Shown piece by piece: positions 1 through 64,000 of a DNA stretch of 64,000 bases (its first letter is position 1; every line of letters starts with the position of its first letter). Source of the DNA: Polytrichum commune (taxonomy: Eukaryota > Streptophyta > Polytrichopsida > Polytrichales > Polytrichaceae); NCBI GenBank assembly GCA_950295325.1, contig OX485805.1, forward strand, positions 3,846,501 to 3,910,500. Direction: 5' to 3'. The notes under the pieces are model-generated. The model was not told where the DNA came from and ran no database searches. It saw nothing but the letters and a program-made list of their open reading frames with translations. Both the position numbers and the translations under genes were made by a program.

Positions 1-96
1 TTGTAGCTGAGCATAAAACTCTAGCTTGGTCTAAATTTCTTTAACGAAGTTCCTTACTCGTGTTTCTGGATTGTGCAAACAGTGTCATCTCCACAG

Positions 97-614
97 ATGG
101 CAGAAGAGCAGTTTTGGAAGCAGAACGGGCAGAGGCAGAGGAACAAGAGAGAGAGCAAGAAGCCCGTGAACAAGCAGAAGCTGAAGTTCGAGCAGCCGCC
201 GAGGAGGCTCGAAGGGCAACAGAGCTGGCAACACAATTAGAAGCTGAAGCTAGGAAGTTAGCAGCAGAAGAAACCAGGGCTGCTGCACTTGCGGCAAAAG
301 CACAGGCAAGGGCTGACGCTGCAGCTGCCTCTGTAGATGGCCTCACCACCAAAGCAAAGGAGTTAGGTATTAACACACCTGCCAAGACAATGGCGGGAGT
401 GAATTTTGCATCTTTCGTTCCAAAGCTCGAAGATGTGGGTGCTCGATTTACCAAACCCAAAGCTGAGAAGCCCAAGAAGAAAGAGCAGATCAAAAGCAAA
501 CCACAACCAGAGCTTGCTGGTGTGGGCGCTGGGGCTGAGCCCGCCCCAAAACCCCAAAAGCAGTTTTTCGGTGGTCTTTTCAAGCAGGAGACGGTTTACA
601 TGGACGATGAGTAA
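97..614 (+). CDS. 3' terminal exon of an Ala/Glu-rich coiled-coil protein (partial)
   Basis: This is the last exon of a gene that begins left of the window. A likely splice acceptor (CCACAG) ends at 96, after which the frame stays open to a TAA at 612-614. About the first 85 residues are an Ala/Glu/Arg-rich helix typical of a coiled coil. A linker follows, then a Lys/Pro-rich stretch, and the protein ends FGGLFKQETVYMDDE. An alanine-rich coiled coil plus a short conserved acidic tail is reminiscent of the C-terminal extension of plastid nucleoid proteins such as pTAC16 (a Rossmann-fold protein), but that is a recollection rather than a match I can prove. The catalytic or N-terminal part is not in the window, so no function is claimed. 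The exon itself is well supported by its codon pattern and length. Confidence 0.6.
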
Positions 615-1083
615 ATGTTCTGTAATAATGTTGCTGTATTGCAGCTGGTGTACTTATTCTGCGAGAAGATGTACTTTGTCTTGCCTTTAGTAGGTAAGGT
701 TGTCAGGAGAGGTGTTAAGGAGTAAAAATCTCCTTACGACTGTAAGATTGTATAGACTGAGAGGCAGGAGTGGCGTGCTGTAGGTACTTAGCCTCATTTC
801 TGCAAAGCTATGAACGACTTCTTCCCATTGTAGATTCATCAGCACAAAAGTCATTTGTTTGCAGCCTACTAGAGTGCTGTTAACATATTGTACTGCCCTT
901 TTTGTACCAAGAGTTTGCTCATTTGCCATGCTTTAAAATTTCATCATGTGACTCTCTTGTAAAATTTCATCCACAATCTTTGGTATTTGATCGGAGTACT
1001 GGGATGAAACCTCCCAACACTCCCAACCAATTCCCTACTCAGGTATGTGGCCTATTGTGTGCACCTGCAACTCCACAAAAAGA

Positions 1084-1280
1084 TTTGATCGGTGCACTGA
1101 ATCTGGATTCCTCTCTTCCGATTAGCAACTGCAACTCACGCAGTTTGTCTACTCAATTTTCGGAGCTGGAGCTGAGATGCAGAGTTTGATTGGTGGACTG
1201 AATTTGGAATCATCTCATTCAATGAGCAACTGCAAATCGTGCAGATTGTCTACTCTAGTTTCAGAGCTGAGGACGTAGGA
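1084..1280. repeat. two-copy tandem repeat, about 101 bp
   Basis: Two adjacent diverged units begin TTTGATCGGTGCACTGAAT (1084) and TTTGATTGGTGGACTGAAT (1185). They share the blocks GCAACTGCAA and TTGTCTACTC. The period is about 101 bases, so the copies do not stay in one reading frame. The array lies just downstream of the partial gene, within or beyond its 3' UTR. Confidence 0.7.
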
Positions 1281-1839
1281 GGTCAAAGGGAATAGGTCAA
1301 TGGCGGACATTGAACATAAAGTTTTTCCAAAATGTATGTTGTTTAGACTAATCAAACGTGTGTGCCATCCTTCTCCACAACTCCTCAATCTTGAGCCATG
1401 TTCCTTGAGCCTCATAGCTTAACCTAAGGTTCAGAAAAATTGGGAAGTGGCTTGGTCATATATAACTTCTTCTTCATTTTATTTGGAGGGGGGGAGGGAC
1501 ATATATGACCTTCTTATGACTCACTATCAATAGACTTGATAAATCATAACGATTTGAGATTAAATTTCAAAATTATTTCCAATATTTCTCGAGACTAGTC
1601 ATGGCTTCTGTATATGCACACAACAACACAATGAATATATTCTTGTGAATTCAAGTAGTATAAGGTAGCAATTTTTTTTCAAAAGTAATCAAATGGTATG
1701 GATTGATTAAGAGGCTAACGATTAAAAATATTCTCTAACATCCAAAAATTGTGACTTTTTCCAAGTTAATGATGAGGACAACAATATAAAGTTCAATAGC
1801 TTCTATCCATTATTGAAGAGTTGACTATTCATCATTAGA

Positions 1840-2010
1840 CTAAGGTAGATGGGTCTTAAATGGTTACCTTTTAAAACTAGCCCACTTCTCCTAGGAGAAA
1901 GCATGCGATTAATACAAGATGGTTGGCAAATCCATATCAAGACCATAGCCACTTTCTTCATAACTTTTTGGAGCTCATATGAATATCTTATTCATTATGA
2001 ACATGAGTAT
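1840..2010 (-). repeat. dispersed repeat family R1, copy 1
   Basis: Read on the minus strand, this stretch matches 51735-51905 (+) closely. The shared order is a GATATTCATATGA block, a GAAAGTGGCTA block, GTGGGCTAGTT and AACCATTTAAGA.CCATCTACCTTA. A shorter third copy lies at about 56770-56835. I do not recognise a coding domain. The copies are most likely fragments of one transposon family. Confidence 0.7.
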
Positions 2011-2340
2011 TTTAGTGTTCATTAAATAGTCAAAAAAATCATGTAATTTTGTTGGTTGTTCATTCATCCCAATTGAAGCTCACTAGACTAATTCAAGGTT
2101 TCTTGCCCTAATATAGGGGTTAATTTAGCTATAAAAATAATAGCATCCGGGCTCTACAACACCAATAACATATGTCACCCTCCCCTCCCCTAGTTTTCCC
2201 TTCCCCCTCGGTAGGCGTTGTGAACATTCACTCTTCTTCAACCATGTGGACTACATAATACCACAACCAATGAATTGTTGAGCTATGAAAACACTTTCAC
2301 CCTTTGAACACAGTACAAGGGATTTTGTTCATGTTTGTGG

Positions 2341-2500
2341 GCCTTATGTGCTCACTCTTCTTAATAAGACACCTACATTTGAGTGGTATGTAGCAAGACT
2401 TGAAGCTAAAGATTGTGGGCTCAAAATATAGACACCATTTTGAGTTCGATATTCAACACAATTGCAAGCCCGGTTCACGTGATTGTTTCAAGACAATGTG
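2341..2500 (+). repeat. dispersed repeat family R2, copy 1
   Basis: It matches 9779-9945 on the same strand. The shared text runs from ATGTGCTC, through CAGACACCTACATTT-like sequence and AGTGG, to a TTCGAT..TAAACACAAT-like block. It is diverged (roughly four bases in five match by eye) and no coding function is visible. It is probably an old transposon fragment. Confidence 0.55.
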
Positions 2501-3151
2501 AATCTTCACTTTGACCTACTATAAGTATTGCGTCTCACCTCCAATTCAAAAACTTGGAATAGCAGTCTCCATGTTTTGCAAATACTAAGTAGTGGAAACG
2601 ATTGAGCAAAATTTGAGCAGCTCTTGATTGTTGCAACACATAGCGGGGTATTGCCATGTTCATGGCGGAGCTATATGTAAAGATGAAAAATGAATGTGAG
2701 CATGGGTGGCTCTTGCTCTTCACATTTTTGCTATCGCCTACCCCCACATACTAAGTTGAAGTACTTGTCACCCTCCATACAAAACATTTTAGTAAAATTT
2801 GAGTATAGACCCCACATTTGTGGCAAAAGTAGAACTTTGTGCATTCAACTACAATATCTTGATTGCTCGTCGAAGAGTAGAAAGGTTACCAAATTAAAAC
2901 TCGCCACAAGTTTGCACCCATGAAGGCCCGATATCATCCATAAAGCCCATGTTCTTCTATCCATGAGGCCCTTGGTAATGGGACATAATTGGTGGGTTTG
3001 TGGATGTGAACTAAAGATTATGGATGAAATATCCCATGCATGGATAGGATCAGGAGATTATGATGGATAATTGGCTTGAGTAGGTGGATCGCTCTCCACT
3101 CTTTGGGAGTCTAGTCCATATTCCTCATCTTCCTCAAAACATGTATTAATG

Positions 3152-3648
3152 CACGGGTAGATCACTTAGTGCATTTAAAAAACGACGTGCGGCATAATAT
3201 AGAGAGGATTAAAATCATTTGAAATAAAATTATAAAGGAATTCCAAACAATGAAGGGGCCATTAAATGTAGACAATCCCATTATAAGTAAGTTAGATGGA
3301 CATAAAACGTGGGCCATTATTTTTTGTAAAATTAATATAGGGGCTGAAGATAAGGATCCTAGAAGGTATGTTTAGTATGGTATGTAAATGGGTTTAGGAC
3401 TCACAGGGATGGATGATAATTGGGATTTCCGTCTGTCCAAAATTACTTAAAAGGAATATAGAGTACAAAAAATTGCAGTGATTTGGACAATATAAGTAAT
3501 GGAAGGGTGCAAACAAATGGGCCATTTTTTAAATTTAAGTAATTATAGGGAGGCTTTAATTCTGCCATTGAAGGTAAATAGCCCCAAAAAAAAAAAAAAC
3601 CCCAGCGGTACGTGGTGCACAAAAATGCCTTAGAGTGATCTACCCGTG
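3152..3648. mobile_element. non-autonomous hAT-like element with 8-bp target duplication
   Basis: The left end reads CACGGGTAGATCACTTAG. The right end, read on the other strand, gives CACGGGTAGATCACTCTA, so the terminal inverted repeats match perfectly over 15 bases and partly beyond, including a shared GGCATTT/TGCATTT. The element is flanked by a perfect 8-bp direct repeat, TATTAATG, at 3144-3151 and 3649-3656. An 8-bp duplication with CA(C/G)GG-type ends is the hallmark of the hAT superfamily. The 497-bp interior has no transposase, so it would be a MITE mobilised in trans. Part of the same element recurs inverted at 60936-61218. Confidence 0.85.
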
Positions 3649-3975
3649 TATTAATGTGCATTTTGAGATAATGAGCTCACTTGCTTCATGAGGATCCCGA
3701 ATAGATTCTCCGAAATTGTTGTGTGCCACGGATGATTTGAAGACTACGCTCACTTGAAACAAATGAAATCTTATGGAATTGATTTTAATTTCTGGAAAAA
3801 ACCAAAAGGCATATGGGACCATAAATTTATAAAGATGGTGTCAAAAAGGCTAATTCCCTATGAAAACAAAGTATAATGACTTCTATAAGATACATGTTGA
3901 GATCAACTTGATGGTCTATTTGGAAGAAAGACTTGAAATTTCCAAATATTGCAATCTGGCCCTTTTCTGTAATAA

Positions 3976-4080
3976 AAAAGAAACTTTCTCTCTAGTGGAG
4001 TTATAGACAAGACACTCCAATTCAACTACATTATAAGGGTAAAAGTGACATAATCTATCATCTCTAGAAATTGGGATAAA
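3976..4080 (-). mobile_element. LINE C-terminal fragment (family L1-tail), copy 1
   Basis: The minus-strand translation contains FIPISRDDRLCHFYPYNVVE, then LECLVYNSTREKVSF. This parallels the longer remnant at 24100-24654, which reads RLCHFCSYNAIENEAHFVLE and CPLYEPIRDKF. The zinc-finger part is damaged by a deletion of about eight residues (NEAHFVLE is missing) and a Cys is replaced by Tyr. It is therefore a dead scrap of a LINE ORF2 tail, not a gene. Confidence 0.6.
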
Positions 4081-4760
4081 CAAATATGTTAGGAGGACTT
4101 TAGTGCAATCCAAGAACAAGAAGTCATATTTTTCCAATGTAGTAAAGCATGCATACCCAACAATACTCATCGTAGCTATTTGTTGTCGTTTGGGGCCCGT
4201 AGGTGAATATGGTATACGAATGAATTCTATCACAAACTTTGCTTGGGCATACATACAAGCTATAGAGAACTTCTTTTCCTATTTTTTAGATTTGACTTTC
4301 TCTAGATATGTAATTGTAACCGTTTTGTAATTTATACTTTATGATTGTAGGAACATAACCTGACCTCTTAGAACATTCCCACGTCTTTTGGTATTCGTAC
4401 AAGAATTCACATCCAACCATTCACCACTCAAATATAGGTGTCCATTTGAGATGAGGCACATAATTAGGCACATCTACCATACTCCCAATCATTTGTGATA
4501 AATTGTCAATCATGTGTTATTCTTACAGTTCCTCTACTATACGATGATATTATTAGTTTACACTAGAAATTACATACATCATAGCACGAATAGAACATGC
4601 ATACTTTATTTCATTTGCACATGCTAATTGCATTCTCTACATTTCAAAAACCAAAGAAATGATAAGATGGACAACAACATTGTCCGCCTTCACTTAGAAC
4701 TCTCCCACATCCATGCCAATGATCAGAAATCACAACATGGGCCATCATGTAATTTATAAA

Positions 4761-7700
4761 CTATTTTGTCTTTTCTTTGATTCGAAATAAAGATTGGTAC
4801 AAATGCCTAATCATCACACTTTTGGGAAATATAAGCCTCAACAATCGTATGAAAAACCAAATTATTCCTATCAAACACATCAAACCTGCCACTACTGCAG
4901 GATAAAATGTAAGACCTCCATGTTGCCACGAATACTCTTCAGACATCACTGCATTAGATGCTGATGTGAAAGAAATTAGGACCCCAAATACAGACATCAG
5001 GAGTAGGCTAATGGCAATCCCTATTGTTTTTCGGGTGCGTTGTCATTCTTCATATATTCCTTCTTGAGGCATTGGCAATGAAGGTACCACTGCGAACATG
5101 ATGGATGCAATAGCAAGGTAGAACGAGACGCTATTGGTGGCCATGGAGATCCTAATTGATAAGTTTGACGTTTGTACAAAATCATTTGCATAACCAAGAG
5201 GTGGTTGCAAAGGACCCACATAAGATGCAGTGGCAATCAAAGCAGCCACAACAGAGATTGCATTGCCATCATCATTTAAGTTTTTTTTGGCTTCCAAAGT
5301 TTCCCTTTCAACCATGTTTTGCCATGAAAGGTGGTTTTCACCAGATGCCCATCTACCTGGTTTAGGATAGTTGCCACCGTTATCTTTTTCCCACACATCA
5401 ACACCTGCTTGAACCAATATGCTAATGCACGCTTCTTTTCCTTTGTACGAAGGATTCTTTGGACCTTCGGCTTTAGCTTGCGCATAAAAATCCACGTCAC
5501 CAAAATCCTCCAAGTTCATTAAATCATAGGGTAAATATGTAGATTGTGCCCGTACGGCCAGGGCAGTTGGTCGCCTTGATGCAACAAAATGTAAGCAGGT
5601 GGCACCACGACATGTCACTAATGGATCAAATTGATGATTTGTTGTGAATAACCGCAAAATCTCAGGGTCTCCTGATGCTGCAGCTAGGTGTATTGCTGAA
5701 ATTTCTTCAATATCAAAATATTCATCAATGATTATATCCCCATGTTTTTGACGTTTTCCCACATCTTCCACCTATAACATGGTTGCATAGAGTGAAAGGT
5801 CGAAACACTAGAATTAGATTACCAATTCTTTTCATCAACAATGTTATTCAAGTTTCATTATTCAAACACTAAAACATTCAATTTCATGTCCCAAAACATC
5901 AATTTCTAGGCACGCACGTTTAATTACAATTTACAAGAACTCAAAGATTAATTTTGGGCTATGTACATTATTTCATACATGTTGTTACATTGAACGAGAC
6001 AACAATACAATTATCTAAGTCAACCAACATGGGATTTTTTATCATATTACTACACATTCAACTTCAAGTGTTCAAAGTAAATATCAAATCTTTCAGTGCA
6101 AGTCCCATAGCTTTGATTAAAAACTTCACCTTTACCAAGTGAAAAATATTTAATTCAACCCCTAAACGACCAATTCTCTCAATTTAATCAATTTGTGACG
6201 AGTTGAAGAACACAAGGAATGATTTTGATAATTCAATTTGACCCCAAAGATTTGGCATGTATTTTATAGAAACCCCGCAATTTGCCCTAAAAAGTGGTAA
6301 AGCTTCAAGACAAATTATAAGCTTTTCTAAATTGGATTTCTTGTCCATATTTTACATCATAAAATTCACGTACTATGAATATATAATCACATAAATGACC
6401 ACGACATCATTGTGTCCAATTATCGCACGTTTAAATCAAAATGAAACTTGAACTTCGAGATATTGATAAAGGCAATTACCATGTTCATTTTAAAATATCA
6501 TTGAAATGTTTGAAAAATGACAAATTCGTCATCCAAATACTATATTATGCCTCATATTTTGTCAAGTACTAAAGTGAAATGTCTACTAAAACATTTATGT
6601 GATATGCAATGAATAAAGACATTGGCATAGCACAGCGATCTTAGCTATAAAATTTGGACCTTCTCCAAAATACTATGATTTTAGAATTTGGTGAACAAAA
6701 TTTTGTTCTTGTGATCTTCACATTTTAGAACAAACAAACAAACAATCCCTATCTAATATCATGTGCGCATATGCAAATCGTAGTAATAATTAAATCAAGG
6801 TCCCTGGATTATTATAAGAAGCTTGAATTGTGTGAATGCATCCAAATGGAGTCGAATCTCTACAATGTTAAACCATTCAATCTATCACATCATGGTAGTT
6901 CCCTAAAGTGAAATGAGTTGCAAATCAACAACTAACATGACCTCCAAATTTTAAGAGTGCATTTGTATGTAACACACATTTTTTTCCAACATTATGTGGG
7001 CTGTAACCTTTTTTGAGGCAACCGATTACATCCAATTTGGACAGCTGATGAAATATGAATAAGTGTTTGTACAAGTATTCATGTGTTCCATATTCAATCC
7101 CTCTCGTGCATAACACTAAAAAACATGTAGCCTCTCATTTTTTATGTTTTTGGGTTCAAGTATTGTTAGGGCATTCACAAAGAGATTGAACGTTTAGAAT
7201 TTGTGGCTAAATTGAATGTGTCCTTGGTCATGGAAGGGGTTGATATGCGAGCAAATACATACCCTTGGACACGTCAGCAACACCTTCACCATCTCGGGCA
7301 AACCCACCACTGCAGCCAACTGCAAAGCTGTCCACCTATTCAAGTCATCGTTATAACGACTGACGTAAAGGCAGTCGTCAAGTAGATGTATCTATGGAAG
7401 AGGGCATTCACATCAGTCCTTGGGTCCTTCAACAACTGCTCCACCACCTCCGAGTTGTTATGTATCACAGCCAAATGTAAGGGAGTCGCTCTTGCATCTG
7501 CGCCACTACTAGGTTCCACCATGGCATCCACATGAGCCCTCCCATCCTCCAACAATGCGCGCAAGCTGGAGGTGCCCTCAAGTTGTGCGGAAGTGAGGTG
7601 CAAGGCAGTCCATCCCCTGGAGTCACGCATATTCAGACACAATGTATTCTCTTCCCCTGATTCTCCCCCTGGGATTAGAGGCACAAGGTACCAACAACTA

Positions 7701-8599
7701 CCATAGTCAACTGCAACATGCAAGGGAGTTTGGCCCTGGGCATTGCGGAGCTGGAAAAGGTATCTCAACACATGTGGCCCCTTCTCCACACATCCCCCAA
7801 TCACCGCCGTCACATACTCTTTGACGTCACTATAATAGAGGTACCGACATGCGTGGTGAAAGCGCAACTCTTCGCAATCAGCTACAAAGTTATAGTGCAC
7901 ATCTTCCTCAAACCTTGAACGCATACTGTCAGAAAGTAAGCTTCTGTGATCTGCGAGAACTCCCCGCAATAAATGCCCAGGCGATGAATTCTCCTCATCA
8001 GCAGCTTCAGGGTCTATGGATGATCCGAAGATGTTGCTTTGGTATGATAAGAAGTTCCTTGACTCACGCTTCTCCTCCCACAAATAATCCCGGCATTCGT
8101 AGTCACCCATACTCCACCAGGCAAATTCAAAAGCAGTAAGCCTAGCTTTCTCAGCATTTCTCCAATTACCCTCTGCTTTAAGAAGCTCCTCCAAAGAGAG
8201 TTCGATCCCCTCCTCTTCGTCCACAAATGGGTCCTTGTCTTTAAATAAATCAAAAACTTGGTCTAGCAGCTTCAAGCAGCCACGCATGGCAGCCGCATGC
8301 AAGACTGTAAACCCTGCTTCAGCCTTCTGCGCCACTAGACATGGTTTTTCCAGCAGTAGATTCATGAGCTGCTTACAATCCGCCCTGTCTAAGGCCTCTG
8401 ACCACGGAGAATCTCGAGGAGCCTCCACCAACCCAGCTGTTTTGCGCACACGAACCTCACTCGCAAGTTCTCGAGGTTCATAAGACATCACATACACATG
8501 CTCACTGTTGATATGAACACCTGGTGCATTCGGCCTGCCCGTGCGTCCTCTCCAACCTCTTTTCATCATCACACCAAGGCCTCTCTGCGACGGCGCCAT
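4761..8599 (-). pseudogene. ankyrin-repeat protein with C-terminal PGG membrane domain, disrupted
   Basis: Exon 1 runs from the ATG at 8599 to a GTATGT donor after 7263. Exon 2 starts at 5771 and the homologous frame runs to TAA at 4761. Exon 1 encodes about four ankyrin repeats (TVLHAAAMRG, TPLHVAVDYG, TALHLTSAQL, TPLHLAVIHN), then NRWTALQLAAVVGLPEMVKVLL. Exon 2 adds more ankyrin sequence (AIHLAAASGD, CLHFVAS) and a PGG domain with four hydrophobic segments, as in plant ACD6/ITN1-type membrane proteins. Two lesions break it. A one-base frameshift lies near 7375-7390, where the NRWTALQ frame no longer joins the upstream frame. An in-frame TGA at 5045-5043 falls inside the PGG domain between YEE and QRTRKTIGIA, with a good membrane segment continuing in the same frame. 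The splice phases agree with the corrected frame. A truncated product from exon 1 is possible; a sequencing error could explain one lesion but hardly both. Confidence 0.75.
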
Positions 8600-9352
8600 C
8601 GGATTGCCTCTCCAAGCTGAATCCGATTTCGCAGATTGAACTGTGATGGCAGGTCACAAGCTCAAATGCTTCACAAGAGGTGAAAGCTCGACTTCGCAAT
8701 GCTTAAGCAACCCTACAAGAAAGGTCAAACTCAGTCGAAATAGAAAAGTGGAGAACACTTGAAACTTCAAGTACGTCGCCATAACCTACCAAGCTTATAC
8801 ATTGCACGGGAAAACTGGTAGGCATTTCAGAATGCGTTGGTATTGCAACACTTTTGAACAAGTCTTTCAGACACCGTTTGAACCTTCTTTTGTGGCTCCG
8901 CTCTCATTTTTGCATCGCACACTCATTTTGGTCAGTGTAGATTCCCAGGGGCTTTCGGACTTGATCTTCTCTATTGAGATAAGATGCTGTCCTCAGGTGA
9001 TCGATCTCCTAAGAATCCAACTTAGTGTCACAAGAAGGACGTGGATTGTGTCCTTCCAGAAGAAGGGGTCACAGTATCATCAAAACAACAAATTTAATGT
9101 ATAAGACGAATCTGAGCCACAGAGGGGAAAATATTCACTTTTCCTCTACCATCTGCAGCAACGTTTCAGGCCAGTTCCAATGTTAGATTGGAGGATTTTG
9201 AAAGTTTTCCACAGGAAACTATATACATTTCCTCCGGCATAACTTTTCACGAAGGAGAAACAGGCGAGCGCTTTAATAAGTGTATACTTCATACAGTAAC
9301 CTGGCCCTAAATATACAAAGAAAATATCGTAAACTGGCAGGCATCCATATAT

Positions 9353-9770
9353 CCTTAACTACACTAAATAGGTAGATTAGTGTTAGATGAAGATTAGTGT
9401 TAGAGTCAATAGTTACCCAAAACGCTAAATGTCACTTGAAAGTACAATTAGTGTTACAATTTCCTTTGTCTTTATTTTGCATTGTCAAAGTTGAGTTCCA
9501 TTAAGTTTAAATTTTGTAATATCAAATTCCTAGCATATTACATTTTCTATGAGGCTCACATATTCTACCTCCAATTCTTCATTTGAAGATCTACAAAAAA
9601 TGTCATCTAACACTAAATGCGCTTTTGTAAATATTCAAAGTTACTAATTGGTACAAATAGTGTTAGAGTTGACATTTAGTGTTCTAACACTATGAAGACA
9701 ATTGACATTTAGCGTTTTCGTCGACTATTAGTGTTTCCAACACTAATCTACCTATTTAGTGTAGTTAAGG
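9353..9770. mobile_element. MITE with about 32-bp terminal inverted repeats (family M1, copy 1)
   Basis: The left end reads CCTTAACTACACTAAATAGG and continues GTAGATTAGTGTT. The right end is its exact reverse complement over about 32 bases, ending at 9770. Both sides are flanked by TAT, a possible 3-bp target duplication. The interior repeats TTAGTGTT/AACACTAA many times, like the subterminal motifs of DNA transposons, and has no open frame. A 3-bp duplication would fit PIF/Harbinger or CACTA-type elements; I cannot decide. Related elements lie at 21092-21320 and 21890-22182. Confidence 0.75.
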
Positions 9771-9778
9771 TATCTCGG

Positions 9779-9945
9779 CCATATGTGCTCCCTCTTTGTA
9801 AATCAGACACCTACATTTCAGTGGAATATGGCACATCTTGTTGCTCAGAATGGACACTTGAAAAACGACGCGTGTTACAAAAACATCGGACTACATGCTC
9901 GAGATATACACACCAATCTCAGTTCGATTGTAAACACAATCGAGA
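9779..9945 (+). repeat. dispersed repeat family R2, copy 2
   Basis: This is the second copy of the repeat at 2341-2500, starting immediately beyond the right end of the M1 MITE. That suggests the MITE inserted in or beside the older repeat. Confidence 0.5.
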
Positions 9946-11525
9946 GGCATCTCTAACTATTCCAAACGAAACAGAAACTGAACCTTAACCTCCTACAAAT
10001 GTTGCATCTCAACTCTATTTCTGAAACTCAAAATGATAACTCTTCGCAATTGCTGGCTGTGTGAGCCAATTCCCGTTCCGATCCATCCGCCAAAAATGTG
10101 TAAAGTGGAACCTGCCCACAGGAGGGTCACATACCTTACAACCCCACGCCTCACCAACTTTCTACTCCTGGTCAGCTTACCTCATCCCTACCGCCTCTCT
10201 ATTAGCTCACAAAAATGAAGAGTATTGATTGCAAAACATGAACTTCGGTAGCCACAAAGCACTCACAATGCCCTTAAATTACACAAGAAGTGTGGCCAGG
10301 TCAATGTGAATCCTCCACTGAAAGGGTCCTTCACCATGGCCCACAAGCAGGTTCTAGAATTCAGTACAAACACAACCCATATGTTTGCACACAAAATGAT
10401 GTGAAGGTACTTGGAGCAACAAAGTACTTGAAATTCCATCTAAACTTTCATTTGTGGCAGAGATGTATGTATTCATTAGTAGGTAAGAAACTTCGGAGGA
10501 AAAAGTTATGATTGGCACATGTTTGAAGTAACCCTGAACTTGGTTTGTATTTTGGACTACTAAAATTTCAATTTTCTCAGTGATGTAGAATATACAATGT
10601 AGGTCTTTTGCTCAATTCCAACTGTCGAAAGATGTGTCACAACCTAATTTAAACATCTCGTGACACGAGTCTCTCCAATAAAAGCTTTAAAATTGACGAT
10701 TTGACCCTTTGACCAAAAATCAACCATTTTGTGGTTGCCCAGGTTGTTTTGGGCTTATAATGTAATATGCACTTCCTTGGACTTTCAACCACTTGAAATG
10801 CTTAATCAATTAGTTATTGCTTAACACTCTTAATTTTTTCCGGTTAATTTCCTACACTTTTGGATTTCACTTGGTGTTTTTCCGGGATGTGATAAAAGCA
10901 ATAAGTACTTAAACTGACTCCTAGAAATCTTTTTGCAGTAATTCCAAATGTAAGCATTCACATCAACTTTGCTAGAGAGATGAAGACCAAGAGAATTCTA
11001 ATAATGATTCAAGATTAAGAGACTATGACCTATTTAAGAATGGTTCTAAGTTCATAGATTAAGAGACATCACTAAGGTAATACAACTAAATCCAAAACTT
11101 CCGAGAGTATAAATGAAGGATCATAACTACCAAAAACACATCATAAAAGTCCTCAAAGCAAAATCCAAAAGTCGCAAAGAACTCTAACACAAACCGATAG
11201 TTACAAAAAAATACTTTACAAGTTGAAAGCCATAACTATCAAGAGCCTCAAAAGGATAGATAAAATAAGAAGAGGAGTGTGCCACAAGAATCCTTTGTGA
11301 AGTCCCTTGTGTGGGTGGGTGGGACCGGAAGTGCTTATGGCCGCCCTTATTAAGACTTGAGGTACGTTAATTATGGATATCTAAAAATAAAATAAATACA
11401 AAGTCAAGAACCTATCAATCCATATTTTAGTCATGATAAAAATAAGAGCCCTTAGACGAGGGGATTTCTTACACCAAGTGATATTCTTGGAACCACATAA
11501 AACTCTTTGAGACCTTTTATAGCCC

Positions 11526-11716
11526 ATTAGCTAGTTGGGCTCGCCCATATTTTTGAGGCCTCGATCTAGCCATAGCTGGGCTACCCCATATTTTTTAAGC
11601 CGCGATCTAGCCATAGTTGGGCTAGCCCATTCTTTTTAAATACCGTTTTCAGCCATAACTCTTAGCTATTGGGTTAGCCGCTAGCCCAAAAAGTATGTGG
11701 GCTAGCGGTTGGTTGA
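11526..11716 (+). repeat. direct repeat R3, left copy, with internal tandem units
   Basis: The copy contains TTAGCTAGTTGGGC, then two short units around CGATCTAGCCATAG(C/T)TGGGCTA. It continues with TTTTCAGCCATAA..CTCTTAG and TTGGGTTAGCCGCTAGCCCA. The same order returns at 12273-12410 with one internal unit fewer. The text is rich in self-complementary CTAGCC/GGCTAG, so it could form secondary structure. Confidence 0.65.
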
Positions 11717-12272
11717 AGCGTAGGGCCATAGGGCCAAGGCCGCAGGTTAAGGGTACGACAGACAACGTACAAGGTTTGAAACACTTGAATTTGGACCGAT
11801 TATCTAAACCCTAAATCTTCCCGGACAATGGATTGAACTCCCTACAAGTAGTCTTCACCTCCGAAATGCCTCCGAAATGCCTCCTCGTTCTTTGAGGACC
11901 CCTTGAAGCGCCGCACTATGTGTTGGGCGACCCTAAACCCAATCGGATCTTCTTCTGTGTAGATGAAGAAATCGATCATGGCTCACTCGAATTGTTGAGC
12001 TTAAAGCTCTCCCCACCAAGCACTAACTTATCCTAGCTTGCTACCAAAGTCCTACAAAAATGTGGTGTCGGGAGGCCATGTTCATGAAAGAAAAACTCCG
12101 CAACAAAGAGAACCCACTTGGGTGGTGGAGGGAGCAAAACCAAAACTAGGAGAATAGTTTAGCAATAACCAGGAGAGGTTTAGAACGTAGGGAGAAGATG
12201 GCAGTGCTAGGGGTGACATGGTTGGGCCTTAGCTTGCGCCGATTGAGGTACATGACCTATCTTTAGCTAGCT

Positions 12273-12410
12273 AATAGCTAGTTGGACTAAGCCTCGATCT
12301 AGCCATAGCTGAGCTAGCCCCACTTTTTGCAAGTACCATTTTCAGCCATAAAACTCTTAGTCATTGGGTTAGCCGCTAGCCCAAAAAGTCCGTGGGCCAA
12401 CGGTTGTACA
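12273..12410 (+). repeat. direct repeat R3, right copy
   Basis: Same order as the left copy at 11526: TAGCTAGTTGG, CGATCTAGCCATAGCTGAGC, TTTCAGCCATAAAACTCTTAG and TTGGGTTAGCCGCTAGCCCA. The roughly 750-base offset could mean degraded long terminal repeats or a simple segmental duplication. No retrotransposon coding sequence is seen between the copies. Confidence 0.65.
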
Positions 12411-14804
12411 AGGTTTGGACTGTTTCGCAAAGGTGAAAGTTCGTTGCCTTGGGCTTCAAGGTGAGAATATTGTGAAATTCAAGCTCATTTCCTTGGGTTT
12501 GCAACTTTGTACTATTGACCTCTAAGTCTATTCATAGGCTAGAATGAATGCAATGGGACATTGTCACAACTAAGTGGGATTCCGACCTTCCAAGGCCATG
12601 TCACAAGAAATAACTATAATATATGACACCCTTATATGATACCCTCCATTTTCTAGTTGGACCTTGGTAAATACAATAACATATCTAGCCTAATTATTGC
12701 ATGTTAGTTGATATCCATATACAATGTACTTTTGGTCGGTTCTCCAATCGAAGGAATGAAAATAGGTCAATTATTTTGCCAACTCAACCAATTGGTTTCT
12801 AACTATTTGTTGGTTCTTCCCGTTCATTGTATAGGTCAAGGGAGGTGGTGGCCCACTTTAAAGGCACATACAAAAACCGTTTAATGCAAGCTCAAGTGGT
12901 AGGAAGAGCTCAGATTGCCTTGTACAGAAGACAAAGGACACCCGAGTATGAGGGGTATATGTTGATGTTCTCGTAATCCACCGTTGGTGTCTTTGAAAAT
13001 TTGCCAAAAAATCACATGATGGCTGACTAAGTTGTTTTTGGGGATCAATTTGCTAAGCCATTGCAGAGCTTTTGAGACAACATGAGAGAGGCAATTCTAG
13101 GCACATATACCCTAGGGCCTAGCTACACTTGCAATGTCAAGGCCGGATGGGGCAAGGAAATGGCACCGTTGCCAAAAGATTTGGCCATATAGACCATGTC
13201 TTCCCCTTTTTCTTTGGCATGGCAACGTGACCACACATGCCTCTTGTTATGTCAAATGAGAAAATGGGATGAAATACAAAGCTTCATCCAACTAAGAAAA
13301 GTTGGCTATGGCACTGCTTCTAGGTCTAATCAAAATCACCATCCATCCAAGTTTTCACAAATGAATCTCCATCTTGATCATTCATTTGATGAAGAGTATT
13401 CATATGCCTCAAATATGTGAACACACCAGGAATGGGAATCCCTTTTGTTTATGCTTCCCGCACTCCAACATGGAAGCGCAAAACTCCATTTTCAAGTCCA
13501 CAATATATATAATATATCTTCTCTCATACTTCCAAGGTCAGTATGAAAGTGTTATTATGAACATGATCGTACTAGGAAAATGAAAAATAACCTGGTCAAT
13601 GAGTTTGGCATACGGAGAATGTGGAATCAGTTCATTGGCTTAGAACTTTAGAAAGAGACCAATGCTAAGTCAACGATGAGCTCTAATGGCTATTGTATAA
13701 CATATCTACATATTGTAGTGGAGCATCGTAGTCTTTAGGGATCCAAAGCAATAACTTATAAATTCTCAAAGGAGCATGGTTCTTTATCAAAATTGAACAC
13801 CACAAAGGCTGAATACTTGTTCAAGAGAAAATGCCACAAATGTTTAAATGTTAAAAATGGGAAGAAAATATTAAATGGTAGGAAATATTTGGAAATGAGA
13901 GTTTGTTAAAACCCCTCACATATGATAAGCCCATGAAGAATTTGAGCGTGAGCTTACACTCCTTGATTCGATGGCGTGGGTAACGAAGTTTTATTTTGCG
14001 TTGGTTTGATATGAAAATCAGTAAGGTGAGGATAATATTCCTAGTTTTGACTCTTGAGAACTGGCAATGTGATGAAAAGGTAACTCTCCCAAATGCCGTA
14101 GTTCATAAATGCCTACTTCTAGAGCTCAAAACGTGGTAAGGAATTTTTTATGTAAATACATATGGGGGTTGAGGGTCACAACTCTCATGCCTTCTTGTGG
14201 TTGGTGGTTTAAGAAGGATTCGAGTTCATAAAACTTGAACGAGAGTCCCACACAAACTTGAAACTTCACTTCCGTGAAATGAAACCTCGCCTGCTTGTTA
14301 GCCTTCCACCAGAGGTTGTCTTAACAAATCCTTGCGAGACACCATAATGAAAACATCATGTCTCCTAAAATATCATCAACGACATCAATAAGCTCAGAGT
14401 TTGGCAATACTGTTGGTTTGAACGACATCAATGGAAGTCCATTACTGGCAAGATGAAATACAATCAAGAGAGCTGGGATGGTAACAAGTAAAAGTTCCAG
14501 TTTTTCAAATTAAATGTACATAAATTAGCATCCTTCACTGCGGAGCCAACCTGGAATTGGCTCAGAATGGGATATCTGCCCTCTGCAACTCTACAGCCTC
14601 CCTACACATGGATCCTCATTCTCCGCACTCATCCTGGCACACAAAGTAGGCTAAGTAGTCCTTTTCTTTGCCCTGGATATGGTGCCGTGACTGACGTTGC
14701 TAAACTCAGTTGAGAAAACTGGTTATATGTTAGTATAGTACCTGTCTACAGAGTGAAAAAATAAACAAGGTGGGTTTCAATACATTAGTTCTTCTTGTCC
14801 CCTT

Positions 14805-17800
14805 TTAGGGGTTGGCACCCATCCAAAAACCTGAGTGCAAGTCACCATGGGCAATACTAGCTCTGCGCTCCTCAAATGAGAACTCTAATTGCATACGAGG
14901 AGTAGTGTTCTCCAAATCTGACATACGCGGGCTGTTGGGTGTCATCATCTTCAACGGACTCTTGAAGTAAGCACCTGATGGCAGAGCGGGTTTTGACGTC
15001 AACGCTGAGGCTGCACGGTTTCCAGCATCGTCCATAAAAACTTGTTGCAAAGCAGCTGCAGAGGGAACAGGGGACAGAGGTTGACGAGCGGCTAGAGCTT
15101 GCACTGCTTGTGGCTGACTACGTACACCCAATCCATTCTTGCCACCTAAATACGAAAGTTACAGGTTGATATAACTATGTGAGGTGGGTTTCTTAACCTT
15201 AGAACAAACCAGGTTTTTAAGAACAATATGGATTTTCGTTCTAGTGTAAAGAATTTTGTACAGGAAGAGAATCTAGAATGCAGAAACTAGAAGGTGAAAT
15301 TCAAACTATTTTGAACCCCAACCCTTACAAATACACCAAATTCTCCCTCCCAAGGAATTTTAAATATCCAACCCAAAGGCCTACGTAGGAACACCAGCCT
15401 CACCCACACCACTAGTCTGGTAGAAACACTCTGTTTTTTGCAGACAGATGTTATACCAGGAAAATGGTCGAAGCTCGAAGTAGGCTACCGAACCCGAGGA
15501 GAAGTGGGAGCTGACCCACCTGCGTTACTGTCGTCTTTGTTGATTGCTACATAATTAGTAGGTGCAGCAGGTCTGGGACGACCAGGCTTCAAGTCTTTGC
15601 CGACAGAAGCGCCTAACCGAGAAGGATTTGTTCCATTGCGAGTAAACTCTGGGGTTCCTGGCTGCATGAGAGCATTGCCCAGCGACAATCGCCTACTTGC
15701 TTGAGTCTGTCCACCAACACCAATACTACTGGCCCGAGAGCCAATGCCACCTTTCTTGGGGAGGGCAGCCTTACTAGGGCTGGGTTTTGATCCAAAGAGT
15801 GTCTCCTGCTCATTGATGAGTTGCTCCTGGATTCTCTTTTGGTCCTGTAGAGCGTAAGATCAACTTCAATTAATAATCTTAAAAACATAATTTCACCTGC
15901 TGCACCTATAAGCTGCTCAAAAATTAAGACGGATTAGGCTGCTCCCCAGAAAAATGCAATTATATGATTTAGTAGTACGTACCCTCATGCGGCGCTTCTC
16001 TTCCTCTTTTTCCTGCCTAAGGTGGTTGTATTCGTTGAGCATGGCTAGTAACCGCACCTGGAAAGAATTCGATTCAGCATCAGTACTCAGAAGAACAGAG
16101 ATAAGTAAAAAATTAAACTGATGCCTCGAAGGTACTGAGAATGCGCAGAGAATATTTTGACTTGAATAGGGGTTATATTCATACTCCATCAAACATGAAG
16201 GCAACACCTCGCTCGTCTTCCCAGGCTCGCGTTCTTTGTGTCAATGACTCCACAAGAGCTGCATATGCCAACAGTGGATTTAGCTTTTTGTGCTCACACA
16301 TAAATACTACCAAAGAAAAAGATAAGCAGTCAGCACCCACAATTGAAATTCACGAAATCAAGTCAGGGCTAGTAATTACCAGGAAGTTTGCTTATGGCGG
16401 CACGAGCTTTCTCTGCCCTCTTCAAATTCAAATGAGCACCTTTGCTAGCGAACCTGTTCTCATCCTGAGATTCAACAAAAGCTTCAGTAATATTGTACGT
16501 GGCTATTCAGTAGATCGAAGTACTTTCAAACAAAAATATCCGGGAGATAATTAGTGTATGTAGTAACTAACCTTGTTATAATCCTCGAGCCATCCCTCCT
16601 CTTCACAGGCTGACATCCACTTCTCCATCAAGACCATAATATCCCTTCTGCTTGCTACCTCTTGTTTGGCCTTTGAAATCTCCTCTTCAAGGTTTGTCAG
16701 TAGTTCTGCAGGGTCTACCATTCCTGTAGAACACAAGCACTCAAAAAATAAGAACACAATCTAGAGGGTATACCCGAATTGAGCGCATTGCAACTTCTTG
16801 AGTCTAATACATAAGATCGTATCATCTAATCGCATGTCTGCCTACCTGAATCGATCAAGGCACATAGTTTGTCTTCCGTAGTATTAACATCAGGTTCCAA
16901 ATGAGCATTTCTGCAGACATCCTCGAGCTCCATGCGCTTTTTCACCACTAGCTCTTTCATCTTGCTGGCTTTCAGGACGTCCAGCCTTTCAACCTCAACC
17001 TCAGCCTGTAATATAAAGAAAACTCCAGAGTCAATGCAAATGTATATCTAAGCATACCACACGACAGAGACGTCAGACAGATACCATAAGAAAAGCAACG
17101 TCAAAACCATTCTTTTGTCCTCTGTTTAAAATCAATTTGATGACTGCACAGTATTTTCTGAATCTCAGCCGCAACAATTTCATCTAAAACGCCACAGTAA
17201 AGATGAGAAAGATGAGAGTTTCACCTGTTCGATGGTTTCCAGAGAAAGAGAACTGGGAGCAGTAATTTCGTCTTCGCTAGCAGCAATGTTGCATGTGACA
17301 TGTTCGTACATTTGTTGCTCTTCCATTGGAGTGTCCATCAGGCTCCAAAGCTCTATCATTGATGTCCCAAGTTCTTTGAGCTGTAGTACACAACATAAGA
17401 CTTTCCTTAAGGGGAAATGAAAGACTTTATTATGCAAAATTTTGAAAATTTTCACACTGGTAAAGCATAATCACAAGGTAAAGCATAACTGTTAGAATAA
17501 TCCTTAAATGAACAGACCTTAACAACTCGCTGTTGCTTTTCCGCTTGCAAGGAATTAATGGTCTTTACAAGGAGATCAAGAGTTTCATTGCTGATGCTTT
17601 TGGCAAGTCCTTTGGAGTCATCAAGACTGGGATGAACTTCGCTAATCATCTGGAAGAAGTCCATGCCCATAACTGAGCAGAGCTGATGAATCAAGTTCAC
17701 ATACTCCAACACTTTGTGTAGCCGTTCGCTCTGCCAACAGTAAATCAAACTTCAAGCATAAGGACATACACTAGGCTCTGTCTGGAGTTTAATTTACAGT

Positions 17801-19096
17801 GGGTGGTGAACACATTAAATATTCAAGTGCGGTGTACACAGCAAGCAACGAATATTTATTGAAATCTGTAAAATCTATGTATCACATCAAAGAAAACTTT
17901 CATAGTTTTAAATCTCCCCAGAATCTTATCAGAATGTATGGTGAAGTTTGTTGTGTTTTGTGAGAATCATATCCCAAATAAGAATGATCAAACAGGTCTT
18001 TAGAAAGACAGAGGTGCAGATTATTCACCTTCTCTTTCTGGAGTGTAGCCAGCTGAGCATGATATTCCTCCAATCTCCTGAGTGTTAAATCTTGGTCTTC
18101 ATCAGTATACATGTCGCCATAATGTGATCCTGCAATTTCGCCACAAATCTTGGCAATCTGCGTCTTCACCTCCAAAAACTGTTTAGCCCGGTCCTCTTTC
18201 CGCTGCCGTAGCTCTTCCAAATGGGGTCCAATAGCAGCTACTTGTTCCTTCAATGATCCGGTGCGCTTTTCCTGATGTAATGAAAGCAGATATCAGAACA
18301 AGAGGCTAGAGCGGAGCAATTCATTCATCACTTTTGTCTTACTTGCAGGCCTAGCTTTGCATTCGGTTTGGTGTTTCAAACATCACATGATATGCCTATC
18401 TACTTGAAGCAAACGGGTTACATATCACTACAATGGACTCCGCATCTAACCAGCAAAACATGACAACGATAAAGACAGACACCCACCAAAAACAATCACA
18501 AAACACTTTCACATCAATTTCAATAGAGTTTAGTTTCAATTTTCTGTAACGAAGGTAAGCCACTCACTCGCTGACTTAGAGTGGGCTCCCCAAGAGCCGA
18601 AAAGAGTGCAGCAAACTCGGACTCAGCGCTAGCTATAGTTTGATGAAGGCGGGCTCGAGCGTGACTGGCATTATCCACTTTACGCCTGTACACCTCCAAA
18701 CACTCTTGCTCCAACTGCAGTAGCATCTTATCTCTCTCAGAGTCACTCTCGCCCACTTCATCCCATATGTGCTGCAATTACCGCGAAATTCGGTGTTAGG
18801 TGATTATTCAATAAAAATTAAAAGACTCCCAATCCCAGACTAGTTGGTGCGGACAAGGCTAGAGAGCCAGAGTTCAAGTCACTTTGTATTGACGCTTATA
18901 GAGATATTAGTGTGATCCTTATGGAGGTGTGTTCTCTGCTTTCGCGGTTTTCCGGATCGGGCACGCATTTTGCAAAGATAGATAGTGAAAGAGGAATTCC
19001 CGAAAATTGTGATCTGAACCAAACCTGAAGCTCTCGGAGAAGTGAACCGCACGTGGTATCCACCTGCTGGTGCTGCACCACAGGTTGTTGTACCAT
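14805..19096 (-). CDS. MAP65: MAP65/PRC1/Ase1-family microtubule-associated protein, 12 coding exons, 699 aa
   Basis: Coding exons are 19096-19025, 18771-18568, 18271-18029, 17730-17518, 17380-17225, 17005-16846, 16723-16572, 16464-16380, 16258-16185, 16057-15983, 15844-15520 and 15145-14805. All use GT..AG and the phases join to 2100 nt. The product bundles antiparallel microtubules in the phragmoplast and cortical array. The N-terminus reads TCGSLLRELQHIWDEVGESD, the family's conserved dimerisation start. Long coiled-coil segments follow, then LWSLMDTPMEEQQMY, the spectrin-like microtubule-binding part (EKWMSACEEEGWLEDYNKDE, KRAEKARAAISKLPALVESL), and a basic Ser/Pro-rich tail with SP sites that kinases such as CDKs or MAPKs target in relatives. 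The start at 19096 was chosen because it leads directly into the conserved block. A splice acceptor at 19119-19118, just upstream, shows an earlier non-coding exon. The length fits the family. Which MAP65 subclass it is cannot be said. Confidence 0.93.
18772..19024 (-). other. first MAP65 coding intron, with a possible pol III promoter-like patch
   Basis: This is a GT..AG intron between the first two coding exons. On the plus strand, TAGTTGGTGCGG (18841) followed about 30 bases later by GAGTTCAAGTC resembles the A and B boxes of a tRNA-derived SINE. No cloverleaf can be drawn, so it is not called as a tRNA. Confidence 0.3.
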
Positions 19097-19116
19097 CGTG
19101 ACCTTCTCTCCAATCA

Positions 19117-20300
19117 CCTGAATATCAGAAAAAGATTGAAAGTCCGAACCTCATCCAGTATCCAGCACTGAGCTTAGAGACCCTATTCAATCAAGAAGCC
19201 TCTCCTCACCACAATTACCAAACCCTGATGTTTCTCGAGCCTTTTTCAAGTACTAAACTAGAATCACAAGCAACGAACAACTCGCACACTCAAAATGCAC
19301 TCTCAAGGGTTACCAGCAATGTCCCGAGGCGACCTCCCCTAGGCAATGCACCGATATTTTGTGCAGATTCACAAACACCGATGTAAAAGTGTTCTCGACT
19401 CTGTTAACAATACTAGAGTAAAACCTTCAGGACCGTAGGGGCCGAAGAGCGCGCATCCATACTGGTATGAGCTGGATCGGGTGCCCTCGAAGCCCTAACA
19501 TGCCGTTTGAAAAAATATTCAAGAAACCTTAAACTCGCGCTACAAACCACCACAACGGTGCCTAAACAACGATGCAAGGTAGGATGAAGCGTCACCTGCA
19601 AGATCGTGGAGACGCGAAATGCAAACTCGGGCTATACATGCACGCGACTCTCCTTTTTCCAGGCCTGTTTCCTCACTCAATAAGCGACCAGAAACGCAAC
19701 GGCTTAGCTCTACGTAACGGCAAGCAGGAGAATGAGAAGGAATGGGAAGGAATGACGGTAGAAGAGGCGGGGAGGAATGATGACTCCGACGACAGACGCA
19801 GAGTGCAAGCAATGGCAGAAGCAGAATGCTCTCAACAACAAAACCTGCCTCCGTCCCTCTTCTGTCCTTCCAAGATACCCTACTCTCGAGGGCCTCCACT
19901 TGGCAATATATCGCTCTCCTATTGGTCCAACCCTTTCGAATACGTTTGTTTTCTACCTCAGCTAATCAGCGTGCATCTACGTGGCTCGGGCCGGGTCGGA
20001 AGCGCGCGGATTTGAATGGACGGGTCCCGCAATCACGGTGGCCAGCGTGGCGTTTTCCTGTGCGCTGGTTGGTGCGGACCCGTGAGACAGGATTTGTTTT
20101 CGAAGAAAACCAATGGGAGGTGGCCAGTGGGGACGGGTCTGGGGTGATTTTGAATATACGGGGCGGGGAGGGGAGGGAAGAGGTCCGTTGGGAGCAAAGG
20201 CTCTGCCCAACTAACTTTCTCTTGGACCCTGCAATCTACGCGATGCGATGATTTTTCCTTCCATGTCCTTCCAGTAAATACCGCAGCGTGAGTTTCGTAG
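19117..20300 (-). promoter_or_regulatory. MAP65 5' region: untranslated exon(s) and promoter, boundaries not resolved
   Basis: The acceptor AG at 19119-19118 on the minus strand implies an intron inside the 5' UTR, so transcription starts further right. The region from about 19.4 to 20.3 kb is clearly more GC-rich than its surroundings and then gives way to AT-rich repeat DNA, as expected for a leader and promoter. I could not fix the upstream exon or a TATA box. Confidence 0.45.
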
Positions 20301-21091
20301 ATCTAGCGTAGTATTCGGATGGCTGATGGGATTGGCTGCCATTTTCAAACAGCCTCAGCCAATTTATTTCTATGGCAGCGCCTACAGTGGCTACTCTGTA
20401 GTGCCCCCACCAAACAAAACAAACAACACCGCACTTTTTCATTTCATAATAACTTTATGAAATGTGAGAGTATGTACAAGTTAATCGTGCAAGCTTTTGT
20501 AAACAATATATCCTTGGAGACTTTTCCAACGGCATCGTCACTTATCAAATTATTTTTTTAGTGTGGTGTGTTAATTAATGTGGTCTTTGTGACTTATCAT
20601 GTATTGCCAAGTGTCATATGACATCCTCTCTAGTTGTCAATTACCCCATAGTGATTACAAGAGAATTAGTGTGGATTGATGATGAATATGTAGTGTGGAC
20701 CTCACTAAATTGTATGTTTAGTGTGTCTATTCTCAAAGGAATGGGATATATCTACTCTTTCAATGGTGCATGTATACCTATTTCGTAAGAGGATTTGAGT
20801 GCCATATGACTAATGATACAAGAAGCCCACGGGGAGCAAGGCCTCACCGTCATTATCATAATTGATTCTCAATGCCCTCATCCCATGGTAGCAATGGACA
20901 CCCATCCAAATCATGTCACGGATAAGTACGTTGCATGTGATCTCGTCCACATGACTAACAATTATGATCTCACAATATGTAGTCATACCATAAGGCCAAC
21001 TTAATTACCTATTATGTGGGTAAGGTAGAAGACACCTAATTTTGTTAGTGATTCAATTAAGACACCTCATTTTTTGGGTCACAAAGTGGAA
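20301..21091. other. gene-poor interval
   Basis: AT-rich DNA with scattered TTAGTGTG motifs, perhaps further decayed MITE sequence. No gene is seen. Confidence 0.4.
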
Positions 21092-21320
21092 AACTACACT
21101 AAATATGTATTTATTGTCACTTACTATATTGGATTTACAAAGTGTTCTATGTTTTAGCTATTGATGTAATCTCTTTTTTAAAGTAAAATTGTTTATGTTC
21201 TATAATGTCCAAACTACCAATTTAACATATGTTGGTACAATATGAGATGTACAATAAACTAATATAGGATTGTGTAATTTCAATTAGTAAGTGACACTAA
21301 AAATCAAATTTAGTGTACTT
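21092..21320. mobile_element. MITE family M1, copy 2 (diverged)
   Basis: The left end reads AACTACACTAAATATG, then a stretch reading TTGTCACTTAC. The right end is the imperfect reverse complement: GTAAGTGACACTAA, ending ATTTAGTGTACTT. Terminal repeats span about 33 bases with several mismatches. The shared ACTACACTAAAT start links it to the elements at 9353 and 21890. Confidence 0.6.
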
Positions 21321-21889
21321 GTTTCAAAATGAGTACTAAGGATCTCATTCCATGGACCAAAACCATAGTGCATTAAGTCATAGAATTCAAAAGAGTCAAC
21401 ACTCAACAGTATCCATTTCGCGGTAGCATGTGTAACCACTTTGGTAGCAAACACACACCATGATCTCCATAAATCATATCTAAATCACACGACTGCAAAT
21501 CTTCATAAACTCGATTGTATCAACCAACATTGATAAGATATATAAGCGAATGCTACCTACTTGTGGGTATCGAAATTACAATATCAACCAAATAAATTAA
21601 TATTCAGCGGTATCATGCTGATATAAAAAACTTGAAATTCTCATTATAAATACTCCAATGACGTACAAAAAACAATGCCAAAACAACATCGGCATAAACA
21701 TCCTTACGCATTTGTCGAATTCTAAGAAATCTACAATAAATACTTTTCAGTTACATAACGAGTCTCGAATGTTCAAAGCGTCCATTATAAGCGCTTCTGC
21801 ATGAAGAGGTAAAAGTAATAAGAACCTCATAAACACAATTCACTGCATTGATTGTCCCCAGTAGTGTGGGTTATTATTCCAAGCTACGC

Positions 21890-22182
21890 AACTACACTAA
21901 ATATCACTAACCCTATGAAAGTAAGTAATATTAAATGTAAACCAAAACACTCAATATCAACTATAGTAGTATGTGGAAGTTACATGCACGGATTTAGTGT
22001 TAGTAAGGATGTGAAAAAAATATTAACAATGGTAAAAGGAGAAGTGAGGTGGCGGTAGAGAAAGTGGTGGCGCATTTATGTCTAACACTAATTGTCAAAG
22101 AACTGAAAATTAGTGTTGAGCAGGAGAGGGTGGTAACAACACTAAATATAATCAAACACTAAATATCATATTTAGTGTAGTT
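21890..22182. mobile_element. MITE family M1, copy 3
   Basis: The left end AACTACACTAAATAT is matched by ATATTTAGTGTAGTT at the right end. The interior is rich in AACACTAA/TTAGTGTT, as in the copy at 9353. There is no open frame. The target duplication is unclear. Confidence 0.6.
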
Positions 22183-22695
22183 AACGAGGATGTAACATGG
22201 GGGTGCATTCTCATCAGTGGAGTTGGATGGATGTAAGTTGAGTTTGTGATGCAGATGAAATCTCATGTACGTTCCGTAGGTTACTAGTAGGTAGTGCCCA
22301 GTCAAAATGAGTCAGCCAGTAGGTGACTTATTAGTGACCGTTGGCCGCCAAAGGGGCGAAGCTAGGCTAGGAAAAGGTCGGGCCTAGTGGTAGGGCCGAG
22401 TTAGTATCCATAGGGCGCTCCGACGAGACACAAGAGAGAGGAAGGAGAGAGAGAGAGAGAGCCGTTGGCCCTATTACCCCACCCTCCCCTCTGTCCTTCT
22501 CCTTGAATAATGGCCGTGCCCTCTGTTATTGGAAAGATGGGAGTGTATTTCCGCTGTCTTTTCATACTCCACTCATTTCTTTTTAATAAACCGCCTCTTT
22601 ATTTGCACTTGCCTCAGTGGCACATGAGGTCGTGTGGATGAATGTACAGGGGCGTATACTCTCCGTCGTATGACCCCCGTGATGCGATCCGGTCC

Positions 22696-22771
22696 GTCCA
22701 AGAGGGGTCGGTTTCACACCTCGCGCTTTCTCGAAGACAATCGCGTGGGTTGTGAATGAATACACGCCTTT
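22696..22771 (-). repeat. left arm of a long inverted repeat (partner 23484-23569)
   Basis: Read on the minus strand it gives a TGTATTCATTCACAACCC block, then CGAGAAAGCGCGAGGTGTGA and AACCGACCCCTCTTGGAC. The partner on the plus strand has the same text with mostly C-to-T and G-to-A changes. The match weakens towards about 22640 on this side. Confidence 0.65.
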
Positions 22772-22865
22772 ATTTTATACTATTTTGTTGTTTGAATCAA
22801 GCTACGTTTATTTTCTTTATTTATCTTGTTGTTTATTTTGAAGCAAATGGATTTCCCGTTGTAAA

Positions 22866-23020
22866 GGAGAAGAAGAAGAAGAAGAACTTCGGTCTCCGAA
22901 GGAGGCTGGAGGCTGGAGTGAGTAGAGTGTGTGTTCGTAAAACATCTTTGGCAGCGTTCTAGGGACAATGGCGTTAGATGGGAAATTACTTCACCCATTG
23001 CAGGGAGTAGACACTATGTT
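22866..23020 (-). mobile_element. 3' end fragment of the LINE family at 35148-39471
   Basis: From GGAGTGAGTAGAGTGTGTGTTCG to GGGAGTAGACACTATG this matches 35175-35275. In the large LINE that stretch is the 3' untranslated end, inside the target duplications. Read on the minus strand the fragment ends in GTTCTTCTTCTTCTTC, a short microsatellite tail like those of many LINEs. The match stops at about 23020, consistent with strong 5' truncation. Confidence 0.6.
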
Positions 23021-23388
23021 TAGGAAGGGTGGGGGGGGGGGGGAAGGGAATGGTACCCAACGCCCAGGGATGGACGTAAATTCGTCAACTACTTATTGAG
23101 CTGACAAGGATAATCATCCTGGTCTTGGAAGGAGGCCTCAAGTCAATTCCTTTGTCGAGGAGCGATTGGCGAGGCCGCATAATGAGTTGTTGGAACAAAC
23201 GAGGAGACCAAATAATTTTTTTGAAAAAAATTTCCCAAAAAACTTACTAGGAATCATTAACAATAACATGTAGTATGTAATCATCCTTAGTAGGGGGCAC
23301 TCTAGAACGCAGTAATATTTAGGGGGTAGTGTAATTTTGTTGTGTTATATATACCTTTATATGTACATATTTGTCTCTTTATTAGTTT

Positions 23389-23437
23389 ATTTATGGCAAG
23401 TTCTGGAGGTTTGTGATAGGTAGTCAATTCTCTATTC
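23389..23437 (+). repeat. direct repeat R4, left copy
   Basis: ATTTATGGC..GTTCTGGAGGTTTGTGATAGGTA.TC.ATTCTCTA is repeated at 23847-23897 with few changes. The left copy is followed by a poly-purine/A-rich stretch. It could be part of a retroelement end, but no paired long repeat is established. Confidence 0.5.
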
Positions 23438-23483
23438 TAAGAGAGATAAATTAAATAAACGTCGTCTAATTCCAAAAAAAATT

Positions 23484-23569
23484 ATGAAGGCTTGTATTAT
23501 TCACAACCCCCACAATATCTCCGAGAAAGTAAGAGGTGTGAAACCGACCCCTCTCGGACAAAACAAATC
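23484..23569 (+). repeat. right arm of a long inverted repeat (partner 22696-22771)
   Basis: It reads CTTGTATTATTCACAACCCC, then CGAGAAAGTAAGAGGTGTGA and AACCGACCCCTCTCGGAC. It is the more decayed arm, where former CG sites appear as TG or CA. Confidence 0.65.
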
Positions 23570-23846
23570 ATGTTGCATGCCATATGGCTTATATGTCATT
23601 GTACATCTTTGCACATGACATTGAGGTTGAAGCCATCATTTATCGAGAATCACAACATGTTTATTCCCACCCACTGGCCAAATCATTACCATGCCCAAGG
23701 TAACTTGCAATTGGAACTTAACAATGTTATGACTGTGGCTCTTGATGGGGTTCCGATGTCTTGGTTGTAACAATACTTCTCTTATGCAATGGGAAATCCG
23801 GTACCTATAACGAAATGCCTCAAGGAAACACCGTACCAACATGGCG

Positions 23847-23897
23847 ATTTATGGCGGGTTCTGGAGGTTTTGTGATAGGTAATCGATTCTCTAGTCT
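23847..23897 (+). repeat. direct repeat R4, right copy
   Basis: Second copy of the roughly 48-bp repeat at 23389. It lies within the reading frame of the LINE remnant that continues to 24654. Confidence 0.5.
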
Positions 23898-24654
23898 TCG
23901 CTTATGTTCCATAGAGTTACACACTCTCAAGCTCACTCTAGGCTTTCAACTATGGCTCGCCCACCTATCCTCCTCTTGGTTGTTAGTCATTACAGCAACC
24001 TCACTTTCTCGACACTTGGCCAAACATGGATTTTACACCTGGCACAAATTGACAACCATGTGGAAGATATGATGGGGTCTATATCACTGGGACACCCTTG
24101 ACAACCCTACCACATCTAAAATAGCATATCATGATATAAAGGAGGCCTTTCATACGAGAGAGTGGAACTCTTTCCATCTCTCATGGAAGAAATTGGATTA
24201 CCTCCACCACTAGGATTTTCTCAAATATGAATGGGAACAATAGTTGAAGCAACCATGGACACCACCACAACGTGATATAATTGCCAACTACTGCACCTTG
24301 AACCATAGATTAGCCATTGAAATTGGTCAATGATCAACTATCCATGTCTCTAGATATGCTAGACTATGCCACTTTTGCTCCTACAATGCAATTGAAAATG
24401 AGGCACATTTCGTGTTGGAATGTCCCCTATATGAACCCATTAGAGATAAATTTCTATCACTATTTGAGAATGTAGTTGAAGGGAGCCTCAAGTCCTCCTT
24501 TCAATCGGATCACCAAGTTGACATTAGCCTCTATCTCACAGAGGGTACTGCACTCCTCCACTCTAAAGAATTAGTCAGTTTGAAACCATCAAGATTTACT
24601 TTCAGTCTCATTAGCCTTTTCGACTTCATGGACTTTAAAATAAATTTCATTTGA
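23898..24654 (+). mobile_element. decayed LINE ORF2 C-terminal region (family L1-tail), copy 2
   Basis: One plus-strand frame reads through with at least four stops (TGA, TAG, TAG, TGA). It passes RHLAKHGFYTWHKLTTMWKI, KEAFHTREWNSFHLSWKK, then NHRLAIEIGQ and RLCHFCSYNAIENEAHFVLE, CPLYEPIRDKFLSLF, to a TGA at 24652-24654. The CxxC..H....C arrangement is the zinc finger found after the reverse transcriptase in many LINEs. All four stops could come from C-to-T changes. The piece is a fossil; its tail recurs at 46590-46735 and 3976-4080. Confidence 0.7.
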
Positions 24655-24985
24655 TTGCATTGTTCAATTTCATCAATTTTTGTTCAATATTATTAATTTT
24701 TTACAATTTTATTGATATTTTCAAATTTCAAAATGTTATTTTTATTCATTTATTGAGTTATTGAGTTTTATAAATTATATTGGAATTTGTAACTTTGCTT
24801 AATTTTTAGTGAGAACATTCATTTTAATTTAATATTTCTATTTTCTATTATATTTCTATTATACTTAAATATTGATTGATATAATATTACATTTCATTAA
24901 ATATAATTTAATGATCTAAAATTAGTCATTTTAATTTGTATTTCTTGTTTTCTCATACAAAATTTTTCCCACGCTCAATATTAAC
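24655..24985. other. very AT-rich low-complexity tract
   Basis: Almost only A and T, with repeated TCAATTT, ATTAATTTTT and ATTTCTATTATA-like runs, starting directly after the LINE stop codon. It could include the LINE's 3' untranslated tail. No gene. Confidence 0.6.
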
Positions 24986-27900
24986 TATTCTATAAATCTC
25001 AAATTAAGATGTAGTAGGTGAGTTTGTTTCTGGAAGAAGAGATCCTAGCAAGTAACTTACATAGCCAATAACAATTCCATACAAAATTCATGTGTGCATG
25101 CACAACATGATGCATACATGGCATGGTACAATATGATTTCGTACGGAATTTAATTTACATGAAGCTATCACCTATTCAAATTGTCAATGGTTTTATATGA
25201 AGAGCAAAGCTTCCTTATGGGGAAGAAACATATAAATAAAAATTGTCAACAATTTCTATAAAGAGGAAAGGTTTCTTACACATGTTGTTGCTAGAGAGTT
25301 ACATATTTCCTTTATCAACAACTTTACTTCAACTTTTATTGCTATCTTTCATCCCAAAAATATTATTGTCAAGTTATGTAATAATAAAACCTAGATATCA
25401 ACACAAGGGAGAGCCAAGGAACCAATAAAAACACATGCATGTACAAAACTCAACAATGTTTAAAGGGAGCACAAGTGAGATGCCACACTTGCTTATAGTG
25501 TTTCCACATAATATAGTTAATTAAATTATAAAATCAAGAATTCAACAAATGGGTAGATTAAAAAACTAATTTAAAGTAAGTTAGACATTCATCCAAGTCA
25601 TTCCTATAATTCATGAATGGTTTTTTTAAATTTCATCTATGGCGACTACGATTAACCTAAACACTTCCCTTAACCAACATTCCTTACCTTGAAGTTTGTC
25701 TTTTACTTCTATGTTAGGATTTTGCTTTGTGCGAGAGCTATACATAGTGGTCTCTGTGAGAGACCATGTCACTAGCATTATTGTGATTTTAGGCACTCTT
25801 TGAATGTGATTTCTTTGTTTTTTGGACACTCAACGAAATTAGTTTCCCATAAATTTAGGCACCTTCAAAATAAATTATTTTTTGCACAAGTTGCTAGAGA
25901 GCTACGATATAGTGCCCACCCCAGGAGGGGTTAGTAGTCCTGCACCACTAATATTATGTCCAATGGACATAACACCAAGGGTGAGTTGAACATGCATCTC
26001 AATCACGCCGATCCTAGTAAGGTCAGTGTTTCTTCTCTTCTTTATTTGTCATGGTGCACTACACAATGGATTTGTCTTATGTGCAAATTGAGCTTAATAT
26101 ATGCCTTCACAGGGGGAAAAAAAAGTTTTGAAAACCAGTAACATATGCTTTGTGTCCACTGTACCTTTCATTTTAGGTGGTTATAAGAAGGTACGAGCCA
26201 AAAACATGTGCCACCAATGTCTATTACAACCATGCATGAAACTAAGTTACAGGGGAATAAAAAGGGAACTTAATAAATTGATTATCCCAATTAGTGTGTG
26301 TGGTACTAATTCCCGAATCATGCACTCTTTTGTCAAGTCTCAAAATTAGCGAGGGCTGGAATTTGTATTGAGTGATACTAAGTCCATGAATACATGCTCG
26401 TTTACCGTACATTTCAAGAACATTAGTGCATGCTATGAGGTGTTTGTAGAGTGATAAAAAATATATAAGAGAAGAAGAAGGAAAAAAAAAATGCAAACAC
26501 ATGCTTGTCAATGAACAATACCAGGATGAATAGTGTTGGTACATTTAATGAATGGTGTTGAGATGAGTAGTATTTTCAATAAATAATGTCAATATGAACA
26601 TTGCTGCCTATATCTTTTGGTGGCACTAATTTCATAGTGTGAAGAAATTTAAGATCACCGTCCGTCACATGCACTATAAGCCCTCGTTCATTGTTTGGGA
26701 TAATCGATGTAGTGGCATGGTGGGGCTTGTGAGTCTTACATTTGGCACCACGTTTCTATTGTCGAATAACATGACCACTCACAAGCATCCTATAGGGCCC
26801 AAGCTCATCTTGCACTCAAGATAGGTCCAAGGGAATGCTTTGGGTTGTCAAACGTCTCTAGAAGAGAGTAAAGCATGGGTGCGGTGATTACGGTGGTAAG
26901 AAAATTTCAACACATTCTCTATTATTTCAAATGTGTGGGAAAACATCAAAGAACATGATCCACACATGTGGTTTTCTTGGGGCCATGTTTTGACTTGGCA
27001 AAGGAAGTCATGTATTTTTTAATAAAAGATGGGCAAGTTTTAAATACATTCAATTCTAATGCTATGTAATGCATCTTTTGCAATGATCTCTTTCTTCATA
27101 TGTGTCCAAATTGGTTTCCTTAAGATAATAGTTAGGTGAAATTGCTATGAGATTAGATGGGGCTATAGTTGGTAATAGAAATAACTTACATCTAAGCCGC
27201 TAAATAAGTAATTGAAGTTTTAGATGTGTTAGGGAACATACATGAAAGCCATAGGTACACTTGAAAGGTAAGTGAGGGAATATAGGACATGTATGAAAAA
27301 GATGAGGGAAATTGATGAATGATGAATTTCAGCTTGTGTGAATCAGCTTGGGGGACATATTAATGTACAAACGAGGTCAAAATCTCTTGAGTTCAACAAA
27401 GATACTAGATGATGTTTGAGGTTTGACACATAAGAAATTTTCAATATACAAAACTAGCATTTTGTTGTTTATAAAGATATTTTAAAGCATGAAAAAGAAA
27501 TGCCATTTGCTTTAGAAATAATTGGTCAATAAGTTACAAATATGAACTCATCAATGCAATTTGGATTGAGTAACAGGGAGAAGTTTTTAGAGCAAAACAT
27601 GTGTGTGTTGGGGTGGGGGGAATATTACAAGAGGAGGAGGTTGACCACTACTCTTTCATGAAGCCAAAATTGGATGGGGAGGTGTAACTTATGCTGAAGT
27701 AAGGAGAGGATACATGTTGCAAACAATGTTTTCTTTTGAGGTCCCACAAGGGAATATACGGGAACCATACAAAGATTTGTAATATTATATCACAATGAGA
27801 ACTTGGTTGTTGAGGGGTAACTCAAATGAATGCATGGCGATCTCCCTTAGCTTAATTGGGGTCAAAGCCATGCAACAAACAAGACAAATCTAAGTCCATG

Positions 27901-28530
27901 TTAAGAGTGACAATACACTTACAAACCTTTAATTGAGCATATGTGATAAATTGTGTGTTGATGTAAAAAAGTTTGGTGAGTAATATAATGTTATCATATG
28001 ACACCTGATTAATGTTGGTATTCATGGATTACAACATGACTTCCATATAGAGATTTAGGACACCGATTCATATCAAAGCAATTTGAGTATGTTTTTCTAT
28101 TTACAACATTGGGTTAGTTGTAGGAACATGGGAAAATGGTCATAGTTATGGGTATGTGATGTATTTGTTTAGAGATGAAATTGGAGGGGGGGATTTTAAT
28201 AATAACCTTCATCGAATTTTCTAGGGATATATTGGTAGCCATCATTCGTAAAGGATGTGGTGTTTGTAGGGCTTTGGGCATGTCTCATATTTGAGATTAA
28301 TCCATATAAATAATAAATAAAAAACTAACATCAAGAAATTCGACATGAATTTGAGCCCATTGGCTTGACCTTGCTTATAGGTCCCTTGGTGGAGAGGTTA
28401 AGTGCAATCCAAAATTGTCTTAAAGAGTGTGTATGTGATCACGAGGATTCCCATGAAGTGGCCTTGCAAAAAGATATCCTCATGGAGGTCTTCAACTATA
28501 AGCGGGTAGGAAAGGAATTGACTATGGGAT
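24986..28530. other. gene-poor interval
   Basis: AT-rich DNA with broken translations. I found no domain, RNA gene or clear terminal repeats. A short frame near 28365-28547 looks somewhat protein-like but has no recognisable relative. Confidence 0.45.
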
Positions 28531-28533
28531 TGA

Positions 28534-28615
28534 ATAGCAGCTATTAAATGCAGATAAGCATGGGATAGCAGCTATTAAATGCAGATAAGCATGGGATAGC
28601 ATCTATATGCAAATT
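28534..28615. repeat. 31-bp tandem repeat, about 2.6 copies
   Basis: The unit begins ATAGCAGCTATTAAATGCAG and ends ATAAGCATGGG. Two copies are identical (28534-28564 and 28565-28595), followed by a partial, diverged third. Confidence 0.9.
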
Positions 28616-29885
28616 AAAGAAACCGTGTTAAGGGGCTTGTTGCATGTTTAAAGATGTTGAAAGTAGGGGAAGTGGTCCATGGACCAAAGTGGCAACCTTA
28701 AGATTTGCAGTTGGTCTTGAAATACTCTTTGAGATCACATGTGTAATTCTCTTGAAGCCTATATGAAAATGTGCAATACACTGAACTTTCAAATATACAC
28801 TTAGATTTGATTCACTGGTGCATGAGGTGTGTGTCTGGGTGCAAATGCTTCAACTATACTCAATTTTGGGTGTCACAGTTACTAGCAACCCTTACAATTG
28901 TGAATAATACAGAAAACTTTATCCACTTTTCCATTCTCTTTTTTGGAATTTGCAAGTTGTGGTTACATGTTGAGGTCACTTCACTTTATGCTCTCTTGGT
29001 ATAAATAGAGATTATGCCCATCCAAATCTATCTCAATCACTGCCATATAACCCAGCCCAGACTTGCAGGCCCAACTGAGGCTTGTACAGGATTACTTTCA
29101 GCTGAAGTTTCCTGCAGTACTGATTACTTGGTAGACATTATTAGTTCACCTTTCTTAGATCTCAAGAATGTGTATAAAACAAATTAGGAAAATAATTGGC
29201 CAGGATAAAAAAACATCAAAAGAAACTTGAAGCATTTCAAACTCTGGAAGTAATTTGACTAATCCATAATATGGCCAAAGACGATCTGGCTCCGCCCTGT
29301 ACCAATATATGTTCTCTTACTGTGTACGTTTTCTGACTTGATTGGCATCGGCACGTTTCCTGATGATGCAGCATGTTTCCCCTAATTTATCAATCAATAG
29401 AAGTCTGAAAAGGTACAGAAGATGAAAAGTAAATGACCAGATAATCACCTAAGAATGATAAGATGCTACAAGGTCCCCTAAAAAATCTCAATTAATCTCC
29501 AGATTGGATGATTATACATTCTGCATCTTATAAGCTAAATTTCAAGCATCTGCAACCATAAACCAAGTCATGCAGTAATGTGGAACCTAAACCCAGATAG
29601 TTGGGCCACAAATTGCTGCATGCACCCATCTTTAGTAAGTCTGAACATTGATACATGCTCCAGTCAGTTCTAACAGTAGGACTCATTGCACTAGTTGAGC
29701 ATGTTGATTGCATTCATCCCAGCCTCACTAATTTCAACTCATTTTGGTGCAAAAAACCCCATCATGAACCATAAACTGTATCTCTTTGGGAACAAAAGCT
29801 TGGTGTTCCAACTTTAGAATAGCAGGAATCAACTTGTAGTGCAGGTGAATTTCATGATCACAGGTATGCAGCTCCTGGATGGTTT

Positions 29886-32732
29886 TCACTTGCGTGGAGC
29901 TGCCCAACATAACCCACAAAAATCAGGTGATTTAGAAACTGTGAATACCAAGTAGAACCTCACTGACACAAACTTTGTGTATTTTAAAATTTTAAAAACA
30001 CTAACAAAGGTTGGTTAGCTCCTGTATATGACTACATTTGATATCATTTGAAATAGGTGCACAAGACACAAAAGCCATTATTCTAAGCAGACAGCAGTAT
30101 AAAATGTTACCAAACCTTTAGTGACAGAATATTTACCTCCTCCTATTGTAGCCTCTGGTAACCTCTCTATTGAATATTGGTGCTGTGAAATGAACATGAT
30201 TGGAACACCAGGAATCTGCAACAGGAAGGCATGCCATTAGCACCCATGTTCTTTTGAAAATATGAAGTACCAATTCTTCAAAGGATTACAAATCTCCAAG
30301 ATAATAATCAATGACATATCTACCAAGTGGTCAACCACAATGGGCCTAACGGGCAAGCTATACTTTCATCCTCCGCTACCTGAGCAATTATCTCTCAACC
30401 CCAGGAGCACCTGCTAAACCAGAAAGGGACCACTTGGCAACACTTCAGCTTTGTCAAGTAACATTATGGATTTCAAATGGATTTTGAAGAGATCTTGTCA
30501 AGACACAGAATGAATTTTTAGAAATCTTGACACCTTGGAATTGATAAGAATAAGGTAATAATCAAGGCTTTGATTAACTACCTTACGAATTCGACGTTTT
30601 AAATCTCGATCACATGTGGCCACTATGTAGCACTTGTGCTGCCAGGAAAATGACAACCTTGTTCAGTACCACTGATACAGGAACCAAACACATAAAAAGT
30701 CAAGAGAATATGCACTCAGAACAAAAAAAGAATCAGGGCATATATGCTCGAATTGCACAAAACGCCTAGCACATGGAATAGTAGGGACATAATTTACCAT
30801 TTGAACTCGTTGAACAAGGCAATCATCAGCATATGTGCCCTTGTGAGTGCAAGGCAACCTTTCAAACCGTGGATCCTTTGCAACCCTGCCATCCAATCCC
30901 AGTAAGTATCTTTGGAAATTTGTTGAAAGACTTGTCCACCTACCAACAACACAAAATACTATTCTGGTGACAGATTAGAACCAGGAAAAGAATATACAGT
31001 GATAAGTTGTTTCTATTTATGGCAATAAGCATTTTGCTTCCAGAACTGACATTGCGCTTGAGAGCAGCTGCTTGGCAACATGTCGTTCTGTATATTCTCA
31101 GGAGATTCAGATGGGACTAAGTAGATAGCAGTGACGAAGACCATTTCAATTGTGAATCTGCCCACTTTCCTCTCTGCTCTTCTCTTGATTATAAGGTAGA
31201 CAAGATGCAAGAACTCTAGGTAACACGTCCGTCAATGTGATGACCAGTTGAGGGCTAGAAATACCTGAGAGCAACTCGATATTTCTGACCCAACTTCTCC
31301 AACTCAGCCATCACACAATCAGTTATACAAGGTGTACCTGCATACAGAACAGTTGGCAGACCCTCAATCCAGTATCATTCCCATCACAACCAAGACCAGC
31401 ATCTAATATCATATCTTAGCATATTCAAAAGTGTTGCTGGAAATGATACCATCCAAAAGACTTTAACCTAAGTTCACTACCAAAGAAACAGTTGGATGCT
31501 ACTTACATTTTGCGTACAAACAGTCCATCATGGCCTTCTCCAAATCCAACTGCAGACCATTTCACACCAAAAATGTCAAGTTGTAGCCAGGAACCACCAA
31601 CTGCATGACACAACCTAAAAAAGGGGTGGAAAACAAACATTCACCAAGGCATAGCATCCTTGCTAAAGACAGAGCTTATGCCCTTGGAGACAAACAGTAT
31701 GCCAGTCATTCACAGCTGGGGACAGGATAACAATGCACTTGGATGTAGATCAGTCCAACGCTGAACGTCATACCTTATTTTGTATGGAGAAGTTGATGAA
31801 ATTAGTGTCTACCAAAACTTGGTACGGTGGCCCAAGTGCAGTATTATGTTTGAAAAAGAGTGCAGCTGATACGTTGGGTCTGAATCCGAACATTCATAGT
31901 TCAGGTTAGTAAGTTTGAACCCAGGAGGAAAGGAAAGAGAGAGAAAGTCATCATCATAAACTTTCATTGAAGTAATTTTCTGATCATACACCCATGTATA
32001 AAACATAGAGAACACTTTCAACAGGAAAGTATGAGGAAGGGGGAAGAAAGGTCGTTGAATTCATTGCACAGGCTTTTCCACTTCAGTACACACATAAACT
32101 TGGAGAGAAAACCAATCCTCCTGAGCGAGCATCATTAATTAATGGATGGATTTTCTGTTGCGGCATTCAGTGCTGAGGATGGAAAATAAGTATGAAATTG
32201 CTCACAATCACCATGAATGCAGGAAACAACTCAGAAATGATTTTGCAAGTCTAGGATGACTCATGCCTGAGCTTTTAGGAAGCATTTCAAAGCACATGAT
32301 GTACTCCAATCAAAACATTAGGGTTATACCACAAGAGTTTGTCCATGTATTCGAGAGAATGAGACGCTTACATGTTTCTAGGTAGGTCCTCTTTGCTTTT
32401 ATCCTTCTTATTTGGATTCAGCACCTCGTCCTTGTACCTGACCACGTATACAGAGACCACACCATCAGACTTCAATCCACGTAGCTCACTGACGAACAAT
32501 TGCAAGCTTAGCTCCCGGAGGCAGGTGATAATCTGAAACTGAGATGCAAATTCATCACCAAGGGAAATCTGCTCATCATGTGAAGATTTTTCAGCCCATA
32601 CACAATGCGCATTGGGCAAGGGGGTTCGTAGAAGAGAAGGGAAATTGAAAACTTCACATACGTCTTAACGGCCTTCGGAGTGAGCATCCGCTTCACTTGC
32701 GCGAACTTACGCGTTTTCTTGGCCTTGCCCAT
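29886..32732 (-). CDS. FCF1: FCF1/UTP24 PIN-domain endonuclease of the small-subunit processome, 9 exons, 198 aa
   Basis: Exons are 32732-32662, 32437-32372, 31879-31774, 31549-31507, 31337-31265, 30885-30798, 30638-30582, 30215-30137 and 29899-29886. They total 597 nt with all splice sites GT..AG and phases matching. FCF1 acts in the nucleolus in the U3 snoRNP and cleaves pre-rRNA at the 5' end of 18S rRNA. The start [20 protein letters not shown] is the basic N-terminal tail. The PIN domain shows acidic active-site residues in [28 protein letters not shown] and [10 protein letters not shown]. The end, [17 protein letters not shown], is the family's ending, with the last five codons in a 14-nt exon. 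The length equals that of plant orthologues (about 196 aa). The tiny final exon and the phase-2 GTATGT donor of exon 1 were chosen because only they restore the conserved protein. It appears intact. Confidence 0.95.
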
Positions 32733-32870
32733 GTCTCCAAAATTCTTCTCCTCCTTGGTATATCGTCGAACCTCCTGTGTGACAGATTAAGAATTGCAAA
32801 ATTCACGCCACAGAACGAAGCGCGACTACGCACGCAGCATTCACCAGAAAACCTCGCCAGGGCAGAGTTG

Positions 32871-32888
32871 AGGTTTAGGGTTTAGGGG
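32871..32888 (-). promoter_or_regulatory. telo-box in the FCF1 5' region
   Basis: On the minus strand the sequence contains CCCCTAAACCCTAAACCT, about 140 bases upstream of the FCF1 start codon. AAACCCTAA telo-boxes are common in plant promoters of ribosomal-protein and ribosome-biogenesis genes, which fits FCF1. Direct activity is inferred only. Confidence 0.6.
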
Positions 32889-32899
32889 AGGGAAATGAA

Positions 32900-35134
32900 T
32901 GAATGAAGATATGGATGAGGATATTCATCGGATATGTTTTTCATCTCAACAGAGTGTCCTACCTTGATATTATGTACTTGTGGGCAAGGTCTTGACCGTC
33001 ATTAAAAGGCAAAGGGGAGTGACCTTAACTTATTATTTTATTTTATTTTCAATTCGCTATTATTTATTTATTGACTTTGTCCCAAATTTGGTATAGAGGC
33101 ATTTGTGGGAACACCATTTGAGCAAGTATAGGGAGTGCAGAATGAAATTTAGGGTGGATGCAAAAGAACAAAGTGCATAGTAGAATAGGAGGTGAATTAT
33201 AGACCCAGAGTATAGAGGTATCGAATAGGACAAAGCCTCTCATAGCAAAGTTGCTTGTTTATTTAAGGATGTTGTAGTCTAAATTTTGCACTTTTGATTT
33301 CAATCCTAGACCCACATCTCCCCTAGGGGGATTTATTTATAGGGATTACAAGTGGTTCATGGGGTTGTTGTGTTTTGATGGTGGGCCTTGTTCATGCCTT
33401 TGCAATGAAGACATTTGGCACAATTAATGTTGGGGGCACTACACGTGGTCATCAACAGGTATGAGAGGGAATTAGTGTGACATACTAGGTATAAGAAGTG
33501 GGATCACTAAGTAGTCGCATTTGGTATACATAATCTAACTTATATTCCATGATGCATTTTAGATGTAAGTTGAAAACCTGGGCTTCCGGGGGATAAAAAG
33601 AGTGCTTAGGAGAGTATCACAAAACAAAAGCGACGGGTTGCTCGCAAAGTTATTTTCTATCTACCAAGTATTATGAGTGAGTGAAGTCATAGCAGAGTTT
33701 TGTGTGGTTTGGACTGATTTATTAAACTAGTTGCTAGACATCAATAGTGTGATTACGCTATGATTTGATCAAACATTGGTGCTATTCACTAAATTTCACA
33801 AAAAATCAAAACATTAATAATATTATGACTTAAATAAAATAGAGTATTATTTTATCATATAAATTTCAATGGTACAAGAAGGTAACTTTTGATTATTAAT
33901 GTAAAAACAATTACTAAAGCTCGCCAAATCAACAACTTCATGGATGATATGATCTAACAAATTTTGTGAGGCAAAGACAATTCATAAGAAATTATATGTA
34001 ACTTGTGTCGCACAACATATAAAAAAGGGTGTAGGTGGTTAGGGTCACCTATGTTGTGGGGCGAATTATGGACAAACTAATTATCCATTCCCTAGTTGAC
34101 ATGTTAGTGGGTGAGGGGAGCCGATGTGTGTTATAAATGGTCACTCCATTGCAATCTTCACCCATAACCACCCATGGGTTCCTACAATTTAAAACTGGGC
34201 AGCGAAACCGGAATTTTAGAAATAAAAAATAAAAATCGTTCAATTTTGGTTTGCAAGTTTCAAGATACGTTAGGCATTTATCGTCTATATTTTGGCGTAC
34301 ACGAACACTCCAATAAAAAAAAGTCACTAATGTAAACATCCCAAAATTAAATATTAAAACCCTCGTGAAAGAACATACACCAAAATGTCATTAAATATCT
34401 TGCACACCTAGTTTTAAACAAAAGAAAACTCGTCAACAAACAAACACGTGTCCAACTCCTGCACTCCCCCCAATGAACCTGTTCTACTACCAGACTCCAC
34501 CTCCCAAAGGAGGCATAATACCTTATGTGGCATCATGGTTAGCTGTGATCAACATAAGGCTAATGGGCTCACATTCATGCCAGTGTCTGGATACGGAAGT
34601 TACTTGTTATTTAGGGTTTGGCGTTTCAAAAATTTGTATTGTGAGAGCATGCCCAATTCATAGAGGGTGCAAATTTCATACCTTAGACTATAGTTACTCC
34701 GAAGTGGGTGGCTTTTCTCGTCAAGAAAGCATGCAACTAATAAGGGTGGGGGCAAGGAACGGTGGTTACAAATTTCATAAGTCCACATTTTGGTAATGGG
34801 TTTAACGTGTGAAATGAGCTTGATACAATTATTGCCTGATGTAAAACTAGGGCTTCACTATGTATCTCTAAGACTAGAGGCCCCCACAATGGGGGTAATA
34901 TATAAATAAAAATTACATCGGTTCTTTTCATTTGTACCAACGCAAATGGGAGCCCGTTCTTCCTTAACCTGCACCTGTTTTATCATGTGACATGGTAGGC
35001 GTGCTTCTGACCTTCATGGGGGTGCTGATAGTTCCAAGCGTAAAGGGTTTAACTATGCTTTTGCCTAGTAATAAATGACCATTACTTCAAGCCACTTAAG
35101 TCACTCTAAAGGCATGGAGGGAGAGCTAGATGAC
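32900..35134. other. gene-poor interval
   Basis: FCF1 upstream flank, then AT-rich DNA. No coding frame, RNA gene or clear repeat was recognised. Confidence 0.5.
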
Positions 35135-35147
35135 TTATGACCAAGGA
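35135..35147. repeat. target-site duplication of the LINE, left copy
   Basis: TTATGACCAAGGA is identical to 39472-39484, at the point where the LINE's reverse transcriptase frame is cut off. Confidence 0.9.
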
Positions 35148-38100
35148 AGAAGAACTCCAGTCCCTCTCAGGGGCCGGAGTGAATAAAGTGTCTGTTCGTA
35201 GGACATCCGTGGCCAAGCCCCAGGGCATTGGCGTTGGATGTAATACTACTTCACCCGTTAAGGGAGTAGACACTATTTTAGTAACTGGTGATGATACCAG
35301 TAAACCAAAAGGCGGGGTGTGCAGTAATTTAGGTGGGATTTTGTAAACCGGTGATGGGTTGTCTGTTTTCTATCCGTCATTTATGGATCAATATGGTGTG
35401 TGCGTATTGTATGGCGATAATATTTATTTGTTTGAATGTACTTCTTATTTGTGATGTGGGGAGTTTAAGCTTCGTGGCTAGTTCATTCATCGAGGGGATG
35501 TGAGTGGTAGCTCTGGCACCTGATGCTAATACAATAAGTGGGGCTACGTTCCAACCGCGTGCAATTATATCGTTGATGAGTGGTTGATATTTTGTTATTT
35601 TCATGGTCGTCGTTTCAGTAGAGAATCGATCAGTACAGTATGTGAATTCAATGAATTGTATAGTAGTTACCGGTGTAGGTGCGTCTGGTGGAGGGGAGTT
35701 GTATGGGTGGCCTAAGATGCATAGTATATCTGGTTTGAGCCTAGCGTTGCAATGGCAGCGCGGGGTGTGACATGTGCATGGTAGTAACCATGTTGGTACA
35801 ATATTTTCGGGGGGTAAGTCATTGCATATGCCTGCGTTCATAAGTATGTAATTTCTTGATACTTGGTTGGAGACTAAAAGTTTGCGTATTTCCCATACCG
35901 CTTTATTATGTCTATTGGTTATGAGCGCGTGGATGTGTTGTTGTTTGCATTTTAGGAGTATATGTAGCCAAGTGTCTGCTTCTAACGAATTACAAATAGG
36001 ACATGTGTGGGATGGGTAGGCAGTTCGTCCAAAGAAGAGTTGTTTCCGAGCATGCCCCATGTATTGTCTGGTGCGGAATTTGATTAAGCATGTTTTTTGT
36101 TTGTCTGTGATAATTGGGTTGTTCCAAAAGTCATTGGATAATGGTTTGTCGATATCTTTGTTATCTATCCATTTGTGTAATTGGTGTGTTTGGGTTGCTA
36201 TAAGGGTTAAGTTGTATTTTTTGTCATATTTGATGATATATTTTCCAAGGTGGTGAATGGGGCCTTTGTCTGGCGTTTCGTGCATTGAGTGCCACCAACC
36301 CTTTTGGAGGTAGTACGGCGTGGGGTGGGCATATTCATATGGTGCTATGGCATCTCTATGGTCTAGTTCACATCCCAGTTTGGCTAATCTGTCCGCTTGC
36401 TCGTTACCACTTATATTCGTGTGGGCTTGGACTTTATGTATTGTGGTGGTTTGTGTACGGAATTGTAGCATCGTAATTATACGTTCGAGTATGGTCTTGT
36501 CGGGGTGACTGTTGTGGGAGGTTGGGTGTTTTGTTTGTGTGTTTAGGAGGTATAAAACATTAAGACATTTTGTAAAGATATGTGTTGGTTCATTGCGATA
36601 TGTAGTGGTGAGGAGGCATAGGGTGTGATGTATAGCCATCAATTATGCTCTGAGTATATTTTGTAAGCCAGGGAGTCTTTTTGCAATTTGAAGGTTCTTG
36701 AAGGGGTTATATATGCCGTATCCTGCTTTCTCGCGGCGCCAGTGTTCTTGTGTGAGGGCTTTGGGTGGTATAAATGAGCCATCGGTATAATAACAAAATT
36801 GCGGGGGGAATTTGGGGGTAGGCATATTGCATGGTTCGTGATTGGGGGAATGTGGTGACTTTGGGCCAGGGGTGGTGGGGGCGGATATGTGAGTTGAGAC
36901 CAGTTCTTACAACGGTTTACTGGGGTGTTTATTGGTGTAGGTGGTGCAGTCGTGTTGAATGATGTGGGTACGTGTAATGATGTTGCAATGTTGTGCATGT
37001 CACTTGCGTAGGGTGTAGGGCCAACGGATGTGGTTTTATGATGTATACATAATATCCGAACGTCACGACTTTCTGTTCGGGGTTCAATTTGTAGTTCTGG
37101 CGGGATGGTGGGTTCATCATATGTGATGGTGTCAGCTTTAAAGTGGGTGATCACGTGTGAGTCCGGGAAAGGACCGACGTAAGGGGTGAGGTTATGATTC
37201 CAATTTGGGTCAGTTGTTATAAGTATGGTAATTGTGTTTGGGTTATGGTGGGCGACAAGTCTTGCCCAGTGGAGGGCTTGTTGGGTGTCACTTTCGGTAT
37301 GGGGATGGGCATATCCATTGCCTGTCCATTTGTGTTGGAAAGCCGTACCTATTGACCCAAAGACTTTATCGCGGGAGAATGGGGAGGAAAATTGTCTGAG
37401 TTTGGTAGGACATGTAACTGGCGAGGAGAAATATGAGTGTGTGATGTGGAAGGAGTCAAGGAGATGTTCAAGGATGACACTAGGGAGCGTATATTGTGAA
37501 AATTTAAGGGGGTCATTTTTGGGCAGTCTATATTTGTATCGTTGGTATAGCCATACCACTTCTTGTTCGAATGATTGTGTGGGGGGTTCTAGGTTGTGGG
37601 GTTGGCTTAATGCATTGTGATATTGTTCCCATAACCATTTTAATCGTTGTTCGGGAATGGTAATTATGTGGCGGCCGTCACTGTCATAGATGTGTGATAC
37701 ACCATGTTGGCTGTGGATGGTATTTTGATTACATTCTATGTCATTGTTTGGGTTACATTCGTTGATGTGGATATGGCAGAGGGGTATGACTTGTGGTGGG
37801 GGGATGTATCTGGTGTCTCTGAGTTGGTCGGCATTGAAGTGTACTTGTAGTATGTTGGTGAAGTGTTGGTTTTGTTTGTGAATATAATAGTGTGTTAAAA
37901 GTAAAATGTTATGGGTTATGGTGGATTGGTTGTTCCATGGGAACAAATCTTTTTGGGGGAGCCATTTATTGTATATGGTTTCGTTTGGGAGTATCCATTG
38001 GCATAGGTAAGATGTGTAGTTTTTCGTAATTTGGTTTTTATCTTTGTAAGTATGGGGCCGATCATTTAGTATAGAGTGTATTGAATAGTGTATGTGGTTA

Positions 38101-39471
38101 TTTTGTATATATAAGGGTGACTTTGGGTAGGCTGGGGGGGGGAGGCGTGACAGGGTGTACATTGTGTCTACTTGCTCTTGTGTTGATGTGGTGGCATTGT
38201 ATTTTGTATATATTTTTAAGGGTGTTTGGTAAGGTGTGTGTCGGGCAATTGTTGAGGCATGGGTTTTGGCACGGTGGTTCGCAAAAGAGAGTTCGAGCTA
38301 GGTCTAAGGCGGCTTGGGTTGTTTTAGTGGGCGGGTCATAATAGAGTTTGAATTCATCGTTTGTCATTAAGTGGATGCCATTGGGGTGTGTTATGTGTTT
38401 GATTTCGGTGATATTGTGGAGGAGGAGTTTATGGAGATATTTGAGGGAAATTGCGGGGAGGAGTGTTGGAATAGATTGTGCTTGGTGCATCCATTGTGTC
38501 TCTAGTGGTGTGGGAAGGAGGAGAAACTTTTCAAGTTTGCTCTTGAGGTGGATGTCACCTGTGGTTTTGAGTAGGAAAAATGTACGTGTGATCAGTGATC
38601 TAATGCAGTCCTGGCGGGATATTCGTGGTAGGTTGAGTGCCCCGCCATGCTTGGCAAGTATGTGTGTGGTTAAGCCATTGTATATTTTCCCAAGTCGTCC
38701 TGTATCGTTGAGGGCGTTAATAAGTTGCTCACCTATACAGGTGAGGTAGGCATTTTTTAGGGAGAAAGCTGCAGTGCCGAACATATCTTGTGGTAATTGG
38801 GTAACGGCATTGGACATACATTTCGGTAGTCCACATATAATTTTGTGTAGGGCAATTATTCTCTTATCCAGTTTCTTAATGGCGGGTAATGAATATGGAA
38901 CTGCATAGAAACTATAGGCAATGCCTGCGCGTATCACTGTGTCAACCATTTTTACTTTTTGTTTCATAGTTGTTGGGCAGGTGGCTAGTAATTTGCATTG
39001 TGTGATTAGTTTATTTGTGGTTATGTGTGTTTGGGTTTTCCATTGTAGTGATGGGACTAGGTTGATTCCTAGATAAACATACGGCTCGTGTTGGCTTAGG
39101 ATGGGTATAGGTTGATTTCTAAAATGTATGTTGGTGTTTTGTATGTGTGATTTGAAGGCTTGGGGGTTCAATTTCGTTTTGTTAGGACAACCCGTGATGG
39201 CACATTTCGGAATACCAAGGTCCATACCTGCCCATTCACAAAATTTGTCAATTTTATTTAGTTGATGTTGGAGGGATGGTAGATTATTGGAAATTGCGGC
39301 TAGGTCGTCTGCGTAAGCTGCAGAGCATATCGTTGTATTAGAGGTGTTAAATGTGTATCCATTGTTTCCGCACTGAAGCCAGCGAAGGAGTGGCTCAAGA
39401 AATATGATAAAGAGATATGGGCTCAGTGTGTCCCCTTGTATAGTGCCTCGTTGTATGGGTATCGGTTGGGT
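35148..39471 (-). mobile_element. 5'-truncated non-LTR retrotransposon with RT, PCIF1-like, RNase H, CCHC and RLE domains
   Basis: A 4.3-kb insertion lies between perfect 13-bp duplications. Reading 39471 to 35377 on the minus strand, the reverse transcriptase begins abruptly before QGDTLSPYLFIIFLEPLL and continues with YADDLAAISNNL and the thumb. The next frame (38162-36639) carries a region at about 37565-37037 with YFSSPVTC, FSRDKVFGSIG and ITILITTDPNW, resembling the PCIF1 cap-adenosine methyltransferase fold. Then come RNase H (YTDGS, GNEQADRLAK), a CCHC finger (CPIC..H....C, 36003-35947) and a PD-(D/E)XK-like endonuclease (KPDILCI, FIEFTYC, KITKYQPL; 35733-35488). This copy is dead. There is a frameshift at the C9 run (38134-38142), another near 36803-36822, and a TAA at 36647-36645 where RNase H needs Glu. 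The third RNase H acid is Lys (IFTKCLN). Elements with RNase H plus RLE, such as Dualen/RandI, are the nearest known class. Confidence 0.85.
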
Positions 39472-39484
39472 TTATGACCAAGGA
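39472..39484. repeat. target-site duplication of the LINE, right copy
   Basis: TTATGACCAAGGA, identical to 35135-35147. Joining the flanks gives the uninterrupted pre-insertion site. Confidence 0.9.
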
Positions 39485-41880
39485 TTGGTTGAAGGAGCTT
39501 TAATTCCTAGCTCCGTTGAGGATAAATAGCTCATGGATGGGTGGATAATGCCTCTTATCAAATCTTCTTTTTTGAGATACACATTCCATTGGTATCAGCA
39601 TGTTGCTCTTGAGGCTAGTGTTTTTTTTTGGGTGTATTTACTTATCCGTTGTGTAATGTCTAGCAAGAGATCAATGTAATTCATGTCTAAGGATTGGTGG
39701 TGACACGAGACGGGAAGGGAGAGTTGTAAGTCTTTTAGATTTTACTAAAGCAAGAATGGGATGTTGTATGAGGCGCAATGGTAGGAATTAACTGCCAATA
39801 AATATTAAGGTTTTATCTTAATTATCTCATGCAAATTTATTTTATTTTAAAAATCAATTATGACTTTGTAACCTCCGTCAAGGCAAATGGGATGCAAGAG
39901 CCAAATTGGAAGACAAGCTTACATGCGATGGTGTTAAGCGTGACCATGAAGCCCCAATGGTGCAAAAAATGTTGAGGCAAAGGTGATCACATGGTGGACA
40001 CGCTTTTGCTCTTTTAGGCTTGCACAAGAGCTTGTAAACGGGACGTTATTGGCTCTGTCCCGTATCACGGGATAGAGACATTGTGGGGATTGGCTTTGAG
40101 TGGTAATAGGTAGTGCATGTTAGAATCTAATGACTAAGGTTTGTCGAAGCTCATTGAAAGCTCAATAAAATTTTCAATTTAATATGAACAGAGCTAGTAA
40201 TTAAAATGAACAATTTAAAGATGTTAGTTTAGAACAAAGCCTCTTGTTGCAAAGCCACATTCCCTTGTTATTATTTTGTTTAGGGTTTAGGAATGGTGTG
40301 GAGCATGGATACAAACACAAATCCCGCCTTGCTTTAGTGGTTGACTCAAATTTATTCTTGATGAACTACATATTTGGGGAAGGAGTTTATGAACACAAGT
40401 GTTCATTTCTACGAGAGGAGGTGTGTAATGTGTCATACATTAATTGATACATCTACTACCTAATATATAACGGGGGACGTTAAGTACCCCCCCACGAACT
40501 TTTTTGGGGGGGGGGGAATATTCTACCAGGGGCAGCCGCTCGTCAATTTTTCTGCACCCGACCGAAAACTTCTGCCTGCCCGCCCGACTTTGAAAAAACT
40601 ATTGTACTTGCATTTTTGAAGGCTACTTGTCCACAAATCCCATATTGAGTGCACTTCATTTTCAAGGTCTCAAATCCAATATATATGTTCACTTCCATTG
40701 AGTAAATAAGCAATTGACTAGATTTCATTTTCAAAGTGAAACCGCCAATAAAGCATGTAATTAACTTGGAAGTCAAAAATATTACAAAATCCTCATTAGT
40801 ACTGAGGTTATAATTTTTGTCACTTACAATTGAAAGGGACTTTGTCATTCTAAAATGAAACTAAAATTAATGATTTATTTTTTATTTTTGAATAGTTTAA
40901 TTTAAGAAGATACCCGCCAACATGGCATCCAATATTGGTCTTGTAGGAGGTGAAGGGTAAATTTTTTTAAGTGTATCTACTCTCCGTAAATATATAATGT
41001 ACATGTTATGTTTTTCTCATACACCTATATATATCAATGGGTGTAACGACTTTGAAATAAAAAAAAACTTAGAATTTGATACCCGGCGGGTCATGGTATA
41101 AAACACATTCATAAATTCTTCAAATTTAAATACGTGATACCATGGAATTACGCAATGGCATATGTGCAAATATCAATTGTGCATCGATATCAATAGTGCA
41201 TCGATATCAATATTGAAGGATACGATATCCGTCAGGAAATGCCGTATACCCGGATACATACCCGGTCGATGCCCGGCTTCACAGGGATACCCGTACAACA
41301 TGGTGGTTAAGGGTGTTAGACTCTCTCCACCACCGAAGTGCGTGTGCCTCACTCAATCTGACACGTGTCGTACTGCTAGCCACCAAATGGCACTAACCTG
41401 TTGGGCAGACCTTGCTAAATTCAACGTGGCGATGCACGCCGACATGGCAAGCTCTGGTGCTTCGAGTTCACCGCTTTCAGGCCTTCCCCACATTTGTCAC
41501 TCTCGCTCTATGTTCAATATTGTGCTGCACAAAAAACTGTGTTGGAAGGGTGTGCATTCACCAGGCACCGGTAGGAAATATTCTCACTTGAAGCGGTTTG
41601 TCTCAATTTTGTGGCTGTAGGTTTTGTCACCGTAAACGGCAGTGGAAGGATTTGCACCGTTCTGTGCTTTGAGTGGCATGTGGAATTCTGATGCACTTGT
41701 CATATGGTGCTTGTGATCTCGTTTATGGAAGATCTTGTAATTCAGAGACTTTGCAATGCTTTAGGGGTCTTATTATCAAATTTTCAATCTTTAATTTTGC
41801 GAAGGCTATGCATAAATTAGTGGTGACAAATTGCGCATTGAAATGAGTGGTATCTTCAAGCAATTCTGGAGGGTTGATCC
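39485..41880. other. gene-poor interval with small repeats
   Basis: No gene seen. Notable are a C8 run facing a G12 run across 14 bases (40487-40516), which could fold back, a two-copy GTGCATCGATATCAATA repeat (41179-41213) and several ACCCGG motifs between 41080 and 41290. Confidence 0.5.
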
Positions 41881-41882
41881 TC

Positions 41883-42443
41883 GGGATTGTCTGTTTGTGA
41901 CCCTGAGTTCGTGTTCCTGGCGTCGCCATCACTCTTGTTTGAGGGATCTATGTGGCAGAGTTTGGTGCAATCTTTAAGGTTTTTCTGTCTGAAGAGCTAT
42001 GTGTTGCTGGAGGAATGTGAATATCGATGCATAATAAGCACTTTGTTTTTCAATGCAGAAAGAGGATACAGATTGAGAAGATTTCTCCTTCGTCGTTTGG
42101 AGTTGTGACACTGAGTGCATCTGTCTGGTAGACTGTACTCAAATCTGGAACCCTCGGTTCATACTCTATGTGTTCTTCCACTAGAGATGCTTGGGTTTGT
42201 CTATTTGAGACCCTAAGGTCATTTTTTGGGATTTATGTCTTCGCTCTTGGGGGAGTCAATGTGCGAGGGTTTGATGCCGGGGCTTGCAATCTTGGGATTT
42301 ATTTTTAGTCTGATGGGCTATGTGTTTCTGGAGGAATGTGAATATGGATTCATAAGTAATTAGCCCTTTGTATTGTCAATGCAGGAAAGGGGAGACAGGT
42401 TGAGAAGACTTCTTCGTTGCTCTTTGGAATTGGACACTAAGAG
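41883..42443 (+). repeat. tandem duplication of about 240 bp upstream of the LEA-2 gene
   Basis: Unit 1 (41883-42117) and unit 2 (42193-42443) share the same order. Each has GGNTTGTCTNTTTGNGACCCT, CTATGTG(T)TTCTGGAGGAATGTGA, a pyrimidine-rich TCAATGCAG that looks like a splice acceptor, then TTGAGAAGA.TTCT. The block ends about 95 bases before the start codon, so the gene may have alternative 5' UTR exons or a duplicated promoter/leader. Confidence 0.7.
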
Positions 42444-42535
42444 AGTGGATCTCTGTGAGGGTTTTGAAAACCTAATTTTGAACAAAGACTTCAATTTGCA
42501 TTCGTTCATAAGGGAACTGCTCTTCATTTAATCTT

Positions 42536-43524
42536 ATGACGACGTACAATCGAGACCCTGAAGACGGATACCATGACCTTGGAGAAGACACCTATTACGG
42601 CCTGCCACCATACCCTCGCACGAGAAGGCAAACATGTTGTCCATTTTCATGGCCGATAGTAACAGTAACGTCAATTTTGATCATTCTTGTAGGTTTAATT
42701 GCCACTGCCACTTTCGTGTTTTGGCCTACCCAAGCCGATGTGAAGATCACCAATTGGAAGCTCAACGGGATTAGCATCGACACCAAGGAGTCGGAATCTA
42801 TTCTCCCTGCTTACCAGTTGAATGTGAGCCTGGATTTGTTAGTGGAGATTGTGAACCCAAACTACGCGGGACTCAAATACGATACCTTGACATTGCGGAT
42901 AGATTATAGAGGAGATGAAATTGGGGAGGTGCAATCCGAAGGTGCGATGATTAAGGCTCGTAGTGCAGCGAATCACACTGCAACATTTAATTTGGAAGGA
43001 GATGACATCCTCGACAATGCGAAGGACTTGGTTGTTGACATTTCCAAGAGGAAAGTGCCACTGACGACGTACACGACCATTGATGGAGCTTTGCAGCTTT
43101 GGTTCATCAAACCGCTGATTCAGGTGGGCACCTTGCAATCTTTTGTGAAAGGATTTGTTATTTTCCGAGTATAAGGATTACAATGGGTTGGTGCATTTTT
43201 GATAAATAATCTGTTTGTCAGAAGCCAATATCATTCAAGAGTTGCAAGTTCCATCAGTAACATAACTATAAGGTCAATGTATGTTTCCCAGCTTTGAATG
43301 TGGCACCCATGTGATCTGTTGTTTTCAAAAAACAGTACATGTAGGTGCTCTTTTATTGGTGTTGTATTGTCCCAAAAATTGAACTTTTGCTTTGCCTGGA
43401 GACTGAATTCTGGGTTTCTTTTTTAACTCGGTTTGTTGGATATTTTCTGCAGGTGACATTGGCTTGTGAGCTTGTGGTGGATCCAAAGGACAAGGTTGTG
43501 CTAGAACAAAAGTGTGGAATCTAA
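42536..43524 (+). CDS. LEA-2 domain, NHL (NDR1/HIN1-like) membrane protein, 2 exons, 219 aa
   Basis: Exon 1 is 42536-43123 (196 codons, phase 0, donor CAG/GTGGGC). Exon 2 is 43453-43524, after TTTTCTGCAG, and adds VTLACELVVDPKDKVVLEQK and a short end. Without splicing the frame would run on for only 16 unrelated residues, whereas the spliced tail matches the way these proteins end. The protein has a short Tyr/Pro-rich cytosolic N-terminus with paired cysteines after RRQ, one membrane segment (about residues 39-62) and a LEA-2 domain containing VEIVNPNYAGLKYD, the NPN motif of NHL proteins. Members sit in the plasma membrane and are often tied to stress or pathogen responses. The exact role here is unknown. 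The gene appears intact. Confidence 0.88.
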
Positions 43525-43596
43525 GCAAAGTGTGACATCTACATTTAGTAAGGATGGAATGACCTATCCCACAAACATTGTACATACAAATACTAT

Positions 43597-43619
43597 CCCC
43601 CCCCCCCCCCCCCCCCCCC
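43597..43619. repeat. poly-C tract, 23 bases
   Basis: A run of C just downstream of the LEA-2 stop codon, probably in its 3' UTR. The length may be unreliable in sequencing. Confidence 0.9.
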
Positions 43620-43779
43620 TCTATTCAGTCTGTTTTTTAAGGGTGGTGAAGGAGCTTTCCAGGGTTTTGCCAGGCGATGTTCTTGTGGAGACTCTATGTA
43701 TAAAAGGTTCATGGAAAATCAAATCACACTTCGAATTCCATGTACCTAGTCACCTACTACCTGTGACTTAAGTTATGAC

Positions 43780-44540
43780 TTATTCGCAACAGGTGACTAT
43801 GTTATGTCATGTGTTTGTGAATTCCATGTGAAAGGTGGTCTTGATGTATTTGTTTAGTAAGTGGTCTGTTTCTTGCTGCCATCATTGACTGTTAAAATGA
43901 TGCCTCTGTGTGAGTTTTTAAAGGATGTACTTTGGCAATTATGAAGCTCAGTCCGCAGCTTCACCCTCTAACTTGTCAGCCTCTAACTTGTCAGCTGCTA
44001 ACATGTATGTTTTCATATGTTATAGATCTGTTCTTCTGGTATGACATTTAGTGACCAAAAGGGAAGCATTGAAGCGATATTTTGTCAAAACTGAACTTTA
44101 AAAACAATTCTGCCTCCAACATCTTTATAGTTGTAATTGAGGAGACTGACTTTGTGGTTGCTGAATGATTTCCATCGTATCGGATTCTTACACTGCACGG
44201 CAAGTCTTTGTTTGGGAGTTCCTACAAATCAGGATACGTAGCACACTGTGCCCTTTCATCTGTTCATTGATATAAAAAAAAATAGACATGCTGCGCTTGA
44301 ATGTTGTATCATCCAAAATTTGGCTCTTTCGCATGTAAGATGTGCATACTAAGCTAAACCTCACCTTTTATTCAGGTCTGCACCATACGAGTGGACCCTC
44401 TATCAAAATCTGATGCTCAGAATTAAGGTTAATCAACCCACATACTAAACTCCCTACTCTTGCGTTGTGTTGAATCGGCTACTGTAGGAGCGACAGTCTC
44501 CTGTACATAATTGCCATCATCATACAGATTTCCCAATGTT
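43780..44540. other. intergenic space between convergent LEA-2 and P450 genes
   Basis: The two genes point towards each other. The space shows a small CTCTAACTTGTCAGC duplication near 43965-43995 but no gene. Confidence 0.5.
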
Positions 44541-44571
44541 GTTCTAGGAGGGAGGATCATTACTATTCAAG

Positions 44572-47500
44572 TCAGTATAAATCTGCCCTCAAGCGGGGTT
44601 TGGCAATCACTGAGAGCGGGTTCTTCCTTGGCATTGTAATTCCAAAGATCTCGCTCATGTCCAAAGTATCTGGATCCTGACCTCCGGGCAAGGAGAATTC
44701 AAAAGCTTGTGCGAGACGAGCCAGCCCAATTTGCACAAAAAGAGTTCCCAATGGCATCCCAGGGCACTGACGCCGGCCTGCTCCGAATGGAATGAGCTGG
44801 AAGTAGTTGCCCTTCATGTCGATTTCTGGATTCTCAATAAACCGTTCGGGGTCGAACTGTAAAGGGTTAGGCCAGTACTTGGGGTCCCTGTGGATCGCAT
44901 ACAGGTTCACCATCACCTGTGAGTGGACGGGAATGTCGTATCCCCATACGGTGGTAGGCTCAATGCATTCATGGGGCAGGTTCAGAGGTGCAGGTGGGTA
45001 GAGACGGAACACCTCCTTCACCACAGCGTTCAGGTAAGGTAAGTTGTTTAGATCGGTCTCGTCCACTCGTCGGTCCTTGCCCACTACTGTGTCGAGCTCG
45101 GCGTGGAGTTTCTTCATGCAGTCCGGGTGGCGGACGAGCTCGGCGATGGCCCACTCCACCGTGTTGGAGGAGGTGTCTGTGCCGGCCAGAAGCATGTCCT
45201 GCGCAACATCACATGGCCAAACCATAGTTGTTGGAAGAAATTATTTCTCAGAGAATGAAGCAGTGTGTAATGCGAGAGCATGATTCGGTAGTAATCATCG
45301 TCAAGACCCTAGTGACCACTTGTATGCACTGTTGTTAATTCGCAGACCAAGTTTCGGTCGACATTCGGCTGGAGTATTTCTGCAGTAGCCTGTTTGACAT
45401 ACTTGGTTCACATTTTGGAGATTCTGCTGTACTCTCAGGTTAAGGCCAATTCCGACAACATGGCTACTTCTCAGAACAACAAACTGCAGAAATTCATCAG
45501 GAATCTGCTTCACTCGACAGGAAATCCTCCAGAATTGACATGGAAATCAGGTATTAGAGCAGAGTTCACTGTGCTAATCCCAATCATCTATATAAGATTG
45601 ATCGCTTTAAATGCAGATGATATCCTTCTTTTCTTTTTCCTCGACGCATTAGAAATTCAATCTCATACTCATGGGGTGAAATTAAAATGTTACAGGGAGC
45701 GATGGATATGTCATACCTGGATTGTTCCTTTAATGGCATCGTCATCAAGGTTGCCCTTGCCGTCCTCAGATGGCTGGCGCAGCAGCACATCCACAAAGTC
45801 CTCACGCTTCTCCTCTCCGGATTTGGTGTCCGACCCTGCTTTCTTCACCTCCAGAAACTCTTGGAGGAACTGGTCGATCTCTCCCTTCACCTTCTTCATG
45901 TAGTTGACGTAGCCGGAAGCGTAGGTGATCCACTTGAGCCAGGGGATGAAGTCACCCACAATCACTGTGGACGACACCTTGAAGAGGGTGAAGATTAGCG
46001 ACTTGAAGCGGTGAGCCTCCATTTGCCCTGCGACATCAGTTCCAAAGAACCTGCAAAAAAAACATGAAAGTCAAATCAGAACAAGATGAAAAGCACCTAC
46101 GTTAAGCACAATATTCAAAGAGAAGAGATGACTGTGAGGTTGTCACCGAAGTATTAAATTATGTTGTTGCTAACTTAATCGTCCCACATGGTTGGTTTAC
46201 AATATTCAGTTCACCCGGTGGACATTCCCGCTGTCATTGGGTGGCCCATAGGTAGTAGGCTGCACCGAAAATCAAGTGCTATGAAGACGAAATCTCTTTT
46301 ACTATCAGAATTCCGGTCTTCTTCGCAACGGGCTTAACTTAACACACTTCGAGTTCTCATCTGTTCAGGTTAAGGCCTTGGCTTTAAGCCTCACCTTCAC
46401 AATTTCAATATCTGCAATGTACTATCATAAAATCACTTATCATGTTCCTCTTCTTTAACCCAGGTAAATCCTTCTCCCTCACTCCCATTCACTTCAAATT
46501 CAAGCCGAAGAAATTACATCAAGATTCGGCATCCTGCACTTCTATTCTGCACATCCTACATTTAGTATAAAGCTCTCAAGTCTTTCTTCCAATTCAACCA
46601 TCAAGTTGATATTAGCCTCCATCTCACGGAGGCTACTGCACTCCACTTAAGGGAATTAGCCTGTTTGACACCATCTTGATGTACTTTCAGTCCCATAAGT
46701 CTTTTGACTTCCCGGATTATAAAATCAATTTCATCCCAGAATCTTCCAATCCGATCTGAGATTCAAGGACAAGATTTTGCATCCAACACTTTTATTCAAT
46801 AAGCAGAATGCACCCAACTAGAAGACTACAGAATATAATTAACTTAGTAACTCATGTTGTAATAAATGATGGAAATGCACCTACCGGGGGGTGAAACAAC
46901 AAGGGGAAAAGAAAACAGAAGAAGTTTGAGAATGTGACCTTCGGTTGAGCAACATGCGGGTGATGTTGTTGGTGGCGAGATGGCCGAGCTTCACCGTAAG
47001 CTTGACAGCCTTACCATCCAGGGAGTCCTCGTAGATACTCTTGACCATCTGGTTGAACTCCTCAGTCCGGGGAGGGCGGAAGGAATCGAGACGCTTCTGG
47101 GTGAAAAGCTCCAGAGTGCAGATCTTGCGCATATGTCTCCAATGAGGAGCGTAGGGAGCCCATACGATGTTTCTGTAGTTGTTGGTGAAGATCTTCCCGG
47201 AGATGGAAGTGGGCCTGCCTGCGAACACCTTGTCCTGGACCTTGATGAACTCCTGGGCGGCGTCAGGGGATGACACCACCACCATCCCATTCACGCCCAG
47301 CTTCAGGTACATGATGGGACCGTGGATCTTGGACATGTGCCATAAACTCTGGTGCACGTTCTCGCCCATCTGGTGCATGTTGCCTATGATAGGTAGCCGG
47401 CGAGGGCCCGGTGGCAGCTTCATGTGTCGGGTGCTACTCAGCAAACTTCGCAACAACGAGATTGTTATGAGCGTCACTGCCACCGCCACTAGAATTCGGC

Positions 47501-47588
47501 TTGTTGTCCACCACGCTGGGTCCCTTAGCTGCGACAAGAACGAGCTCGCGAGGTCTGAGGCATTGCCCCACTTGGAAGCTATCTCCAT
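44572..47588 (-). CDS. cytochrome P450, CYP71 clan (A-type), 3 exons, 536 aa
   Basis: Exons are 47588-46939, 46050-45717 and 45198-44572, totalling 1611 nt, with GT..AG introns of 888 and 518 bases and matching phases. The N-terminus has a membrane anchor (about residues 20-45, ILVAVAVTLITISLL) and the proline hinge LPPGPRRLPIIGN. Further motifs are WRHMRK (helix C), AGTDTSSNT (helix I oxygen-binding), EVFR (helix K), PERF and FGAGRRQCPG with the haem cysteine. It would be an ER-bound monooxygenase using NADPH-P450 reductase; the substrate is unknown. The general look (DAPY/WAPY-type region, A-type haem loop) is that of phenylpropanoid- or terpenoid-type CYP71-clan enzymes, but I cannot assign a family. 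The start at 47588 gives a standard anchor length; an upstream in-frame ATG at 47666 is possible. All key residues are present. Confidence 0.93.
46590..46735 (+). mobile_element. LINE tail fragment (family L1-tail), copy 3, inside P450 intron 1
   Basis: The sequence from about TCAAGTTGATATTAGCCTCC to AAAATCAATTTCAT matches the last 120 bases of the remnant ending at 24654 (QVDISLYLTEGTALL). It is antisense to the P450 and away from the splice sites. Confidence 0.65.
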
Positions 47589-47699
47589 GGCTGGGAGTTC
47601 GGATTGAACCACCTGGAATCCTATACCTGAATCTGCAAACGTCCACCAGTGCAAAGCTTTAGCCACTGAGTTATGTATCCAAATTACTGCTCACTGGAA

Positions 47700-48420
47700 T
47701 GAATGTGCAAATTTTCCACCTCGCCGGCCTACAAGCACCGAGAATTCTTCATCGAGCTAGACGTTTAAACCACCACTACTGCCCGCAACTATCCAATTTC
47801 CTATCGTCGCGAGCTATCCAAGCCACCGTGACCGGAGTCTGGAAATCCTCAAACCTCGGCCAGAACTACTCGAATCCTACACTGATCTGTGCAATGCTAA
47901 AAAAATTAGCCACGCCCACAAATACCCAAAATGCTACACGCATGAGGTACATATATGCAAACCACCACCTGACCTGAGTGTGCAAAATTTGAGTCACGCC
48001 CACAACCACCCAAAATTCCTACACTGAGCTAACTAATGCTGTAAAACTTGAGCCCACGCCCACAACCACCCAGAATCCTATCTGAGCTACTGTACATCCG
48101 AACCACTATCTGAGTCTGCAAAATCTTGGAGTCGCGCACAAGTCCAGAATCCTACACTGACCTATCCAATGCCAAATTATACCAGCCTCCTCCACAACTA
48201 CTCAAAATGCTCCACTCATATCCATACCCATCACCACCTGAGTCTGCATTAGTTTTTCTCCCTCACAACCACAGCACCCAAAATCCTATACTTTGTGTTA
48301 TAATACATTTAAACCCCTACCTGAGTCTGAAAAAATTGAGCCACGCCCACAATCCTACACTGAGCAGAATATATCTACACCACCAACCTGAGTCTGCAAA
48401 ATAACTTGAACCTCGCCCTT
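47700..48420. repeat. degenerate minisatellite upstream of the P450 gene
   Basis: A motif like CCACCTGAGTCTGCAAAA, then TTGAGCCACGCCCACAACCA and CCCAAAATCCTACACTGAGC, recurs about eight to ten times. Spacing is irregular, roughly 60 to 85 bases (CACGCCCAC at 47911, 47995, 48055 and 48342 among others). It begins about 110 bases upstream of the P450 start codon, so it overlaps the likely leader and promoter. No coding frame runs through it. Confidence 0.75.
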
Positions 48421-49866
48421 CACACCAAATGCCAGCTCTCGCGCTCTCGCTCTCTCTCTCTGTCGCTCTCTCTCCCGAAATCCTGGCTGCAGATCACAGT
48501 CTCAGCAGAAGATTTTGGTGCTGGGATTGATCGATCTGCGGCCTCCGCTGACACCCAACAGCAACCTGGATATGCCCTCTATATGCTGGCCGCCTGTACT
48601 ACTCCGCCTATCGCTGACATGGATTTGCGGGAACTGGCCATAAAAATGCATGTGGCATGAGGTTCCACAACCAGGAATTCAACGCCATGTTGAAGTTAGA
48701 CCTGATGTTGGAGTGAATCAGGAGAGAGTGAGCTCGCGGCTAGCTGACGCGCATGCGGTCACCGATTCTGGTAGTCGCGTCGCCGCCATCGCTGCAGCAG
48801 GCAAGTCGGGCAAACGGAGACCGGCGACCACCCGGGTCTTGGTCTTCAGTGCCCTTTCTTGCATGTTTATTATTCCTATTATTATTATTATTATTATTAT
48901 ACTATATTCGTTTAAAGGGGGGCAGTCTTCGTACCCGTGCCTTTGACCCTTGTCTCTTGTTTTTGACATTCAATGGGGCCGCATGGTCCAACCTCTCACA
49001 TTCTTAAGGTGAAGGGTGCTATTGAACCAACGTTACGGTTATCATAAACAATTATGGGTATCATTCTTTTGTTAATTCATGCTAGGTATGGAGTACAATA
49101 TTGTCATCACATTACACAACTCCTTGGTTACGTTATGTGGGACCCTGTATCCCATGACCTTGGTTTCATTTATTTCTTAATTCCTGGATTCCCCGTTTAT
49201 GGGGGAGCAGTCAGGTTGCCTGCTGTCAACTTTTTGCAAAGCAACTTGTAATTTATCAGAGTTTTTTTAATCGCAATGGCTTTCTTTAGAAAGAATCCAT
49301 CATGTAGTTGCTTAATAATGTTATGATAGGTGTAGAAGGGTAGGCATTGAGTTAGGGTATGTAGGTGTTATTTAGCTACTTTTCTTAATCGGATCCCTAA
49401 ATTAGATTGGGGTTTAGGGTTTAGGATCAAAGAACAAACACCATAAGACACATGTTTAAAAGAGGTTGGACTAGTACATCTTCAAATTTGATTGATTGCG
49501 CCACACTTAATGGTGAGCACAATTTGGAAGGATAGGCATGTATTCATGTAAGAAATCAACACATGCAACACTTCCAATAACCATAACTAAATCATGGGAC
49601 GTCCAATCAATTATTGGATTTTGTTAATGCTTCATCGTACATTTGCTAACGCCATACACGTTTTGTTGTGTAATTAGTAGAAGTTACTAGAGAACATGAA
49701 AAACGAATTGACTAACACCCACCTACCTTATGGCATGTCATGATGCACCATGCATGTTGTGGCACGTACAATGTGCAAGGCTTGTCCAAAAAGACAATCA
49801 AGATGGTTCATGCCAAGAGAATGGCCATTGCATCATGCAATGGGCGCCCTCCTATACATTAAGCAT
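48421..49866. other. gene-poor interval
   Basis: It begins with a CT-rich stretch near 48440-48475. GC-rich unrecognised sequence follows to 48840, then an (ATT)n microsatellite (48878-48900) and AT-rich DNA with a telomere-like GGGTTTAGGGTTTAGG at about 49418. No gene is recognised. Confidence 0.5.
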
Positions 49867-50335
49867 GCATGGCAATAAGGACATGGGGCAAGATGCTTAA
49901 TTGATGTCATTTTCCACCCATGCGTGTTTGTCCATTAGTACAAATTGATCACATGATTGTGCACCGTTTAAACATCATGCCCCTATATTGATGGTTTTGG
50001 GTCATGTGCACTAGTTTAACTTTGAACCCTCATAACTTTTGATCAAGGTTAGTTTTGGCCTTCAATTGGGGACCCCATCAGTGGCCCATCCTCCCCCTCT
50101 CTCGAGTCTCTCTCGCATTTTGAAGGGGAAGAGCACTAAACCAACACCTAAATTCTTGCATGGCAATAAATATAAAGACAAGATGCTTTACTTGTGTCAT
50201 TTTCACTCGTGCATGCTTGTCCATAAGTACATATTGATTCTAAAATCGTCCCTGACCGCCTTAATATCATGCTCATATGTTGATGGTTTTGAGTCATCTA
50301 CCAATTAAACATTGACCCTTAAAATGTGTGACAAG
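49867..50335 (+). repeat. tandem duplication, about 180-bp unit, offset 291
   Basis: Units 49867-50045 and 50158-50335 share GCATGGCAATAA, AAGATGCTT.A.TTG.TGTCATTTTC, TTGTCCAT.AGTACA and TTGATGGTTTTG.GTCAT in order. Each unit is followed by CT-rich sequence and a CGCATTTTGA/GCGTTTTAGA-like motif, so the real unit may be about 290 bases and include the microsatellite seed. Confidence 0.75.
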
Positions 50336-50339
50336 GCTT

Positions 50340-50342
<3 letters not shown>

Positions 50343-50417
<75 letters not shown>
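50343..50417. repeat. (CT)n microsatellite
   Basis: About 37 uninterrupted CT dinucleotides. Open frames across it are artefacts of the repeat. Confidence 0.98.
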
Positions 50418-50420
<3 letters not shown>

Positions 50421-51211
50421 GTGCGTTTTAGAGTGGCCCATGCTTAGTCCAGTCATGTGTTGTGTACAATATTTGGGTTTTAGATTGCATCGGGTGGTGC
50501 ACTTGTCTGTTTGTCCGTCCAAGTGTCCTTTCCCACAAGGACGGCGATACGACGAGGGTGGTTTGGGATTTGTGGGAGCCATGTTAGGGGGTTAGGTAAA
50601 CACTGTTTCCCTATTAAAACTTTGCCACTAATTGATCCCAACTCAATCTCATGGCTTATAATGATGATAATGTTGCTCCTATGGGCATTATCACTTGATT
50701 TCCACACGGGTTGCGTTGGTTTGCCCGTGTTGGTTGTATTTTGAGTTCTTTCTTGCAATTGAATGTTCAATTTGTGCCCCCCCCCCCCAAAAGAAGAAGA
50801 TAATGTTGCTCCTAATGTCATAACTTCTTTCAAAGAGGAATTTTGAACTATGATATAAGCTTAGTGGTTCTCAACACTTTCACCTTCAATTCTTATGAAT
50901 GCTGTGAACTTACATTGGTAGGGTGAAGAAAACATTGAGAATCCCTTATTATTCACCCTTGTTGTTATTATTGCAACATACTTAGACCTTGAAACTAGCA
51001 TTTGAACCCCCAAATCAGTTTGAGTGAAAACACGGTGGAATAAAAGCCTTGGACGAGAAGAGATTTTTGCACATGTATCTACTTCTTATCCATGATCCTT
51101 TGGAATAACTTGACCTCTACAATTTTTAGGGTTAATTTGTTCTAATGTGTCTTACTAATCACTACACTACTCTGGGGTCTTTGAAATGAATTTCGTTCAT
51201 ATACCAATTGA

Positions 51212-51355
51212 TATCATAACATTACTCTGCATGCGGCTCTCGTTCCATGGGCCCTCAATATATTACAGTAGGATGCTTGAAAAGTTACGCAGGGAGACTC
51301 CCAACATCCCACTGTTATATTTGGAGGGCCCATGTCGTAGAGTAATGTTATGATA
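51212..51355. repeat. foldback element, about 144 bp
   Basis: The left arm has TATCATAACATTACTCT, a short unmatched stretch, then CATGGGCCCTC and AATATATTA. The right arm is their reverse complement in mirrored order (TTATATTTGGAGGGCCCATG, then AGAGTAATGTTATGATA). It is probably a small MITE or its remnant. Confidence 0.7.
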
Positions 51356-51734
51356 ATGTAAGATTCTCTGTGGTACATTATTTTTTGAGACACTTTTATT
51401 AGATGAATAGAATGTATCCACATAAATAAATAAATAAAATTGTGTGTCCCAAACTTGTAATGGACATGTCTATACCGGATCCCCTAACATGGGTTCTAAC
51501 CTGCTAGGGTCGATATAAAATTGCAAGGTATGATTGACCTATAACGTAGACAACCCTTATTCAGTTACTATTCTGAATTGAAGACCTATATTCGAGTGCC
51601 ATGTGCTTAGGTATGGCTTCAAGAATGGATACCAAAAAAAATGTGTTTTAAAAAAGATTGGACTACGTGCTCAAATAGTCAACATAATTGGGGGACTCAT
51701 ACATTGACCCGTCAAATGAGCATGAGAATCTTCT

Positions 51735-51905
51735 TATTGATAGTGGATAAGATATTCATATGAACTCCAAAGATTATGAGGAAAGTGGCTACAAAGTCGA
51801 TTTAGATTTGCTAACTAATTTCTTGCACTAAGGCTTGTTTCACATCCTAGTGAACGTGGGCTAGTTGGAAAAAAGTAACCATTTAAGAGCCATCTACCTT
51901 ATGTG
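51735..51905 (+). repeat. dispersed repeat family R1, copy 2
   Basis: Plus-strand counterpart of 1840-2010, in the opposite orientation and about 50 kb away. See the first copy for the shared blocks. Confidence 0.7.
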
Positions 51906-52147
51906 CATTCCGCACAAGGGCTAGGGTTTGAGAATGCACAATTCATCGGTGCAAAAGCTTGGCTGACTGTGAGATACTAGAAGAATGTTCTATTGTAACT
52001 GCTCCAATTAATTTTGGAGAAATCTCTGTGCGTGATTCGAACATCGGATTAATAATAAATCCACAGTGAGAATGACGTGGTTGTAGTAAATTCTTTTTCA
52101 GTCTTCCGAACTTCACTTCTAAATGTATGGGCCTATGTTCAGGGAAA

Positions 52148-52765
52148 ATCGACGGCTAGTTCATTATCAGCCGATGGATTTCCCCTCGTGGCCGGTCCAA
52201 ATTTCCAACCATCGGATGGCCATCCGACTGTAATTTCAATCCTCCGGCAATTAGCCGATGGACCACAAAATGTCCTGGAAATGTAGTCGATTCTTCGTGT
52301 GAGTTACTGGATTTTAGCCGGAAGCATCCAGAGCGCTATTTGTCTGGGGCATCTGATGATGCACTTGAGGAAGTACCCTAAACCTTAAACTTTTTGAATT
52401 ATGCAACCTTTCCATGACCAAATCCAATTGCTTCTATGAAGATTTGGGGGACCCTTGGCCTTCAAGCGGTAAAGGCATTGCTAGGTTCAATTCATGCCAA
52501 GGACATTAACTCTTCAAATTTAAAGTTTTGAACATGCCTTTCTTTCACTTATTCAAGATTTTGTACGAAGAAATGAATTCTAATAACTTTTCATACATTT
52601 TTTAAACAATTAGTGCCGATATGAATTCCATTTAATCGGATATTGGCCAATGAAAATATGAAAATATAGGCAATTGGCCGATTGATTTTACAAAAGACCG
52701 GCTGTTGCCGATGTAAAATGGAAAAAATCCGACCCTTCGTAGCAACTACCGGCAATTAGCCACTA
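52148..52765. repeat. region rich in GCCGAT/ATCGGC motifs
   Basis: AGCCGATGG, CGGATGGCCATCCG, CCGGCAATTAGCC (52248 and again near 52750), TATTGGCCAATG and CAATTGGCCGATT occur in two clusters, about 52148-52265 and 52618-52765. The motifs are partly palindromic and in both orientations. Their origin is unknown; transposon ends or a decayed satellite are possible. Confidence 0.45.
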
Positions 52766-53629
52766 AGGCTTCCAAAACCTCCGAACTTTGGTATGGGCCA
52801 CACGCAGGCACTCAAGTCTACCTTAGCTAGTAAAGTAAGGTTAATAGGTTGACTCGAATGCATGTCAATTGTACGAGAGTCCAAATTTCTCAGATTCTTA
52901 AATCTTTGAAAGTCAAATGCAGAATTTCGGAATCTTGAAACTAAGGTAGAAATACCATAACCCATGAGAATAAGGTGATTCGCATTGAAGATTTGGTCTA
53001 ACAATCATGATATAATTAATTCTCCAAGATAGACGAGAAGGATTCATGAAGAATTAATGCAAGTTGTTTCATATTTTTTTGCCTTATACAAAAAAAATGC
53101 TACAATTTTTCAAAGTGGAAAGTTGTCCAACCCCCTATTCGTTCACTAGATTCTCCCTACACCGAACCTGGTAATCCGCATTTCCATACAGAACATCCCC
53201 TAAATCGGTTACCTTATGAGAACATTAACACTTGACTCCCATTGACTACACTAAGTGTACACGCATTGAAGTTGCCGCCGAGCCATGATCGGTTTTAGAA
53301 ATGGCACTTCTACTAACTTTTGAAAACTAATAATTTCATTAACACCAAAACATAAAGAGTTCTCTAATAAGAAATTAGACAACAATGACGCACGACGTTT
53401 AGCATCAAGGTACTGGTGATACTATATCACCCGTGTACAAGGCAACATACTAGGCAGGAGGCCACTCTCACCCTAACCATGTCCATTCTACACTAGTAAC
53501 CCTAATCATCATTAAGTTCCCAATGATAAGTGAAGTTCCCAAGTAATTCCCGAGTGAAAATGGACGTATATTGGATGTACATAACATAGATGAAAGGAAT
53601 TTTTGCATTAACTGCCTCTTTAATATGAC

Positions 53630-53775
53630 AAAATGGAGATTTTAAATGTCGCATCATCGAGTGTCATAGTCGTATAAAAGAGGGAGTTTTGAACTAAAAA
53701 GTTTGGTCTTGTAAAAATGTGTCGTAATATCGAGGGTGTCGTATAAACGAGTGTCGTATTAATGAGGTTAGACTG
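53630..53775 (-). mobile_element. possible pogo/Tc1-mariner-type terminal fragment
   Basis: On the minus strand, after a TA, the sequence starts CAGTCTAACCTCATTAATAC. It continues with repeats of the form TA(T/A)ACGACAC (CGACACTCGTTTATACGACA, CCTCGATATTACGACAC). CAGT..ACCTC..TATACGA ends next to TA are typical of pogo/Tigger-like elements. The other end was not found. Confidence 0.4.
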
Positions 53776-53805
53776 TAGAGTAAATAGTCCTATTGGTGTG
53801 GGTGG

Positions 53806-54012
53806 AATAAGGTTGAGGCATCCCAATACATGCACATGCATGGTCTGGCTAAGATCCAATAAATTATGTTTACTAAGCGCCCCCATAGACAGCCAACACA
53901 TAAACCTTAGTTCCGTTCGCCTAAAAAATATAGATCTCATCCATGTCGGCATTACATGACCGTAGTGAGCGGTTAAATGAACCTGGTCAACTAAGGATGC
54001 CTCAACCTTATT
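53806..54012. repeat. 18-bp inverted repeat spaced by 171 bases
   Basis: AATAAGGTTGAGGCATCC (53806-53823) and its exact reverse complement GGATGCCTCAACCTTATT (53995-54012). Similar ATTAGTGTGGG motifs next to the right arm and at the window's right end suggest a transposon end. Confidence 0.65.
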
Positions 54013-55360
54013 AGTGTGGGAAACATTAATATTCTAGTTAGGGTGGAACTAATGTGGGTCCAAGACCCTAGGTCTTTGCTAGGTCTTCATGAAGACTTTC
54101 AACCAACACATTGAATATTAGTCATAGGACAAAATATTCACCCACATCAACTTTCTAGAAAGACAATTAACGTGACCCATGCTAATATTCTACTAAAAGT
54201 ATAACATGGGCTCTAAAAAATTACTGTGGCCCACAACATTAGGACTAGTTAGTGTAACTACGAAGTATACTATAGGAATATATTATAATACAATGCAAAT
54301 TTTTTATCAAGCACAAATACATTAAAATGAAACTAAGCTAAACAAACAAAACAATGAAAAAATACACTTAGTCTAGGTTACCAGGAACACTTATGGAAGG
54401 AGACTATTGTTCTATAATTAAACTTTTTATAGAATTAACCTTTTCAAAGGAAATTGTAACCCTAACAACAACCTAAACACACAAGAACCACAAATAGTCA
54501 TTAATCCTAGATCCTCCCTTTGCCAAAGAGCACACATGGAAGAAGAAAAAAGTACGAACTCCGAAACCCTTGATGATTTTTCCTTTACATTCACATATTG
54601 AAGCTAAGACCGCCACAAACACACAAGAACAAAAAAGAAATATTGAAACATCAAACTTGGATATGAGCTATGGTGAGAGAAGAAATACATCAAACGTGGA
54701 GGAGACGATGGCTCCATGAACACATCCTAAAAGAGCAATTGAGCAAGTGCCATTGAGAATAAGAGTGTGATGTTCAACCCCTCCATATACATGTTCATCA
54801 TGCTTGCCAAACTCCTCATGTACCCTAGAACAATTGGTCTTTATCCAATTAGATTTACATCAAGTAGGTAGGTAAGAAGGAAGGAATGAAGGGTACTATA
54901 TGCTCATTAATTAAGAAGATTATCACTCGGGGGCACACTTCCAATTATTTCCAAAAGAGGGTGGAATATAACATAGGGTGGTATTTATTTTTTGAAGTAT
55001 TTTAATTATAACAAGTTATAGTTAACAAAGGATGGTCTTTATACCTAATACATAGGTTACAAAAACTTAGCATGCTAGTTATTAGGTGACTTAAAAAAAC
55101 ACATTTATGTCACATGTGTGAACACATATCCCAACAGACAAATCATAAGCTTGTTGAGATGATTTTTTTGAAAAATGCTAATAAAGGCCAAATTTTTGTA
55201 TAGACGTTAGGGAGACCTCATGCTATTTGCCTAATGAGAATAATATTTATCATGTCATCCAGATAACAATTTATTGATTTCATTCATAAAATTTGATATT
55301 TCATCCATTAAAAGAAAACTTTAGGGAAGGAGGAAATACCTCCCCAAAACCCCTAATGAG
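54013..55360. other. gene-poor interval
   Basis: AT-rich DNA with no coding or RNA feature that I can support. Confidence 0.5.

Positions 55361-55414
<54 letters not shown>
55361..55414. repeat. compound (CT)n(CA)n microsatellite
   Basis: Twelve CT units run directly into about fifteen CA units. Confidence 0.98.
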
Positions 55415-55417
<3 letters not shown>

Positions 55418-58400
55418 GTTGTGTGGTGAACAAGGGTGTGTGAACACAGAGGAGTGTACAAGTTCTGAGTGTGATGTGGTGCCTTAGTTAGACTGTGATT
55501 ACACAAGTGGCACGGTGACGTGGTTAGGCTGTGAGAACTATCTCTTTTTATCCTTTGAAAAGTTGTAAAGATTGCTTGTGGACACTAGTAGGAGTATGTG
55601 CGAAATGAATGAGCTGCACTTCTTCAACCATTGCAAGGCCATTCATTCCCTTAGCAACAACTTGTGGACCTTTTAAACAAACCAACATCCAATGGGATGA
55701 AAAGGTCTAGTTGCAAAATTTTGGCCTTATTGTATTGGTTTTCTAAAGCTAGAGGTTCTTTGAAGTACAAATATGATGCTTTAGACTCTAAGTGGATGCA
55801 TGTCGATTCAATTATATCAACTATGACAATGACATATGAGACATACTTTGAGTGTATGCATTGGACAACAATGATCCTGAGTGTGTAGCAAAATTTTGTT
55901 TATGCTTGAGGTTAAGTTGTTTATGTGTATGCTAGACCTTATTGGTTCATACTTGAATAATTTGTGATGCAATTTTTACACTACATATCATCAATAAATG
56001 TATACAAAAAGAAATTTTCATTGCTATGTTTTTGTGTATTGGAATCTTAAAAAATGCCTTTATTACTTCTAGTCCTACTTTCAAAGTTTTTGATATCTTA
56101 AGATAAATATATGGTTATGGATATAAAAGCTCTAAAAGCTTAAAAATAAGACATTATCCCATCAAAAGGATTTAATTCCAATATTATGTAATTATAGGGT
56201 CCTCAAAATGTATGCCAAAAAAAACAATACTCCCCTAAAAGATGTTGGATATTGCACGTATATGCAACCTTTAACATTAGGTGAGCCTATTGTAACACAA
56301 TATTCAAAATTTTGAGAGTTTTCTAGTGAATTGGGAGTACGTGAAGCAAACTATCAATCCAATAATGAAGTGAAAACCACTGGAGAGTTGTAGAGTTCAA
56401 GTAAAAAAATAGCATTTGATTTCCCGCTGTAAATTACGGAGTGATGTGCTGCCTAAGATTAACCATTTAGGGTGATAGTTCAGGTCGACTCGATCTTATT
56501 TGGCATGTACATTATGGTTGCAAATATAGTATTCTTAGTATTTAGGTTGGCGCAAACTAAATTGACTAACACATTGTCCTCATTTAGGTCGACTCAACCT
56601 AAATGAGTCGATTTCCAGCTCAACATATTCTCATTTTAATGGAAACGACACATCTGAAGTATAATATAATATTTATCAACCTAACATGACTTTAAGGTGT
56701 CCAAATGAACAATATTATTTTGAGAGGATCGCACTCTCCTAAAATTTTGAATATTGTGTTTTGTGAAGAATCATCACTTTGACAATGATAAAGATATACA
56801 TATGAACTCTAAAAAATTATGTAGAAGCAACTATGGTCAATTGGATCCACTAGTCATCACCACATCAAATCCTAGTCTAGAAACATTCCTAATCACATAA
56901 TTAGACCCTTAAATAAGTATGATAAATACATATAAATCCACTTTTGGAGCTTTTGAGGTGTAGGGTTAGTGGTGCTTATTATGTTGCGTTTATGGTGGGA
57001 TGTGCTTGTTGAAGCTTGTCAAAGGAAGATTGCAATGAAGCGGAGGTCCTAGTTGCCTTGTTGTACCTTCTTTGTTTTGTGTTTGTAAATGTTTGGATAA
57101 TGTAGAAAAATCATTTCTAGGTTTTAAAAATTATAAAGGGTTTCATAAAGAGGTTTACAAGCATTGGAAAATATTTACAAAAAAATGACATACGAATTTG
57201 TTATAAAACTAGGGTCAATTCAACACTTAATTATTTACATAGTAGCCACAATAGAATATACAATCAATGCACGTGTATACCATACATAAGGTTGAGGGAA
57301 TTCCCTAGATTTCATATGACACTTTGTATAAAAATGGCCAAGTAAAAAAGACCGCATTTTCCTACCAATATCATACTAGTGCATGAGAGACCCTAAATCT
57401 TAAATGCTAAACACGGTTCATACATGTTCATTCACAAACAATATGTGTCATATAGTCATATGTATAGTCTTCTTTTTGGTCGTGGAAATTTTGTATATAG
57501 GTGGTTCTAATAAGATGTGTTTGAATATTAAAACCTTTACAAACACCCAACCAATCTTAGGGAGGTCACTGGTGAGAATCGTAGAAACAACATGTGATAA
57601 AAAAATAAGGTCTAATGTATTCATTGTAGATAAAGTTTACAAAAAAATACATATAATATAGGGGTTTTAAAACTAATGAAACATATTTACATGTACAATA
57701 GCATCACATATAATGGCCTCTTCTATCTAGTCAATACATGTAGAATAGCGTGAAAACAATTACTAGGGGTAGTGGGTCTAGGGTAGGGTTTGTGCTAGTG
57801 GATGGAAAGAGGTAATTTTCTACTAAAAAAGCTTGGATGGATGACTTTGCAGGCTGGTTGGCTTGAACGTTACTGAACCAACGTATCAAATGTGGAGTTA
57901 ATGTTCTCTACCTACGTGATGGGAGGGAAAATTTCAGCGCATTGTTTGAATTGCAATCTTCTTTCCAATCTTCTTTGGCAGTATAAGTCAAATAGGGTAT
58001 TTTTAAACGATTCCCCCCCCCCAAAATTATAATTATTGATAGGGTGTATTAAAATACAAGCATTTAACTTTATTTTCAAAAACATCATACCTTATAATCT
58101 TTTCTGCAAGGTAAATAGTCCCCCGATAAATAAGTCTTGAGCGCATGTGTATGCAGTAATCTAAGAGGGAGTGACCCCCCCGAGCTACCAATGCATTCAA
58201 CAATTGCACAAAACATTGTCGAAGTCTAGACACCTAATTAACAAAGCTACGAAGACATAAGGGATTGACTCTAGGGGAAAGTGGGACATAAGATGTCGTG
58301 AACGATGACAATAATCTCATTAAGCAGGAATCATACAGATGGTTAGCAACGTTCTCCAATGATTGTAATTAATTAACTTATGTTTGTCCTTGAGGGAACA

Positions 58401-58800
58401 TGGAGTTTATTCTTCTTGATTTGGTAAGTCTTGTATTATGTACATTGATGTACCAATGTACAAATGTGTAAGGATGCTTCAAAATGTAGAGAAAGGACTG
58501 ACCCCCCCACCAACACAAAATGATCAAGATGACATGCATATAGAAGTGTGGTTTTGGTCATTTTGTGTTAGACAATCATGTCATTTGGATAACCCTTTTG
58601 TACTAGTGACCTCCATGCATTGTAATCCACCTAATTAATCTCACAATATCAAGTGTGATAATTAACATGGTCCCACACTAATCCTAAGTGCACATGTTTT
58701 TGAGAAACTTGAATTTAATGTGGTTAACAATTAGTACAAGCATGAGATAAGGTAGGGGTGGCAATTTCCGTGCGGGTCCTAAAGTCGACCCCTATGGTCG
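55415..58800. other. gene-poor interval
   Basis: AT-rich. The only item I can place is a short third copy of repeat family R1 at about 56770-56835 (GATATACATATGAACTCTAA and GCAACTATGGTC). No gene is recognised. Confidence 0.5.
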
Positions 58801-58802
58801 GA

Positions 58803-58861
58803 AGCACCTATCTAGGTGCTTTTACTTGGGTTTACAAAAGCACCTATCAAGGTGCTTTTAT
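58803..58861. repeat. two adjacent perfect hairpins, AAGCACCT..AGGTGCTT
   Basis: AAGCACCTATCTAGGTGCTT and AAAAGCACCTATCAAGGTGCTTTT lie about 14 bases apart, each with a 4-base loop and an 8- to 10-bp perfect stem. Just downstream, GCTGCCAGC is also repeated. No gene is nearby. Confidence 0.8.
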
Positions 58862-59671
58862 CGTTCACAACGCTGCCAGCATTTCATTGGCTGCCAGCGG
58901 TCGGTTTTAGAAATCCACCCTGTGGATATACCACGTACCCTATGTGCGAGTGTTGGTCACTCTACAAGGTTTCCTTTAAAAATTTGTAGGAAATCATAAA
59001 CATGCTGGAAAATTTTGATTTTTTCATAGTTGCTCTTGCACCAGCTTTGCGGAGCGCTCAAAATTTAAAAAAATAATAATTTCAGCATCCCAACTAGGCA
59101 CATCTGAAATTTGGACGGAAATTGGCACCCCCACCTTAAGCACCCACAACTTCGGAAACACATGCGTGTGTGTCCCCTAGAAAATGAAGCCCATGCTCTC
59201 TACAAAGTTTAATAGAATTGAATGAATGTTTCATCACTCTTCTACCACTAATACACGTGTTGTTGTGGTGTGTATGATTGGTGACTTAAGATTCAAACAT
59301 TCACCCCGACGCGAATCGAATCATCATAATCACTTAAAACACATGTATAGACATATGCAATTTCAAAAGGCTGTAATGTTTTTTTCCTCAAATTATATAG
59401 CCTTCAATGTTATTACATATCAAACTTTGGCCGATTTTTTCAATAATAGGATTGATTTGAATGAAAAAAAATAGGTGTGTACATGAACATGTTAAGTAAC
59501 ATCCATACTCTATTTATTCGGGGAATTAAATGATTTTATGTGTGCAATGTGCATCCAATGTGGATGATCACCCAGGTTGGTTCTCTCTCTCTCTATATAT
59601 ATATGTCATAGTCAATGGACGGCGAGAACTGGCCACCAGCTACAGATGAACCGGTTGAGTTTGAGAAACAT

Positions 59672-59687
59672 GGGGGGGGGGGGGGGG
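59672..59687. repeat. poly-G tract
   Basis: Sixteen G in a row, with a short TATATATA tract about 70 bases upstream. Confidence 0.9.
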
Positions 59688-60458
59688 TCACTCTATAGGA
59701 TTTTTGTGCACCACGTGCGGTGGAGTGGTATTTGTTTAGGGGCTATTTACCTCCAAGGCACGAATTAAAAGCTCCATATAATTACCTAATTTTTTAAAAT
59801 GGCCTATCTTTTTACACCCTACCATTACTTATGATGCCCATGTCATTGCAATTTTTTGTAGTCTACATTCCTTTTAGTTTAAAAAAGCTAATTTAAAAGT
59901 GTATGCAATGCAAAAGTGGTGGGAAAAAGCATGGCAACAAAAAATATATAAAGAATACATACCATTGCAAAAACTAAGTACAAAAACTTAAAGTGGGAAT
60001 ACAACAAGAAGGCTTATGATGGATACACAACAAGAGTGAATGTGTGTGTTCACAAACATAACACCCGCTCCGTAAAAATCCTTCATTCAAATTCAATTTA
60101 CATACTAGTAAAGACCAAAACCGTAGTGTACAATACTTACATAGTGTGAAACACACCAAGCTTGGTCATGAACCCTATATGGTTCGTTTTGTCACAAACG
60201 TCCACAATTTTGTGCATCATCAAAGCTACATGAATCTAGATGGAAGAAAAAATTTGCGATGAATATAGAAAACTAATACAAATTACACAAGTTCAAAAAC
60301 ATTTCTAAGATGTTTTGTCACATTGAAGAAAGAAAGAAAGAAAGATGCTAGAGGCCGTGGGACCTGACAATGATGGATTGCGGAAGGGGGACAACAACAA
60401 TTCGACCAATTACCGAATATTAATTTTGTGAATGCTTGTCTTCGTCCACTACATTGGA

Positions 60459-60587
<129 letters not shown>

Positions 60588-60860
60588 AGCGATCAAAGAT
60601 GGAAGTTGGATTGAAGGCAATGTCACAATGATCTCACAAAAAAATCACAAAATAAAGAAAACTGAACAGTTGGGCGAATATGGCAGGGGCAACATGAAAA
60701 TTGCAAAGACTCTAGCATTGAATAAAACATGTACTATGAAGAAGCGGTGGTGGAAATGAAGAAATCTGTTGGAGATGACGATGTTGGAGTAGAGAAGTCA
60801 CCGAAAAATGAGAAGCCTCAGGAAAAATGAAAAATGAGAGGCCACCAAGAGAAGGGAGAG

Positions 60861-60935
60861 AAGCCACCAAGAGGTGTTGGGAAAAGAGTTAGGGTTAGAA
60901 GCCACCAAGAGGTGTCGGGAAGAGAGTTAGGGTTA
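60861..60935. repeat. 38-bp tandem duplication ending in TTAGGGTTAG
   Basis: Two copies of AGCCACCAAGAGGTGT.GGGAA followed by GAGTTAGGGTTAG. The TTAGGGTTAG pieces look telomere-like but are single short motifs, not a telomere array. Confidence 0.85.
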
Positions 60936-61218
60936 GGCTTACAATTTCATCCATCCCTTGTGAGGCATGCATACAAAATTGATTCTACTAAACATACATC
61001 CTAGGATCCTTATTTTCAGCCTCTATATTAATTGTACAAAAAAGGAATGGCCCATATTTTATACCTATCTATCTTACTTGTATCGAGATTGTCTAAATTT
61101 AATGAACCCTTCATTATTTAAAATCCTTTTATGAATTTTATGTCAAACGAATTTGATCCTCCCTACATTATGCCGCATGTCGTTTTTAAACTTGCACTAA
61201 GTGACCCCTCCTCCCGTG
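60936..61218 (-). mobile_element. partial second copy of the hAT-like element at 3152-3648
   Basis: Read on the minus strand from 61218 it starts CACGGGAGGAGGGGTCACTT. It then follows copy 1 for about 270 bases: AAAACGACATGCGGCATAAT, GGGCCATT, AATTAATATAGAGGCTGAAA, AAGGATCCTAG, GGGATGGATGA. The other terminus is missing, replaced by the tandem repeat at 60861-60935. Being in opposite orientation to copy 1, it makes a 58-kb-spaced inverted pair. Confidence 0.8.
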
Positions 61219-61370
61219 TTGAGAAATAGCTGGTTGAAGCTCATCAAGACTTCAAGCATGTTACCGATCATGGAATATACCTCAAAATCAATAAAGAAAA
61301 ATTGAAAGATTACATCAGGTTACCGGTTGGACTTGGAAACACTAGGGTTTTGACCAATAATGTCCAAAAA

Positions 61371-61463
61371 GGATGGGGCGAACCAACTTGTACATTGGTT
61401 CCTTGGAGGGAAGGGTTTAGGCATCCAACAAGGAACAAGTGTTTGGGTTGGTTCGCCCAAATC
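61371..61463. repeat. short foldback, miRNA-precursor-like
   Basis: GGGCGAACCAAC (61376-61387) pairs perfectly with GTTGGTTCGCCC (61447-61458). Further pairing continues inward (TTGGTTCCTTG against the matching arm) with a few mismatches around an 18-base loop. It could be a tiny MITE or a small-RNA hairpin; nothing in the sequence decides. Confidence 0.55.
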
Positions 61464-64000
61464 GTCCAAAAATCTCCCTAGACATTGTCGTAGGTTATCC
61501 CTGTAATTCCAATAACTCATCTACTCAAACTCCCATCAACCCTTTGTTCTTTCGTTCCCTCCTCTCCCTATGATATGTTGCCTTAACGAATTGAGTCCTT
61601 AAAGTAACACCTTCCTTTTGGCGACACCTATTTTCCATTCTTAAGCTATCAACAAGTGAGTGCAAAGTACTACTAGGATATTGCGACCATGGCAATGTTT
61701 AATATGATTGTGTTTTTACAACAAATGGTTACTCCCACTATTGTCAATGCAATGAGAGGATATGATTAAACTAAGTCATTTGTTTAAAGTTTTTGATTAT
61801 ATGTGGCATTACGTACAAAATAAGACCACTATGGCCATTTATAGCAGCAGTGCAAGAAGGATGCAAGAATGCTTTTAGAAAGCATAAACTTTGACCAATC
61901 ATAATGGCGAATCGGGGATCTATTTGCTCAATAAGGGGGTGTAAGAAGTGCTCCACAAAAGGGGGACAATGCCTTCATTGGACATAACAAGGTTGAGTTT
62001 GTGGTGATTATCACCTACCAATCCAACATCAATAGACCCTTCCCCCCCCACCCCCCTCCCTAGTGGAAAGTAAAGGGCTTGTTTCTTATTACAACTTTGT
62101 GAATTCATGTAGGTTGCATATGAATATATTATTTTTCAAAAAAATGAACTTTGTATGGATTTCTTTTAATATATGGAATTTGTTAAAAAAAATTGAGCTA
62201 TTTAATTTGCTTGAAATAGGAAAAGGTTCTCAAAGTGTCACTTTAAGGCCTCAGTTCTTTATGCCTTCTTGTCTTTCTTTGTCTCGATATTCTTACATTT
62301 GTGTGCATTATAATTGCAGTTATGTTATGCAAGGCTAAGTACACATATGAGTGTTTACATGGTAATATGAGGTAAAGCACAAGTCATGTTATGTAGTCCT
62401 AAGGGTAAACTTTCATGTGCCATCCAAGCTAGTAAAGGCAATCAAATGATAACATTTTGAATCCATCCACACGGACATGTGACTTATATTCACTTGGAGA
62501 ACAAATATTGGTGGTAAATAACACTAAAACATACTTTGAAGTTTGAGGAAGGAAGGGGAAGTTGATGATTGAAAATTAACTTATATTTGACTTTGGGATG
62601 GGCAATGTAAAAGTAAAAAAAATGCGGTTGATTCAAATATGGGTCCTGTACATTATACCCCTCAAATTCATACCCTCTTTATGCATGTGCATAGCATAAT
62701 ATACACTAAATCCTTCCCTCAAATATTTCAGTAAAAAAATTGATATACAAAGACATGTTGACATGACCCAAGATTGTCGTAGTTTACGCTCATCTAATTT
62801 TATGCTAGTATTTCTTTTTCCTTTAAAAAATCCTCAATTTACTATATGTTTTGGATTTCTTTTTAAATTGAAAAAATATAATGTTAAATGTATATGCTCA
62901 TGCACTATTCACAATAGTTGAGAACTATCATTCTAAATTGAATGTTTGACAAGAACATAAATCCACGTTCTAGACGTATGTGATTATATTGACCCCCTTA
63001 TTGCATATGATAGTGCTCAAACCAACAAACTGTAATGGAATATGTCCAAATTTTGATGGCACACCCTTAGCATCAACAAAGTCCAATTTATACTATTGCT
63101 GGAACGGGCAACACATGAAATTGCGGCCTAAGTACATTCCATTATTTAGCCCTCCTATAAGTTTTTTCATTCCATTACAAGGCCACCCCCCCCCCCCAAT
63201 TCCTCTATGATTGGTTGTTCCTATTGACTTCTATAACTTAGAGGTACCACATCATTGGAAAGATGACTACAAATGGTCTAAGAAGAATAACAATAGTCTC
63301 TCCCAACTTCCCGCCTCACCCTCTTTGTTTCTTTGTTTTTTTGTAGTAGTTTCCTCTGCTCGTCCCCTTCCTTCCTACCCAGCCACATTCCATGGGTCTT
63401 ACCTTGTCCTCAAGTACAAGATTATGACTATGTATTCCATGTTCAATACAAACAAAAGCATGGCAAGAAGTGATGACTAACCAAGGAATATGAAAGACAC
63501 AATTACTAGTTTAACATAAAAATACTACATTGATGGCCTTGACTGTCCAATACATCCTTTGATTTCCTTTCAATCATTATGGTTGTCCAAATTTCAATAT
63601 ATGGGCCATGTTCAGGGGCACCCCATGAGCACATGATCTTGTAGGTCCATGAAGAAGGCTATGAACTTACGAGATGATATAATATTGGGTCACACACACC
63701 CACCCACCTTTGTTAGTCCATGTCATGACTCCCATTTGTGTGGGCCACCGTGATTCTAGAACACACAGAAATTTTCAACCCTCGGCAAATCTCAAGCTTA
63801 AAACTAGTGAGCCTATGAATTATTTGATTAATACTCAAGGTACTAGTTGGAAGTCTCCAAGGATACATAAGAAAAAACTTGGGATCTGGAGGCCACACTA
63901 TTTCCACCATGATTAGACAATTAGTGTGGCCCACATGAATTATTCCCACATTAGTTTTCCATCCACACTAATAGGACCACATAGTGTTTTAAACTAATTC
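61464..64000. other. gene-poor interval to the window end
   Basis: AT-rich, with short poly-C runs (about 62042-62060 and 63186-63198). ATTAGTGTGG/CCACACTAAT motifs in both orientations between about 63920 and 63990 suggest a transposon end crossing the window boundary. No gene is recognised. Confidence 0.45.

What the first reader, a model, noticed from the sequence alone, without database searches (positions are those of the whole stretch)
37037..37565. A PCIF1-like (cap-adenosine methyltransferase-like) domain embedded in a LINE
Between reverse transcriptase and RNase H the element encodes a block with YFSSPVTC, FSRDKVFGSIG, GNGYAHPH and ITILITTDPNW. The order and spacing resemble the core of PCIF1/CAPAM, the enzyme that methylates cap-adjacent adenosine. 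PCIF1's catalytic NPPF position appears here as AHPH, so catalysis by this version is doubtful. Seen: the motifs. Known: the PCIF1 pattern. Inferred: that a LINE lineage captured such a domain, perhaps to act on the 5' end of its RNA or to bind it.
Basis: partly seen in the sequence, partly recalled or inferred. Interest (0 to 1): 0.85.

Follow-up and report, generated by a model that had tools for sequence, protein, structure and literature searches.

The report
LINE carrying a PCIF1-like methyltransferase domain
A jumping gene in what looks like a land-plant genome carries, between its reverse transcriptase and its RNase H, a recognisable relative of the enzyme that methylates the first base of messenger RNAs, but with the catalytic motif replaced, so it may bind RNA ends rather than modify them.

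Summary
On the minus strand, 35148-39471 is one LINE insertion, 5'-truncated inside the reverse transcriptase and bounded by a 13-bp target-site duplication. It reads RT - PCIF1-like block - RNase H - CCHC - restriction-like endonuclease motifs. The block matches Pfam PF12237, the CAPAM/PCIF1 methyltransferase, at E 2e-11, 44.2 bits over a cut-off of 31.1. It lies inside the duplicated target site, so it moved with the element and is not a nested host gene. The catalytic NPPF reads HPHT in this copy. The copy has two frame breaks and a stop but little general decay (about 0.6%, 95% upper bound about 3%), so four changes inside that motif are unlikely to be post-insertion damage. Most likely: a captured PCIF1-type fold that no longer methylates and acts as an RNA or cap-end binding module of the retrotransposition protein; the function is inferred. 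No second copy was seen: the own-genome search did not complete, and scans of viral and prokaryotic collections gave no relative. Single-sequence structure prediction failed. Methyltransferase capture by retrotransposons is known; a PCIF1 capture by a LINE did not turn up in ten literature searches.

The parts
35148..39471 (-). One LINE insertion, 5'-truncated inside the RT; 4,324 bp
   Evidence: Bounded by a 13-bp direct repeat; the only two copies in the 64 kb
39472..39484 (-). Target-site duplication, 5' copy
   Evidence: 13/13 identical to the 3' copy; 2 of 2000 shuffles and 0 of 1500 random window pairs (pairs under 600 bp apart skipped, counted as misses) reach 13
35135..35147 (-). Target-site duplication, 3' copy
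38098..39471 (-). C-terminal part of the reverse transcriptase (RGTIQGD 39450-39430, YADD 39315-39304) and the region after it
   Evidence: Pfam RVT_1 6.4e-12; best PDB match R2 protein 2.1e-10, L1 ORF2p 0.0024; motif positions
36639..38297 (-). Open frame of 552 codons holding the PCIF1-like block; it overlaps the RT frame, so one frame break is placed within 38098-38297
37194..37619 (-). PCIF1/CAPAM-like methyltransferase core (Pfam PF12237, profile 7-146 of 176)
   Evidence: aa 227-368 of the ORF, E 8.8e-11, above the curated cut-off; 2e-11 for a 261-aa piece
37296..37307 (-). HPHT at the place of PCIF1's catalytic NPPF
   Evidence: Same placement in the alignments; position
36366..36789 (-). 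RNase H domain (rough limits): TDGS 36786-36775, His and Asp in VQAHTNISGNEQAD 36432-36391; a stop (36643-36645) at the place where the catalytic Glu is expected, TKC where TDS is usual; a second frame break just upstream of TDGS
   Evidence: Pfam RNase_H 6.8e-06 for aa 16-91 of the 35377-36642 ORF; motifs; frames
35947..36003 (-). CCHC zinc knuckle CPICNSLEADTWLHILLKC
35545..35736 (-). Restriction-like endonuclease motifs: KPD 35736-35728, E in FIEFTY 35655-35638, KITKY (KX2KY) 35601-35587, RGWNV 35559-35545
   Evidence: 0 of 20,000 residue shuffles keep the CCHC-PD-D/E-KX2KY series; KX2KY signature from PMC5678591 (passage)
35148..35379 (-). 3' untranslated end, finishing in a short TTC-rich tail, no poly(A)
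   Evidence: Sequence, boundary

Best explanation
Shown: a LINE with restriction-like-endonuclease motifs encodes, in its polymerase region between reverse transcriptase and RNase H, a domain homologous to the methyltransferase core of PCIF1/CAPAM, and the domain was copied to this site in the same insertion as its neighbours. Shown for this copy: the catalytic NPPF reads HPHT while many framework residues remain (QxxLP, FxSPxxC, FGSxG). Inferred: the change is older than this copy's decay, so the source element already carried a non-methylating version. Inferred, most likely mechanism: the domain works as an RNA-binding module, by ancestry one that fits the capped 5' end of a transcript, keeping the element's protein on its own full-length RNA or positioning the end of the template before RNase H removes it.
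For: PF12237 at 2e-11 and 8.8e-11. PF12237 is a CAPAM-like methyltransferase, not a WW domain (PMC7641849, passage). PCIF1 chains are the only two PDB matches at E up to 10 for the 176-aa block, at 0.047 and 0.075, and the top match of two for the whole ORF, at 0.0017. 29 invariant columns in the three-sequence alignment, 31-32% identity. TSD around the whole unit. The block's base composition is that of the rest of the element, not of the two flanks. HPHT needs at least four base changes from NPPF by the genetic code; with decay at most about 3% (95% bound from one stop in 4,086 sites) the chance of four or more in those 12 bp is about 5e-4 or less. Replacing NPPF (APPA, SPPG, NAAF) is used to inactivate human PCIF1 (PMC10544176, PMC12896973, passages). 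Drosophila PCIF1, with F to H in NPPF and no m6Am detected (PMC9479742, passage), is called catalytic-dead yet regulates gene expression and fertility (title in reference lists and a citing passage only). A methyltransferase-inactive human PCIF1 keeps one regulatory role (PMC12896973, abstract and passages).
Against: Only one copy was seen. An RNase H active-site position is also changed (TKC where TDS is usual), so changes at active sites are not confined to the captured domain; that weakens a specific adaptation. The decay argument assumes uniform decay and rests on a single stop. PDB matches by sequence are marginal: the best single stretch has i-Evalue 0.26. No direct evidence of cap or RNA binding; the match to the N-terminal (helical) part of PCIF1 is only suggestive (E 2.3, an unrelated protein ranks first). 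In PCIF1's own case CTD binding lies in the WW domain, which is not found here. No usable fold model.
Confidence: 0.6

Rival explanations
1. The family encodes an active adenosine N6-methyltransferase that modifies the element's own RNA cap or its cDNA, and HPHT is damage in this copy.
For: The copy is dead: two frame breaks and a stop, and an RNase H active-site position is also changed. Methyltransferases under purifying selection in retrotransposons have precedent (PMC5890265, passages).
Against: At least four changes in 12 bp against a background of about 0.6% (upper bound about 3%) give P about 5e-4 or less; the two TSD copies are still identical, which fits a young insertion.
Confidence: 0.2
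2. The domain is a degenerate passenger, kept only as a structural spacer between RT and RNase H, without RNA-binding function.
For: Catalytic residues lost; the 227 residues before the block match no Pfam family above its cut-off, nor does the stretch after it in the whole-ORF scan.
Against: The frame stays open over 552 codons and framework motifs of the fold are kept, more than a spacer needs.
Confidence: 0.15
3. A host PCIF1 gene or pseudogene lies here by nesting or by chance next to LINE pieces, and the element does not own it.
For: Only one copy could be seen.
Against: TSD encloses RT, block, RNase H and RLE; the block has the element's base composition (strong skews also occur elsewhere in the window, so this alone would not prove it); the open frame runs on through it on the same strand with RT before and RNase H after.
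Confidence: 0.04
4. Chance resemblance.
For: Single-sequence PDB matches are marginal (E 0.0017 to 0.075).
Against: Pfam E 2e-11, above the curated cut-off; the same element's other two ORFs do not hit it.
Confidence: 0.01

Closest known systems
PCIF1/CAPAM (cap-specific adenosine N6-methyltransferase), Pfam PF12237
   Same: Methyltransferase-core sequence: QxxLP, FxSPxxC, FGSxG, G-A-P around the catalytic loop, a conserved P.W after the next strand
   Different: NPPF reads HPHT; no WW domain in the part present; helical part missing or much reduced; part of a retrotransposon protein
Drosophila PCIF1 (catalytic-dead PCIF1)
   Same: A PCIF1 relative with a substituted NPPF (PMC9479742, passage)
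   Different: A host PCIF1; one residue of the motif changed, three here
Dualen/RandI LINEs (APE and RLE endonucleases, RNase H)
   Same: RLE and RNase H in one LINE (PMC4640811 section 9; PMC3636483 passage)
   Different: The APE end cannot be seen here because of the 5' truncation; no PCIF1 domain is mentioned in the passages that I read
SymbioLINE-Dnmt, SymbioDIRS-Dnmt3, KnitGypsy-Dnmt3 and DIRS with Dam-like methylase
   Same: Retrotransposons that captured a methyltransferase domain (PMC5890265, passages)
   Different: Cytosine DNMT or Dam-like adenine methylase families; in SymbioLINE the domain is mostly in an upstream ORF, here it sits between RT and RNase H
R2 LINEs
   Same: Best solved-structure relative of the RT fragment (2.1e-10); CCHC then RLE with KX2KY
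   Different: R2 has no RNase H or PCIF1-like domain (recalled)

Membership tests
PCIF1/CAPAM enzymes | Methyltransferase core homologous to PF12237 | tested here: met
   E 2e-11, 44.2 bits over a cut-off of 31.1
PCIF1/CAPAM enzymes | Catalytic NPPF | tested here: not met
   HPHT in this copy, same placement in the alignments
PCIF1/CAPAM enzymes | N-terminal WW domain | tested here: not met
   No Pfam WW-domain family other than the misnamed PF12237 at E up to 1 in the three ORFs; the 5' part of the element is absent, so a WW domain further upstream is untestable
PCIF1/CAPAM enzymes | Helical domain before the methyltransferase core | tested here: inconclusive
   Weak match of aa 221-253 to chain positions 38-67 of 6irx_A (i-Evalue 64); for a 63-aa piece PCIF1 ranks second of the two sequences listed at E up to 10, E 2.3, behind an unrelated chain at 0.38
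PCIF1/CAPAM enzymes | m6Am activity on capped RNA | not testable with these tools
   Needs an assay
LINE (non-LTR retrotransposon) | RT, target-site duplication, 5' truncation, no LTRs | tested here: met
   RVT_1; 13-bp TSD and truncation inside RT; none of the 7 direct-repeat families of 14 bp or more in 33000-44000 pairs the two ends
RLE-type LINE | CCHC knuckle followed by PD-(D/E)XK variant with KX2KY | tested here: met
   By motif only (signature); no Pfam match at E up to 0.01 for a 307-aa C-terminal piece and no relevant PDB match
Dualen/RandI | Both APE and RLE | not testable with these tools
   APE would lie in the truncated 5' part
Dualen/RandI | RT phylogeny within the clade | not tested
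   No reference RT set at hand; RT here is a fragment
Utopia | Insertion in U2 snRNA genes; RNase H (oomycete families) upstream of RT | tested here: not met
   No Rfam match at E up to 1 in 33000-41000; RNase H is downstream of RT

The most novel reading that the evidence does not exclude
A LINE lineage converted a captured cap methyltransferase into a non-catalytic reader of capped 5' ends, placed between reverse transcriptase and RNase H, so that the enzyme recognises full-length capped template RNA (self-selection) and coordinates template-end copying with RNA removal: a cap-reading polymerase in a retrotransposon.
Probability: 0.25. Interest if true: 0.88.

Novelty: new variant of a known kind. 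Interest (0 to 1): 0.66.

Why it matters
How LINE proteins pick their own RNA and how they deal with its capped 5' end are open questions (as I recall the field). A cap-methyltransferase relative built into the polymerase region gives a concrete, testable handle on both. It would also add a cap-methyltransferase fold to the methyltransferases captured by retrotransposons, which in the paper whose passages I read are cytosine DNMTs and Dam-like methylases (PMC5890265), and it would be a further case of a PCIF1 relative without its catalytic motif.

Tried and rejected
Other copies: the own-genome protein search was sent 16 times in the same form and never answered. Within the window there is no second coding copy (tblastn of the three ORFs). 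Relatives elsewhere: six viral-contig scans and two genome-contig scans confirmed none. Stretches that matched a pattern but failed tblastn: 2, 98 (69), 1 (72), 98 (107), 62 (70), 14 (73); searches matched nothing. tblastn: phages none with the 552-aa ORF, plasmids none with the RNase H ORF. These collections are viral or prokaryotic, so this says little about plants.

Other libraries: NCBIfam gave nothing for the block's ORF or the RNase H ORF and a sub-cut-off group II intron RT match for the RT ORF (23.9 bits, cut-off 300); PHROGs gave only RNase H (0.00021); the PDB gave only weak RNase H matches for that ORF (E 1.6 and up).

Structure: one AlphaFold job on a single sequence gave mean pLDDT 33.9; no fold search was run on it because it would mean nothing. 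The second job was not used.

Considered and dropped: Utopia clade (RNase H on the other side of RT, no U2 match); WW-domain reading of PF12237 (PMC7641849 calls the Pfam name a misannotation); GATase_5 (best E 0.038), TAL_effector (best 0.045) and Polo_box_4 (0.21), all below their cut-offs, and Rap-GAP_dimer in the RNase H ORF (0.037, below cut-off), taken as chance; the strongly skewed windows at 60.1-60.5 kb, where a GA microsatellite lies at about 60.4-60.6 kb, and at 27.1-28.1 kb, where the ORF listing showed nothing element-like to my eye.

Literature: ten searches, of which only 7, 10, 17, 18, 25, 26 and 60 bear on methyltransferases in retrotransposons; I saw the listings. None listed a PCIF1-LINE fusion; PCIF1 with reverse transcriptase and non-LTR gave one paper, on m6A of L1 RNA by its abstract. 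Passages also seen without use for the argument: PMC5348765, PMC8868631 (44: PCIF1 found only in eukaryotes, traced to their last common ancestor), PMC6338049, PMC9100520 (67: catalytic component of plant m6Am called unknown in 2022), PMC9778586 (96, a reference-list entry only). Not held and so unread: Iyer et al. 2016 on adenine methylation in eukaryotes (DOI recalled), two DOIs tried for Dualen-related papers (recalled), Franco et al. 2023 (68), Boulias 2019 (93), Sendinc 2019 (95) and one recalled id (94). The Iyer survey could already mention such a fusion; I could not check, and Repbase is not available here.

Full report
What is there. On the minus strand the window holds one LINE insertion, 35148-39471. 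Its ends are set by a 13-bp direct repeat, TCCTTGGTCATAA, at 39472-39484 and 35135-35147; these are the only two occurrences in the 64 kb. 2 of 2000 base shuffles of the 5' zone reach such a match, and 0 of 1500 random pairs of window places do, pairs under 600 bp apart being skipped and counted as misses. The copy is truncated at its 5' end inside the reverse transcriptase, starting just before the RGTIQGD motif. It ends in a TTC-rich tail without poly(A).

Domain order. Reading 5' to 3': RT tail with YADD (RVT_1 6.4e-12), whose best solved relatives are R2 proteins at 2.1e-10, with L1 ORF2p at 0.0024; an open frame of 552 codons with the PCIF1-like block; RNase H (6.8e-06; its TDGS motif lies in an 87-codon frame that gave no Pfam match alone at E up to 0.01); a CCHC knuckle; and PD...E...KX2KY motifs. 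KX2KY is described for the restriction-like endonuclease of LINEs in PMC5678591 (passage). The endonuclease rests on motifs only: a 307-aa C-terminal piece had no Pfam match at E up to 0.01, and the PDB gave two unrelated chains at 0.27 and 0.76; 0 of 20,000 residue shuffles kept the whole motif series.

The block. Pfam PF12237 is matched at 8.8e-11 for the whole ORF and 2e-11 for a 261-aa piece, 44.2 bits against a cut-off of 31.1. The family is named PCIF1_WW, but PMC7641849 states that it is a CAPAM-like methyltransferase and not a WW domain (passage). In the PDB the 176-aa block finds zebrafish (6irv) and human (6irx) PCIF1 and nothing else at E up to 10, at a marginal 0.047 and 0.075 (species from a figure legend of PMC10544176). 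The whole ORF finds human PCIF1 at 0.0017, its best single stretch at i-Evalue 0.26, and one unrelated chain at 1.6. A MAFFT alignment with those two fragments has 29 invariant columns and 31-32% identity. The other two ORFs of the element do not match the family at E up to 1.

It belongs to the element. The TSD encloses it together with RT, RNase H and endonuclease motifs, so they arrived in one event. Its base composition (minus strand C 0.325, G 0.131, GC skew -0.42) is that of the other element segments (-0.31 to -0.58) and not of the two flanks (-0.07, -0.09). Skew alone is not unique: among 588 windows outside the element the extremes are +0.47 and -0.47. That the same arrangement exists in other copies is inference: the own-genome search was sent 16 times and never answered.

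The catalytic motif. NPPF of PCIF1 aligns with HPHT (37307-37296) in the alignments. Human PCIF1 is inactivated with APPA, SPPG or NAAF (PMC10544176 and PMC12896973, passages). Drosophila PCIF1 has F to H in the motif and no m6Am is detected there; honey bee has F to Y, which the authors think unlikely to explain that m6Am is absent there too (PMC9479742, passages). [quoted passage not shown]

Is HPHT just decay? The copy has two frame breaks (within 38098-38297 and just upstream of the RNase H TDGS) and one stop. One stop over 4,086 sites gives a decay estimate of about 0.6% with a 95% upper bound near 2.9% (transition weight 2). NPPF to HPHT needs at least four base changes in 12 bp by the genetic code; at 3% decay the chance of four or more there is 5e-4, at 1% 8e-6. 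The identical TSD copies fit a young insertion. So HPHT was probably already present in the source element. Against this: RNase H also shows an unusual residue (TKC where TDS is usual, by recalled motif), so uniform decay may be too simple a model, or the source element also had a changed RNase H.

A possible remnant of PCIF1's helical part. aa 221-253 resemble chain positions 38-67 of human PCIF1 (i-Evalue 64 in the whole-ORF search of 177,635 sequences); a 63-aa query lists only two sequences at E up to 10, PCIF1 being the second at 2.3 behind an unrelated protein at 0.38. Given the homology next door this is a lead, no more. That these positions lie in the helical domain is recalled from the domain order, not tested.

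Host. Other ORFs of the window match PGG and ankyrin, LEA_2 and cytochrome P450 families, which points to a land plant; that is inference from family distribution as recalled.

Mechanism. The most likely reading is a captured methyltransferase-core fold that no longer methylates and serves as an RNA, perhaps cap-end, binding module in the polymerase region, helping to hold the element's own RNA or to position its 5' end. Only homology, position, mobility with the element and the motif change in this copy are shown; binding is inferred from ancestry.

Novelty. Methyltransferase capture by retrotransposons is established for DNMTs in LINE, DIRS and Gypsy elements and for Dam-like methylases in DIRS (PMC5890265, passages). 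In ten searches of the library I saw no PCIF1-LINE fusion, but the likeliest earlier survey (Iyer et al. 2016, recalled) is not held, and Repbase is not available here. I therefore call it a new variant of a known kind.

Noticed in passing
window 22911-23026 (minus strand): A 116-bp stretch 77.6% identical to the LINE's 3' untranslated end (about 35172-35284), also followed by a TTC-rich tail; probably the 3' end of a related, heavily truncated LINE or a SINE that shares its tail.
   Followed up: partly
window 36565-36579 (minus strand): The RNase H of this copy has TKC where TDS is usual, besides the stop where the catalytic Glu is expected, so two catalytic positions are changed; it may have been inactive already in the source element (motif recalled).
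   Followed up: partly
window 37512-37700 (minus strand): A short stretch before the methyltransferase core resembles an N-terminal part of the solved PCIF1 chain, which would mean that more than the core was captured.
   Followed up: partly
window 44572-47690 (minus strand): Two cytochrome P450 pieces (N-terminal part 46881-47690, C-terminal part 44572-45240) that look like exons of one gene.
   Followed up: no
window 41163-41212: Short 17-bp tandem repeat outside the insertion.
   Followed up: no
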